Of a DNA stretch of 42,120 nt, positions 1 through 42,120 are shown piece by piece (position 1 is the stretch's first letter; every line of letters starts with the position of its first letter). Made by a program: the position numbers and the translations under genes. The notes under the pieces were generated by a model. It was not told the DNA's origin, searched no databases, and saw only the letters and a program-made list of their open reading frames with translations. Source of the stretch: Clostridia bacterium (GTDB lineage Bacteria; Bacillota; Clostridia; Christensenellales; Borkfalkiaceae); the NCBI GenBank assembly GCA_021202395.1, contig JAJQDC010000035.1, forward strand, positions 1-42,120. Reading direction: 5' to 3'.

Positions 1-20
1 AGATTTTTTGTTGGTGGAAA

Positions 21-689
21 ATGGCTGATTTAAAAAAATTACTTATTGCCGTACCTGTTTTGCTTGTATCATGCTTTTGCGGCTGCAATAAAAGTGATGA
101 TAAAGAAGATATTGTTTTCACGGCTGCTGAACCTTTACATAAACTTGGTGCCAACACTTCGGTTGAACAGATTGACTGCATAAGTAATTACGCCTGCGAC
201 GATGATTATGATGCTTATGAAGATTTTATTGATTATTATTACAATGACTTCAAGCCATCATATGATTGCAGTTTTTATATTTTAAACCCCGGCGATGGGC
301 TTAAGGGCTTTATTCCCCATATAATGACCAGAAATTATTATATTTACAAGACATCTGATTCCCCTGAAAATTTTATGCTGGTAGAAGAATTAAAGTTTCA
401 TGTAGATTGCCTTACTAACATAGTCTATCCGGAAGCGATTTTGGGTAAAGGCAGAACAAATTTATTTTTGTCATATAAATGCAACAAGATTACCGCCGAT
501 TTAAGCGGCAATGATTATGTGCTTGAATTCGGCGACAATAATACAAACGGAAGGTGTAATACTTACGTTAATATTTATTTGCAAAATGTCTGCATTGCAA
601 CCTGTTATTATGAAGAAGTGGAAACATACGATAAACTACCGCGCGGGTGGTTTGAACAATTTTTTAAAGAAAATATTATAAAGGGGTAA
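21..689 (+). CDS. Putative lipoprotein, unknown function
   Basis: The 222-residue product starts with a basic, then hydrophobic segment ending in a lipobox, L-V-S-C at residues 15-18, with a second possible Cys in CGC at 20-22. This suggests export and lipid anchoring to the outer face of the membrane. The mature part is acidic and rich in Asp, Tyr and Cys (for example a run of D and Y around residues 58-75). I recognise no domain. The ATG at 21 has a ribosome site (GGTGGA) a few bases upstream, so the gene appears complete although it lies at the window edge. Its function is unknown. The call as a lipoprotein rests only on the signal peptide. Confidence 0.6.
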   Translation: MADLKKLLIAVPVLLVSCFCGCNKSDDKEDIVFTAAEPLHKLGANTSVEQIDCISNYACDDDYDAYEDFIDYYYNDFKPSYDCSFYILNPGDGLKGFIPHIMTRNYYIYKTSDSPENFMLVEELKFHVDCLTNIVYPEAILGKGRTNLFLSYKCNKITADLSGNDYVLEFGDNNTNGRCNTYVNIYLQNVCIATCYYEEVETYDKLPRGWFEQFFKENIIKG

Positions 690-741
690 ACTATATTTAT
701 AAGGGGTTTTTACCAATTTACTCTATAATTTAAAATTACGG

Positions 742-770
742 TTGACAGCCGCAAAAGTAAGTAGTAAAAT
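742..770 (+). promoter_or_regulatory. Sigma-A-type promoter of the 781 gene
   Basis: TTGACA at 742-747, a 17-bp spacer and TAAAAT at 765-770. The expected transcription start is near 777, only about 4 nt before the ATG at 781, so the mRNA would be almost leaderless. A TTG in the -35 box is in frame with the gene but is not a credible start codon. Confidence 0.7.
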
Positions 771-780
771 AAAGTTACAT

Positions 781-1146
781 ATGGAACCGATTTTTATAAT
801 CTCTATAGTGGTCGGCGGTGTGTTTTTTGTACTGCTTTTGTTTTACCTTGCAAACCTGTTCAAAAGATGTAAGGCTGCCCGCGAGCTTAAAGAAGAGCTT
901 GACGAAACCTATACCGACCCCAATATAGCAAAAATGGAATATGATATTGCCTATTACGACGAAGATATTCAAAGCCGCATCAACGCTATGAATATAAAGA
1001 CGGATAAGCAGGTAACCATAGAAGAGGTTATCCATGGCGAAGAGCAGGCAGTTCCACCTGAAGAGGACGCTCTGTTTGCCAAGATAGATGACGAGGGCAT
1101 GGAAGAAATTTCCGGTAACTACCGCCCCGAAGACAAAAAAGATTAA
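781..1146 (+). CDS. Small single-pass membrane protein with acidic tail
   Basis: The product has 121 residues from the ATG at 781. A hydrophobic segment at about residues 4-25 is followed by a basic stop-transfer stretch (KRCK) and a charged, strongly acidic, probably helical cytoplasmic tail. The frame opens further upstream to a TTG at 742, but that codon is part of the -35 promoter box, so ATG 781 is chosen. There is no clear ribosome site, consistent with a leaderless transcript. A hairpin terminator follows at 1152-1188, so it is probably a single-gene unit. I recognise no family. It could be a membrane scaffold or a secretion/division accessory protein, but the sequence does not decide this. 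Confidence 0.6.
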   Translation: MEPIFIISIVVGGVFFVLLLFYLANLFKRCKAARELKEELDETYTDPNIAKMEYDIAYYDEDIQSRINAMNIKTDKQVTIEEVIHGEEQAVPPEEDALFAKIDDEGMEEISGNYRPEDKKD

Positions 1147-1151
1147 TGCGG

Positions 1152-1188
1152 TGCGGCGTAATTTTCAGCCCTGCGCCGCAATTTTTTT
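1152..1188 (+). terminator. Rho-independent terminator
   Basis: TGCGGCG (1152-1158) pairs with CGCCGCA (1174-1180), followed by a run of seven T. It ends the transcript of the small membrane protein gene. Confidence 0.75.
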
Positions 1189-1215
1189 AATTTACGTGGG
1201 AATAATATTTACGGT

Positions 1216-1812
1216 ATGGATATTTCCGTTTTACACTGGGTGCACGAAAATCTGCACAGTATAACGTGGCTCAACTACGTTATGAAATACGTAACGCTGC
1301 TTGGCGAAGACGGCATTGCATGTATAGTGCTATGCCTTATTCTTATTATAATCAAAAAAACACGCAGGTGCGGTTTTGCCATGGCGTTTGCCCTTATATT
1401 TGACGTGGTAATAGTAAACCTTATATTAAAGAACGCAGTGGCGCGCAGCCGCCCGTGGACGGAGTACGCCGAGCTTGAAAGCTACTACGAACAGTACGGC
1501 ATTGTCCTTCCCGATGATTATTCCTTTCCGTCGGGCCATACAGCGGTGCTGTTCTGTTCCGCAACCGTGCTTACCATGTTTTACAGGGCAAAAGCGGGCG
1601 TGCCTTCGTATATAATAGCGGTAATAGTGGCAATCTCCCGCATATGGCTGTGCGTGCATTACCCTACCGACGTGCTTGCCGGCATGCTCATAGGTATTGC
1701 CTGCGGCGTAGCGGGGTACTTTGCCTTTAAATATTCCGAACGGGCTTTTATAAAATACCGCAATAAGAAAAAGAGTGCGGCGGAAGAAGATGATAAAAAC
1801 GAAGACAGTTAA
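1216..1812 (+). CDS. PAP2-family membrane phosphatase
   Basis: A 198-residue polytopic membrane protein with all three PAP2 phosphatase signatures: KX6RP at residues 72-80, PSGH at 105-108 and SRX5HX3D at 141-152. In this family His107-type and His148-type residues carry out phosphate transfer at the outer membrane face. Members of this size act on lipid phosphates such as undecaprenyl pyrophosphate (BcrC/YbjG type) or phosphatidylglycerol phosphate; which one applies here is not visible. Recycling of the undecaprenyl carrier would fit the glycan operon that lies tail-to-tail with it. The C-terminus is short, charged and cytoplasmic. There is no clear ribosome site. A TAATAT box at 1203-1208 sits 7 nt before the ATG, so a leaderless mRNA is possible, but the -35 region is weak. 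Confidence 0.85.
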   Translation: MDISVLHWVHENLHSITWLNYVMKYVTLLGEDGIACIVLCLILIIIKKTRRCGFAMAFALIFDVVIVNLILKNAVARSRPWTEYAELESYYEQYGIVLPDDYSFPSGHTAVLFCSATVLTMFYRAKAGVPSYIIAVIVAISRIWLCVHYPTDVLAGMLIGIACGVAGYFAFKYSERAFIKYRNKKKSAAEEDDKNEDS

Positions 1813-1832
1813 AATTTTATATTATAAATCAG

Positions 1833-1868
1833 AATACCGCCGTACGTAACGCACAGCGGTATTTTTTA
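1833..1868. terminator. Terminator between convergent genes
   Basis: AATACCGC (1833-1840) pairs with GCGGTATT (1856-1863), followed by T's on the plus strand. It ends the PAP2 gene and may also stop the glycan operon from the other side, where the T-tract is weaker. Confidence 0.75.
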
Positions 1869-1878
1869 TGTCTTTTAT

Positions 1879-2655
1879 TTATTTTGAATCGGGCCCCGGT
1901 ACGGTGTTTGTTGCTTCTATATAATGCTTATGCACTGCGGAAAAATCTCCTTCTTCGCGTATAAGCCCGTGGTCAAGCCATATCGCCCTTGTGCAGAACC
2001 TTGTGGGCGCCCCGTGCGAAACCATTACAAAGGTAAGCCCCTGCCGCCGCAGTTCGTCTAACCGCGCGGTGCATTTTTTGTTGAACGCGTTGTCGCCTGC
2101 GGCAAGCGCTTCGTCCAGCAGCAGTATGTCAGAGTTAAGCCCTATAAGATTTATAGCTACCGAAAAGGCAAGCCTGCCCGTCATGCCGGAAGAGTATGTT
2201 TTTACGGGTGAATAAATAAAGTCCCCTATTTCAGAAAATTCTATAATATCTTCAAGCTTGTCGTGTATCTGCTTGCGGGTGTAGCCCATTATGGCGCCGT
2301 TAAGGTAAATATTTTCCAGCCCCGTCGCGTTGCCGTCAAAGCCCGCGCCGTAGCCTATAAGGGGGGCAATCCTGCCGTAAACTTTTACAGTCCCTTCCGA
2401 AGGCTTCAACAGCCCCGATATAATTTTTAACAGCGTACTTTTGCCTGCGCCGTTCCTGCCTATAAGGGCAACGCCCTCGCCCTGTTTTATCTGCAGCGAC
2501 ACGCCTTTAAGCGCCTCAAACTTTTTCTTTTTAAGGTCTCTGCGGAATGCCCGTACAACGGTTTCTTTAAGCGAGTTTACCCCTTCGTACATAGTAAAGC
2601 GCATCTTTACGTCTTTTACGTCTATAATTACGTCGTCGTCTATAATCTCTTTCAT
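1879..2655 (-). CDS. Polysaccharide/teichoic acid ABC exporter ATPase (TagH/Wzt-like)
   Basis: A 258-residue ATP-binding subunit. Walker A is at residues 66-73 (GRNGAGKS), the ABC signature YSSGM at 154-158, Walker B ILLLDE at about 177-182 and the switch His at about 214. The N-terminal extension before the Walker motif and the YSSGM signature are typical of the TagH/RfbE/Wzt branch, which powers export of lipid-linked surface polysaccharides. It lacks the extra C-terminal carbohydrate-binding domain of long Wzt proteins. It follows the permease gene by 7 bp and is the last gene of the minus-strand glycan operon. The substrate is inferred from the operon (a polyprenyl-linked glycan, possibly galactofuranose-containing). 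Confidence 0.88.
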   Translation of the reverse strand: MKEIIDDDVIIDVKDVKMRFTMYEGVNSLKETVVRAFRRDLKKKKFEALKGVSLQIKQGEGVALIGRNGAGKSTLLKIISGLLKPSEGTVKVYGRIAPLIGYGAGFDGNATGLENIYLNGAIMGYTRKQIHDKLEDIIEFSEIGDFIYSPVKTYSSGMTGRLAFSVAINLIGLNSDILLLDEALAAGDNAFNKKCTARLDELRRQGLTFVMVSHGAPTRFCTRAIWLDHGLIREEGDFSAVHKHYIEATNTVPGPDSK

Positions 2656-2662
2656 GTGCGCC

Positions 2663-3475
2663 TCACAACTGGGAAGATATATGGTTTTTAAGGGCGTGCA
2701 TAAACAGCCAGCCTATCACAAGCAATATCAGCGCAAAGCCGTAGCAGGCTATATAAGTATTTACCGAAGGAAGGGTTCCCACCATAAGATCCCTGAATGC
2801 GGTAAGGTACTGGTACATCGGGTTAAACTTCATAATTTTTGCAAACGCATTGTCGCCCATTCTTGAAAGGGAGTAGAACACGGGGGTAATGTACCGCCAC
2901 AGCGTCATGATAACCGAGTATATATGCTGTATATCCCTGAAGAATACAAAGCACGTGCTTAAAAAGAACGCTATCCCTATAGAAAATATCACTTCTGCAG
3001 GTATTATGGTTATTACCAAAATCAGCTCCCAGCAGAAGGAGTAGGTGCCCAGTATCTGGAATACTATCATAAGGATAATCATCGATACAAATGAAAACGC
3101 AAATGACGCCAACGAAGAGAACACGCTTGAAAGGGGGAATATTTCCATAGGCACGGGGGTAGAAAGCAGCAGCCCCTTGCGGTTTACTATGCTGCCTACC
3201 GATGTAGAAGTGGCTTCTGACATAAGCCCGAACACTATGTTACCTGAAAGGATGTACAATATATAAGGCATACCCGCAACGTCGCCGCTGCCGAGTATGT
3301 TAGAAAATACGAACCACATTACAAGGGTATTGAGCAGCGGGTTTAAAACCGACCACAGAATACCTATAACCGAGCGGTAGTATTTATTTTTTATATTTCT
3401 TTTTACAAGCAGGCTCAATAAAAATATTCTCTGGCTCAGCCTGTGTTCCTGTTTTACTGCTTTCCTTTTAGTCAT
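2663..3475 (-). CDS. Polysaccharide ABC exporter permease (TagG/Wzm-like)
   Basis: A membrane subunit of the ABC-2 type with about six hydrophobic helices, 270 residues from the chosen start. Partner of the downstream ATPase; together they would flip a lipid-linked glycan across the membrane. The frame extends 21 codons further upstream to 3538, but the ATG at 3475 has an AGGAG ribosome site 5 nt before it and gives the usual TagG length, whereas the upstream ATG has none. It is preceded by the DUF4422 transferase gene at a gap of about 100 bp. Confidence 0.87.
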   Translation of the reverse strand: MTKRKAVKQEHRLSQRIFLLSLLVKRNIKNKYYRSVIGILWSVLNPLLNTLVMWFVFSNILGSGDVAGMPYILYILSGNIVFGLMSEATSTSVGSIVNRKGLLLSTPVPMEIFPLSSVFSSLASFAFSFVSMIILMIVFQILGTYSFCWELILVITIIPAEVIFSIGIAFFLSTCFVFFRDIQHIYSVIMTLWRYITPVFYSLSRMGDNAFAKIMKFNPMYQYLTAFRDLMVGTLPSVNTYIACYGFALILLVIGWLFMHALKNHISSQL

Positions 3476-3579
3476 AGCTGCTCCTGTCTTTTGTTTTCTG
3501 CATAACCGCAGTAAAAATAAGATAGTGTGTCTTGCCATTATTATGGCGGTTTTGTTTGTTTTTCAAACGTAAAACTGCT

Positions 3580-4329
3580 TTAAGTAAAGCTCTTTATTAT
3601 GTTAAGGCAGCATGTTTTAGCCTTAACAAAAATGGGTATATCCCCTGTTGTGTAAACGTCTTTATAAATTGTTTTCGGCTTGTTGTGCTCAAGCCACACG
3701 TTAAACAGCCGCTCTGCGGCAAAGCCGAAAGCCCTTTGCTGGTAAGCCGTTCTGTCAGATATATCTATCCTTTTTTCCAGTTCAAAAAGTATGGGGAACA
3801 GCCATCCGCAGTAGCCGTTTAAAAGTTCCATTTTTATTATGAACATGTTGTAAAGGCTGCAGTATTTGCCGGCCATAACCTTATCAAAGTCTGCTGCGTA
3901 CTCAGGGTGCATTTCCCTTATTATCCTGCCGCATTCGTCTAAATCGCCCTTAACGTGGTTTTTTGCGTAGTGGCGGTATACGTCTTTTGCAACCTTGTGC
4001 TTTTTTGGCAGTATAACGTCGCAACCTTCAAGCAGGCTTAAAATATTTTCTTTGCTTAAAATATTTTGTTTAAAAACCGACTTTCCGCAAAAGAACCTGC
4101 GGTAGTGTTCCAGCCCGACGTATGCCGAGCTGTCGTTTTTCCATATCCAGTAAAGGGCGGTAAGTTCGCAAAAACTGCCGTTTTTTGCCGAGATATTGTC
4201 GCCCGTGTCGTCGTACAGGTCGGCGTTTTTTATCGGCTTGTGCAAACCCGAACCTATTACCGTTCTGTCTTTATGGACGTCTGCGTCTTTGTACGCCGCA
4301 ACGTAAAGGGTAATATCAGTTCTTTCCAA
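3580..4329 (-). CDS. DUF4422-family glycosyltransferase
   Basis: A 249-residue protein with the DUF4422 hallmarks: the NISAKNGSFCELTALYWIWK-type segment at about residues 45-65 followed by GLEHYRRFF at about 72-80. Family members lie in capsule and exopolysaccharide clusters and are thought to transfer sugars, often galactofuranose or related residues, onto the growing repeat unit. The start is a TTG at 4329 with GGAGGG 5 nt upstream, overlapping the end of the GT4 gene by 14 nt, so translation is probably coupled. Third gene of the glycan operon. The sugar specificity is inference only. Confidence 0.82.
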   Translation of the reverse strand: MERTDITLYVAAYKDADVHKDRTVIGSGLHKPIKNADLYDDTGDNISAKNGSFCELTALYWIWKNDSSAYVGLEHYRRFFCGKSVFKQNILSKENILSLLEGCDVILPKKHKVAKDVYRHYAKNHVKGDLDECGRIIREMHPEYAADFDKVMAGKYCSLYNMFIIKMELLNGYCGWLFPILFELEKRIDISDRTAYQQRAFGFAAERLFNVWLEHNKPKTIYKDVYTTGDIPIFVKAKTCCLNIIKSFT

Positions 4330-5413
4330 CTTGCCCTCCAGTCAGCTGCCCGTAGTAATCGGTAAGGCGGTGTGCTTCGCTCTCTATATCGTACCCTGCG
4401 GCAACAATCTTTTCTTTTACGTCATAGCTTCTCGTAAAGTTACCGCGCAGGGCTTCCGCCCACAAATTTATATCCGTCTTTAAAAAGGTGCAGTTGCCCG
4501 TTATATCCGTCTCTTTTGTAACGCTGTCTGCAAATATGCAGCTTAAGCCCGCCGCCTGCGCTTCTATTGCAGAAACGCTCAGCCCTTCGTATAGCGAAGG
4601 GAGTACAAACACGTCCGCCGCCTTGTACCACGTATACGGCTCGCCGGGCGGTACAAACTTTACGCTGCCCGTTATGCCAAGTTTTACGCAAAGCTCTTCA
4701 AGTTCAGCCTGCAGCGGTCCGCCGCCCAAAAGCACAAGCAGAGCGTCTTTCCTGCCCGCGGCTGCAAAAGCCTTTAATAAAAAGCTTAAATTCTTCTGGT
4801 AGGCAAACCTGCCCGTAAAGAGTATTATGGTCTTATCCGTTCCGCACTGGTTTTTTGCGGAGATATGTTCGCCTTCGGTGCAGTAAAATTTTTCGGCTTC
4901 TATGGCGTTGTTCAGCAGCATTGCTTCGCCCGCCCGCCTTTTAAAGGTGCTTTCGGCAGCCGCCCTTCCGCAAGCCATAAGGTGCGTTGCGTAGGAAGCG
5001 GCAAAGGGCCTCATTAATTTTTTTATCAGGTATCTGTCAGAATGTCTGTTGAACGTGCTGTGCGCATGGCATATTCTTACGGGTACGCCTGCGGCTGCCG
5101 CTTCAGGCAGAACCACGGCAGAAAGTATGCCCATATGTGAATGTACTATATCGTACTTTTCGGCGCAGCAGATGTCTTCTATATCGCCCATACCGCGCAA
5201 AACGCTTTTTGTCAGGTTGGGTATGTGGTAAATTTTTGCCTGCCCGTCGCACAGTTTTACCTGTTTGTCAAAGGCGGTGGGGGCGTAAGTTACAAAGTCG
5301 AACCTGTAATTTTTAAGGTCGCAGCGCCGCATATAATTCAACAAACAAGAGGCAACGCCGCCCAGTTGCGTGTTGCCGACTACCTGCAGTATTTTTTTTC
5401 TGTCGTCGCTCAT
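4316..5413 (-). CDS. GT4-family glycosyltransferase (EpsF-like)
   Basis: A 365-residue GT-B fold retaining transferase. The N-terminal domain has the acceptor-side glycine motif GNTQLGGVAS near residues 13-22. The C-terminal nucleotide-sugar domain carries LPSLYEGLSVSAIEAQAAG, the E-x7-E donor site. It resembles the EpsF/capsule branch of GT4. It acts in the cytoplasm, adding a sugar to the lipid-linked intermediate made by the sugar transferase encoded 3 bp upstream. No strong ribosome site precedes the ATG, so re-initiation from the upstream gene is likely. Donor and linkage are unknown. Confidence 0.85.
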   Translation of the reverse strand: MSDDRKKILQVVGNTQLGGVASCLLNYMRRCDLKNYRFDFVTYAPTAFDKQVKLCDGQAKIYHIPNLTKSVLRGMGDIEDICCAEKYDIVHSHMGILSAVVLPEAAAAGVPVRICHAHSTFNRHSDRYLIKKLMRPFAASYATHLMACGRAAAESTFKRRAGEAMLLNNAIEAEKFYCTEGEHISAKNQCGTDKTIILFTGRFAYQKNLSFLLKAFAAAGRKDALLVLLGGGPLQAELEELCVKLGITGSVKFVPPGEPYTWYKAADVFVLPSLYEGLSVSAIEAQAAGLSCIFADSVTKETDITGNCTFLKTDINLWAEALRGNFTRSYDVKEKIVAAGYDIESEAHRLTDYYGQLTGGQVGKN

Positions 5414-5416
5414 AGT

Positions 5417-6169
5417 TTATTCTGTGCTTTTGCCGCCGTCTGCGGCAACTTCTTTGTTTAAGCTGTCTTCGGCTTTAAATGCCGCAATAGTCTGTTCGCT
5501 TATCTCGTAGTTTTGCTCAATATCCGCTTTTAATGCGTCGTATTCGTCCTGGTGTACAAGTTTAATAAATCTGCGTTCCCCCGCAAACAGCACGCCTATC
5601 GTCTTAAAAAATATCTTTATATCCAGTAAAAGCGATGCGTGCGTAACATAGTATGCGTCGTAATAGCGGCGCAGGCGGTTGTTAAGGTGAGAATTCCCCA
5701 TCACCTGCCCCAGCCCCGTAAGCCCCGGGCGCATTTCAAATTTTATAAGCTCCCACCTGTCGTAGCTGAAGTAGTGCGCCAAAAGGGGGCGTGGACCTAT
5801 TATACACATATCTCCCCGTATAATATTAAGCAGCTGCGGAAGTTCGTCTATTTTGAACTTGCGTATAACTTTACCTACTTTGGTAAGGTTTTCGTTGCCG
5901 TCTTTTATTACCGGTCGGTGCGGGTCAAAGGGTACTTCGGTATCTTTCATAGAGCGGAACTTGTAGCATTTAAAAATTTTACCGCGCACGCCCGTCCTGG
6001 GCTGGGTAAAAATAATTTTACCGCCGTCTTCTATCTTTATGGCTATAGCTACTATAAGAAATATCGGGGAAGAGATAATAAGGGCTATAAGTGCAATAAC
6101 GCTGTCAGACACATACTTAAAACGCATATACGCCGTATTAACTTTCTTTTTACCTTTATTCTTTTTCAT
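5417..6169 (-). CDS. Undecaprenyl-phosphate sugar phosphotransferase
   Basis: A 250-residue bacterial sugar transferase (WcaJ/EpsL-like, short form): one N-terminal hydrophobic segment at about residues 20-45, the KFRSM motif near 70, then DELPQLLNIIRGDM and IGPRP in the middle, and the PGLTGLGQV segment. Enzymes of this family move a sugar-1-phosphate from a UDP-sugar onto undecaprenyl phosphate and so start glycan assembly at the inner face of the membrane. First gene of the minus-strand operon, with a good promoter at 6232-6260. The first sugar is not predictable from sequence. Confidence 0.87.
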   Translation of the reverse strand: MKKNKGKKKVNTAYMRFKYVSDSVIALIALIISSPIFLIVAIAIKIEDGGKIIFTQPRTGVRGKIFKCYKFRSMKDTEVPFDPHRPVIKDGNENLTKVGKVIRKFKIDELPQLLNIIRGDMCIIGPRPLLAHYFSYDRWELIKFEMRPGLTGLGQVMGNSHLNNRLRRYYDAYYVTHASLLLDIKIFFKTIGVLFAGERRFIKLVHQDEYDALKADIEQNYEISEQTIAAFKAEDSLNKEVAADGGKSTE

Positions 6170-6231
6170 AGCTTATATTAACGTATTCCGCAAACCAAAG
6201 TTTACACAAAGTGTATTAAAGTTGTAACGGT

Positions 6232-6260
6232 ATTATAACATATATTCTTACATAAATCAA
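6232..6260 (-). promoter_or_regulatory. Promoter of the surface-glycan operon
   Basis: Reading the minus strand: TTGATT (6260-6255), 17-bp spacer, TATAAT (6237-6232). Expected transcription start near 6225, about 55 nt before the sugar transferase ATG at 6169. Confidence 0.65.
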
Positions 6261-6499
6261 CTATATTCGGCAAATTAGGCGCCATGTAAAAAAACCATTT
6301 TATTACAGTACAAACTGCCGAAAAAATTTTTATTAAAAATAAACTAAAAAATTGTACATAAAAATGTTTGGCAAATATGGGCGCAAAGCGGAAGCAAAAT
6401 TGGGTAAAAATGGGGCAATTTTGGCTACAAAAAGGACAAAAAGTGCCAAAAAACGCCCGTTCCATACAAAAATATTTTCGTTGAAACAGAATTATATTC
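6261..6499. other. AT-rich spacer between divergent genes
   Basis: No gene or RNA recognised. The only structure noted is a short inverted repeat, CAAAATTG near 6394 and CAATTTTG near 6415, lying between the two divergent promoters; it could be a regulator site. Confidence 0.4.
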
Positions 6500-6528
6500 T
6501 TGCTTTATTTCTGCTGCCATATTATACT
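6500..6528 (+). promoter_or_regulatory. Promoter of the LysR-type regulator
   Basis: TTGCTT (6500-6505), 17-bp spacer, TATACT (6523-6528). Expected start near 6535, giving a leader of about 60 nt with a strong AGGAGG site at 6581-6586. Confidence 0.55.
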
Positions 6529-6595
6529 TAAATTGTAAACTGCGATACTGTTTGCAATTATCAATGAATTTATTTACCAAAGGAGGTCAGAATGT

Positions 6596-7489
6596 ATGAA
6601 GCTTGTACAGCTAAAATATTTTCTTGCCGTATATAGAACAAATAATTTTACCGTAGCCGCCAACGAGATGTACGTATCCCAGCCCGCCATATCGCGCGCC
6701 ATACGCGACCTTGAAACGGAGTTCGGCGTAAGTTTTTTCAAGCGCAACAACAACCGTTTAGAAATTACCGAACAGGGCGAATGGCTTGCCGAAAGGGCTA
6801 AGTTTATTTTAAGCTACGTAGACGAAACCGAACAGAATCTGTATGCAATGTCTGCAAACCAGGGTTATGTACGCATCGGCGTAGATCCCATGGTGGCAAC
6901 AAGTTTTATGTTCCCCGTGCTCAACGAAATTTCTGAACGTTACCCCGATATGCGTATAGACGTGTCAGAGGCAGGCTCGCTGCATTTAAGGCAGCTTGCC
7001 GAAAGCTGCCTGGTAGATTTTTCGGTATGTATTACCGACGGGGCGCAGAGCGATAAACTCAGCGTGCTGCCCCTTACCGCGGCAGAGCTTGTTTACTGCG
7101 TGGGGCAAAACCACAAGTTTGCGCAAGAGGGCAGGGAGAGCGTCTCGTTTGAAGATCTTGCAGGGCAAAAGATTATTCTTTTTAAAGAAGACTGCTTCCA
7201 GAACGTGTTCATAAAAGAAAAGTTCAATGCAAGCGGCGTGTTCTTTAAGCCTTATATGTATACCGACCAGATAAGCAGCGTAACCGACATTTTGTCTTTC
7301 GGCAGCTGCGGCGCGTTCCTGTTAAGGCAGGTAGCCGAAGCAAGGGGGCTTAAAGCCATATCTTTAAACGAAAAGCTAAACCTTACCATAGGGCTTGCCT
7401 GGAACGCCGCCCACCGTTTAGACGAAGCTGAAATGCGCATAAAGAACTTTATAGTTTCAAGTTTCGGTGCCGAAGAAAAGAATATTTAA
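6596..7489 (+). CDS. LysR-type transcriptional regulator
   Basis: A 297-residue protein of normal LysR length. The N-terminal winged helix-turn-helix (about residues 1-60: LKYFLAVYRTNNFTVAANEM, then SQPAISRAIRDLE) is followed by a periplasmic-binding-like effector domain from about residue 90. Such proteins bind T-N11-A sites and often control a divergent gene, here possibly the glycan operon, but no effector can be named. The start at 6596 has AAGGAGG at correct spacing; another ATG at 6592, overlapping it in a different frame, would give only a short peptide. The gene ends before a shared hairpin at 7505-7537. Confidence 0.9.
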   Translation: MKLVQLKYFLAVYRTNNFTVAANEMYVSQPAISRAIRDLETEFGVSFFKRNNNRLEITEQGEWLAERAKFILSYVDETEQNLYAMSANQGYVRIGVDPMVATSFMFPVLNEISERYPDMRIDVSEAGSLHLRQLAESCLVDFSVCITDGAQSDKLSVLPLTAAELVYCVGQNHKFAQEGRESVSFEDLAGQKIILFKEDCFQNVFIKEKFNASGVFFKPYMYTDQISSVTDILSFGSCGAFLLRQVAEARGLKAISLNEKLNLTIGLAWNAAHRLDEAEMRIKNFIVSSFGAEEKNI

Positions 7490-7504
7490 ATTACAAAAAA
7501 ATTT

Positions 7505-7537
7505 ATACCCGCTCTGCCATAAATGCAGGGCGGGTAT
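7505..7537 (-). terminator. Terminator between convergent genes
   Basis: A 13-bp hairpin (ATACCCGCTCTGC / GCAGGGCGGGTAT, one G-T pair, 7-nt loop). On the minus strand it is followed by AAATTTTTTTG, so it mainly ends the galactofuranosyltransferase transcript. The plus-strand T-tract is poor. Confidence 0.7.
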
Positions 7538-7569
7538 TTGCTGCCGTAATATGCCGCAATTAACGGGCT

Positions 7570-9318
7570 TTATTCGCCGAACAGTCTGTTCCATTGTTCA
7601 CGCGAATACATTTTTTTAGCATTGCTGCGTAAGTCCTTTTTAATCTTTCCGTAAGAAGTCAATAACCTGAAAAATATTTTTGTGATTTTTTTGCGCAGCG
7701 CTTTCCTGCGCTTTGCGTCAAATGTGCAAACGTACCCCGTGTGCGTTGCCGAGTTGTACCGTATTACGGTCCTTTTAAGGTAAGTTTTTTCTTTTATTTC
7801 AGCACGCACGTCCGTTATGCCCGCCTTGTTTTTCATCATAAAGGCGGGGGTGTAGTTTTCGGTAAACAGCAGTGCTTTTTTCAGTATATTTTTCGGCTTC
7901 GGTTCGGTTTCGCATACAAGGCTTTCGGGGTTTATTCCGTACTCTTTTTCTATCTGCGTACTGTCAATTTCCTGCGGCTTGCCAGCCATAATTTCAGCAT
8001 TGAGTTTATCGGGTTCGGTCAAGTCTAAAAAGAAATTGCTTCCCTTAATAAAATCTTCATACCCGCGTATGATTTTTTCGGTACAGTAATAGTCTTTAGA
8101 TACAAGCTGCCTGTGTGCGCAGTAAAGGAATTTAGACGCCACAGAAAATCTTGTAAGGGGGTAATACATCGCGCATACTGCCGCTTCATTGCGCTTTATG
8201 TAGTATTCCAGCGCGGAGTTAGATTTGTAGTCAAACCCGCCGTGCCATACGGCAATTCCGTTGTCTATTATTATCTCTCTGCTGCACCTTAAGCCGTATT
8301 CCACGTCGTCAAACTTGATAAAAAACGGGTGGGGCAAGCCGTAGTCTTTTACGTATGTAACGGGCATGCAGCAGAACCACCAGCCCTGGTAATCGGGCTT
8401 TGGCGCGTTTTCGTTTTTAATCAGGTTTTGCGGCTCGCTCATGTCAAGCCTGCCGTTTACCGACTGTATTCTTAACCCGTTGAACGTGCCGCCCAGTTCC
8501 TGCTGCACGCAGGGGGCTTCTTTTATAAGCATTGTGCCGCCGATGGTGGCGCTGCTGTGCTCTTTGGTGAGCAGGCTTGCTATTCCCCACGTGCGCTTTA
8601 CCATTTCAAAATCAAAGCTGATGTCGTCGTCCATAAGCAGCATATGTGTGTAATTGCCGCCGTCCGCTACGGCACACATGCCGCGGGTAAAGCCGCCGCT
8701 GCCGCCAAGGTTTTTGTTTTTGATTACGGTATAGTACGGGCTCTTTTCAACTTCTAACGTGTCTGCGTTATCTACCACAAAGGCATGCAGCCTGCCCGCC
8801 CATTCCGGTTCTTTTGTAATTCCCTTAGCTATGCGTGCAAGGTTTTCTTTTACAAAACTTTCCCTTTTGTAGGTGCATATTGCAATGCCGATTTTTACGT
8901 CAGTTGCAGGCTGCTGTACGCTTTCCCAGCTGCCGCCGTAAATGTCGCAGCCTTGTTCAGCCTGTACGGTAAAGTAAAGGTAGCCGCCTTCGGGCAGGGC
9001 TGTTATATCGGTACATATGCGGCAGTTACCGTCTGCCTGCACGGTCTTTAAAATTGATACCGAGTTTAATTTCGTGCGCATGCACAGCCGAACGGTGTAG
9101 CTTCCACGCCCGTTAAGGTTAAGGTAAACGCTTTCCGTGCCGCAGTATCTGCGGTAAACGCAGTAGGGGAACAGGTTAAAGTAGCAGCCGAAGTCGGCTT
9201 CCCCGCCGCGGGCAACAACCAGCCTGCCGCCGTTTTTGTCGTATGCGGCACCGCCTTTATAGAACAGACCGCCTGTGTGCGGAATGTCGTTTGAAAAAAT
9301 CAGGTTAAGTAATATCAC
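7570..9318 (-). CDS. GlfT2-like galactofuranosyltransferase
   Basis: A 582-residue protein with the layout of GlfT2-type polymerising transferases: an N-terminal beta-rich domain (about 1-140), a GT-A domain starting at IGIAICTYKR (about 143-152), the KNLGGSGGFTRG segment (202-213), the metal-binding MDDD (229-232), FDDVE (336-340, catalytic-base region) and WHG (358-360), then an alpha-helical C-terminal domain. The family adds galactofuranose from UDP-Galf to a growing galactan. The matching mutase gene glf is at 31039-32142. The start is a GTG at 9318 with no ribosome site; the -10 box ends 6 nt upstream, so translation is probably from a leaderless mRNA. Annotation to family level is firm; acceptor unknown. 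Confidence 0.85.
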   Translation of the reverse strand: MILLNLIFSNDIPHTGGLFYKGGAAYDKNGGRLVVARGGEADFGCYFNLFPYCVYRRYCGTESVYLNLNGRGSYTVRLCMRTKLNSVSILKTVQADGNCRICTDITALPEGGYLYFTVQAEQGCDIYGGSWESVQQPATDVKIGIAICTYKRESFVKENLARIAKGITKEPEWAGRLHAFVVDNADTLEVEKSPYYTVIKNKNLGGSGGFTRGMCAVADGGNYTHMLLMDDDISFDFEMVKRTWGIASLLTKEHSSATIGGTMLIKEAPCVQQELGGTFNGLRIQSVNGRLDMSEPQNLIKNENAPKPDYQGWWFCCMPVTYVKDYGLPHPFFIKFDDVEYGLRCSREIIIDNGIAVWHGGFDYKSNSALEYYIKRNEAAVCAMYYPLTRFSVASKFLYCAHRQLVSKDYYCTEKIIRGYEDFIKGSNFFLDLTEPDKLNAEIMAGKPQEIDSTQIEKEYGINPESLVCETEPKPKNILKKALLFTENYTPAFMMKNKAGITDVRAEIKEKTYLKRTVIRYNSATHTGYVCTFDAKRRKALRKKITKIFFRLLTSYGKIKKDLRSNAKKMYSREQWNRLFGE

Positions 9319-9324
9319 AAAAAA

Positions 9325-9353
9325 ATTATATCACATATCGGCGGACAAATCAA
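9325..9353 (-). promoter_or_regulatory. Promoter giving a leaderless GlfT2-like mRNA
   Basis: Minus strand: TTGATT (9353-9348), 17-bp spacer, TATAAT (9330-9325). The predicted transcription start, 7 nt downstream of the -10 box, coincides with the GTG start codon at 9318. Confidence 0.65.
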
Positions 9354-9394
9354 CGCCGCTCAGCTGTAAATTTTACCAATTTGCCAAAAAAAGA

Positions 9395-9423
9395 TTGAAT
9401 TTATAATATAGTTATGTTATAAT
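9395..9423 (+). promoter_or_regulatory. Promoter of the BspA-type gene and its leader RNA
   Basis: TTGAAT (9395-9400), 17-bp spacer, TATAAT (9418-9423). The expected start, near 9430, falls exactly at the first base of the nested inverted repeat at 9431-9509. Confidence 0.7.
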
Positions 9424-9429
9424 CAAAAT

Positions 9430-9583
9430 GCGACACAAATAAATAATCGCAGTTGACGGTACAATAGGCATATTGTATCCTTTTAACCATCAACTGTGGA
9501 TTTGTGTCGTAACAATTACGGGATACTTGTGCAGGCGTCCCGCAGGGACGCTTTATTTGTGCCTTTTACCATAAGTAAAGCGT
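9430..9583 (+). ncRNA. Candidate structured leader RNA with switchable hairpins
   Basis: Transcribed ahead of the BspA-type gene. Three nested helices: CGACACAAAT/ATTTGTGTCG (9431-9440 with 9500-9509), AGTTGACGGT/ACCATCAACT (9451-9460 with 9486-9495, one mismatch) and TACAATA/TATTGTA (9460-9466 with 9471-9477, sharing one base with the middle helix). Downstream, GCGTCCC/GGGACGC (9535-9541 with 9545-9551) is followed by a T-rich tract and looks like a weak terminator. ACGCTTTA/TAAAGCGT (9548-9555 with 9576-9583) uses four of the same bases, so the two downstream helices exclude each other. This resembles an aptamer plus expression platform. I recognise no known riboswitch class; an attenuator, a small RNA or a miniature inverted-repeat element are alternatives. 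Confidence 0.45.
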
Positions 9584-9639
9584 TACCATAAAAAACCAAC
9601 AAAGCCTGCAAAAAAATTTATGAAGGAGAAATTAAAACA

Positions 9640-11004
9640 ATGAAAAGAAAGATTTTAATCATCTTGCTTTCAATCATGTCGGTAGTCTGTCTTGCGTTGG
9701 GCTTATCTGGCTGCAATTTGTCTTCTTACCAGTCAGGCGAAAATTCAAATAATAATTCTTCAAACGACAGTACAAACGACGAAAGCAGTACAACCGACGG
9801 AAGCGGCACGAACAATGACAGTACTGAAACAGTTACGGGGACTGAAGGTCTTGAATATACTCTTTCTGATGATGGAACTTATTACATTGTAACCGGTTAC
9901 AGCGGAGATAGTACAAGCGTTGTTATTCCGTCTACTTTTAATGGCAAACAGGTAAAGGAAATTGGCGATTATGCGTTCCGTGGTTGCACATCGCTTACAA
10001 GCGTAACCATAGGCAATAGTGTTACATCTATCGGCAGGTATGCATTCAAATATTGCACATCACTTACAAGTGTAGCTATAGGTAACAGTGTAACATCTAT
10101 CGGCTTTACTGCGTTCTATGACACGGCATATTATAATGATTCAGATAATTGGGAAAATAATGTATTATATATAGGTAATTATCTTATAGATGCAAATACC
10201 AGTATATCAGGAGATTATGCAATAAAAGAAGGAACAATAGTTATTGCGGATTATGCATTCAGGTGGTGCGACTCGCTTACAAGCGTAACAATAGGCAACA
10301 GTGTAACTTCTATTGGTGAAAGCGCGTTCTATGAATGCAAATCACTTACAAGCGTAACAATGGGCAACAGTGTAACTTCTATTGGCAATAGTGCGTTCTA
10401 TAATTGCAAGTCGCTTACAAGCGTATACTATAGCGGAACTGCTTCACAGTGGGCAAGTATTTCGTTTAGCAGTAGTTCAGCTAACCCTTTGTGTTATGCT
10501 GGTGGTAATTTATATCTTAGCGGAACGCTTGCCACAGATATAACGATAGAAGGTATAACGACTATTAATGCATATGCGTTCTATGGTTGCGAATCGCTTA
10601 CAAGCGTAACAATAGGTAACAGTGTAACTTCTATAAGCGGTTATGCGTTCTATGATTGCGACTCGCTTACAAGCATAACCATACCAAACAGTGTAACTTC
10701 TATCGGTGATTCTGCGTTCTCTTGGTGCGAATTGCTTACAAGTATAACCATACCCGACAGCGTAACATCTATCGGCAGTTCTGCGTTCTATAATTGCACA
10801 TCGCTTACAAGCGTATATTATAATGGCACAGCTTCGCAGTGGGCAGATATTTCGTTTGGTAGCATTTATGCTAACCCTTTGTATTGTGGTGGAAATTTAT
10901 ACCTTAATGGCACACTCGCTATTAATATAACGATAGAAGGTATAACAACCATCAATGATTATGCATTTTATAAATGCAAATCGCTTACAAGTGTAATAGT
11001 TTAA
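9640..11004 (+). CDS. BspA-type leucine-rich-repeat lipoprotein, 5' part (interrupted)
   Basis: The frame encodes 454 residues: a lipoprotein signal with lipobox L-S-G-C at residues 22-25, a Ser/Asn/Thr-rich linker (about 30-65), then many LRR_5/BspA repeats of the form YAFxxCxSLTSVTIGNSVTSIG. BspA-family proteins are surface adhesins. The reading frame ends abruptly inside a repeat, at SLTSVIV, because an 18.5-kb element has inserted at the AG of 10990-10991. The missing 96 codons are at 29516-29804, and joining them restores an in-frame 546-codon gene. The last four codons and the stop belong to the element. Ribosome site GAAGGAG precedes the ATG. A promoter and a structured leader lie upstream. 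Confidence 0.88.
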   Translation: MKRKILIILLSIMSVVCLALGLSGCNLSSYQSGENSNNNSSNDSTNDESSTTDGSGTNNDSTETVTGTEGLEYTLSDDGTYYIVTGYSGDSTSVVIPSTFNGKQVKEIGDYAFRGCTSLTSVTIGNSVTSIGRYAFKYCTSLTSVAIGNSVTSIGFTAFYDTAYYNDSDNWENNVLYIGNYLIDANTSISGDYAIKEGTIVIADYAFRWCDSLTSVTIGNSVTSIGESAFYECKSLTSVTMGNSVTSIGNSAFYNCKSLTSVYYSGTASQWASISFSSSSANPLCYAGGNLYLSGTLATDITIEGITTINAYAFYGCESLTSVTIGNSVTSISGYAFYDCDSLTSITIPNSVTSIGDSAFSWCELLTSITIPDSVTSIGSSAFYNCTSLTSVYYNGTASQWADISFGSIYANPLYCGGNLYLNGTLAINITIEGITTINDYAFYKCKSLTSVIV

Positions 11005-11013
11005 AATGGTCAG
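10971..11013 (+). other. attL: left junction of the serine-recombinase element
   Basis: Gene-derived half CGCTTACA, core AG at 10990-10991, then element sequence TGTAATAG ending in the arm TGGTCAG (11007-11013). Pairs with attR at 29492-29535. Confidence 0.8.
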
Positions 11014-11068
11014 TCAAGACTAAAAAAGACAGTCAAAGCAGTCAGGTAATTCAATTTTCAGTTTGTGT
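11005..11068 (+). repeat. CAGTCA direct repeats at the left end of the element
   Basis: CAGTCA at 11011-11016, 11030-11035 and 11039-11044, next to the recombination arm. They may bind the recombinase or an accessory excision protein; this is inference. Confidence 0.4.
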
Positions 11069-11096
11069 GGACGATAAGTTAGATCGTCTATTTTTT
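11069..11096 (+). terminator. Terminator-like hairpin inside the left end
   Basis: GACGAT (11070-11075) pairs with ATCGTC (11083-11088), followed by TATTTTTT. It would stop transcripts entering from the interrupted host gene. The following stretch to about 11290 is AT-rich and I see no gene in it. Confidence 0.6.
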
Positions 11097-11289
11097 ATAG
11101 TTTTTAGGCAAATTTACAGATAAACCATGGAAACAAATATCATTACAATCTATAATGAAAATGAAATCAAGCAGAATTAAAGATAAAGGCTTGGATGTAA
11201 GATGTATTTGATAAGTAAATGAACTAACAGTAAAATCGATAGGTTTTTAAAAATTAATAATTGAAATCATGTTGAACAAAAATTAAAAT

Positions 11290-11366
11290 TTTACCGAACA
11301 AAAAATCAAAATTCCACCGAATAGACTTGTGAAATCTTGCCGAATGTGGTAAAATGTAACCGAATA
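11290..11366 (+). promoter_or_regulatory. Promoter flanked by four CCGAA direct repeats
   Basis: Promoter TTGTGA (11327-11332), 17-bp spacer, TAAAAT (11350-11355). Repeats ACCGAACA (11293), ACCGAATA (11316), GCCGAATG (11339) and ACCGAATA (11359) recur every 20-23 bp, about two helical turns, and cover the region upstream of the -35 box, the spacer and the transcription start. They look like operators for a repressor, possibly the downstream protein itself. Confidence 0.5.
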
Positions 11367-11386
11367 GTAAAAAGCAAGGTGTTTTT

Positions 11387-12676
11387 ATGAAAAGAATAGC
11401 CGATAAAAGCAAATATAAGGCGCGAATAATGGATGAAAAAGTACAGAAATATTTGGAAACTTTCGGAGCGGTTTGCATTGAAGGCCCTAAATGGTGCGGA
11501 AAGACCTGGATTTCTTCTTATCACGCAAACAGCGAGTATTTAATCGCTGATTCGTCAAATAACTTTCAAAACAGGCGCCTGGCGGAAATGTCGCCCGATC
11601 TGGTGTTAGATGGTGAAACCCCGAGACTAATTGACGAATGGCAAGAGGTGGAAGTGATATGGGACGCCGTTCGTTATGCAGTTGATCAACGCGGTGAGAA
11701 AGGACAATTTATTTTGACTGGTTCGTCTACACCAAAGAAAAAAGAACAGAGGGTGCATAGCGGGGCGGGACGCATAGGAAGATTAAGAATGAGGACGATG
11801 TCTCTTTACGAGTCTGGCGATTCTTCGGGAAAAATTTCCTTAAGGAAACTCTGCGAAGGGAAAATAAATCAAGCATTAACGGGTGAAGTTAGCCTTAGAA
11901 ATCTTGCTAATTATATCGTTCGCGGCGGATTCCCAGGAGCAATGGATTTGCCCATAGATAATGCTCAGTTAATTGCGCAATCATATATCGATGCAATATT
12001 GACGGACGATGCGCAAAGAATTGATGGCGTGAAATATGATATTGAAAAAATGCGCTTATTACTTCGTTCACTTGCAAGAAACGAGAGTACTACGGTAACT
12101 AAGAAAAAATTGACGAGTGATATTAAAGAGACAGATGCAGAATCGGTCGATTACGATACCGTGTCAACCTATCTCGACGTGTTTGACCGCCTGTATTTAT
12201 TGGATAATCAAAAGCCTTTTGCTTCCAATATTCGTTCTTCTGTTCGGGTGAAACAGGCGGAAAAGAGACATTTTTGCGATCCTGCGCTAACTTGCGCGAT
12301 ATTGAAAGCAACGCCTGATAGATTGATTAACGACCTGGAAACGTTCGGCTTCTTATTCGAAGCTCTTTGTGAAAGGGATCTGAAAATTTATGCGGATTCT
12401 TTTGACGCTCAAGTGTTCCATTATCAGGACTATGCAAACAGAGAGATTGACGCGGTTGTTGAATTAAATGATGGGCGCTGGTGCGCTTTTGAAATTAAAC
12501 TCGGGGCAAACCAGATTGACAAGGCGGCTGAAAATCTTACTGATATCCGAGACGCCATAGCGGAAGAAGGGGGTAAAATTCCCTCAGTATTATGCGTGAT
12601 ATGCGGACTGTCAAATGCGGCGTACAAAAGACCTGATGGTGTTTATGTTGTGCCTATAACGGCATTGAAGAATTAA
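11387..12676 (+). CDS. AAA ATPase with DUF4143 C-terminal domain
   Basis: A 429-residue protein. P-loop GPKWCGKT at residues 33-40, Walker B-like LIDEWQ near 83, a sensor-like TGSSTP near 110, then the DUF4143 part, which ends with a PD-(D/E)XK-like pattern (YANREIDAVVEL, then AFEIKLG near 365-375). This AAA_14/DUF4143 family is very common in bacteria and archaea, often mobile and usually without assigned function; a link to DNA is suggested by the nuclease-like fold. It lies just inside the left end of the element with its own repeat-flanked promoter and is separated from the defence operon by about 100 bp. A role in the defence system is possible but not shown. Confidence 0.85.
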   Translation: MKRIADKSKYKARIMDEKVQKYLETFGAVCIEGPKWCGKTWISSYHANSEYLIADSSNNFQNRRLAEMSPDLVLDGETPRLIDEWQEVEVIWDAVRYAVDQRGEKGQFILTGSSTPKKKEQRVHSGAGRIGRLRMRTMSLYESGDSSGKISLRKLCEGKINQALTGEVSLRNLANYIVRGGFPGAMDLPIDNAQLIAQSYIDAILTDDAQRIDGVKYDIEKMRLLLRSLARNESTTVTKKKLTSDIKETDAESVDYDTVSTYLDVFDRLYLLDNQKPFASNIRSSVRVKQAEKRHFCDPALTCAILKATPDRLINDLETFGFLFEALCERDLKIYADSFDAQVFHYQDYANREIDAVVELNDGRWCAFEIKLGANQIDKAAENLTDIRDAIAEEGGKIPSVLCVICGLSNAAYKRPDGVYVVPITALKN

Positions 12677-12772
12677 AAGACTCATTTAGAAAATATAAAA
12701 AGTTAAAAAAATTTACTCAGAACAGGAAATGCTAGGGGTGAATAAAATTTTGAAGAAACAAAGGAGAAAGCT

Positions 12773-15427
12773 ATGTTTCTTAGCCAAATTTTGGATAATT
12801 ATGTAAAGGATTATCTGATTTATGGGAAAATCAAATATTCAAAAAGCAGTAAAGAGGATGGGGAAAGTTTGCATCCGCTATTTATACTCACGCAATATAT
12901 TATTGATAAATTTATCTCTGAAGGGAATAAAAGAATAGCTATAGTATTACCAGATAACGAATGCAATATATTACCTCTAATTATTGCAAAATATTTTGCA
13001 AATATTCAATATGAATCGAATTATGCTGGTAGTGTACTCGAGGACATTGAGATTGGACAGCATATTAGGTTGGGTAAGGCTGTAGTTGAATTTGGTGGAA
13101 TAATTGATAATGAAGATGAAAAACGCAAGTTAGGGTTATCAAGGAACGAAAAATATATAAAATTTAAAACAGGTAGAAAAGACCAGACTACAGTATATTG
13201 TCCGATAAATGGAGTTCATTATTTATTTGAAAAAACAGAAGCTGCGCTTTCGTTATATAAGGTGTGGAACGGAGAACGAAAAAAGGCAGAAGAGAGAATT
13301 AAGGAATCAAAAAGTGTTATAGATGAATTAAAAATTAAGCGTACTGCACTAAGAAAAACGATAACATTACTATCTGCGAAGAACGAATTTAAAGATTTTA
13401 TGGAATCTATATATGTTTGCGGTAGACGTTTTGAAGATGTCGCTACTTATGGGGAAATAGATTGTGACAGCGAGGAAAAATTCAAACTTTTTAATAAAGG
13501 GAGATTGGATTGTCTTCCGTCTATTTCCGTAACTCATAAAATGGAGGATTTATATTATTTATTAAAAGATAAATGGGCTAGAGAAAAAATATATGCTATT
13601 GTTTCGACAATGGATAAATTTGATGAAATTATAAATAATCCGGATGCGTTTAAGAGAGTACTAAAACATAATGTTCCGTTTGTAGTATTTGTATCTGAAA
13701 GCGATTTTGATGGATGCCCTGTGCTTACTGATTTTGGCTTTGAATTGTGGCATTGGAAACCGTCTACGATGAAGAGTGAAGCCTTTTTGTTGTCTGATGA
13801 AGTTTCTCGTAGTAAAATACAAAGGAAAGAAATTTTTGGTAATTTTTCTGCAAAAATTAATAGAGCGGCTTTGTCGGAATTTTCACTGGAAACGCATAAT
13901 AATAAAAACCTTAAGACAATGGTTAAACTTATCAGTCGGTTATCTAAAGATGCGAATGATGCAGATAATGTAATAAGACAATTAATACGTAAATTTTGGG
14001 CATTTCAAAATAAACTTACGTGGATGACATGTAAAATAGAGAGGGATGTTTTAGATAAATTAAAAAAAGAGTTGCAGGAAATAACGGATATATGGTCACA
14101 GCATAAGCTTTATTATGGGGATCAACAAATTAGCACAATTATTGAGGAAATAATTAAAATATTTAATTTTGTAATTACTGAATCGGTACCGGATAAATAT
14201 TATATGCTATGTAAATTTATAGATAGAATTGCGCAAGAAGACAAAGACATCACAATATTAGTGCCTAACAAATATGAATACGTTCAACAAACGTTTAATG
14301 AAATTAATTTGATAAGGGGATCGTGTAGGATAAAAGTAAGAACTTTGGTTGATTTTTATGAAGTTCAAAGCAAAAATTATGAAAGCACGGATTATTTGAT
14401 TGTTACGTGGTTTGATAAGGATGAGTACATAAAAATAAAACAGACATATTGTTATGATAATTTAGTGTTTACTCTTTATGATTATGAAAACAGGTGGAGA
14501 GAAAATTTTATTTCGAGGTTTGACGAATGCATTCCGCATGAGTCCATCAAGAGAGTTGCTCAAAAAGTTCAGTTCTCTTCAGAGGATATCGCAGATAAAC
14601 CATTTGATAAAATCACATTAAAAACCGATGAGGATTTTGAAGATATTTCGGATTATTCGCTTCCTAGTAAAATTATAAAGTCTACTCTTGGTAATTCGGG
14701 TATAGAACGGGATTCAGCGGAAGCAATTGAGAGTATTCCAATCATTCTTTCTGAAGATAAAATTGCTTATTTTTATCCAACTCATAATGTTATAGATGTT
14801 ACGGCATTATCAAAAGGTGATGGTGATAGACCAACAAAAAAGGATGCAGTCAAGCTAAAAAAAGGAGATAAAATACTTATTCGTCAGAGCGACAGGGATA
14901 TCATTAGAGAAAAAGCAGATATTTTGATGGTTCAAAACGGTGAGTCAGAGCTTAGAGGAAAAGTGGAAATTTGGTTTACGTTGCTTGGCGACTATGCAAA
15001 AGGTAGGTCAATTGCTGATGTATGTAGAGCGCTTAATGCTGAGGGTGGTAAATGTACTTTTCAACAAGTTAGATTTTGGCTTTCTGGAGAAACGATTGTG
15101 CCGAGAGAAAAGGATATTTTAATTGCTATAGGTATTGTTGCGTCTAAAGTGCCGAAACTCAATGAAACGTGTGAGAAATATTTAAGAGCAATAGATGATA
15201 TTTATGAAGTTGGAAGAAAAGTGCAGGGATATCATCAAAGTGCCGGAAGATGGCTCACGAGTGAATTAAAGAATAAGGCACAAGAAATTAAAGCTATCGC
15301 GAATAGCAGAGTTTCTCACGGAGAAGTTGAAGGTATAGGTGAAATTCATATATATACCGTTGAAGAAATTTTAGACAAAGAAATAACGGAACGAGGTAGA
15401 ATTAACAAGTTAGAGGATCTATATTAA
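12773..15427 (+). CDS. drmE: DrmE-like protein, first gene of the defence operon
   Basis: An 884-residue protein with no catalytic motif that I can recognise with confidence. It starts the operon that contains drmA, drmB and a C5 methyltransferase, the position held by drmE in class 2 DISARM, and its size fits. Features: an N-terminal segment IAIVLPDNECNILPLIIAKY (about 55-75) resembling a helicase-like fold without a P-loop, a charged coiled-coil stretch (about 165-205), and a conserved-looking C-terminal region (about 720-800), where SIADVCRALN and VRFWLSGETIVP suggest a helix-turn-helix. Strong AAAGGAG ribosome site. It overlaps the next gene by one base (TAATG), which points to a working pair. 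The DrmE name rests on context plus general resemblance. Confidence 0.6.
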   Translation: MFLSQILDNYVKDYLIYGKIKYSKSSKEDGESLHPLFILTQYIIDKFISEGNKRIAIVLPDNECNILPLIIAKYFANIQYESNYAGSVLEDIEIGQHIRLGKAVVEFGGIIDNEDEKRKLGLSRNEKYIKFKTGRKDQTTVYCPINGVHYLFEKTEAALSLYKVWNGERKKAEERIKESKSVIDELKIKRTALRKTITLLSAKNEFKDFMESIYVCGRRFEDVATYGEIDCDSEEKFKLFNKGRLDCLPSISVTHKMEDLYYLLKDKWAREKIYAIVSTMDKFDEIINNPDAFKRVLKHNVPFVVFVSESDFDGCPVLTDFGFELWHWKPSTMKSEAFLLSDEVSRSKIQRKEIFGNFSAKINRAALSEFSLETHNNKNLKTMVKLISRLSKDANDADNVIRQLIRKFWAFQNKLTWMTCKIERDVLDKLKKELQEITDIWSQHKLYYGDQQISTIIEEIIKIFNFVITESVPDKYYMLCKFIDRIAQEDKDITILVPNKYEYVQQTFNEINLIRGSCRIKVRTLVDFYEVQSKNYESTDYLIVTWFDKDEYIKIKQTYCYDNLVFTLYDYENRWRENFISRFDECIPHESIKRVAQKVQFSSEDIADKPFDKITLKTDEDFEDISDYSLPSKIIKSTLGNSGIERDSAEAIESIPIILSEDKIAYFYPTHNVIDVTALSKGDGDRPTKKDAVKLKKGDKILIRQSDRDIIREKADILMVQNGESELRGKVEIWFTLLGDYAKGRSIADVCRALNAEGGKCTFQQVRFWLSGETIVPREKDILIAIGIVASKVPKLNETCEKYLRAIDDIYEVGRKVQGYHQSAGRWLTSELKNKAQEIKAIANSRVSHGEVEGIGEIHIYTVEEILDKEITERGRINKLEDLY

Positions 15428-17109
15428 TGGCAAAAATGTATCCAAAAGTTTTTCCAGAAGATTCAAACAGTTCTGGGGAACGAAAAGTTTTTGAATACTT
15501 AAAAGAAAATGCGCCGTCAGACTGGATAGTGTTGCATTCTTTTCGGTTGCCTAAACATAAGACGGTTGTCTTCGGAGAGGCGGATTTTGTCGTAATTGCG
15601 CCAAAATACGGGATATTTGTCTTGGAGATAAAGTCTGGCGGAGTAGGATTTGACGGTGATAATTGGATATTTGTTAATAGAAATCAAGAAAAAAGCTATA
15701 AGAAGCGTGGACCGTTTCAGCAGTGTCGTGAAGCGATGTTCGAAATAGAGAGAATTATTGGCGAAAAACTTGGCGATGGCTATAGTAGAACCGATTTGCT
15801 CTACGGATACGGCGTTATTTTTACTGATGAAGACAATTTTCCGTTAACTGCCATAACGGAGGATGAAACGTGGCGTTTGTGTCAAAGGACTGAAACAGTA
15901 GATTATGTTTCATTTATAAAAAAGCTATACAAAAATTTTCTTTTGGAATTAACTCAATTAGGGAAAAGGATTCCCAAAGAATTATCATCAACAATGGCTG
16001 AAACTATAGGAAAAACGTTAAGACCTATAGTTGATTGCATAGTACCGTTGAAAAGTTTTGTAAAGGCAACGGAACAGGATATTATTTCGCTTACGGAAGA
16101 GCAGTATGCCTGTTTAGACGATATAGAAATAAATGATCAAATCGTTATTACGGGCGGGGCAGGTACTGGCAAAACGCTTATTGCAGTTGAAGAGGCGAAA
16201 AGAAGCGGTTCGGATATTAAAGTAGGATTTTTTTGTTATAATAAAAATTTAGCGGATTTTATTAGAAAAAATATTTCAGCGAAAAATATAGAGGTTTATT
16301 CTATACATTCTTTCATGGGACAGATATGTGTCGGGGCGGGTTTAGAAAATGACGGAAGTAAAGATTTTTTTTCGACTACGCTTCCTCACATGGCAAGTAA
16401 AACGGCAAAGGAAAAGGGAATCCTTTTTGATAAAATTATAGTAGATGAATTTCAAGATTTGTGTACCACAGAGTATATAGTCTTTTTGGATACGATATTG
16501 AGAAATGGTTTGGTAGATGGAAAATTTTTGTTTTATGGAGATTTCGCACGTCAGGCAATTTACAATGAATCCGTAACTTTGAATACTTTAAAATCTTTTG
16601 CTTTTTTTGCGAAAAAGCATTTGTCAGTTAATTGTAGAAATACGTTGTATATTGGGAATGAGTTAATAAACGTAACGGGATACGAGGATAAGCAATATCG
16701 ATTAAAGATAATCGGCGAGCCTGTTGATTATTATGTTTGCAACACAATAGAAGAGCAAAGCAAAAAATTAATTGATTGCATAAAAGATTTAAAAAAGAAA
16801 GGATTCAATTCTTCGTCAATTATCGTATTATCATCTAAGCGCAGAGAACGTTCAATTATTAATTTATGCGATAAGGAAAAGTTTATAATCGGCGATTACG
16901 GAGAAGAGCCAGAAGAATATTATGCGATGTTTTCAACTGTTCAAGCGTATAAGGGACTGGAAAGTGAAATTGTAATATTGATTGACGTTGAAGATTATAG
17001 CGATACTCAGTTAATGTATATCGCTATAAGCCGTGCAAGAAGTAAATTAATAGTCTTGGAAACGGAATATGCATCTAAACAAAGAAAAAAATTAACGCTT
17101 AAGAGGTAG
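15427..17109 (+). CDS. NERD-domain nuclease fused to SF1 helicase
   Basis: A 560-residue two-part protein. N-terminal NERD domain (about 17-125) of the PD-(D/E)XK type, with GEADFVVIAP (50-59) and the catalytic EIK at 67-69. C-terminal UvrD-like superfamily 1 helicase: Walker A TGGAGTGKT near 241-249, Walker B IVDEFQDL near 338-345, and motif V/VI region YKGLESE and AISRARSKL near 507-545. It is expected to use ATP to move on DNA and cut it. It sits between drmE and drmA, translationally coupled to drmE. Standard class 2 DISARM has no such gene; here it may take over the effector role of the missing DrmC. Confidence 0.85.
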   Translation: MAKMYPKVFPEDSNSSGERKVFEYLKENAPSDWIVLHSFRLPKHKTVVFGEADFVVIAPKYGIFVLEIKSGGVGFDGDNWIFVNRNQEKSYKKRGPFQQCREAMFEIERIIGEKLGDGYSRTDLLYGYGVIFTDEDNFPLTAITEDETWRLCQRTETVDYVSFIKKLYKNFLLELTQLGKRIPKELSSTMAETIGKTLRPIVDCIVPLKSFVKATEQDIISLTEEQYACLDDIEINDQIVITGGAGTGKTLIAVEEAKRSGSDIKVGFFCYNKNLADFIRKNISAKNIEVYSIHSFMGQICVGAGLENDGSKDFFSTTLPHMASKTAKEKGILFDKIIVDEFQDLCTTEYIVFLDTILRNGLVDGKFLFYGDFARQAIYNESVTLNTLKSFAFFAKKHLSVNCRNTLYIGNELINVTGYEDKQYRLKIIGEPVDYYVCNTIEEQSKKLIDCIKDLKKKGFNSSSIIVLSSKRRERSIINLCDKEKFIIGDYGEEPEEYYAMFSTVQAYKGLESEIVILIDVEDYSDTQLMYIAISRARSKLIVLETEYASKQRKKLTLKR

Positions 17110-17113
17110 ATTT

Positions 17114-20100
17114 ATGGAAACAAGAGAAAAAATACTTGATATCGTCAAAAAAATTCTGATGGGGCCTAATCCGTTACCGCAGTTTATGCAGAAAAACGGA
17201 GAGGAGATTTTGTTCTGCGATTCTCCCTTAAAAACTTATGTTACAGGCGTATTGTTTCCTCAAACAAAAACTACGGAAGGAATTGAAGAAACTGAAAACG
17301 ATGGTACGGAATTTGAATCCGCTATGGAGATCCCAGATGCAACTGTGGGGACAGACGACAGACTTATAGGTGAAAAGAATGTAGCAGAACCTTCGTTGGA
17401 AGCGGAGACTTCTAAAATAAACAATTTTAAGCAATCTGCTATGGGGATAACTTTTTGTTTGCCCGAGGAAGCGAATTTTCTTGACGTAAAAGTTTACGTT
17501 GGAGCGTATGAAGAAAAGATGGCGTATGTTCCCATGGAAAAGAAGGAAGAAAATGGCGAAAGAAAAATTGTTTATAGTGAGAAAGAAAAGAAGTGTTATT
17601 ATAGAAAACAAATAAATTCATTACTACGTTTGGAAAGTAGTCAATTGCCTACAAAAGAGAAAAAACACGTTCCGTATAAATTACTTGATACTGAGGGAAA
17701 ACTAATCGATGGATTGCAATTAACTATAACGTTTAGGCTTAAAAAGGAGAATTTTAATATTTATACAATTACGCTCGTTAACACTAAGCTTTGTGCAGAC
17801 GCGAAACGTGTTTCTCAAGCGGATTGTTGGTTTCAATGTGGATTTAGTATAGAGGCTGATAAAAAGTTGCTTCCTTTGCCTGCTAATTTTTGTGAAGGGA
17901 TTAAAGACGAAGATTATCGGTTGAATTCGCTTCTATATCGTGACGTTAAAACTTACGCTATTGGTCATGGGTGTGCCGCAACATGGGATGATAATGATAT
18001 TCCTAATACAATAACCGCATCGATTATGCCAGAGTATGAAGTAAAGCCAATTGTGCCAACGACATCAAGAGCGCAATTGTCTATGAAACTGTATGCTCAA
18101 AGCAAAGAAGAAACAATTAATGATTTGCAAATGCTTTGCGATGATTATAGGGATTGGATATCAAAAGAAAAGTCAAAATTTGGGAATATTAAAGAAGAAA
18201 AATACAAGGACACCGCTTTAACGCAGATTACATTATGTAACGAATGTTTAAAAAGAATGCTCACCGGAGTAGATCTTTTGAAAACAAATAGTAAGGTTTG
18301 GCAAGCATTTTCTTTAGCAAATAGGGCAATGCTGATGCAACAATTACATTACAAGTTGCCGCTTACAGAATATGAAAGTTATGATTCTAAGACTTTATCA
18401 TTCAAATTGAAAAATGAAATTATAATGCCTGATATTGATAATGAAGAAACTTGGTATAATCGAGAAAAGAATATATATGGTCGCTGGAGACCATTCCAAA
18501 TTGCGTTTATACTTTTAAACCTATACTCTATTTATGATACAAATTCGTCTGAGAGAGATATAGTAGATTTAATTTGGTTTCCTACGGGTGGCGGTAAGAC
18601 TGAGGCGTATTTGGGTTTAACTGCATTTTCTATTTTTATGCGCCGAATAAAAAATCCTAACGATTTAGGCACTACGGTTATCATGCGTTATACGTTGAGG
18701 TTATTGACCGCACAACAGTATGAACGCGCAGCTTCGCTTATATGTGCAATAGAAAAAATACGCTCTGAGAATGAAGAGTTGTTAGGAAAAGAAAGAATTA
18801 CTATTGGTTTATGGGTTGGCGATTCGCTAACAAAAAACAGGTCAACGGATGTAATTAAAAAGATCAAAGATATCAGAGCGGGGAAAGTCAATGAAAATGT
18901 TTCCGTTATTTTGAAGTGCCCTTGGTGTGGTGCGAGTATGGAAACTTTAAAAACCGACAAAACGGCTAAAACGCCTGGATACGAAATTTCGGTTGACAAA
19001 AAACACGTGATTTTCCGCTGTGGTAATGAAAATTGTGATTTTGGAGATGAAGAGTTTCCGTTGCCATTAAACTTATTTGATGACGAAATATATGCTAATC
19101 CTCCTACGTTGCTTTTTGGTACGGTAGATAAATTTGCAATGTTACCATATAGACTGGAAGCAAAAGGTTTGTTTGGTGGGGATAATGAGAGAACGCCTCC
19201 CGAATTAATTATACAAGATGAACTACATTTAATAACGGGACCGTTAGGGTCTTCTGTCGGTCTGTATGAAACGCTTATACATGAGCTGTGTATTAAAAAC
19301 GGTTCAAAGCCTAAGATTGTTGCTTCAACGGCAACGATAAGTCATGCGAAACAGCAATGTAATGCTTTATACGGTTGCGGAGAAGACAAGGTTTTTCAAT
19401 TCCCCGTACAAGGAACAACGTATAAAGACTGTTTTTTTGCGGAAGAAAAGAATGATACAGGTAGAAAATATGTGGGACTATACGGGGCATCGACGTCATC
19501 GTCGGCAACGGCGTCGATTTATACTTTTGCAGCTTTTTTATATGCGGCAAAAGCCGTAGAAGTGGATGACGAAAGTCAAAGAGACGCATATTGGACAAAT
19601 TTAGCTTATTTTGGAAGTATGCGAGAGTTGGGACAGGCCGCTACGTGGTTTATAGCTGATATAAAAGAACATCTGGAAGTAATTTATCGCAATAGATTAG
19701 AATCATCTTTGGATTCAACAAATAGAAGATACGTTTATGAAAATGGCTTAGCCGAATTAACCAGTCGTATGAGCAATGAGGAAATTCCTAAAATTCTTAA
19801 ACGCCTGGAAATAAAGTATAGAAAAGATGAAAAGCGCGCTTTAGACGTTTGTCTTGCTACAAATATGATTTCAGTGGGTGTGGATATTTCTCGTTTGGGA
19901 TTAATGACAGTTACGGGACAACCCAAGTCTATGTCAGAATATATTCAAGCTACTAGTCGTGTTGGTCGTGATAAAAATGCACCCGGTTTGGTCTTTGTTA
20001 TTTATAACACATCAAAATCTAGGGATAAGTCGCATTATGAAAAATTTCAATCTCAACATTCTAAATTGTATTTTAGCGTTGAGCCTACGTCGGTTACTCC

Positions 20101-20521
20101 ATTTTCAAGACCGTTAAGAGAAAGAGCGCTGCCCGCCATTTTTGTTGCTTTACATAGATTTTTTGTTGAAAAGGAAAATAGCGACAATGCAAGACGTGCT
20201 CCTACGCAAAAAGAATATGAAAATATTGTTAATATAATTGTGGATCGGGCGGAAGGAATAGATAGTGCGGAAATAGATGATATTAAACGGCAACTTTATG
20301 AAAAATGGGAAGAATGGAAAGCGTGGAAGCCTGAAAAGTTTCATTCGTTTACCATTAGTGAAAATGCGCCGTTATTATGTATGGCAGGAACTATAAAACC
20401 ATCGTCATGGGACGACAGAGGCTGGGAATCTCCAACATCTATGCGTAGCGTGGATAGAGAATGCGGCTTAACTTGTGGAAAAGTTTTAAGGTTAAAAATG
20501 GAGGATGAAGATGGCGAATAA
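17114..20521 (+). CDS. drmA: DISARM helicase DrmA
   Basis: A 1135-residue superfamily 2 helicase. Walker A is in WFPTGGGKTEAYLG at about 489-502, the DEXH box QDELHL near 700, motif III STAT near 738, and the C-terminal helicase motif ATSRVGRDKNAPG near 944-956. A zinc-ribbon-like insert (CPWCG near 601, CGNENC near 640) lies between the halves. This layout and the PTGGGKTEAY wording are characteristic of DrmA, which with DrmB loads on unmethylated incoming DNA. ATG with AGAGGT upstream; 4-bp gap after the NERD-helicase gene and an 11-nt overlap with drmB, so one operon. Confidence 0.85.
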   Translation: METREKILDIVKKILMGPNPLPQFMQKNGEEILFCDSPLKTYVTGVLFPQTKTTEGIEETENDGTEFESAMEIPDATVGTDDRLIGEKNVAEPSLEAETSKINNFKQSAMGITFCLPEEANFLDVKVYVGAYEEKMAYVPMEKKEENGERKIVYSEKEKKCYYRKQINSLLRLESSQLPTKEKKHVPYKLLDTEGKLIDGLQLTITFRLKKENFNIYTITLVNTKLCADAKRVSQADCWFQCGFSIEADKKLLPLPANFCEGIKDEDYRLNSLLYRDVKTYAIGHGCAATWDDNDIPNTITASIMPEYEVKPIVPTTSRAQLSMKLYAQSKEETINDLQMLCDDYRDWISKEKSKFGNIKEEKYKDTALTQITLCNECLKRMLTGVDLLKTNSKVWQAFSLANRAMLMQQLHYKLPLTEYESYDSKTLSFKLKNEIIMPDIDNEETWYNREKNIYGRWRPFQIAFILLNLYSIYDTNSSERDIVDLIWFPTGGGKTEAYLGLTAFSIFMRRIKNPNDLGTTVIMRYTLRLLTAQQYERAASLICAIEKIRSENEELLGKERITIGLWVGDSLTKNRSTDVIKKIKDIRAGKVNENVSVILKCPWCGASMETLKTDKTAKTPGYEISVDKKHVIFRCGNENCDFGDEEFPLPLNLFDDEIYANPPTLLFGTVDKFAMLPYRLEAKGLFGGDNERTPPELIIQDELHLITGPLGSSVGLYETLIHELCIKNGSKPKIVASTATISHAKQQCNALYGCGEDKVFQFPVQGTTYKDCFFAEEKNDTGRKYVGLYGASTSSSATASIYTFAAFLYAAKAVEVDDESQRDAYWTNLAYFGSMRELGQAATWFIADIKEHLEVIYRNRLESSLDSTNRRYVYENGLAELTSRMSNEEIPKILKRLEIKYRKDEKRALDVCLATNMISVGVDISRLGLMTVTGQPKSMSEYIQATSRVGRDKNAPGLVFVIYNTSKSRDKSHYEKFQSQHSKLYFSVEPTSVTPFSRPLRERALPAIFVALHRFFVEKENSDNARRAPTQKEYENIVNIIVDRAEGIDSAEIDDIKRQLYEKWEEWKAWKPEKFHSFTISENAPLLCMAGTIKPSSWDDRGWESPTSMRSVDRECGLTCGKVLRLKMEDEDGE

Positions 20522-22355
20522 TAAATATTCTATTAGGCGCGATAGTTTAATCAGCCCTTGGGGCGTTGGCGCAATAGTTCCGTTTCCTCATGATGAATCG
20601 TTAATGGTTTCAGGACTTGATTTTTGGTTTGATGAAGATCATTCCTATGAAGATTTTTTAATTAACGATGAACGTTTGTCTAGAAGGCTAGGTGGAAAAC
20701 AATTTGTAATGCCGCCCGATTTTAGAGAATTTTCACAGGATGCACAGCATGCGGAGATGCGTATACCAGCGGTTAGATTTCCTTTATGGCATTACTGCCC
20801 GGTTTGCGGTAATATGGAACAAATCGGAACGGCGGGTGAAAGACAGCGTTGTACGGGTGAAATCCGTAAGACGAACGGTAAAGAAACTTATTGTTTCAAA
20901 AATAAAGGGAAGCCAAAAAATTTGCCAATATTAGTTCCCGAACGTTTTATTGCCGTTTGTAAAAAGGGGCATATAGAAGATTTTCCCGTTATGGAGTGGG
21001 TACACAAAAAGAGTGATAAACCAATTACATCTTCTTGCAAATTGGTAAGAAGTACGGGCGGTAGTTCAGCTTCGCTTTCCGGCATTCGTTATACGTGTAC
21101 GTGTGGAGCGACGGCAACGATGAACGGTGCATTTGGTTGGGATTCTCTTGAAAAAATTGGCTATACCTGTACAGGAAATCAGCCTTGGTTAGGAGCAAAC
21201 CAGAAAGTAGATTGTGGCGAGCCCTTGCTCGTTTTACAAAGAGGTGCTTCAAACGTATGGTTCGCTGACGTTATTAGTTCGGTATATATTCCTTGGTTGC
21301 CAAAATATAAAAATCAAAACACTAAGGAATGCATTGAAAGAGGTGTTAAAAAGTTTGCATCTTCTAGAACAAACGGTTCAGTTGATGAAGTATTAATAAA
21401 AAAGTTCGTTTTACAAAACCAAATGATAGACGAAGACATTGATGACGAGCAGGCATTTGATGAAATAATTGCGACTTTAAATAATACTCGGGAAGGGGAT
21501 ACACCCCAAAGCGAAGACGAGTACAGAAAACAAGAATTCGATGTGTTAACGAGTACGGCCGGGAACTCTAAAGATGAGTTATACTGTATAAATTATAGCG
21601 CTACAGAATACGAAAAACTTGATTTTTTAAAAAGCATTTCTTTGGTGCATAAATTGCGTGAAACAAGAGTTTTTCAAGGATTTAAGAGAATAACGCTGGA
21701 CGATACTAGTTTTTCCGCTCAAATTTCCGTTAAAGAGATTTCTTGGCTTCCGGCAGTTAAAAATAGCGGGGAAGGTATTATGTTCGAGTTTGACTACGAG
21801 AAACTTTATCGTTGGTCTTCTGAAGAAAAAATAAGTAAACGCGTTAATATTATTGAACAAAACATGAAGAATACAGGTAAATTGACTACCGAAAAACTTA
21901 ATCCAATTTATATTTTATTGCATACCTTTGCGCATTGCTTAATAAACGCTTTATCTAGTGAAAGTGGATATTCAAATGCGTCAATAAGGGAAAGAATTTA
22001 TTGCTCTAAATATTTAGAGAAGGAATCTTCTCAAATGGCTGGAGTGCTTATATATACTGCTTCCGGAGATTCAGAGGGTTCGCTTGGCGGATTAGTTAGA
22101 CAAGGCTTGCCTGGAAGGATAGAAAACGTAATAAAAATGGCAATTAGTGAAGCAAAATGGTGTGCTGCCGACCCAGTATGTATTCAAAGCACTGGACAAG
22201 GACAGTATGGTTGTAATTTGGCCGCTTGTCACAATTGCGCATTGCTACCGGAAACCTCCTGTGAAAATAAGAATATGTTGTTGGATAGAGGACTATTAAT
22301 AGGAACGTTGGACGATACGTCGATAGGATATTTTAGTGGTTATGAAGAAGATTAA
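20511..22355 (+). CDS. drmB: DISARM protein DrmB (DUF1998)
   Basis: A 614-residue protein. The N-terminus IRRDSLISPWGVGAIVPFP is typical of DrmB. Several Cys pairs follow (CPVCG near 100, CTCG near 196), and the C-terminal DUF1998 domain has LLHTFAHCLINAL, YTASGDSEGSLGGLVRQG and a Cys cluster AACHNCALLPETSCE. In DISARM, DrmB forms a complex with the DrmA helicase. The frame opens at an ATG at 20505, but GGAGG ends immediately before it; the ATG at 20511 has correct spacing and is preferred. Overlaps drmA by 11 nt and the methyltransferase gene by 14 nt. Confidence 0.87.
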   Translation: MANNKYSIRRDSLISPWGVGAIVPFPHDESLMVSGLDFWFDEDHSYEDFLINDERLSRRLGGKQFVMPPDFREFSQDAQHAEMRIPAVRFPLWHYCPVCGNMEQIGTAGERQRCTGEIRKTNGKETYCFKNKGKPKNLPILVPERFIAVCKKGHIEDFPVMEWVHKKSDKPITSSCKLVRSTGGSSASLSGIRYTCTCGATATMNGAFGWDSLEKIGYTCTGNQPWLGANQKVDCGEPLLVLQRGASNVWFADVISSVYIPWLPKYKNQNTKECIERGVKKFASSRTNGSVDEVLIKKFVLQNQMIDEDIDDEQAFDEIIATLNNTREGDTPQSEDEYRKQEFDVLTSTAGNSKDELYCINYSATEYEKLDFLKSISLVHKLRETRVFQGFKRITLDDTSFSAQISVKEISWLPAVKNSGEGIMFEFDYEKLYRWSSEEKISKRVNIIEQNMKNTGKLTTEKLNPIYILLHTFAHCLINALSSESGYSNASIRERIYCSKYLEKESSQMAGVLIYTASGDSEGSLGGLVRQGLPGRIENVIKMAISEAKWCAADPVCIQSTGQGQYGCNLAACHNCALLPETSCENKNMLLDRGLLIGTLDDTSIGYFSGYEED

Positions 22356-23475
22356 AGCGATAGATCTTTTTTCCGGTTGCGGTGGGGTTTCCATAGGATT
22401 GACGCAATCTGGTTTTGATGTGACTTGTGCTGTAGAAATTGATGATGCGGCAGTGAAAGCATACAAGGGATATCATTTATTAAAAAATGTCAATGTAATA
22501 AAGGGTGATATTTGTGATATTAAAGGAAATGAAATTTTGAAGGCAGCTGGATTGCGAACGGATGATTTGTACTTGCTTGCAGGATGTCCACCTTGCCAAA
22601 AATTTTCTATGCAAAATCGGAGAAACAATTCAGACGAAAAAGACATTGATGAAGTAAAAAAACTTTTAATGCAGTTTAAGAGAATAATAAAAGAAGTATA
22701 TCCACCATTCGTTTTAATGGAAAACGTTCCTGGCATTAAATCTTCGTTCGATGGCAGGATATTAAAAGAATTTATCCTGGATTTAGAGAATGAAGGGGCG
22801 GTAAACAGCGAACGCTATTATGTGGTTTCAAGCGTTGTCAATGCAGCCGATTATGGCGTACCACAATTAAGGAAACGCTTTGTTCTACATGCAGTTAGAT
22901 GTGATATTTTGGAAAGAATGAAAGGATTAAATTTAATGCTTACGTTGCCTTTGCCAACGCATAGTAAAAAAGGGGAAAATGGCAAACAAAAATGGGTAAC
23001 TGTTAGAGAGACTTTTGAGGGATTACCTAAAATTAAGGCAGGAGAACGTTATAATGATGATAAGATTAAGAATCATTATTGTGCAAATTTATCAGATAAA
23101 AATATTTTAAGGATGCGTATAATTCGGGAAAATGGTGGAACAAGGACAGCGTTGCCGCAAAAGCTAGTTTTAAAATGTCATACTACATATTCGGGTCATA
23201 CGGATGTTTATGGCATAATGAATCCAGATGCTCCGGCACCCACAATGACCGGCGGTTGTTTGAGTTATTCTAAGGGTAGATTTGGACATCCGTTTGAAGA
23301 CCGGGCGATTTCCGTTAGAGAAGCTGCTAGGATTCAAACATTCCCAGACGATTACGTGTTTGGGGAAAGCTTAACGAAAGCAGCGTTAGAAATAGGTAAT
23401 GCCGTTCCTATAAAATTAGTACAAGCAAGCGGTAATGTTTTTATGGAACTGATATTGCAATTAATGGGGAAATAA
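22342..23475 (+). CDS. drmMII: DNA C5-cytosine methyltransferase (DrmMII-type)
   Basis: A 378-residue-class enzyme with all key C5-MTase motifs: I, DLFSGCGG (about 8-15); IV, GCPPCQKFS with the catalytic Cys near 85; VI, ENVPG near 127; VIII, QLRKRF near 174; and IX/X, REAARIQTFPDDY then GNAVP near 352. It transfers a methyl group from S-adenosylmethionine to C5 of cytosine, marking host DNA as self. In class 2 DISARM this role is filled by DrmMII. ATG 22342 is preferred over a GTG two codons earlier. The recognition sequence cannot be read from the target-recognition region. The Vsr gene downstream fits a 5mC enzyme. Confidence 0.88.
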   Translation: MKKIKAIDLFSGCGGVSIGLTQSGFDVTCAVEIDDAAVKAYKGYHLLKNVNVIKGDICDIKGNEILKAAGLRTDDLYLLAGCPPCQKFSMQNRRNNSDEKDIDEVKKLLMQFKRIIKEVYPPFVLMENVPGIKSSFDGRILKEFILDLENEGAVNSERYYVVSSVVNAADYGVPQLRKRFVLHAVRCDILERMKGLNLMLTLPLPTHSKKGENGKQKWVTVRETFEGLPKIKAGERYNDDKIKNHYCANLSDKNILRMRIIRENGGTRTALPQKLVLKCHTTYSGHTDVYGIMNPDAPAPTMTGGCLSYSKGRFGHPFEDRAISVREAARIQTFPDDYVFGESLTKAALEIGNAVPIKLVQASGNVFMELILQLMGK

Positions 23476-23481
23476 TCTATT

Positions 23482-24195
23482 ATGGATGATGAAGATAGGT
23501 TTAGTTTTAAAAAATTTTGGGGACCAGCAGATATAAAGCCATATGTTACATACTCAAGGCAGGGAGAACACTTTTGTATTTATTGTGGGGAAATCTCAGA
23601 TACAAGAGAGCATATTCCATCCAAAGTTTTCTTAAGTAAGCCTTATCCGGATAATTTAGCGATTTTGCCAGCGTGTAAGGAGTGTAATAATAGCTTTTCC
23701 GATGACGAGTTATATACTGAAGTATATATTGATTCCTTAAAATATTTTAGTGGGTATAGTTCTGAGTTGCGCGAAGAAAACAAAGAACGGATTTATAAAA
23801 ATACGGCGTATTTTGATGCGCATAGAGATTTTGCTGAGTATTATTCATCGGAACTATTTCCTAATAATGAAAAGATAAAAAAGATTTTAAGAAAATTAGC
23901 AATTGGTCACATGATATATGAGTTGAGTGAAGGATATAGTGCGGAAGAAAATGATGTGGAATTAGTTTCATTACAATATAAATTTTTGTTTGATTTATCC
24001 AAAGAATTTAGGGTAAATTTCAATAATTTGATTTTAATGAATGATAAAAAGTTGCCGCTAATAGGGTCTAGGGTGTTTGATAAAATAATGGTCATAGAAC
24101 CCGCCTTTCAAAGTACTGATTCTGAAGATGTTAAAAAAATCCATTTGTTGTCAAGATATGGACTAATGTGCAAGATGGGAATTATCGTTATGTAG
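23482..24195 (+). CDS. HNH endonuclease-like protein, C-terminus frameshifted
   Basis: The open frame gives 237 residues. The HNH core has zinc-type Cys pairs C32-x2-C35 and C65-x2-C68, with H44 in REHIPSK and CNNSFSDDE at about 68-76. After a run of seven A at 24133-24139 the frame reaches a stop, but a second frame continues with sensible protein (AAT CCA onward: NPFVVKIW..., then YRYVAWYENDGTFHIKIV) to a TGA at 24306-24308, overlapping vsr as other genes in this operon do. One extra A would restore about 275 residues. Either a real mutation, slippage, or a sequencing indel. A restriction effector of the defence operon is plausible; not part of the usual DISARM set. Confidence 0.75.
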   Translation: MDDEDRFSFKKFWGPADIKPYVTYSRQGEHFCIYCGEISDTREHIPSKVFLSKPYPDNLAILPACKECNNSFSDDELYTEVYIDSLKYFSGYSSELREENKERIYKNTAYFDAHRDFAEYYSSELFPNNEKIKKILRKLAIGHMIYELSEGYSAEENDVELVSLQYKFLFDLSKEFRVNFNNLILMNDKKLPLIGSRVFDKIMVIEPAFQSTDSEDVKKIHLLSRYGLMCKMGIIVM

Positions 24196-24308
24196 CATGG
24201 TATGAGAACGATGGTACTTTTCATATTAAGATTGTTATTCATGATTTTTTGTATGCAGAAGTAATTTTTAAACAAAGAGATTTAGATGGGAGACATATTT
24301 ACAAGTGA
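24140..24308 (+). pseudogene. Out-of-frame remainder of the HNH protein
   Basis: A continuing coding sequence in another frame after the A7 tract, ending in RDLDGRHIYK and TGA at 24306-24308. No start of its own. Read as the true C-terminus of the HNH protein. Confidence 0.65.
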
Positions 24309-24696
24309 AAAGCGCTCTGAGGTTATGAAAGCCATAAAGAGTAAAAATACTAAAACAACTGAAATGAAAATGATTTCCATTTTTAAAGAATTAGGGATAA
24401 AAGGTTGGCGTAGAACCTATCCACTAATTGGAAAGCCTGATTTTGTTTTTCCCAAGCAAAGGATAGTAGTTTTTGTTGATGGGTGCTTTTGGCATGGCCA
24501 CAATTGCAGAAACGTTACTCCAAAAATCAATGCTGATTTTTGGAATAAAAAACATGAGTATAATGTGGCACACGATGCAGAAGTAACAAATCAATTAATA
24601 AATAAAGGCTGGAAGGTTATTAGAATTTGGGAGTGTGAGCTGAAGAATAAAAATAGGGAAGTGTTAATGAAAAAATTGCTTGGACTATTAGAATAA
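24286..24696 (+). CDS. vsr: Very short patch repair endonuclease (Vsr)
   Basis: 136 residues, the usual Vsr length. TSEKRSEVMKAIKSKNTKTT at the N-terminus, the catalytic Asp in KPDFVF (about 50-55), then VFVDGCFWHGHNC (63-75) with the metal-binding Cys/His. Vsr nicks next to the T of T:G mismatches that arise when 5-methylcytosine deaminates, so it protects the sites modified by the methyltransferase two genes upstream. The start overlaps the extended HNH frame. It is the last gene of the operon, before a terminator at 24715-24740. Confidence 0.9.
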   Translation: MGDIFTSEKRSEVMKAIKSKNTKTTEMKMISIFKELGIKGWRRTYPLIGKPDFVFPKQRIVVFVDGCFWHGHNCRNVTPKINADFWNKKHEYNVAHDAEVTNQLINKGWKVIRIWECELKNKNREVLMKKLLGLLE

Positions 24697-24714
24697 GTAT
24701 AATAATAAAATATT

Positions 24715-24740
24715 AGGAAGTTCAAACGAACTCCTTTTTA
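24715..24740 (+). terminator. Terminator of the defence operon
   Basis: AGGAAGTTC pairs with GAACTCCT (one bulged A, loop AAAC), followed by TTTTT. Confidence 0.65.
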
Positions 24741-24787
24741 TATGGGTAATTTAGTAAAATCGTGGATATTTCCACATTCTTAGATAA

Positions 24788-24906
24788 TTAATACCTTGCC
24801 AGTACCGCCTGATTTATGCCGAGTTCTCCCCGCAAGTTTTGTCTGTGATAAATTAAGATTTTCTCTTAAATGCTTTATACGCTGTCCTACGATTGCAAGT
24901 TCCATA
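24788..24906 (-). pseudogene. Decayed XRE-family regulator
   Basis: Translating the minus strand in pieces gives a helix-turn-helix: LAIVGQRIKHLRENLNLSQTKLAG, then in another frame ELGINQAVLARY and a stop. Two one-base frameshifts are needed, one just after the ATG at 24906 (extra A in GGAAACTT) and one after GCGGGG. The protein would also stop right after the helix-turn-helix. The ribosome site AAAAAGGAG and the promoter/operator are intact. Probably the former regulator of the element. Confidence 0.55.
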
Positions 24907-24922
24907 ATATGCTCCTTTTTGT

Positions 24923-24961
24923 AGTACCAGTACTATATAAGATCCTTTGGGTATTGTCAAT
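24923..24961 (-). promoter_or_regulatory. Promoter with palindromic operator over the -10 box
   Basis: Minus strand: TTGACA (24961-24956), 17-bp spacer, TATAGT (24938-24933). A perfect palindrome TAGTAC-CA-GTACTA at 24923-24936 overlaps the -10 box, as expected for autorepression by the XRE protein. Confidence 0.6.
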
Positions 24962-25019
24962 ATCTGGATAAATTTTATATCTAAAAATTCTCAAAAAACG
25001 ATATATAAGTAAAAATGAT

Positions 25020-25630
25020 AACCTTTCAGAAAAATATTGAACGAAAAGGTTATTTTTTGCCCTTTCATTTGGCTACCAAGTGAGGGGTTCTTTTTTTATG
25101 CAGAAAATATTTTTATAAATTTGCGGTTGTGTGTAAACTTTCAGCCTTTTTACTTGCCTATTTATTGAAGGGGGATTTTTTGCAAAATAATTTTATAAAA
25201 ATACTTGTAAAAAAGGCTTTTGACTTGGCTACCCTATTGGAAGGACTATTTAAAGACTGTTGAAGTGCATAAAATTTATAAAAATTTTACCGTAGACCGC
25301 CACGTTTTAATATTTGGTGTCCTTGGGATAGTGAAGGAAAAAATAAATTATAGACCCCATTTTTATCTTTCCCGTGGCTTATAAGTGAAGGGGTTTATTA
25401 CGACGATAAAAATTATTATAAAACTTCGCCAAAATGACATTCCCCTTTCCATTTATAAGTGAAGGCAAACAAAAGATAAAGAAAAAAACTTTTAAAAAAA
25501 TCGTCCAAATCTGAAGTTTTTGCACTAATAGATAAGTGAAAGGTTTTTACACGTATAGAAAAAAATTTGTAAAAATTTTGCCGCAGACCGTCAACTTTTA
25601 AAATTTCGTGTCCTTGGGATAGTGAAAGGT
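25020..25630 (+). repeat. About eight degenerate 55-90 bp direct repeats
   Basis: Each unit is AT-rich and ends in a variant of ATAAGTGAAGG: 25078, 25164, 25235, 25327, 25381, 25454, 25531 and 25618. Units ending at 25337 and 25629 are the closest pair, alike over about 67 bp (AAAATTT.TAAAAATTTT, AGACCG, GTGTCCTTGGGATAGTGAA). No conserved reading frame runs through them. The array lies between the decayed regulator and the mobilization genes, a place suited to an origin or a structured RNA array. Function unknown. Confidence 0.55.
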
Positions 25631-25860
25631 AATTACAAATATAATACAAAACTTGGAGGAATTATTATGAAAATCAGACCACCTTGAATAACAAAAGCAT
25701 TTCAAACCCACAGCAAACTTGCATAAGGAAAACGCAATAAACAGGGTTCCCGAAAAGATTTGCGTAGCAAAGATTTTTGGGAAAAAGGAAGCATAACGAA
25801 GCGAAGTTGCCGTGTATGCTTGCATAGACGGCATAGGGCGAAGTTTATGCTGACGCGATA

Positions 25861-25923
25861 GCGAGGAACGCAAGTGGCAAGCCACTTGCCGCGCAAGCGC
25901 GCCTCGTTAGGGGCAACCCCTAA
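25861..25923 (+). other. Candidate oriT: clustered perfect hairpins
   Basis: GCAAGTGGC-AA-GCCACTTGC (25870-25889), GCGC-AA-GCGC (25891-25900) and TTAGGGG-CAA-CCCCTAA (25907-25923) follow each other about 50-120 bp before the relaxase frame. Hairpins next to a relaxase gene are typical of transfer origins. The nick site cannot be placed. The stretch 25631-25860 holds no convincing gene, only an ATG at 25667 with a good ribosome site and six codons. Confidence 0.45.
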
Positions 25924-26045
25924 TACCCCTGTCAGAGAAAAATCACGGAGGAAACAATTATAGAAAATAAGAAAATAAACAGAAACAGACCTATCACCTA
26001 CTCCTCGCCTATATCACCCGTATAGATAAAGCAAGATATATATCA

Positions 26046-27026
26046 GTGCAAAACCTTTTTGACGATGAGGACTACGCGGAACAGTTTAAGCAGACCGCCG
26101 CGCGTTTCGGTAAAGGCGGCGATAAGGACGAGAGAAAATATTATCACTTTAAATTATCTCCCGCACGGGATGAACACGCCAACCCGTATATGGTACAGGA
26201 ATACGCCAAGGCTTGCGCCGAGGAAATGTTTCCAGATTGCGAGTGCGTTATTGCGACCCATACAGACACGGACACCGTACACGCGCATATTATCGTAAAC
26301 GCTGTTAATCCCATCACGGGAAAGAAATTACATATATCGGGCGGGGACTACGCTAAATTAAAAGATATGGCAAACGACATAGGCGTCGAGTTTGGATATA
26401 CACCTTTGGACTTCAGGAAGAAAGCGGATATAAACCGCACCACCGCCGAAAGGCAGATTATATTAAAAGGCGGCACAAGTTGGAAAGAAGATTTACGAGA
26501 GGTCATAGAAGAAGCAAAGCAAACAGCCACCACGGAAACGGAGTTTATAGAACACCTTAAACTTTACGAAGTGGAAATTAAACGCAACGGGCAAGATTAT
26601 TCATATCTGCACCCGCAAAGACAAAAAGCCGTCCGAGGGACAACGCTCGGACAAGATTATACAAAGACGGAGGTTTTAAATGTCATTACAAAACATAAAG
26701 ACGGGCGAAACGGCAACGCCGCTCGCTCAATTACAGAAGAACAACGAGATATTTGTGGAAAAGACGGAGAACGCCCTGCTGAAAGAAGCGTTAGCTTTAT
26801 CGAACGAGAAATGCAACGCCTTAATAGAACGGCAGAACTCGCTCGTGCAGGAATTGACCCAGGAAGTGAGCAGCCTGAAAAACGAGAACAGCAGGTTGGT
26901 AAGGCAACTGCAACAGCAGACGGACAAAGTAACAGAAGAACTCAAGAATATAGTACGGGACGAGAGGAACTTCAAGGTGGAGATAAGCCGAAGCCTAAAA
27001 GAAGATTTAGCGATTTCAGCAAATGA
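26046..27026 (+). CDS. MOBP-type relaxase, N-terminus damaged
   Basis: The frame from a GTG at 26046 gives 326 residues with the relaxase metal motif HTDTDTVHAHIIVN (about 71-84). Homologous-looking protein continues upstream in the same frame (LLAYITRIDKARYISVQN, including the likely catalytic Tyr region) to an in-frame stop at 25968-25970 without any start codon. A good GGAGG at 25947-25951 precedes ATA GAA AAT in a different frame (NRNRPITY), so the gene seems to have lost its ATG and gained a frameshift near 26000. Relaxases nick oriT and lead the strand to the recipient. Starting at GTG would lack the Tyr, so activity is doubtful. Confidence 0.75.
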   Translation: MQNLFDDEDYAEQFKQTAARFGKGGDKDERKYYHFKLSPARDEHANPYMVQEYAKACAEEMFPDCECVIATHTDTDTVHAHIIVNAVNPITGKKLHISGGDYAKLKDMANDIGVEFGYTPLDFRKKADINRTTAERQIILKGGTSWKEDLREVIEEAKQTATTETEFIEHLKLYEVEIKRNGQDYSYLHPQRQKAVRGTTLGQDYTKTEVLNVITKHKDGRNGNAARSITEEQRDICGKDGERPAERSVSFIEREMQRLNRTAELARAGIDPGSEQPEKREQQVGKATATADGQSNRRTQEYSTGREELQGGDKPKPKRRFSDFSK

Positions 27027-27225
27027 AGTTACCGCCTACTATAAAGAACAGGTAGACAAATCTATCGCGCCCGTAAACAAGGAACTCAAAGAAGTTAAAA
27101 CCGAGATAGCCGAACAGACTTATCAGATGCGATTACGGGGCAAAGTGCGCAACATACTCTTTTGGGCTACGCCCGTACTATTGCTCGTACAGAGTTTTAT
27201 ATCGGTACTGCTGTTATTGAAGTAA
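26680..27225 (+). CDS. Coiled-coil membrane-anchored mobilization protein, overlapping the relaxase
   Basis: 181 residues: a long charged coiled coil (about 20-155) and a C-terminal hydrophobic anchor (ILFWATPVLLLVQSFISVLL, about 158-178). The ATG at 26680 has GGAGG 7 nt upstream. The first 347 nt lie inside the relaxase 3' end in another frame. The overlap recalls MobB, which overlaps the MobA relaxase in IncQ plasmids and also has a membrane segment. A similar role, tethering the relaxosome at the membrane, is inference. Confidence 0.65.
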   Translation: MSLQNIKTGETATPLAQLQKNNEIFVEKTENALLKEALALSNEKCNALIERQNSLVQELTQEVSSLKNENSRLVRQLQQQTDKVTEELKNIVRDERNFKVEISRSLKEDLAISANEVTAYYKEQVDKSIAPVNKELKEVKTEIAEQTYQMRLRGKVRNILFWATPVLLLVQSFISVLLLLK

Positions 27226-27260
27226 TATCCACGCAGCACGAAAAAACAATTATTAGTTGT

Positions 27261-27316
27261 CCGTAAATAAGGGTTGATATTTACGGGCAGAGCCTTTCTG
27301 TTATGGCTATTTTTTA
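27261..27316 (+). terminator. Hairpins after the mobilization genes
   Basis: CCGTAAATA (27261-27269) pairs with TATTTACGG (27278-27286). A second weak stem AGCC/GGCT ends in ATTTTTT near 27316. Probably stops the mobilization transcript. Between here and 27490 I see only a palindrome GGGCAT-A-ATGCCC near 27408 and a 13-codon frame at about 27437 without a proper ribosome site. Confidence 0.45.
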
Positions 27317-27491
27317 CACAATATGACGCAAATAATAAGCCGCCGAGGTGATATTAGTGTATCCCGCCGGCAGGAAGTTAAAAAGTAAATCCCTACATAA
27401 AGGGTTAAGGGCATAATGCCCTATACGACAAGGAGAATGTATATAGAAAAAGATAAATCAACTAATTTAAATTCATAAGAGGGAAATCAAA

Positions 27492-27671
27492 ACGGAAAAA
27501 GAACTGGGAAAAGTGATTGAGAGTTTTACGGACTCTCCCGTCAGCGAAAGGAAAGAACAAGTAAAAGGCAGACAATATAAAGTAGTAAGCCACTACACGG
27601 GCAAGAAAGATTTGGATATGGTAATAAAAGACCTTGCCGAAAAGAGAGCCTATAAGGAATTTGCGGGATAA
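27492..27671 (+). CDS. TnpW-like small transposon protein, non-ATG start
   Basis: 59 residues: TEKELGKVIESFTDSPVS, then RQYKVVSHYTGKKDLDMVIK and KRAYKEFAG. Small proteins with a Y-x-V-x-S-H-Y/F-x core and a C-terminal helix lie directly before the large serine recombinase in Tn4451-like elements (TnpW family). The frame has no ATG, GTG or TTG after its upstream stop at 27468-27470; the best placed start is ACG at 27492, 8 nt after AGAGGG. Either a near-cognate start or a lost ATG. Function in the family is not established. Confidence 0.55.
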   Translation, partial: TEKELGKVIESFTDSPVSERKEQVKGRQYKVVSHYTGKKDLDMVIKDLAEKRAYKEFAG

Positions 27672-27706
27672 TACGTAAAACTACAAAGGAACCTGAAGGA
27701 AAAGCA

Positions 27707-27735
27707 TTGTCAAATTCAGCAGAAAGTGATATAAT
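27707..27735 (+). promoter_or_regulatory. Promoter of the serine recombinase
   Basis: TTGTCA (27707-27712), 17-bp spacer, TATAAT (27730-27735). Expected start near 27742, 85 nt before the recombinase ATG. Confidence 0.65.
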
Positions 27736-27827
27736 ACCGGTACATTGAATTTGACTGCTTTGGCTTCATAAAATGTTTGAAACGCATTCATCGCGACTGC
27801 ACTCCAAAACGTAAAAAGGAGACAAAA

Positions 27828-29468
27828 ATGAAATCAAAGCAAGAACAACTGAATAGAACGGGAATTTATTTAAGGCTGTCAAAGGACGACGAACGCGCGG
27901 GCGAATCGCTGTCTATAGAGAACCAACGTCGTATTCTTACGGAATACGTAAAATCGCAGGGCTGGCAGATAGTATCAGAATACGCGGACGACGGTTACAG
28001 TGGCACTAATTTCGACAGACCCGAAGTACAAAGACTGTTAGACGACGTGCATATGGGCAGGCTCGATATAGTAATCGTGAAAGACCTCTCCCGTTTCGGA
28101 AGAAACTATATAGAGGTCGGCAGGTACATAGACTACGAGTTTCCCCTCTACAATATCCGCTTTATAGCGCTTACGGATAACGTGGATACGGCTAACAAAA
28201 ATAGTTCGGGAATGGATATGATGCCCATAATGAACGTGTTTAACGAATGGCACTCCGCTAACACGAGCAAAAAGATACGCGCCGTGAGGGAAGCAAACGC
28301 GCGTTCGGGCAAATATCTTACCACTTCCGCCGCGTATGGTTACGTCAAGGGCGGCATCGATAAGAAGCTGCCCGTGGTAGACGATGAAGCCGCCGAAGTC
28401 GTAAAGCGTATTTTTGAAATGCGGGCAAGCGGCGTCGGTTGCCGCAAGATCGCGACAGAACTGACGCTGGACGGCATACTCTGTCCGAGCGATTATAAAC
28501 GGGCGAAGTTCGGAAGCACTAACCAGGAGAGTAAAAAGCATTGCTGGAACAGCGGGGTTGTACGGAAGATACTGCAAAACCCTATTTATCTCGGACATCT
28601 CGCGCAAATGCGCAGGACTACCGTTTCTTATAAGAATAAGAAAGCGGTAAACCGCGACGAAAGCGAATGGATAATCGTAAAGAATACCCACGAACCTATA
28701 GTAACGCAGGAAATATGGGATAAGTGCCGCGAAATGGATAATGCCGTTGGACACGGAAAAATAGCCAAGTCGGGAAAAATGTATCCCCTTTCGGGACTTG
28801 TGTATTGCCCCGACTGCGGCGGAAAGATACGGCTCGGATGGACGACAAGCAAAAGGTCCGACGGCACCGTAAGGCACGTTAGCAATTACAACTGCGGCAA
28901 TTTTCTCTGGATAGGCAAGCATATCTGTTCAAGCCACTATATTAACCAAAGCGAACTCGACGGAATAGTTTTAAACGACATACGCTCGAAGATAAGGCTT
29001 GTTATAGAGGACGAGGACAGAGAACGCAGGGAATTTCTCAAACGTAAGGAACAGCTTACGGCGGCTAAATTAAATTCTCAAAAAAGAAAGTACAAAAACG
29101 GCAAAGACAGGCTTGCCGAACTTGAAAGGCTTATACAGAGCGTTTACGAAGACAAGGTTACTGGCAAGATACCCGAAGAAGTCTGCGTAGGGCTTATAGA
29201 TAAGTACCTTGCGGAAAAGAGGGAACTTACCGAAAAGGTAAACGAACTTGAAAAGAGTTTAAGCGAAAGCGAGCAGAACGCAGCCGACATAGACGAATTT
29301 ATAAGGCGGTTAAAGAAATACGCCCAAGCCGAAGAACTTACGCGCGAGATGTGTATGGAACTCATCGAGTGCGTAACCGTGAGCAAATTCACCCGCGACA
29401 AGTCTGTGGAAAGAGAAATCCATATCTACTATAAACTTATGGATAAAGGCTACACCGAGCAAAACTAA
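27828..29468 (+). CDS. Large serine recombinase (TnpX/TndX-like)
   Basis: 546 residues from the ATG at 27828, which has AAAAGGAG 6 nt upstream; the frame opens earlier at a TTG (27777) with no ribosome site. N-terminal resolvase domain with catalytic Ser18 in YLRLSKDD and RFGR near 89-92; recombinase domain (about 175-290); zinc ribbon with CPDCGGK and a later Cys near 315-350; a long coiled coil (about 380-500). Such enzymes excise and insert elements between att sites sharing a 2-bp core. The gene ends 46 bp before the right junction, as in Tn4451/Tn5397. It is expected to be responsible for the AG-core junctions found here. Confidence 0.92.
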   Translation: MKSKQEQLNRTGIYLRLSKDDERAGESLSIENQRRILTEYVKSQGWQIVSEYADDGYSGTNFDRPEVQRLLDDVHMGRLDIVIVKDLSRFGRNYIEVGRYIDYEFPLYNIRFIALTDNVDTANKNSSGMDMMPIMNVFNEWHSANTSKKIRAVREANARSGKYLTTSAAYGYVKGGIDKKLPVVDDEAAEVVKRIFEMRASGVGCRKIATELTLDGILCPSDYKRAKFGSTNQESKKHCWNSGVVRKILQNPIYLGHLAQMRRTTVSYKNKKAVNRDESEWIIVKNTHEPIVTQEIWDKCREMDNAVGHGKIAKSGKMYPLSGLVYCPDCGGKIRLGWTTSKRSDGTVRHVSNYNCGNFLWIGKHICSSHYINQSELDGIVLNDIRSKIRLVIEDEDRERREFLKRKEQLTAAKLNSQKRKYKNGKDRLAELERLIQSVYEDKVTGKIPEEVCVGLIDKYLAEKRELTEKVNELEKSLSESEQNAADIDEFIRRLKKYAQAEELTREMCMELIECVTVSKFTRDKSVEREIHIYYKLMDKGYTEQN

Positions 29469-29491
29469 AAATCCAACGCAAACTGAACCCG

Positions 29492-29535
29492 CTGACCAAA
29501 CGACACTCTTAATAGCATAATTATACCAGACGGTG
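29492..29535 (+). other. attR: right junction of the serine-recombinase element
   Basis: Element arm CTGACCA (29492-29498), AACGACACTCTTAAT, core AG (29514-29515), then BspA-type coding sequence CATAATTATACC. The core is as far from this arm as in attL from TGGTCAG. Confidence 0.8.
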
Positions 29536-29804
29536 TAACTGCTATCGGCGATTATGCGTTCGAATATTGCACATCGTTTATAAGCATAACAATACCAGAC
29601 AGTGTAACAAATATCGATGCTTGGGCATTTTTTGGATGCAATAATCTAAAAACCGTTATTTTTGAAAATACCAATGGGTGGAATGTTTCAAGTTCATCAA
29701 CGGCTACAAGTAGTACAGAAATTGACGTATCTAATACAAGTCAAAACGCAACCTATTTAATGGGTACTTATTACAATTACTACTGGTACAGGAACGAAGA
29801 ATGA
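29516..29804 (+). pseudogene. BspA-type gene, 3' part cut off by the element
   Basis: Reading in the frame set by 9640-10991 gives IIIPDGVTAIGDYAFEYC, another repeat with SVTNIDAWAFFGC, then a non-repeat C-terminus rich in Ser/Thr and ending in Tyr-rich YYNYYWYRNEE and TGA at 29802-29804. It has no start of its own. Together with the 5' part it makes one 546-residue lipoprotein. Confidence 0.85.
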
Positions 29805-29846
29805 AATTTCGATTTACTGAAAGAAAAATAAAATAGAGGTAAAATT

Positions 29847-30959
29847 ATGAAACTTTTTAAGATTTATGAAAACATAAACCAAAATAGGGATGAATGGTGT
29901 TATTACAGACAGGCTTATCTAAACGACATATTTCCGTTTAAAAAACAAAGTGATGACAATGCATTATCTTTTATAAAAAGTTACTTGGATGCTGGCGGCA
30001 AAAGAAATCTTTACGCTAAAATTGATAACGAGAGCAAAAATTTTGATAAGTTTGAAAATGTCAGAGCGCAACACACATTATCAACATTTATGTTGGGTAT
30101 TTATTTTTATAATAAATTAAATTTAGAAGGAATTTTTAAAAGAGCATATTCTCAAATACAAGACAAACATGATTGGCTATTTATGTGGTATTTAACTTGC
30201 TTATATCATGATATTGGCTATATTTTTGAGAACGATAGCAAAGATCATATAAATAAAAGCTTGAAAGGTTTTTTACCAAGAGAAGCAGATTTAAGGGTGT
30301 GCCGTAAATTAGATAATTATAAATTAGGCTTAAACTATTTTAAATACAGACGAAAAGATTGCGGTGTAATAGACCATGGGGTAGTAGGCGGTTTCAGGTT
30401 ATATTCTATTCTTTATAGAGCATACCGTAAAGTTTTAAATGTAGCAGAAAATTGTATTTATAACGGCCTTTTATATTCAGAAGAATTTTTACAGTTAATA
30501 GGTCATGCTTCCGAAGCAATAATAAGGCACAATATGTGGAATATTGATGATGCTGAAATTAGAGAAAAATACCATTTGGAAGCACTAAATAATACAAAAA
30601 TATCGTTAAAAGAAGAGCCGATAACTTTTCTTTTAGGGTTGTGCGATACTATAGAACCTTTAAAACATTTTAGAAATATTGAACCAAATTTTGTGTTGGA
30701 TCATATTGATGTAGATATAACAAATAATAAGGCTATTAAAATTAATATAGATTCACCTTTGTTAGAAGAAGAATATTATAAGAAAATTATAGATTTACCT
30801 AAATGGCTTGATGTAGGTGTGAGAATTTCTGATAATGGAAATGTTTGCTGTATTGAATTTACGGATAGCAAAAAAGATGCTTGTAATGATACAAACGAGA
30901 TAGATGAAGAAATATCCGCTGCTTGGGAAAACATGATTTTAATAGGAATAAATAAATAG
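29847..30959 (+). CDS. HD-domain protein
   Basis: A 370-residue protein with an HD-superfamily metal site: H76 (AQHTLS), H121-D122 (LYHDIGY), H177 (IDHGVVGG), H220/H228 and a later Asp in GLCDTIEPLK near 262. HD proteins are metal-dependent phosphohydrolases acting on nucleotides or cyclic dinucleotides; the substrate here is unknown. It lies 42 bp after the BspA-type gene with an AGAGGT ribosome site, and the two may have formed one transcript before the insertion. It is AT-rich compared with the aro genes. Confidence 0.65.
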   Translation: MKLFKIYENINQNRDEWCYYRQAYLNDIFPFKKQSDDNALSFIKSYLDAGGKRNLYAKIDNESKNFDKFENVRAQHTLSTFMLGIYFYNKLNLEGIFKRAYSQIQDKHDWLFMWYLTCLYHDIGYIFENDSKDHINKSLKGFLPREADLRVCRKLDNYKLGLNYFKYRRKDCGVIDHGVVGGFRLYSILYRAYRKVLNVAENCIYNGLLYSEEFLQLIGHASEAIIRHNMWNIDDAEIREKYHLEALNNTKISLKEEPITFLLGLCDTIEPLKHFRNIEPNFVLDHIDVDITNNKAIKINIDSPLLEEEYYKKIIDLPKWLDVGVRISDNGNVCCIEFTDSKKDACNDTNEIDEEISAAWENMILIGINK

Positions 30960-30980
30960 AGAAATTTATAACTAATCATC

Positions 30981-31007
30981 CCCCACGGGCGGGTGCCGCC
31001 AGTGGGG
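30981..31007. terminator. GC-rich hairpin between convergent genes
   Basis: CCCCAC (30981-30986) pairs with GTGGGG (31002-31007), with an inner GGCGG/CCGCC stem. T-tracts are weak on both sides. Confidence 0.4.
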
Positions 31008-31038
31008 ACTTATAGTCTACTTTGTATAATAAATTAAA

Positions 31039-32142
31039 TTAATTCAGTTCTTTTTCTACGCAGTCAAGTGCAGCCGCAATTACTTTATCCATATCGTAAT
31101 ACTTGTACTGCCCAAGCCGTCCGCCAAAAATTACGTTGCCTTCTTTATCGGCAAGCTCTTTATATTTAGCATACAGCCCGTCGTTGCGCTCGTTGTTCAC
31201 AGGGTAATAGGGTTCGTCGCCCTTTTTCCATGTGGCGGGGTATTCACGGGTGATATAAGTAACGGGGCTCTGCGCCTTTTCAAAGTGTTTGTGTTCAATA
31301 ATGCGTGTAAAGGGAACTTCCCTTTCGGTGTAGTTCACTACTGCGTTGCCTTGGTAGTTTTCTTCTTCAAGCCGTTCGGTTTCAAAGCGGAGTGAGCGGT
31401 ATTCAAGCTCGCCGTAGCAGTAGTTAAAGTATTCGTCTATCATACCAGTATAAACGGTTTTTGCCGCAATGTCGGGGCAGGACTTTTTAAATTCAAAGTA
31501 GTCGCACTCAAGTTTTACTTCAACGCCCTGCAAAAGTTTTTCGGCAAGGGTGGTGTAGCCGCCTTCGGCTATCCCCTGGTAGCGGTCGTTAAAGTAGTTG
31601 TTGTCGTAAGTAAACCTTACGGGCAATCTTTTTATTATGAAGGAAGGGAGTTCGCTGCAAGGTTTGCCCCATTGCTTTTCGGTGTAGCCCTTTACAAGTT
31701 TTTCAAATACGTCTTTTCCGACAAGTTTAAGCCCCTGTTCTTCAAGATTTTTGGGTTCGCCGATGTTAAGCTCTGCAATCTGTTCTGCAATTTTTGCCTG
31801 AGCCTGTTTTGGTGTTACCACGCCCCACATTTTAGAAAAGGTATTCATATTGAACGGAAGGTTGTAGAGTTCGTCTTTGTAGCGCGCTATGGGGGAGTTT
31901 ACAAAGTTGTTGAAAGTGATAAACTGGTTTACGTATTGCCAGACCTTCTGGTTGCTTGTATGGAATATATGTGCACCGTAAACGTGGATATTTATGCCGT
32001 CTTTATTTTCTGTATAGATGTTGCCGCCGATGTGCGGTCTTTTGTCTATCACAAGGCATTTTTTGCCCGCTTTGGTTGCTTCGTGCGCAAACACGCAGCC
32101 GAACAGCCCCGCCCCTACAATAAGATAATCATACTTTTTCAT
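31039..32142 (-). CDS. glf: UDP-galactopyranose mutase
   Basis: 367 residues, the usual length. FAD-binding GAGLFG at residues 10-15, PHIGGNIY at about 36-43, VYGAHIFHT, the W-G-K segment KQWGKPCSEL, and RLPVRFTYDNNYFNDRYQGI, all typical of Glf. It interconverts UDP-galactopyranose and UDP-galactofuranose using reduced FAD in the cytoplasm. It would supply the GlfT2-like transferase at 7570-9318. Monocistronic, with a perfect-spacing promoter at 32172-32200. Confidence 0.95.
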   Translation of the reverse strand: MKKYDYLIVGAGLFGCVFAHEATKAGKKCLVIDKRPHIGGNIYTENKDGINIHVYGAHIFHTSNQKVWQYVNQFITFNNFVNSPIARYKDELYNLPFNMNTFSKMWGVVTPKQAQAKIAEQIAELNIGEPKNLEEQGLKLVGKDVFEKLVKGYTEKQWGKPCSELPSFIIKRLPVRFTYDNNYFNDRYQGIAEGGYTTLAEKLLQGVEVKLECDYFEFKKSCPDIAAKTVYTGMIDEYFNYCYGELEYRSLRFETERLEEENYQGNAVVNYTEREVPFTRIIEHKHFEKAQSPVTYITREYPATWKKGDEPYYPVNNERNDGLYAKYKELADKEGNVIFGGRLGQYKYYDMDKVIAAALDCVEKELN

Positions 32143-32171
32143 ATAAACAAGTTCCTTTTATTTTTTATAGA

Positions 32172-32200
32172 ATTATACACCCGCAAAGGCAATAAGTCAA
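32172..32200 (-). promoter_or_regulatory. Promoter of glf
   Basis: Minus strand: TTGACT (32200-32195), 17-bp spacer, TATAAT (32177-32172); about 30 nt before the glf ATG. Confidence 0.65.
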
Positions 32201-32243
32201 GCACCTTATTATAAGCGACCGAACACTCTCCGTCATCCTGTGT

Positions 32244-32301
32244 GAGCGTAGCGCTACTTTGCGCACCTTAATATAAAAGGTTTCAAATAATATGGCGCAA
32301 A
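32244..32301 (+). repeat. 58-bp palindromic repeat, copy 1
   Basis: GAGCGTAGCGCTAC, TTTGCGC, ACCTT, AAAGGT, GGCGCAAA: an outer GCGC stem enclosing an inner ACCTT/AAGGT stem. Same length as copies 2 and 3. Followed at about 32377 by TTTAAAATAATAGTGTTTATT, a companion motif found again near 32882. Confidence 0.6.
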
Positions 32302-32459
32302 GCGTAGTCGAAGGATCCCGCGGGAGCGGCATCGAGCCGCGGCTCGCGAACGACCGACTACGACGGCAGAAGCGATGTTTAAAATAATAGTGTTTATTAT
32401 AATGCGTAAAGATGATATCTGAAGGCGGAATTTGTCTACTGCCGCCCGTTCGGGCGCGC

Positions 32460-32517
32460 GAGCGAAGCGACACTCTGCGCACCTTACTATAAAAGGTTTC
32501 AGATTATAAGGCGCAGA
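32460..32517 (+). repeat. 58-bp palindromic repeat, copy 2
   Basis: TCTGCGC at the left and GCGCAGA at the right form a 7-bp outer stem around ACCTT/AAAGGT; the leading part is GAGCGAAGCGACAC. Confidence 0.6.
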
Positions 32518-32519
32518 TA

Positions 32520-32542
32520 TTGCCACGTTACGCTCGCAATGA
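32520..32542 (-). repeat. TCATTGCGAG-type palindromic repeat, inverted copy
   Basis: The minus strand reads TCATTGCGAGCGTAACGTGG, the inverse of the copy at 32747-32778. Confidence 0.5.
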
Positions 32543-32608
32543 CCAACTTGGTAAGCTGACGGTGAAGTGTAGATTACCATATCTTGCCGTCCTTATTAGG
32601 GAAGAGGG

Positions 32609-32703
32609 ACCACGAAGTGGGGGAAGGGTTTTGTACCGTAAAAATAAGGTGAACCCCTCAGCCCGTTGGGCAGCTCCCCTAATAAGGGAGCCAAGGGCGG
32701 GAC
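32609..32703 (+). repeat. Hairpin-rich extragenic repeat
   Basis: CCAC-GAA-GTGG, GCCC-GTT-GGGC and GCTCCC-CTAATAA-GGGAGC follow each other with no coding frame. Resembles extragenic palindromes seen in many Clostridia. Confidence 0.4.
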
Positions 32704-32746
32704 GATGTATTGACTTATCTTATTATAAACGACAGCAGCCTTTATG

Positions 32747-32778
32747 TCATTGCGAGGGGTCTCTACCCCGTGGCAATC
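32747..32778 (+). repeat. TCATTGCGAG-type palindromic repeat
   Basis: ATTGC (32749-32753) pairs with GCAAT (32773-32777), and GGGGT with ACCCC inside it. Confidence 0.5.
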
Positions 32779-32786
32779 CCGCCCGC

Positions 32787-32844
32787 GAGCGTAGCGCTAC
32801 TCTGCGCACCTTATTGTAAAAGGTTTCAGATAATATGGCGCAGA
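32787..32844 (+). repeat. 58-bp palindromic repeat, copy 3
   Basis: TCTGCGC/GCGCAGA outer stem; nearly identical to copy 2 over the right 45 bp and to copy 1 over the left 14 bp. The rest of the gene-free stretch, to 33133, has further hairpins (AACAGC-ACTTATGC-GCTGTT near 32974) and no credible gene. Confidence 0.6.
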
Positions 32845-33133
32845 TAACTGGCGACCAGCAGGCAGGGCGGCACACAAGTTATTTAAAAATAATAGCGTTT
32901 ATTCTTAAATAATGTTTACCTTATTTCTTGCCTTCCCCTTTTATGGGACGAGCCGCCATATCTTTAAACAGCACTTATGCGCTGTTTATGGCGGTGAGAT
33001 GAGTTTGCGCATAGTGCAAGGCGCAAACGGTGCCCAAAACAGCGGTTGTCCTTACCGCGGTTGAGACAGGTGCCCAACGGGCGGATGAGGGGAAAATAAC
33101 GCCAACCGCTTAAATAAGGCAATACCCCAAACA

Positions 33134-34513
33134 TCACCCGTTATGGGTTTTAATAAATTTTTTGCAGGAGCGTATTCTGTGCTTTATGGGGAACAGCCAG
33201 AATATGGATATAAGCCAGAGCAGTGCGTACGTAACAAGGCATACAATGCCAGATCCGCCGAAAGATAACGTTATGGCAGAAAGTAACACAGTAACCGTCT
33301 GCTCTGTTATCAAAGAAGGCAACAACGCTATTGCTACGGTAGGTGCAAGCCACAGCAGTACCCCGGGTATCCAAGCAAAGAGCTTTACGTACCAGGTGGT
33401 AAACCTTCTGTTTTTAGACAGAGTATGGAACAGGGCAAATAAGAAAAGTACCAGCCATACAAACGCGGTAATGCCCACGGTAGCCGCAACCACGGCAATC
33501 ATTGCTATATTTATAATATCTTCGTTCTCTTCTGTAACAATTTCTGCAAGGTATTCGTTTACCGTCTCTTCAAGGTCAAAGTTGGTTAAAAGGTCTATTA
33601 TCTCCTGCATGTCAGAAGTATCGGTAGCGGTGCTGTCTTCTGCCTTTGCAGCTGCAGGCATTGCAAGCGAAGCGGTATTAGCATTGCTACCGGCATCCCC
33701 GCTTAAATATTCGTTGATGTCTACACCCGTCTGTTCTTCTACGGCGGTAGCTAACAAAGATATAAATTCAGAGTAAGAAAAGTTGCCGTCTGCGTCGGTT
33801 GCGCCGTCTACGCTGTCATTGAATATATCCAGAACCATCTGCTTGGTTTCTTCGTCTAAAACTATTTCTTCGCCCGATATGTTGGCAAGGTCGGTTTCAA
33901 GATATTCAACTAAATTGGCAAATTCTTCTTTCGCCGCTTCGGTGTCGTTGTTTGAAAGGTTGTTTAAAACGTCTTTAACCGACTGGGTGGTCTCTTCAGA
34001 TATTTCCACGTCGTAATCTTCGTAAAGTTCGTTAAGGTAGCTTTCTACATATTCCACAACGGTGTCGGTAAGTTCGGGCAATATCTGCGCTATTATATCG
34101 TCTATAATTGCGCTTACGTCGCCGATCATCCCTGCAATAAGCGTGCTTAATTCCTGCTGCCCCGTTGCCGTTTTTACTACGTCTAAAGGGTATAAAGACA
34201 TTGTTATGGATACGTCAAGGCTGGTTACAGCCTGCGATAAAACGTCCCGCAGCTCGTCTTCCGTTTCGCCCGATACGGTGTCGTCTTCGCTTACAAACTC
34301 GTCGTAAATAGCCATAACGCCGTCGCCGTCTATATGTACGGTAATTTTAAACATCGGCATAAGCACAGCGCATATAATGGTAACCGCCGCCATGATAATA
34401 ACAATTATGTTTGGTATTATCAGCTGGCGCTGCTTCTTTTTGATGGTATCCTGCGCCTGCTGAAGCGAAGGGTCGCTGTATCTGCCCGTTTCTACAATTC
34501 TGTTTTCTGCCAT
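33134..34513 (-). CDS. Membrane protein with large acidic extracellular domain
   Basis: 459 residues from the ATG at 34513, which follows GGAGAG; the frame extends 19 codons upstream without a ribosome site. One hydrophobic segment at about residues 33-58, then about 280 mostly acidic residues rich in Asp, Glu and Thr, with helical stretches, and three C-terminal hydrophobic helices (about 340-450). I recognise no family. The topology suggests an exposed domain between membrane anchors. Its own promoter is at 34577-34605. Confidence 0.7.
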   Translation of the reverse strand: MAENRIVETGRYSDPSLQQAQDTIKKKQRQLIIPNIIVIIMAAVTIICAVLMPMFKITVHIDGDGVMAIYDEFVSEDDTVSGETEDELRDVLSQAVTSLDVSITMSLYPLDVVKTATGQQELSTLIAGMIGDVSAIIDDIIAQILPELTDTVVEYVESYLNELYEDYDVEISEETTQSVKDVLNNLSNNDTEAAKEEFANLVEYLETDLANISGEEIVLDEETKQMVLDIFNDSVDGATDADGNFSYSEFISLLATAVEEQTGVDINEYLSGDAGSNANTASLAMPAAAKAEDSTATDTSDMQEIIDLLTNFDLEETVNEYLAEIVTEENEDIINIAMIAVVAATVGITAFVWLVLFLFALFHTLSKNRRFTTWYVKLFAWIPGVLLWLAPTVAIALLPSLITEQTVTVLLSAITLSFGGSGIVCLVTYALLWLISIFWLFPIKHRIRSCKKFIKTHNG

Positions 34514-34576
34514 TTTTACATCTCTCCGCGTTATTTGTATGCTGTGCATAAAATCAGGTTGTGCACGCACACCAAT

Positions 34577-34605
34577 ATTTTATCACTGCGCCCTGCCAAA
34601 AGCAA
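34577..34605 (-). promoter_or_regulatory. Promoter of the acidic membrane protein gene
   Basis: Minus strand: TTGCTT (34605-34600), 17-bp spacer, TAAAAT (34582-34577). Confidence 0.55.
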
Positions 34606-34776
34606 ATGTATTAAAGGGGGTATAATAATTTTTTTACTTTTTGTGGCAGATGCTCTCATTTTAAATTTATCTTTTATTTACCGCCCGTTCACCGCAATTT
34701 AACATTTACGGTTTATATTATATATGTAAACAAAGAGCGGCAAATGCCGTATCTTTAAAGTATAAGGGGGTGGCAT

Positions 34777-34956
34777 ATGGATTCCGCTTGCAGCCTTTAC
34801 AGCGAAACTCTGCCTCTTGACAAAGGCAATTACAAGGTACTCTTTTACAGGAATGCGGGCGGCGCCTGCCGTAAAGAAGACGCTACCGAAGTTATAATCC
34901 ACTTTCATAACGTAAGCGGCGTGCTCGTCCACTGCGAATATAAAAAACTGGCTTAA
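34777..34956 (+). CDS. Small hypothetical protein, 59 residues
   Basis: The ATG at 34777 is preceded by a purine-rich AAGGGGGTGG. The protein starts MDSACSLYSETLPLDKGNYK and contains VLFYRNAGGA and VIIHFHNVSG; it looks like a small beta-rich soluble protein. Third codon positions match the surrounding core genes, and a strong terminator follows at 35011-35057, both favouring a real gene. No family recognised. Confidence 0.55.
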   Translation: MDSACSLYSETLPLDKGNYKVLFYRNAGGACRKEDATEVIIHFHNVSGVLVHCEYKKLA

Positions 34957-35010
34957 ACCACACTATAAGCATTTTATGCTTCTTACTATACATAAAATTT
35001 CCCCTCCAAG

Positions 35011-35057
35011 AAAAAGTACGGACGGCAGACATCTTGTCTGCCGTTTGTACTTTTTTT
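35011..35057 (+). terminator. Strong terminator
   Basis: CGGCAGACA (35023-35031) pairs with TGTCTGCCG (35035-35043), extended by an outer AAAAGTAC/GTACTTTT stem and a run of T. Confidence 0.8.
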
Positions 35058-35073
35058 ACTTTTAAAAAAATTG

Positions 35074-35102
35074 TTTACATTTAGGTTAATTGGTTGTATA
35101 AT
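35074..35102 (+). promoter_or_regulatory. Promoter of the MBL-fold gene and possibly the aro genes
   Basis: TTTACA (35074-35079), 17-bp spacer, TATAAT (35097-35102). Expected start near 35109. Confidence 0.7.
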
Positions 35103-35135
35103 AAAAGCCATAAAACGCAATCTCGGGGAAGAATT

Positions 35136-36164
35136 ATGAAAAAGGGCGCGGTAAAGCTTACAAAGGGCAAGGTGGCGGCAATAGTTTCTATTGCTGCGGC
35201 TGCTGTAGTTGTCTGCACCCTGTTAATTATAAATATCTGGTTCCCCGTAAAGTACGCTTCTGCATACTTTACCACCCGCAACCGCTCTGCGCAGGACGGA
35301 ATTTATTTCCACTTTCTTGACGTAGGTCAGGCAGACTGTACCATTATAGAATTCCCCGACGGCAAGGTAATGCTTATAGACGGCGGCGACGGAACGTATA
35401 CCAATACTCTTAAAATTATTAAAGCCTTGAACAAGCTTGATATAGATAATATAGATTACCTTGTGTGCACGTCGGTAAACGGCGAACACTGCGGCGGGCT
35501 TGCAGATATATTGCAGGTTAAAAGCGCTTCCGTAATTTATTACCCGTACACAACAAATATCTACATTACCGATGAATATTACGAATTTTACAAGGCGGCG
35601 TCAGCCAGCGGCGCAGAGATGGTAATCTCTGAATACGGCGTCGGAGCAAGCGGCGGAAAAGGGGATACGGAATACTTTTTTACCTTTTTATCTCCGTCGG
35701 TACACGGCAGCCCGTCTGGCGAGTATGCTCTTATGAACTCTTCCCCCACGGCAGAAAATATGGACAACGCTTCTGCGGTAATGTGGCTGCAGTGCGGGGA
35801 TAGCGGCGTGTTCTATGCGGGCGACGTCCGTTCTTCGGTGCTGGATGCAATTGCAGAAAATTACACTTTATACAAGCAGAACGATATGGGCAGCTACTAT
35901 TCTTACGGCGGGCAGGAGATAGATTTTTCCTGCTGTGTGCTGTGCAAGGTGGCAAACCACGGCAACTACAATTCGGTAAGCCCGTCGCTTTACAGTCTGC
36001 TTTCGCCCGTTAATTCGGTAATATCCGTGGGTGAAGACAACGCATCGGGCAGCCCGTCGATTTACGTAATGGCAGATCTTTACGCCTACGGCGGAATATA
36101 TATAACAATGTACACGGGCGATATAACAATAAAAACAGACTCAAGCGGCGCTTACGTTGTGTAA
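35136..36164 (+). CDS. ComEC-like metallo-beta-lactamase-fold protein, degenerate metal site
   Basis: 342 residues from the ATG at 35136 (GGGGAAG upstream); the frame opens at a TTG that lies in the promoter. An N-terminal membrane segment (about 13-36) is followed by an exported MBL domain like the C-terminal domain of ComEC: FLDVGQAD (61-67), LIDGGDG (80-86), GGLADIL, GDVRSS and ANHGNYNSVSPSLYSL. The expected HxHxDH at 112-118 reads S-V-N-G-E-H, so most metal ligands are missing. Related free-standing proteins are secreted nucleases or hydrolases; this one may be inactive or have a changed function. Only a short gap separates it from aroC. Confidence 0.75.
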   Translation: MKKGAVKLTKGKVAAIVSIAAAAVVVCTLLIINIWFPVKYASAYFTTRNRSAQDGIYFHFLDVGQADCTIIEFPDGKVMLIDGGDGTYTNTLKIIKALNKLDIDNIDYLVCTSVNGEHCGGLADILQVKSASVIYYPYTTNIYITDEYYEFYKAASASGAEMVISEYGVGASGGKGDTEYFFTFLSPSVHGSPSGEYALMNSSPTAENMDNASAVMWLQCGDSGVFYAGDVRSSVLDAIAENYTLYKQNDMGSYYSYGGQEIDFSCCVLCKVANHGNYNSVSPSLYSLLSPVNSVISVGEDNASGSPSIYVMADLYAYGGIYITMYTGDITIKTDSSGAYVV

Positions 36165-36201
36165 CTAAAAGCGAGTAAACATACGGCTTACAGGAGTATT
36201 T

Positions 36202-37329
36202 ATGAAACTTACCACGGCAGGTGAATCTCACGGCAAAGCCCTTACGGGCATAATAGAAGGGCTGCCTTCTAACCTTGAAATTGATATTGATGCGGTAAAC
36301 CGCGACCTTGCGCTGCGCCAAAGCGGCTACGGCAGGGGCGGCAGGCAAAAGATAGAGCGCGACAGGATAGAAATTTTAAGCGGGGTAAGGAACCGCCTTA
36401 CGCTCGGCAGCCCGCTGTGCTTTGCCATAGTAAACGCCGACTACAAGAACTGGCAGCAGTATATGGCGCCCGAAGGGTGCGACGTAACGGGCAGAACGCT
36501 CACCAAAGTCCGCCCGGGGCATGCCGACCTTACCGGTATGAAAAAGTACTGCCAGAGCGACGCAAGAAATATTTTAGAGCGTGCCAGCGCAAGAGAGACG
36601 GCTGTGCGGGTTGCGGCAGGTTCAATAGCAAAGTGCTACCTTAAAGCGCTCGGCGTGCAGGTGGGCGGTTACGTCCGCTGTGTGTGCGGGGCAGAAGATA
36701 ACAATGTATATCCTTTTTCTGCCCTTGCGGCGGCAAAAGAGCAGCCCCTTTTTATGCTAAACGATAAGGTGCAAAAGCAGGCGATGGCTCTTATAGACAG
36801 CTTAAAGGAACAGGGCGACACCGCAGGCGGCATAGTAGAAATACGTATAAACGGGCTTAAAAGCGGCTTCGGTAGCTGTATGACGTACGGCGAAAAGCTT
36901 GACGCCCGCCTTGCAGGCGCGCTTATGGGCGTGCAGGCTATAAAGGGTGTAGAAGTAGGTATTGGGTTTGAAGCGGGCAGGCTGCCCGGCAGCAAAGTCC
37001 ATGACGAAATTTTTGCAAATGGCGGCACATATGTGCGGAACACCAACAATGCCGGCGGTATAGAAGGCGGCATGTCCAACGGCGAAGACATAGTTCTGCG
37101 TGCCGTTATGAAGCCCATTCCAACGCTTATGCGCGGTTTAAAAACGGTAGATACCGCCACGGGGCAGCCGTGTACGGCGGCAGGCGAGCGCAGCGACGTT
37201 GCGGCAATCTGTGCCTGCGAAATCATATTAGAAAGCGTTGCGGCGTTTACTATCGCCCAGGCGGTAAGCGAACGGCTTGGCGGCGACGACGTCAAAGAAG
37301 TGATAAAGCGCTACGGCGAACTTGTATAA
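36202..37329 (+). CDS. aroC: Chorismate synthase
   Basis: 375 residues with the family signatures GESHG near the N-terminus, QSGYGRGGRQKIERD (about 40-55), the RPGHAD segment near 112 and RASARETA near 129. Converts EPSP to chorismate using reduced FMN, the last shikimate-pathway step. CAGGAG precedes the ATG. First of four aro genes in a row; no separate promoter is evident in the 37-bp gap after the MBL-fold gene, so they may be co-transcribed. Confidence 0.96.
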   Translation: MKLTTAGESHGKALTGIIEGLPSNLEIDIDAVNRDLALRQSGYGRGGRQKIERDRIEILSGVRNRLTLGSPLCFAIVNADYKNWQQYMAPEGCDVTGRTLTKVRPGHADLTGMKKYCQSDARNILERASARETAVRVAAGSIAKCYLKALGVQVGGYVRCVCGAEDNNVYPFSALAAAKEQPLFMLNDKVQKQAMALIDSLKEQGDTAGGIVEIRINGLKSGFGSCMTYGEKLDARLAGALMGVQAIKGVEVGIGFEAGRLPGSKVHDEIFANGGTYVRNTNNAGGIEGGMSNGEDIVLRAVMKPIPTLMRGLKTVDTATGQPCTAAGERSDVAAICACEIILESVAAFTIAQAVSERLGGDDVKEVIKRYGELV

Positions 37330-37341
37330 GGCGGTGCTTGT

Positions 37342-38409
37342 ATGGCAGAAATAAAAACGGTTACGGTTAACACACCTACGGTTAAAAGCGACATATATTG
37401 CGGCGAAGGCGCCTTTAATAAGTATGCCGCAGACCTTGTTTCGGGCAAAGATATTTTTGTTGTTACCGACAGCAACGTCTATTCTTTGTACAGTAATTTA
37501 ATAAAAGATACCTTTGGCACACCGCCCGTTTACATTGTTCCCGCAGGCGAAAAAAGTAAAAACGAACGCCAGCTTTTAAACATATTAAAGGCTATGGTGG
37601 CGGCGGGCTTAAGGCGCAACAGCGTGGTAATCGCCCTTGGCGGCGGCGTAATAGGCGATATGGCGGGGCTGGCAGCTTCGCTGTATATGAGAGGCGTACA
37701 AATTATACAAATACCCACAACGCTGTTGTCTCAGGTAGACAGCTCCGTCGGCGGCAAAACGGCTATAGATTTTTGCGGCGTAAAAAATATAGTGGGCACC
37801 TTTTACCAGCCCCGTTACGTCATTGCAGATCCGCTGTTTTTAAACACCCTGCCCGCAAGGGAAATAAGGTGCGGCCTTGGCGAAATAATTAAAACGGGCT
37901 GTTTAAACGGCGATATTTTTGATAAGCTTACGGCAAACGCAAATAACCTTAAAGACGTAACTTTTCTTAAAGAGATAATTTACGACTGCATCTGCCATAA
38001 GGCGTATGTCGTAACCGAAGACGAGCGTGAAACTACGGGCTTGAGAAAAACGCTTAACCTTGGGCACACCGCAGGGCACGCTTTTGAGCTGTATTACAAA
38101 AAGAAGTCTCACGGCGAATTTGTGCTTATCGGTATGTACTACGAGCTTTACATAGCCGTTAAATCTGGCATATGTACGCAGCAATATGCTGATAGTATTA
38201 TAAAACTCATCAAAAAGGTAATTACCGTTCCCGCTTATGGCGACGGGCAAAAGGCCTGCATGCTATCTAAATACGACAAAAAGAACGAGCGTGCTGCAGA
38301 AGTATCTATGGTAGTTCCCAGGGAGCACGGTAAAACGGCGGAATTAAAATTGCCGTTAGATGAATACGCCGCTCTAATAAATGAGTGCGCAAACAGTTTA
38401 AAGGGGTAA
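37342..38409 (+). CDS. aroB: 3-dehydroquinate synthase
   Basis: 355 residues. NAD-binding GGGVIGDMAG at about 100-109, GGKTAIDFCGVKNIVGTF near 137-154, the zinc/substrate region RCGLGEIIKTG near 177 and LNLGHTAGHAFE near 237-248. Makes 3-dehydroquinate from DAHP. 12 bp after aroC, 3 bp before aroE. Confidence 0.95.
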   Translation: MAEIKTVTVNTPTVKSDIYCGEGAFNKYAADLVSGKDIFVVTDSNVYSLYSNLIKDTFGTPPVYIVPAGEKSKNERQLLNILKAMVAAGLRRNSVVIALGGGVIGDMAGLAASLYMRGVQIIQIPTTLLSQVDSSVGGKTAIDFCGVKNIVGTFYQPRYVIADPLFLNTLPAREIRCGLGEIIKTGCLNGDIFDKLTANANNLKDVTFLKEIIYDCICHKAYVVTEDERETTGLRKTLNLGHTAGHAFELYYKKKSHGEFVLIGMYYELYIAVKSGICTQQYADSIIKLIKKVITVPAYGDGQKACMLSKYDKKNERAAEVSMVVPREHGKTAELKLPLDEYAALINECANSLKG

Positions 38410-38412
38410 ATT

Positions 38413-39219
38413 ATGGCAAAAAAATTTGCAGTAATAGGCAAGGATGTATCGCAGTCTACCAGCCCGCAGATACATTCATTTATAGCAAAGCAGATGGGCA
38501 ACGACATTTCTTACGGAAGGGTGTCCGTTCCGCAGGAGCAGTTCGAAGGCTGCATAGATAAATTGCTTGCGGAATATGACGGAATGAACGTAACAATTCC
38601 GTATAAACTTTCAATAATTCCGCACCTTGCCGGCGTTTACGACGACGCCGCCGTATTCGGCGCGGTAAACACTGTAGACTGCGCATCCCGCAAAGGGTAC
38701 AATACCGACGGAATGGGCTTTATGCTTATGCTTAAAAATAACGGCGTGCAGGTAAACGGCAGAACGGCACTTCTGCTCGGTGCAGGCGGGGCAGGCAGAA
38801 GCGTTGCAAAAAAACTTGCCGACGGCGGCGCGCAGGTGTTTGTCTACGATATGATGAAAGATAATGCCATTGCGCTTTCCCGCGAGTTCGGCGGAGTAAC
38901 CGCCCTTTCAGAAGTGCCCGTAAAAGACTTTGATATAATAATAAATGCAACGGGCGTCGGTATGCACCGCTCGGTGGGTGTATCCCCCGTGGGGGAAGAC
39001 TTTATAAGGGGCTGCAAAACTGCGGTAGATCTTATATATGTGCCTGCCAAATCAAGGTTTCTTGAAATTGCGGAAGGGCTCGGCAAACAGATTATCAACG
39101 GCAGCGCAATGCTCTTTTACCAGGCTTACTATTCCGAATGTTACTACTTCGGCGTACAGCCGGATGACGGGCAGGCAAAACAATTATTTGAAAGTTACTG
39201 TAAGGAGGGTTCAAAATGA
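38413..39219 (+). CDS. aroE: Shikimate dehydrogenase
   Basis: 268 residues. Substrate segment starting SQSTSPQIHS, NVTIPYK near 55-61 with the catalytic Lys, NTDGMGF near 97, and the nucleotide-binding GAGGAGRSV near 120-128. Reduces 3-dehydroshikimate with NADPH. Overlaps aroQ by 4 bases (ATGA), so translation is coupled. Confidence 0.95.
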   Translation: MAKKFAVIGKDVSQSTSPQIHSFIAKQMGNDISYGRVSVPQEQFEGCIDKLLAEYDGMNVTIPYKLSIIPHLAGVYDDAAVFGAVNTVDCASRKGYNTDGMGFMLMLKNNGVQVNGRTALLLGAGGAGRSVAKKLADGGAQVFVYDMMKDNAIALSREFGGVTALSEVPVKDFDIIINATGVGMHRSVGVSPVGEDFIRGCKTAVDLIYVPAKSRFLEIAEGLGKQIINGSAMLFYQAYYSECYYFGVQPDDGQAKQLFESYCKEGSK

Positions 39220-39626
39220 AATTCTTATTTATAAACGGCGTAAACCTGAATATGACGGGCGTGCGCGAAAAGGGAGTGTACGGCACACAGACGTTAGAGC
39301 AGATTAATGCAGATATTGCAGCCCGCTTCAGCGGAGACGAGTGCGAGTTTTTCCAGAGCAACTGCGAAGGGGATATATGTACAAAACTTCATCAGGCGGA
39401 CTGCGACGGCATTATATTAAACGCAGGTGCGTTCACCCACTACAGCTACGCCATTCGCGACGCCATCGCATCCATCAGTATTCCCGTTATAGAAGTGCAT
39501 ATGTCCAATGTGTTCAAAAGGGAGAGCTTCCGCCACGAATCTGTCATATCAGAAGTGTGCGCCGGTACTATAGTCGGCTTTGGCAAAAACAGCTACATTC
39601 TCGCCGCACAAAGCTTTAAACTTTAA
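39216..39626 (+). CDS. aroQ: Type II 3-dehydroquinate dehydratase
   Basis: 136 residues, slightly short for type II enzymes. FINGVNLNMTG at the N-terminus (family: GPNLNLLG), VYGTQTLEQI with the catalytic Tyr near 23, LNAGAFTHYS near 68, EVHMSNVFKRESFRHES near 91-107 with the catalytic His. Dehydrates 3-dehydroquinate. AAGGAGG upstream. Last gene of the aro set. The GPNLNLLG motif is altered but the catalytic residues are present. Confidence 0.93.
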   Translation: MKFLFINGVNLNMTGVREKGVYGTQTLEQINADIAARFSGDECEFFQSNCEGDICTKLHQADCDGIILNAGAFTHYSYAIRDAIASISIPVIEVHMSNVFKRESFRHESVISEVCAGTIVGFGKNSYILAAQSFKL

Positions 39627-39641
39627 TTTACGTAAATACAT

Positions 39642-39672
39642 AAAAAAGGCGTCTGTTTTCAGACACCCTTTT
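39642..39672. terminator. Bidirectional terminator
   Basis: GGCGTCTG (39648-39655) and CAGACACC (39660-39667), loop TTTT, one mismatch, with A-run on the left and CTTTT on the right. Serves aroQ and the convergent phosphopantetheinyl transferase gene. Confidence 0.75.
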
Positions 39673-39673
39673 G

Positions 39674-40162
39674 CTATTCAAATTTTATTTCACCCGTGCC
39701 GCATACGGCAAGTGTGTATTTAACATCTGCAAACAGCCTTGGCTGTATGTCTGCGGGTTTGCCGCCATATCTCAGCGTACCGCCGTAAAAACTTGTTAAT
39801 TCAAGCATATGTGCCAGCGTACCGCCGCAATATTTAATGTAAGCTTCCCGCGCCGTCCAGTGCAGTAAAAAATCTTTTTCGCTGATTATTTCGTTCTGTT
39901 CTTCTTTGCAAAAACGGGATAGCACCCTTTTACGCAGTCCCCTGCCGTACAGTTCAATATCAATTCCCACGGGGCTGTCAGATACCGCAATGGCGCAGAT
40001 GTCGCCGCTGTGCGAAAGATTGAAGTAAACGGGGTTGCCGTTTATATACGGTTTGCCGCTTAGCGTGCGTAAAATTTCAAAAGGGGGCGTAGTATGCCGC
40101 AACAAAATTTTTTGCAGATACCCGTCTTTTTCTTTTGTGTTGCAAAAATATACGTAAATCAT
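39674..40162 (-). CDS. Sfp/AcpT-type 4'-phosphopantetheinyl transferase
   Basis: 162 residues, shorter than Sfp. GKPYI near 55, FNLSHSGD (about 68-75), VGIDIE (about 84-89, metal site) and WTAREAYIKYCGG (about 121-133). Transfers phosphopantetheine from CoA to a carrier-protein Ser. The partner protein is not in the window. The start overlaps the stop of the upstream kinase gene by one base (TAATG). Confidence 0.85.
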   Translation of the reverse strand: MIYVYFCNTKEKDGYLQKILLRHTTPPFEILRTLSGKPYINGNPVYFNLSHSGDICAIAVSDSPVGIDIELYGRGLRKRVLSRFCKEEQNEIISEKDFLLHWTAREAYIKYCGGTLAHMLELTSFYGGTLRYGGKPADIQPRLFADVKYTLAVCGTGEIKFE

Positions 40163-41070
40163 TACAGCATCAGGCTTTCTATATATTCAATCTGCTCTTT
40201 TGTGGCAAGGTGCTGCGTAAACGCACAAGCGCTTCCTGCCGCGGTTGCAAAGTTCAGTGCGGAAAAATAGTTGCCTGAGTTAAGGTATTCGTGTATAAAG
40301 CCTGCAATCATGCTGTCGCCTGCCCCTACAGAATTTACCAGCTGGCCGCGCGCCGCACGCACATACATCGCCTGCTGCATCTCGGTAACCATTACCGCGC
40401 CGCTGCTTCCCATAGAAACTATTACGTTGCGTGCACCCCGTTTTTGCAATATCCTTGCACACTCTGCAATTTTAACAGAATCGGGCAGGGTTTTAAGAGA
40501 AAAAATTTCGCTCAGTTCAAATATATTAGGTTTAATCAAAAACGGCTTGTATTTAAGCGTGTTTGTCAACAGCTCCCCGCAGGCGTCTACAACTATGTTT
40601 ATTTTTATGCCCCTAAGCTTTTTTATAAGGTTTTCGTAGGTTTTTCCGTCAAGGGTAGAAGGCACGCTTCCGCATATAATAAGCCAGTCGCCTTCTTTAA
40701 GCATTTCCTTTAAAATTTTTACAAGCTTGTTTACGTCGTTTTCGGTAACAATGGCACCTGTGCCGTTTATGTCCGTTTCGGTATTGCTCTTAATTTTTAC
40801 GTTGATGCGGCTTTGACCTTCTACGGTAATAAAGGTGTGCGGCAAACCCATTGCAGAAATTTTGTCGCTTATGGCGCTGCCTGTAAAACCTGCCACAAAG
40901 CCAAGTGCGTGCGTCTCTTCGCCAAGTTCTTTAAGCGCAAGCGATACGTTTATGCCTTTGCCGCCTACGGTTATGTATTCGTAAGAGGTGCGGTTTACAA
41001 TGCCGCTTTTTAAGTTATTTACTTTTACGTAATAGTCTAACGAAGGGTTAAACGTAACTGTGTAAATCAT
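40162..41070 (-). CDS. PfkB-family sugar kinase (1-phosphofructokinase-like)
   Basis: 302 residues from the ATG at 41070, which has GAGGAAA upstream and gives the MIYTVTFNPSLDYYV start of the FruK/LacC branch; the frame runs 18 codons further without a ribosome site. GGKGINVS near 38-45, KPN(I)FEL near 194 and the catalytic NSVGAGDSM near 246-254. It phosphorylates fructose 1-phosphate or a related sugar phosphate such as tagatose 6-phosphate; no PTS genes lie next to it to decide. Forms a coupled pair with the phosphopantetheinyl transferase. Confidence 0.88.
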   Translation of the reverse strand: MIYTVTFNPSLDYYVKVNNLKSGIVNRTSYEYITVGGKGINVSLALKELGEETHALGFVAGFTGSAISDKISAMGLPHTFITVEGQSRINVKIKSNTETDINGTGAIVTENDVNKLVKILKEMLKEGDWLIICGSVPSTLDGKTYENLIKKLRGIKINIVVDACGELLTNTLKYKPFLIKPNIFELSEIFSLKTLPDSVKIAECARILQKRGARNVIVSMGSSGAVMVTEMQQAMYVRAARGQLVNSVGAGDSMIAGFIHEYLNSGNYFSALNFATAAGSACAFTQHLATKEQIEYIESLML

Positions 41071-41129
41071 TATTTCCTCGTAAAATTTTAAGACCGTAAC
41101 AAAAGCTGGATAAAAAATTTTCACCTATA

Positions 41130-41158
41130 ACTTTATATTATTTACGGGTAAATGTCAA
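41130..41158 (-). promoter_or_regulatory. Promoter of the PfkB-family kinase operon
   Basis: Minus strand: TTGACA (41158-41153), 17-bp spacer, TAAAGT (41135-41130). Confidence 0.55.
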
Positions 41159-41239
41159 TAAAAAATCATTGCAACAGGTCTTTTTTTGCGTAAAACGGCA
41201 AAATTACATTTAATTTTAATTTAATTTTTATTCAAACGC

Positions 41240-41268
41240 TTGCAATTTGGTTATAATATTATTATAAT
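41240..41268 (+). promoter_or_regulatory. Promoter of ssrA
   Basis: TTGCAA (41240-41245), 17-bp spacer, TATAAT (41263-41268). Expected start near 41275; a hairpin ACGCAA/TTGCGT lies between this and the mature 5' end, in the part removed by RNase P. Confidence 0.65.
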
Positions 41269-41295
41269 GTAAAAACGCAAGTTTTTGCGTACTAT

Positions 41296-41682
41296 GGGCC
41301 TGATACAGTTTCGATTGCGGGCCAAGGGAGAAGCAAGCATACCAAAGGCTCGGCTTTGTAAAAACGGAAAATTAAATTTAAACGCAGAATCTAAAAACGA
41401 TTCCAAAGTTGTTGCTTTCCCCGCATTCTCGGGCGTAAGCGCAGCTTGCGCCGCTTAAGTTAAGCGGTCCGTCGCTTCTGTCTGCCGCCGGGCAGAAAGC
41501 GGCGTTATTCAGGCGGATAAAGCGTTGTTGCTGCTGCCGCGTGCAGTAACGCTTATTCAGCGGCATGCCCGCATGCACCCCGTCTGTCGGGAGACGTGCG
41601 GTAAGTTAAAAGGCAGAATAAGTATGTAGAAACCTCTTCCAAATCTCGTAAGACCGGAGTGCAACTCTCCGCAGGTCCACCA
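41296..41682 (+). ncRNA. ssrA: tmRNA
   Basis: 387 nt with encoded CCA. The 5' end GGGCCTG pairs with CAGGTCC before the final ACCA, with one G-U. The 3' part has the T-arm CGGAG-TGCAACT-CTCCG. The tRNA-Ala-like ends surround a tag frame at 41381-41458: NAESKNDSKVVAFPAFSGVS followed by AACAA and TAA. tmRNA rescues stalled ribosomes and marks the products for proteolysis. The tag is long, and ends CAA where LAA is usual. The exact resume codon (AAC at 41381 or GCA at 41384) is inferred. Confidence 0.93.
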
Positions 41683-41981
41683 TAAATGACAAAATACGCA
41701 CTCCGCCAAAGGAGTGCGTACCAACGCTTAAAAGGTCCACCAAACCCAGCATATCGGCACACAAAATATGCACTCCGCTTCGGAGTGCGTTGCCAAAACC
41801 TTACGGCAGGTCCGCCATAAAAAAATTAGTTGCACCCACAAGTAATGCACTCCGCTTCGGAGTGCATTGCCAAAACCTTACGGCAGGTCCACCATAAAAA
41901 AATTAGTCGCACCCATAAGTAATGCACTCCGCTTCGGAGTGCGTTGCCAAAACCTTACGGCAGGTTCACCGTAAAAGAATT
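41673..41981 (+). repeat. Tandem array repeating the tmRNA 3' end
   Basis: AGGTCCACCA, the last ten bases of tmRNA, recurs at 41733, 41808 (AGGTCCGCCA), 41885 and 41962 (AGGTTCACCG). Units are 60, 75, 77 and 77 bp. Each contains a strong hairpin such as GCACTCCG-CTT-CGGAGTGC without a T-tract, and units 2-4 also share TTGCCAAAACCTTACGGC. No reading frame. The array runs up to the terminator at 41984-42017. Confidence 0.75.
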
Positions 41982-41983
41982 AT

Positions 41984-42017
41984 CCGCACCCGCAAGATAT
42001 TGCCCGTGCGGTTTTTT
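41984..42017 (+). terminator. Terminator after the tmRNA repeat array
   Basis: CCGCAC (41984-41989) pairs with GTGCGG (42006-42011), followed by TTTTTT. It is the first canonical terminator after ssrA, so the primary ssrA transcript may include the array. Confidence 0.7.
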
Positions 42018-42021
42018 ACTA

Positions 42022-42050
42022 TTGCATATAAAATATTTCTGTGATATAAT
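42022..42050 (+). promoter_or_regulatory. Outward promoter at the window edge
   Basis: TTGCAT (42022-42027), 17-bp spacer, TATAAT (42045-42050), reading out of the window. The remaining bases to 42120 are very AT-rich, with no gene seen. Confidence 0.5.
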
Positions 42051-42120
42051 TATTTAAATTTCACAAAAAAATAAAATTTTTTAAAAAATTTTTTTATATA
42101 TGTCTATTATTGTCATATTT

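What the first reader, a model, noticed from the sequence alone, without database searches (positions are those of the whole stretch)
12773..24696. DISARM-like operon without drmC, with an added NERD-helicase, HNH protein and Vsr
Seen: seven genes, closely packed or overlapping: DrmE-like, NERD nuclease-SF1 helicase, DrmA, DrmB, C5 methyltransferase, HNH, Vsr. Known: class 2 DISARM is drmE, drmA, drmB, drmC (phospholipase-D nuclease) and drmMII. No HxKx4D phospholipase-D motif was found in any gene here. Inference: the NERD-helicase, coupled to drmE, and/or the HNH protein may replace DrmC as the nuclease, making a distinct DISARM subtype. Vsr would repair deaminated 5mC produced by the system's own methyltransferase.
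Basis: partly seen in the sequence, partly recalled or inferred. Interest (0 to 1): 0.85.

Follow-up and report, generated by a model that had tools for sequence, protein, structure and literature searches.

The report
DISARM variant with NERD helicase-nuclease
A bacterial gene cluster of the DISARM anti-phage type lacks the usual DrmC nuclease and instead carries a combined nuclease-helicase; the same pairing recurs in distantly related bacteria, which offers a testable answer to how DISARM without DrmC might destroy phage DNA.

Summary
The seven genes are there as described: DrmE-family protein, NERD nuclease-SF1 helicase, DrmA, DrmB, C5-methyltransferase, HNH-like protein, Vsr. No DrmC was found in the window. 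The NERD-helicase recurs: of 18 genomes with a strong DrmA hit among 398 sampled, 7 carry it by drmAB (two across contig ends), and it recurs on plasmids and viral contigs. A DrmC-type protein never shared its locus (0 of 11 plasmid records, 0 of 19 tree loci), but clade structure confounds this, and 3 of the 19 have another PLD-domain protein nearby. Its active-site residues are intact in 15 of 15, and its divergence tracks DrmA about as closely as DrmB does. HNH was seen in no other DrmA locus; Vsr and methyltransferase are exchangeable companions. The system lies on an island of about 21.7 kb, absent from 7 of 7 relatives compared. Best reading: a drmC-less DISARM variant whose degradative arm is the NERD-helicase (inferred). 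Lacking drmC is itself known to be common (PMC9142583). The literature searches showed no paper describing the combination; several lists were capped.

The parts
12773..15427 (+). DrmE-family protein, 884 aa, divergent; no Walker A pattern found
   Evidence: NF038316 168 bits; aligned with 8 relatives; motif scan
15427..17109 (+). NERD nuclease (PD-(D/E)xK) fused to SF1/UvrD-like helicase, 560 aa; overlaps drmE by 1 bp
   Evidence: PF08378, UvrD_C_2; D53, E67, K69 and Walker A/B conserved
17114..20521 (+). DrmA, YprA-family SF2 helicase, 1135 aa
   Evidence: NF038325 890 bits, PADLOC DrmA 709 bits; matches solved DrmA 7s9v, E 1.4e-129
20505..22355 (+). DrmB, MZB/DUF1998 zinc protein, 616 aa
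   Evidence: NF038324 435 bits, PF09369
22336..23475 (+). C5-cytosine DNA methyltransferase, 379 aa (GTG start)
   Evidence: PF00145, TIGR00675; nearest relative among fetched loci is the MTase beside drmE in L033, 56% identity
23482..24195 (+). HNH-like protein, 237 aa; accessory, not found in the other DrmA loci fetched
   Evidence: no family hit; motif alignment; relatives; profile scan
24286..24696 (+). Vsr mismatch endonuclease, 136 aa
   Evidence: TIGR00632 117.7 bits, PF03852
11387..12676 (+). DUF4143 AAA ATPase (PADLOC PDC-S01), 96 bp before drmE; probably not part of the system
26046..27026 (+). MobA/VirD2-type relaxase of the carrying island
   Evidence: PF03432
27777..29468 (+). large serine recombinase of the carrying island
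   Evidence: PF00239, PF07508, PF13408
9358..31030 (.). genomic island carrying the system (ends approximate), between a galactofuranosyltransferase-like gene and glf
   Evidence: relatives L071 and L072 have about 60 bp in its place; 7 of 7 fetched relatives lack it

Best explanation
This is a drmC-less DISARM-type restriction system in which a NERD nuclease-SF1 helicase is the likely degradative partner of the DrmA-DrmB core. Proposed working: (1) the C5-methyltransferase marks host DNA (enzyme family shown; site and role inferred). (2) DrmAB loads on unmodified DNA with 5' single-stranded overhangs, as reported for Serratia DrmAB in PMC9142583, and opens it (here inferred by homology). (3) The NERD-helicase, coupled to DrmE and DrmAB, engages the opened DNA and cuts it with its PD-(D/E)xK site while moving by its helicase (inferred from intact motifs, conserved linkage and co-divergence). 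(4) DrmE is a scaffold or sensor of unknown fold (inferred). (5) Vsr repairs T:G mismatches left by deaminated 5-methylcytosine in the host (inferred). (6) The HNH-like protein is an optional accessory nuclease that came with the methylation module (inferred).
For: Same order DrmE-NERDhel-DrmA-DrmB in L020, L027, L028, L079, and NERDhel-DrmA-DrmB behind a first gene with no DrmE hit in L006, L012, L101+L039. 7 of 18 strong-DrmA genomes in a 398-genome phylum sample carry NERDhel (6 of 17 without the window's). 11 of 60 listed plasmid DrmA records have NERDhel within 10 kb; 3 of 17 viral contigs. NERD D and E-x-K and Walker A/B intact in 15 of 15; also D53, E67, K69, K249 in L079, L082, L083. 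Co-divergence DrmA-NERD r 0.79 over 17 loci, 0.91 in architecture A (8), 0.96 in B (9), against DrmA-DrmB 0.92, 0.95, 0.94 and DrmA-MTase 0.05 in 12 loci. DrmC-type protein and NERDhel in one locus: 0 seen. The host genome has two PLD-family proteins, a polyphosphate kinase and a twin-PLD 530-aa protein that looks like a cardiolipin synthase (32.5 bits to the DrmC profile), and no free-standing DrmC.
Against: No experiment. drmC is dispensable in tested DISARM (PMC9142583), so a substitute may not be needed. The lack of NERD+DrmC loci is confounded by clade: on the DrmA tree the independent-pairs test has 1-2 informative pairs of 8 and is not significant. 3 of 19 NERD loci have other PLD-domain proteins nearby: L027 (796 aa PLD-helicase, opposite strand), L039 (909 aa PLD-helicase, opposite strand), L079 (269 aa PLD protein before the MTase). 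15 of 44 tree loci have neither nuclease. NERD-helicases also occur away from drmAB (L013, L014, L047, L096, L097), so they could act alone. NERD also correlates weakly with MTase (r 0.32, p 0.025). The window's DrmE is only 20-23% identical to its relatives.
Confidence: 0.57

Rival explanations
1. The NERD-helicase is an independent single-gene defence (Nhi-like nuclease-helicase) that merely sits in the operon; DrmAB with DrmE works without any nuclease.
For: PADLOC matches the protein to a NERD-helicase of reverse-transcriptase systems (150.6 bits) and weakly to Nhi (28.3 bits); NERD-helicases occur away from drmAB (L013, L014, L047, L096, L097); drmC is dispensable (PMC9142583).
Against: 1-bp overlap with drmE and a 4-bp gap to drmA; co-divergence with DrmA about as high as that of DrmB within each architecture; place kept between drmE and drmA in deep relatives.
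Confidence: 0.23
2. The C5-methyltransferase, HNH-like protein and Vsr form a separate type II restriction-modification module, with HNH as the cutting enzyme, lying next to a DrmE-NERDhel-DrmAB core. This can be true together with the best explanation for the core.
Against: MTase overlaps drmB by 20 bp; its nearest relative seen (56%) is beside drmE in L033; 15 of 19 NERD loci have a C5-MTase hit nearby; HNH relatives in L059, L060 and L062 have no MTase or Vsr hit nearby.
Confidence: 0.35
3. DISARM here uses a host nuclease in trans, as proposed for drmC-less operons, and the NERD-helicase has another task such as unwinding or signalling.
For: PMC9142583 proposes recruitment of alternative PLD nucleases; the host has one twin-PLD protein with a weak DrmC-profile hit.
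Against: No free-standing DrmC-like protein among the PLD matches in the 96.5%-complete host genome; the NERD active site is conserved in 15 of 15.
Confidence: 0.1

Closest known systems
DISARM class 2 (drmE-drmA-drmB-drmC-drmMII; gene list from the finding and recall, Ofir 2018 not held)
   Same: DrmA, DrmB, a DrmE-family protein and a C5-methyltransferase in one operon
   Different: no drmC; extra NERD-helicase between drmE and drmA; DrmE divergent (no PADLOC or NF038323 hit); HNH-like protein and Vsr added
DISARM loci lacking drmC, and DISARM-like operons carrying the RmuC protein ShdA (PMC9142583 passages and Discussion; PMC10270631 passages)
   Same: DrmAB core without drmC; precedent for another nuclease-type protein embedded in DISARM-like operons (about 70 homologues)
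   Different: here it is a NERD-SF1 helicase fusion, not RmuC
McrBC-associated DISARM-like cassettes (PMC11090510, passages)
   Same: YprA-like helicase plus DUF1998 cassette near other restriction genes; loci L041 and L042 carry DUF2357 genes beside NERD-DrmAB
   Different: the passages read do not mention a NERD-helicase; no McrBC was found among the window proteins scanned
TALON (PMC12458937, passages and figure legends)
   Same: YprA-family helicase with a NERD nuclease
   Different: TALON has an ARMADA-like YprA with TPR-CSD and TBP proteins; here DrmA and DrmB are separate genes and no such partners were found
Nhi and NERD-helicases of RT systems (PADLOC names; Nhi function recalled)
   Same: nuclease plus helicase in one protein
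   Different: operon with DrmE-DrmAB; no reverse transcriptase among the window proteins scanned

Membership tests
DISARM | DrmA helicase | tested here: met
   NF038325 890 bits, somewhat under the equivalog cut-off of 950; PADLOC DrmA 709 bits; solved DrmA 7s9v E 1.4e-129
DISARM | DrmB (DUF1998) as a separate gene | tested here: met
   NF038324 435 bits, cut-off 240
DISARM | DrmC phospholipase-D protein | tested here: not met
   no hit; by the drmABC definition it is therefore DISARM-like, though PMC9142583 says drmC is often missing and dispensable
DISARM | DNA methyltransferase in the operon | tested here: met
   PF00145 193 bits, overlaps drmB by 20 bp
DISARM class 2 | DrmE | tested here: inconclusive
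   family model NF038316 168 bits (cut-off 80), but no NF038323 or PADLOC DrmE hit and PF24957 below cut-off
DISARM | DrmAB loads 5'-overhang unmodified DNA and protects from phage | not testable with these tools
   reported for Serratia DrmAB (PMC9142583)
TALON | TPR-CSD and TBP genes, undivided YprA | tested here: not met
   no such family among the window proteins scanned; DrmA and DrmB are separate
Type II RM module (MTase-HNH-Vsr) | HNH protein is a site-specific endonuclease matching the MTase | not testable with these tools
   motif residues conserved; activity unknown

The most novel reading that the evidence does not exclude
DrmAB is a loading platform with exchangeable nuclease arms. 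A large part of DISARM has done without the PLD nuclease DrmC and, more than once, paired with a NERD nuclease-helicase that now acts as its main DNA-destroying enzyme, making drmC-less DISARM a processive helicase-nuclease system.
Probability: 0.42. Interest if true: 0.75.

Novelty: new variant of a known kind. Interest (0 to 1): 0.56.

Why it matters
How DISARM degrades DNA when drmC is dispensable and often missing is called a mystery in PMC9142583, which suggests borrowed PLD nucleases. This work points to an in-operon candidate that keeps its active sites, co-diverges with DrmAB and recurs in the window's own phylum and in Actinomycetota, Deinococcota and Pseudomonadota records, and in [Muricauda] (Bacteroidota, recalled). 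It makes the question testable by one active-site mutant, and gives an annotation rule: look for NERD-helicases next to drmAB.

Tried and rejected
HNH as DrmC replacement: rejected; a profile of six HNH relatives hits no other DrmA locus fetched; the relatives read lie beside other genes.

A hidden PLD domain in the operon: rejected. The only H.K....[DEN] string in an operon protein of the window is in DrmA and ends in E.

Exclusivity of NERD and DrmC as proof of replacement: not accepted. Fisher p 0.011 (60 plasmid records, near-duplicates included, DrmC sought with two queries only) and 0.002 (44 tree loci), but the tree-based independent-pairs test is not significant, and three NERD loci have other PLD-domain proteins nearby.

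'At least three recruitments' of NERD: tested and lowered. DrmAB-linked NERD-helicases fall in three groups of the NERD tree; the best tree needs 3 changes of linkage, well-supported branches force 2, direction unknown.

TALON membership: rejected. Attachment repeats of the island: none longer than 10 bp in the stretches compared. Terminator-like (12 found, 9.0 expected) and promoter-like (66 found, 55.9 expected) sites are weak evidence.

Structure: the DrmE job (alignment A4) was never accepted and the HNH job did not finish, so no fold evidence is used. A profile of the DrmE alignment matched no solved structure at E<=1.

Full report
OBSERVATION. The seven genes are present as written, with gaps of -1, 4, -17, -20, 6 and 90 bp. 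Profile searches support DrmA, DrmB, the NERD-SF1 helicase, the C5-methyltransferase and Vsr clearly, and DrmE as a divergent family member. The HNH-like protein has no family hit; it and five aligned relatives share H44, P46, K48, C65, C68, N69 and 13 more columns. No DrmC was found.

IS THE CASSETTE CONSERVED? A genome-contig scan with the NERD-helicase returned one relative, in [Muricauda] lutisoli (L006), where MTase, a 922-aa protein, NERD-helicase, DrmA and DrmB lie in a row. In Rhodococcus opacus pROB02 (L012) a 507-aa protein, NERD-helicase, DrmA and DrmB are followed by Vsr, a NaeI-type enzyme, an annotated HNH protein (not a homologue by profile) and a C5-MTase. Among 398 genomes of the window's phylum 60 matched the DrmA model at E<=0.001, most of them weakly; 18 reached 370 bits or more for a piece or the joined pieces. 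Read from the fetched loci, 7 of the 18 carry the NERD-helicase (G000, G494, G517, G563, G602, G635, G689), 4 a PLD DrmC (G800, G818, G822, G834), 6 neither (G487, G802, G817, G831, G835, G858), and 1 is cut by a contig end (G806). In G517 and G635 the genes stand at contig ends; the joins are likely, not shown. G487, G817 and G835 belong to a very distant branch.

PLASMIDS AND VIRAL CONTIGS. 86 plasmid records matched the window's DrmA; 60 were listed. Of the 60, 11 have a NERD-helicase within 10 kb, 20 a DrmC, none both, 29 neither. The 11 include near-identical records (about 8 distinct), and one, Burkholderia aenigmatica (L099), is an interrupted locus with a distant DrmA relative. Of 17 viral-contig loci, 3 carry the NERD-helicase, 5 a PLD protein next to DrmB, none both; L080, L087, L088, L093 and L095 are cut or fragmentary. 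L079 has MTase-AIPR-DrmE-NERDhel-DrmA-DrmB with 47% identical DrmA. Phage records had no DrmA match.

TWO ARCHITECTURES. A: NERD-helicase upstream of drmA, behind a DrmE-family gene in the window, L020, L027, L028, L045/L036 and L079, and behind a gene with no DrmE-profile hit in L006, L012, L041 and L101/L039. B: NERD-helicase downstream of drmB, with a UvrD-type helicase as first gene in L021, L024/L046, L038, L040, L042, L043, L082 and L083. L034 has Vsr-MTase-DrmE-DrmA-DrmB-NERDhel: the NERD-helicase stands where drmC would be. On the DrmA tree the window's clade (window, L006, L027, L028, L036, plus L079 in the larger tree) is all NERD-bearing, support 100/99 with 37 rows and 98 with 44 rows. 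In the NERD tree with 8 rows not counted as DrmAB-linked, the linked proteins fall in three groups; L034's nests with L047 (not DrmA-linked) at 100/96. The best tree needs 3 changes of linkage and well-supported branches force 2; direction is unknown.

IS IT PART OF THE MACHINE? NERD D, E-x-K and Walker A/B are intact in 15 of 15 aligned DrmAB-linked proteins; helicase motif VI deviates in L038. D53, E67, K69 and K249 also hold in L079, L082 and L083. Distance correlation DrmA-NERD is 0.79 over 17 loci (permutation p 0.0002; L028 and L039 left out), 0.91 in A (8) and 0.96 in B (9, L034 included), beside 0.92, 0.95 and 0.94 for DrmA-DrmB. DrmA-MTase is 0.05 (12 loci, p 0.34), DrmA-Vsr 0.42 (10 loci, p 0.016), NERD-MTase 0.32 (12 loci, p 0.025). 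Shared descent alone could give this, but the MTase in the same loci does not share it with DrmA.

AGAINST. On the 44-row DrmA tree (19 NERD, 10 PLD, 15 neither; 12 fetched DrmA loci left out: L018, L019, L030-L032, L037, L049, L080, L087, L088, L093, L095) the independent-pairs test of NERD against PLD has only 1-2 informative pairs of 8 and is not significant. Three of the 19 NERD loci have PLD-domain proteins that are not DrmC-type: L027 (796 aa, PLD plus helicase, opposite strand), L039 (909 aa, PADLOC PLD_Helicase, opposite strand) and L079 (269 aa, upstream of the MTase). DrmC in plasmids was sought with two queries only, so 'neither' may hide some.

OTHER PARTS. With unfiltered ORFs a C5-MTase hit lies near 15 of 19 NERD, 8 of 10 PLD and 6 of 15 other loci; Vsr near 10, 5 and 3 (the filtered count gave 13, 8, 7 and 10, 4, 3). 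L035 has an MTase-Vsr fusion. These are DISARM-wide companions. HNH relatives were found in 9 plasmid records and in 2 of the 397 other genomes searched, one weak. None of the 5 neighbourhoods read (L057, L059-L062) has a DrmA hit; two have MTase and Vsr.

SETTING. GC is 0.32-0.39 over the system against 0.40-0.50 in most flanking windows. L071 and L072 have about 60 bp in place of window 9358-31030; 7 of 7 fetched relatives lack the island (7 of the 40 other genus genomes with a glf match were fetched). It carries a relaxase and a serine recombinase. In 101 genomes of relatives (the window's included), only the window's own has a full-length NERD-helicase match.

MECHANISM. By homology to Serratia DrmAB (PMC9142583, passages and Discussion read), DrmAB opens unmodified 5'-overhang DNA. 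That paper leaves the nuclease open. The most economical reading is that the NERD-helicase does this work here. This is inference.

NOVELTY. Searches showed no paper describing NERD with DrmAB; some searches listed only part of their hits, and for most papers only the listing was seen. Passages were read of PMC12458937, PMC9142583, PMC11090510, PMC10952713, PMC12839542 and PMC10270631. PMC12458937 mentions many uncharacterized DISARM-like classes and NERD only with TALON; its supplements were not read. Verdict: a real, recurrent variant of DISARM, undescribed as far as searched.

Noticed in passing
window 9358-31030: A low-GC island of about 21.7 kb with relaxase and serine recombinase sits between a galactofuranosyltransferase-like gene and glf; two relatives have about 60 bp there.
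   Followed up: partly
L035:11128-12594: C5-methyltransferase and Vsr in one 488-aa protein beside a DrmE-DrmA-DrmB locus.
   Followed up: no
[not shown]
   Followed up: partly
L079:1069-5663: A 269-aa PLD-domain protein, an MTase and an AIPR gene stand before drmE in a NERD-type locus on a viral contig.
   Followed up: partly
L048:13925-15298, L092:14927-16450, L052:13973-15058: SF1 helicases with no NERD hit directly after drmB (two with DUF5710), perhaps further exchangeable partners of DrmAB.
   Followed up: partly
L021:9865-15655: An Hsp70-like gene and two genes of unclear family upstream of a UvrD-DrmA-DrmB-NERDhel locus.
   Followed up: partly
L096:1127-7689 and L097:1-6740: NERD-helicases directly after very large DUF3883 or helicase genes: the module is used by other systems too.
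   Followed up: partly
window 11387-12676: DUF4143 ATPase of the PADLOC candidate family PDC-S01 just upstream of drmE.
   Followed up: no
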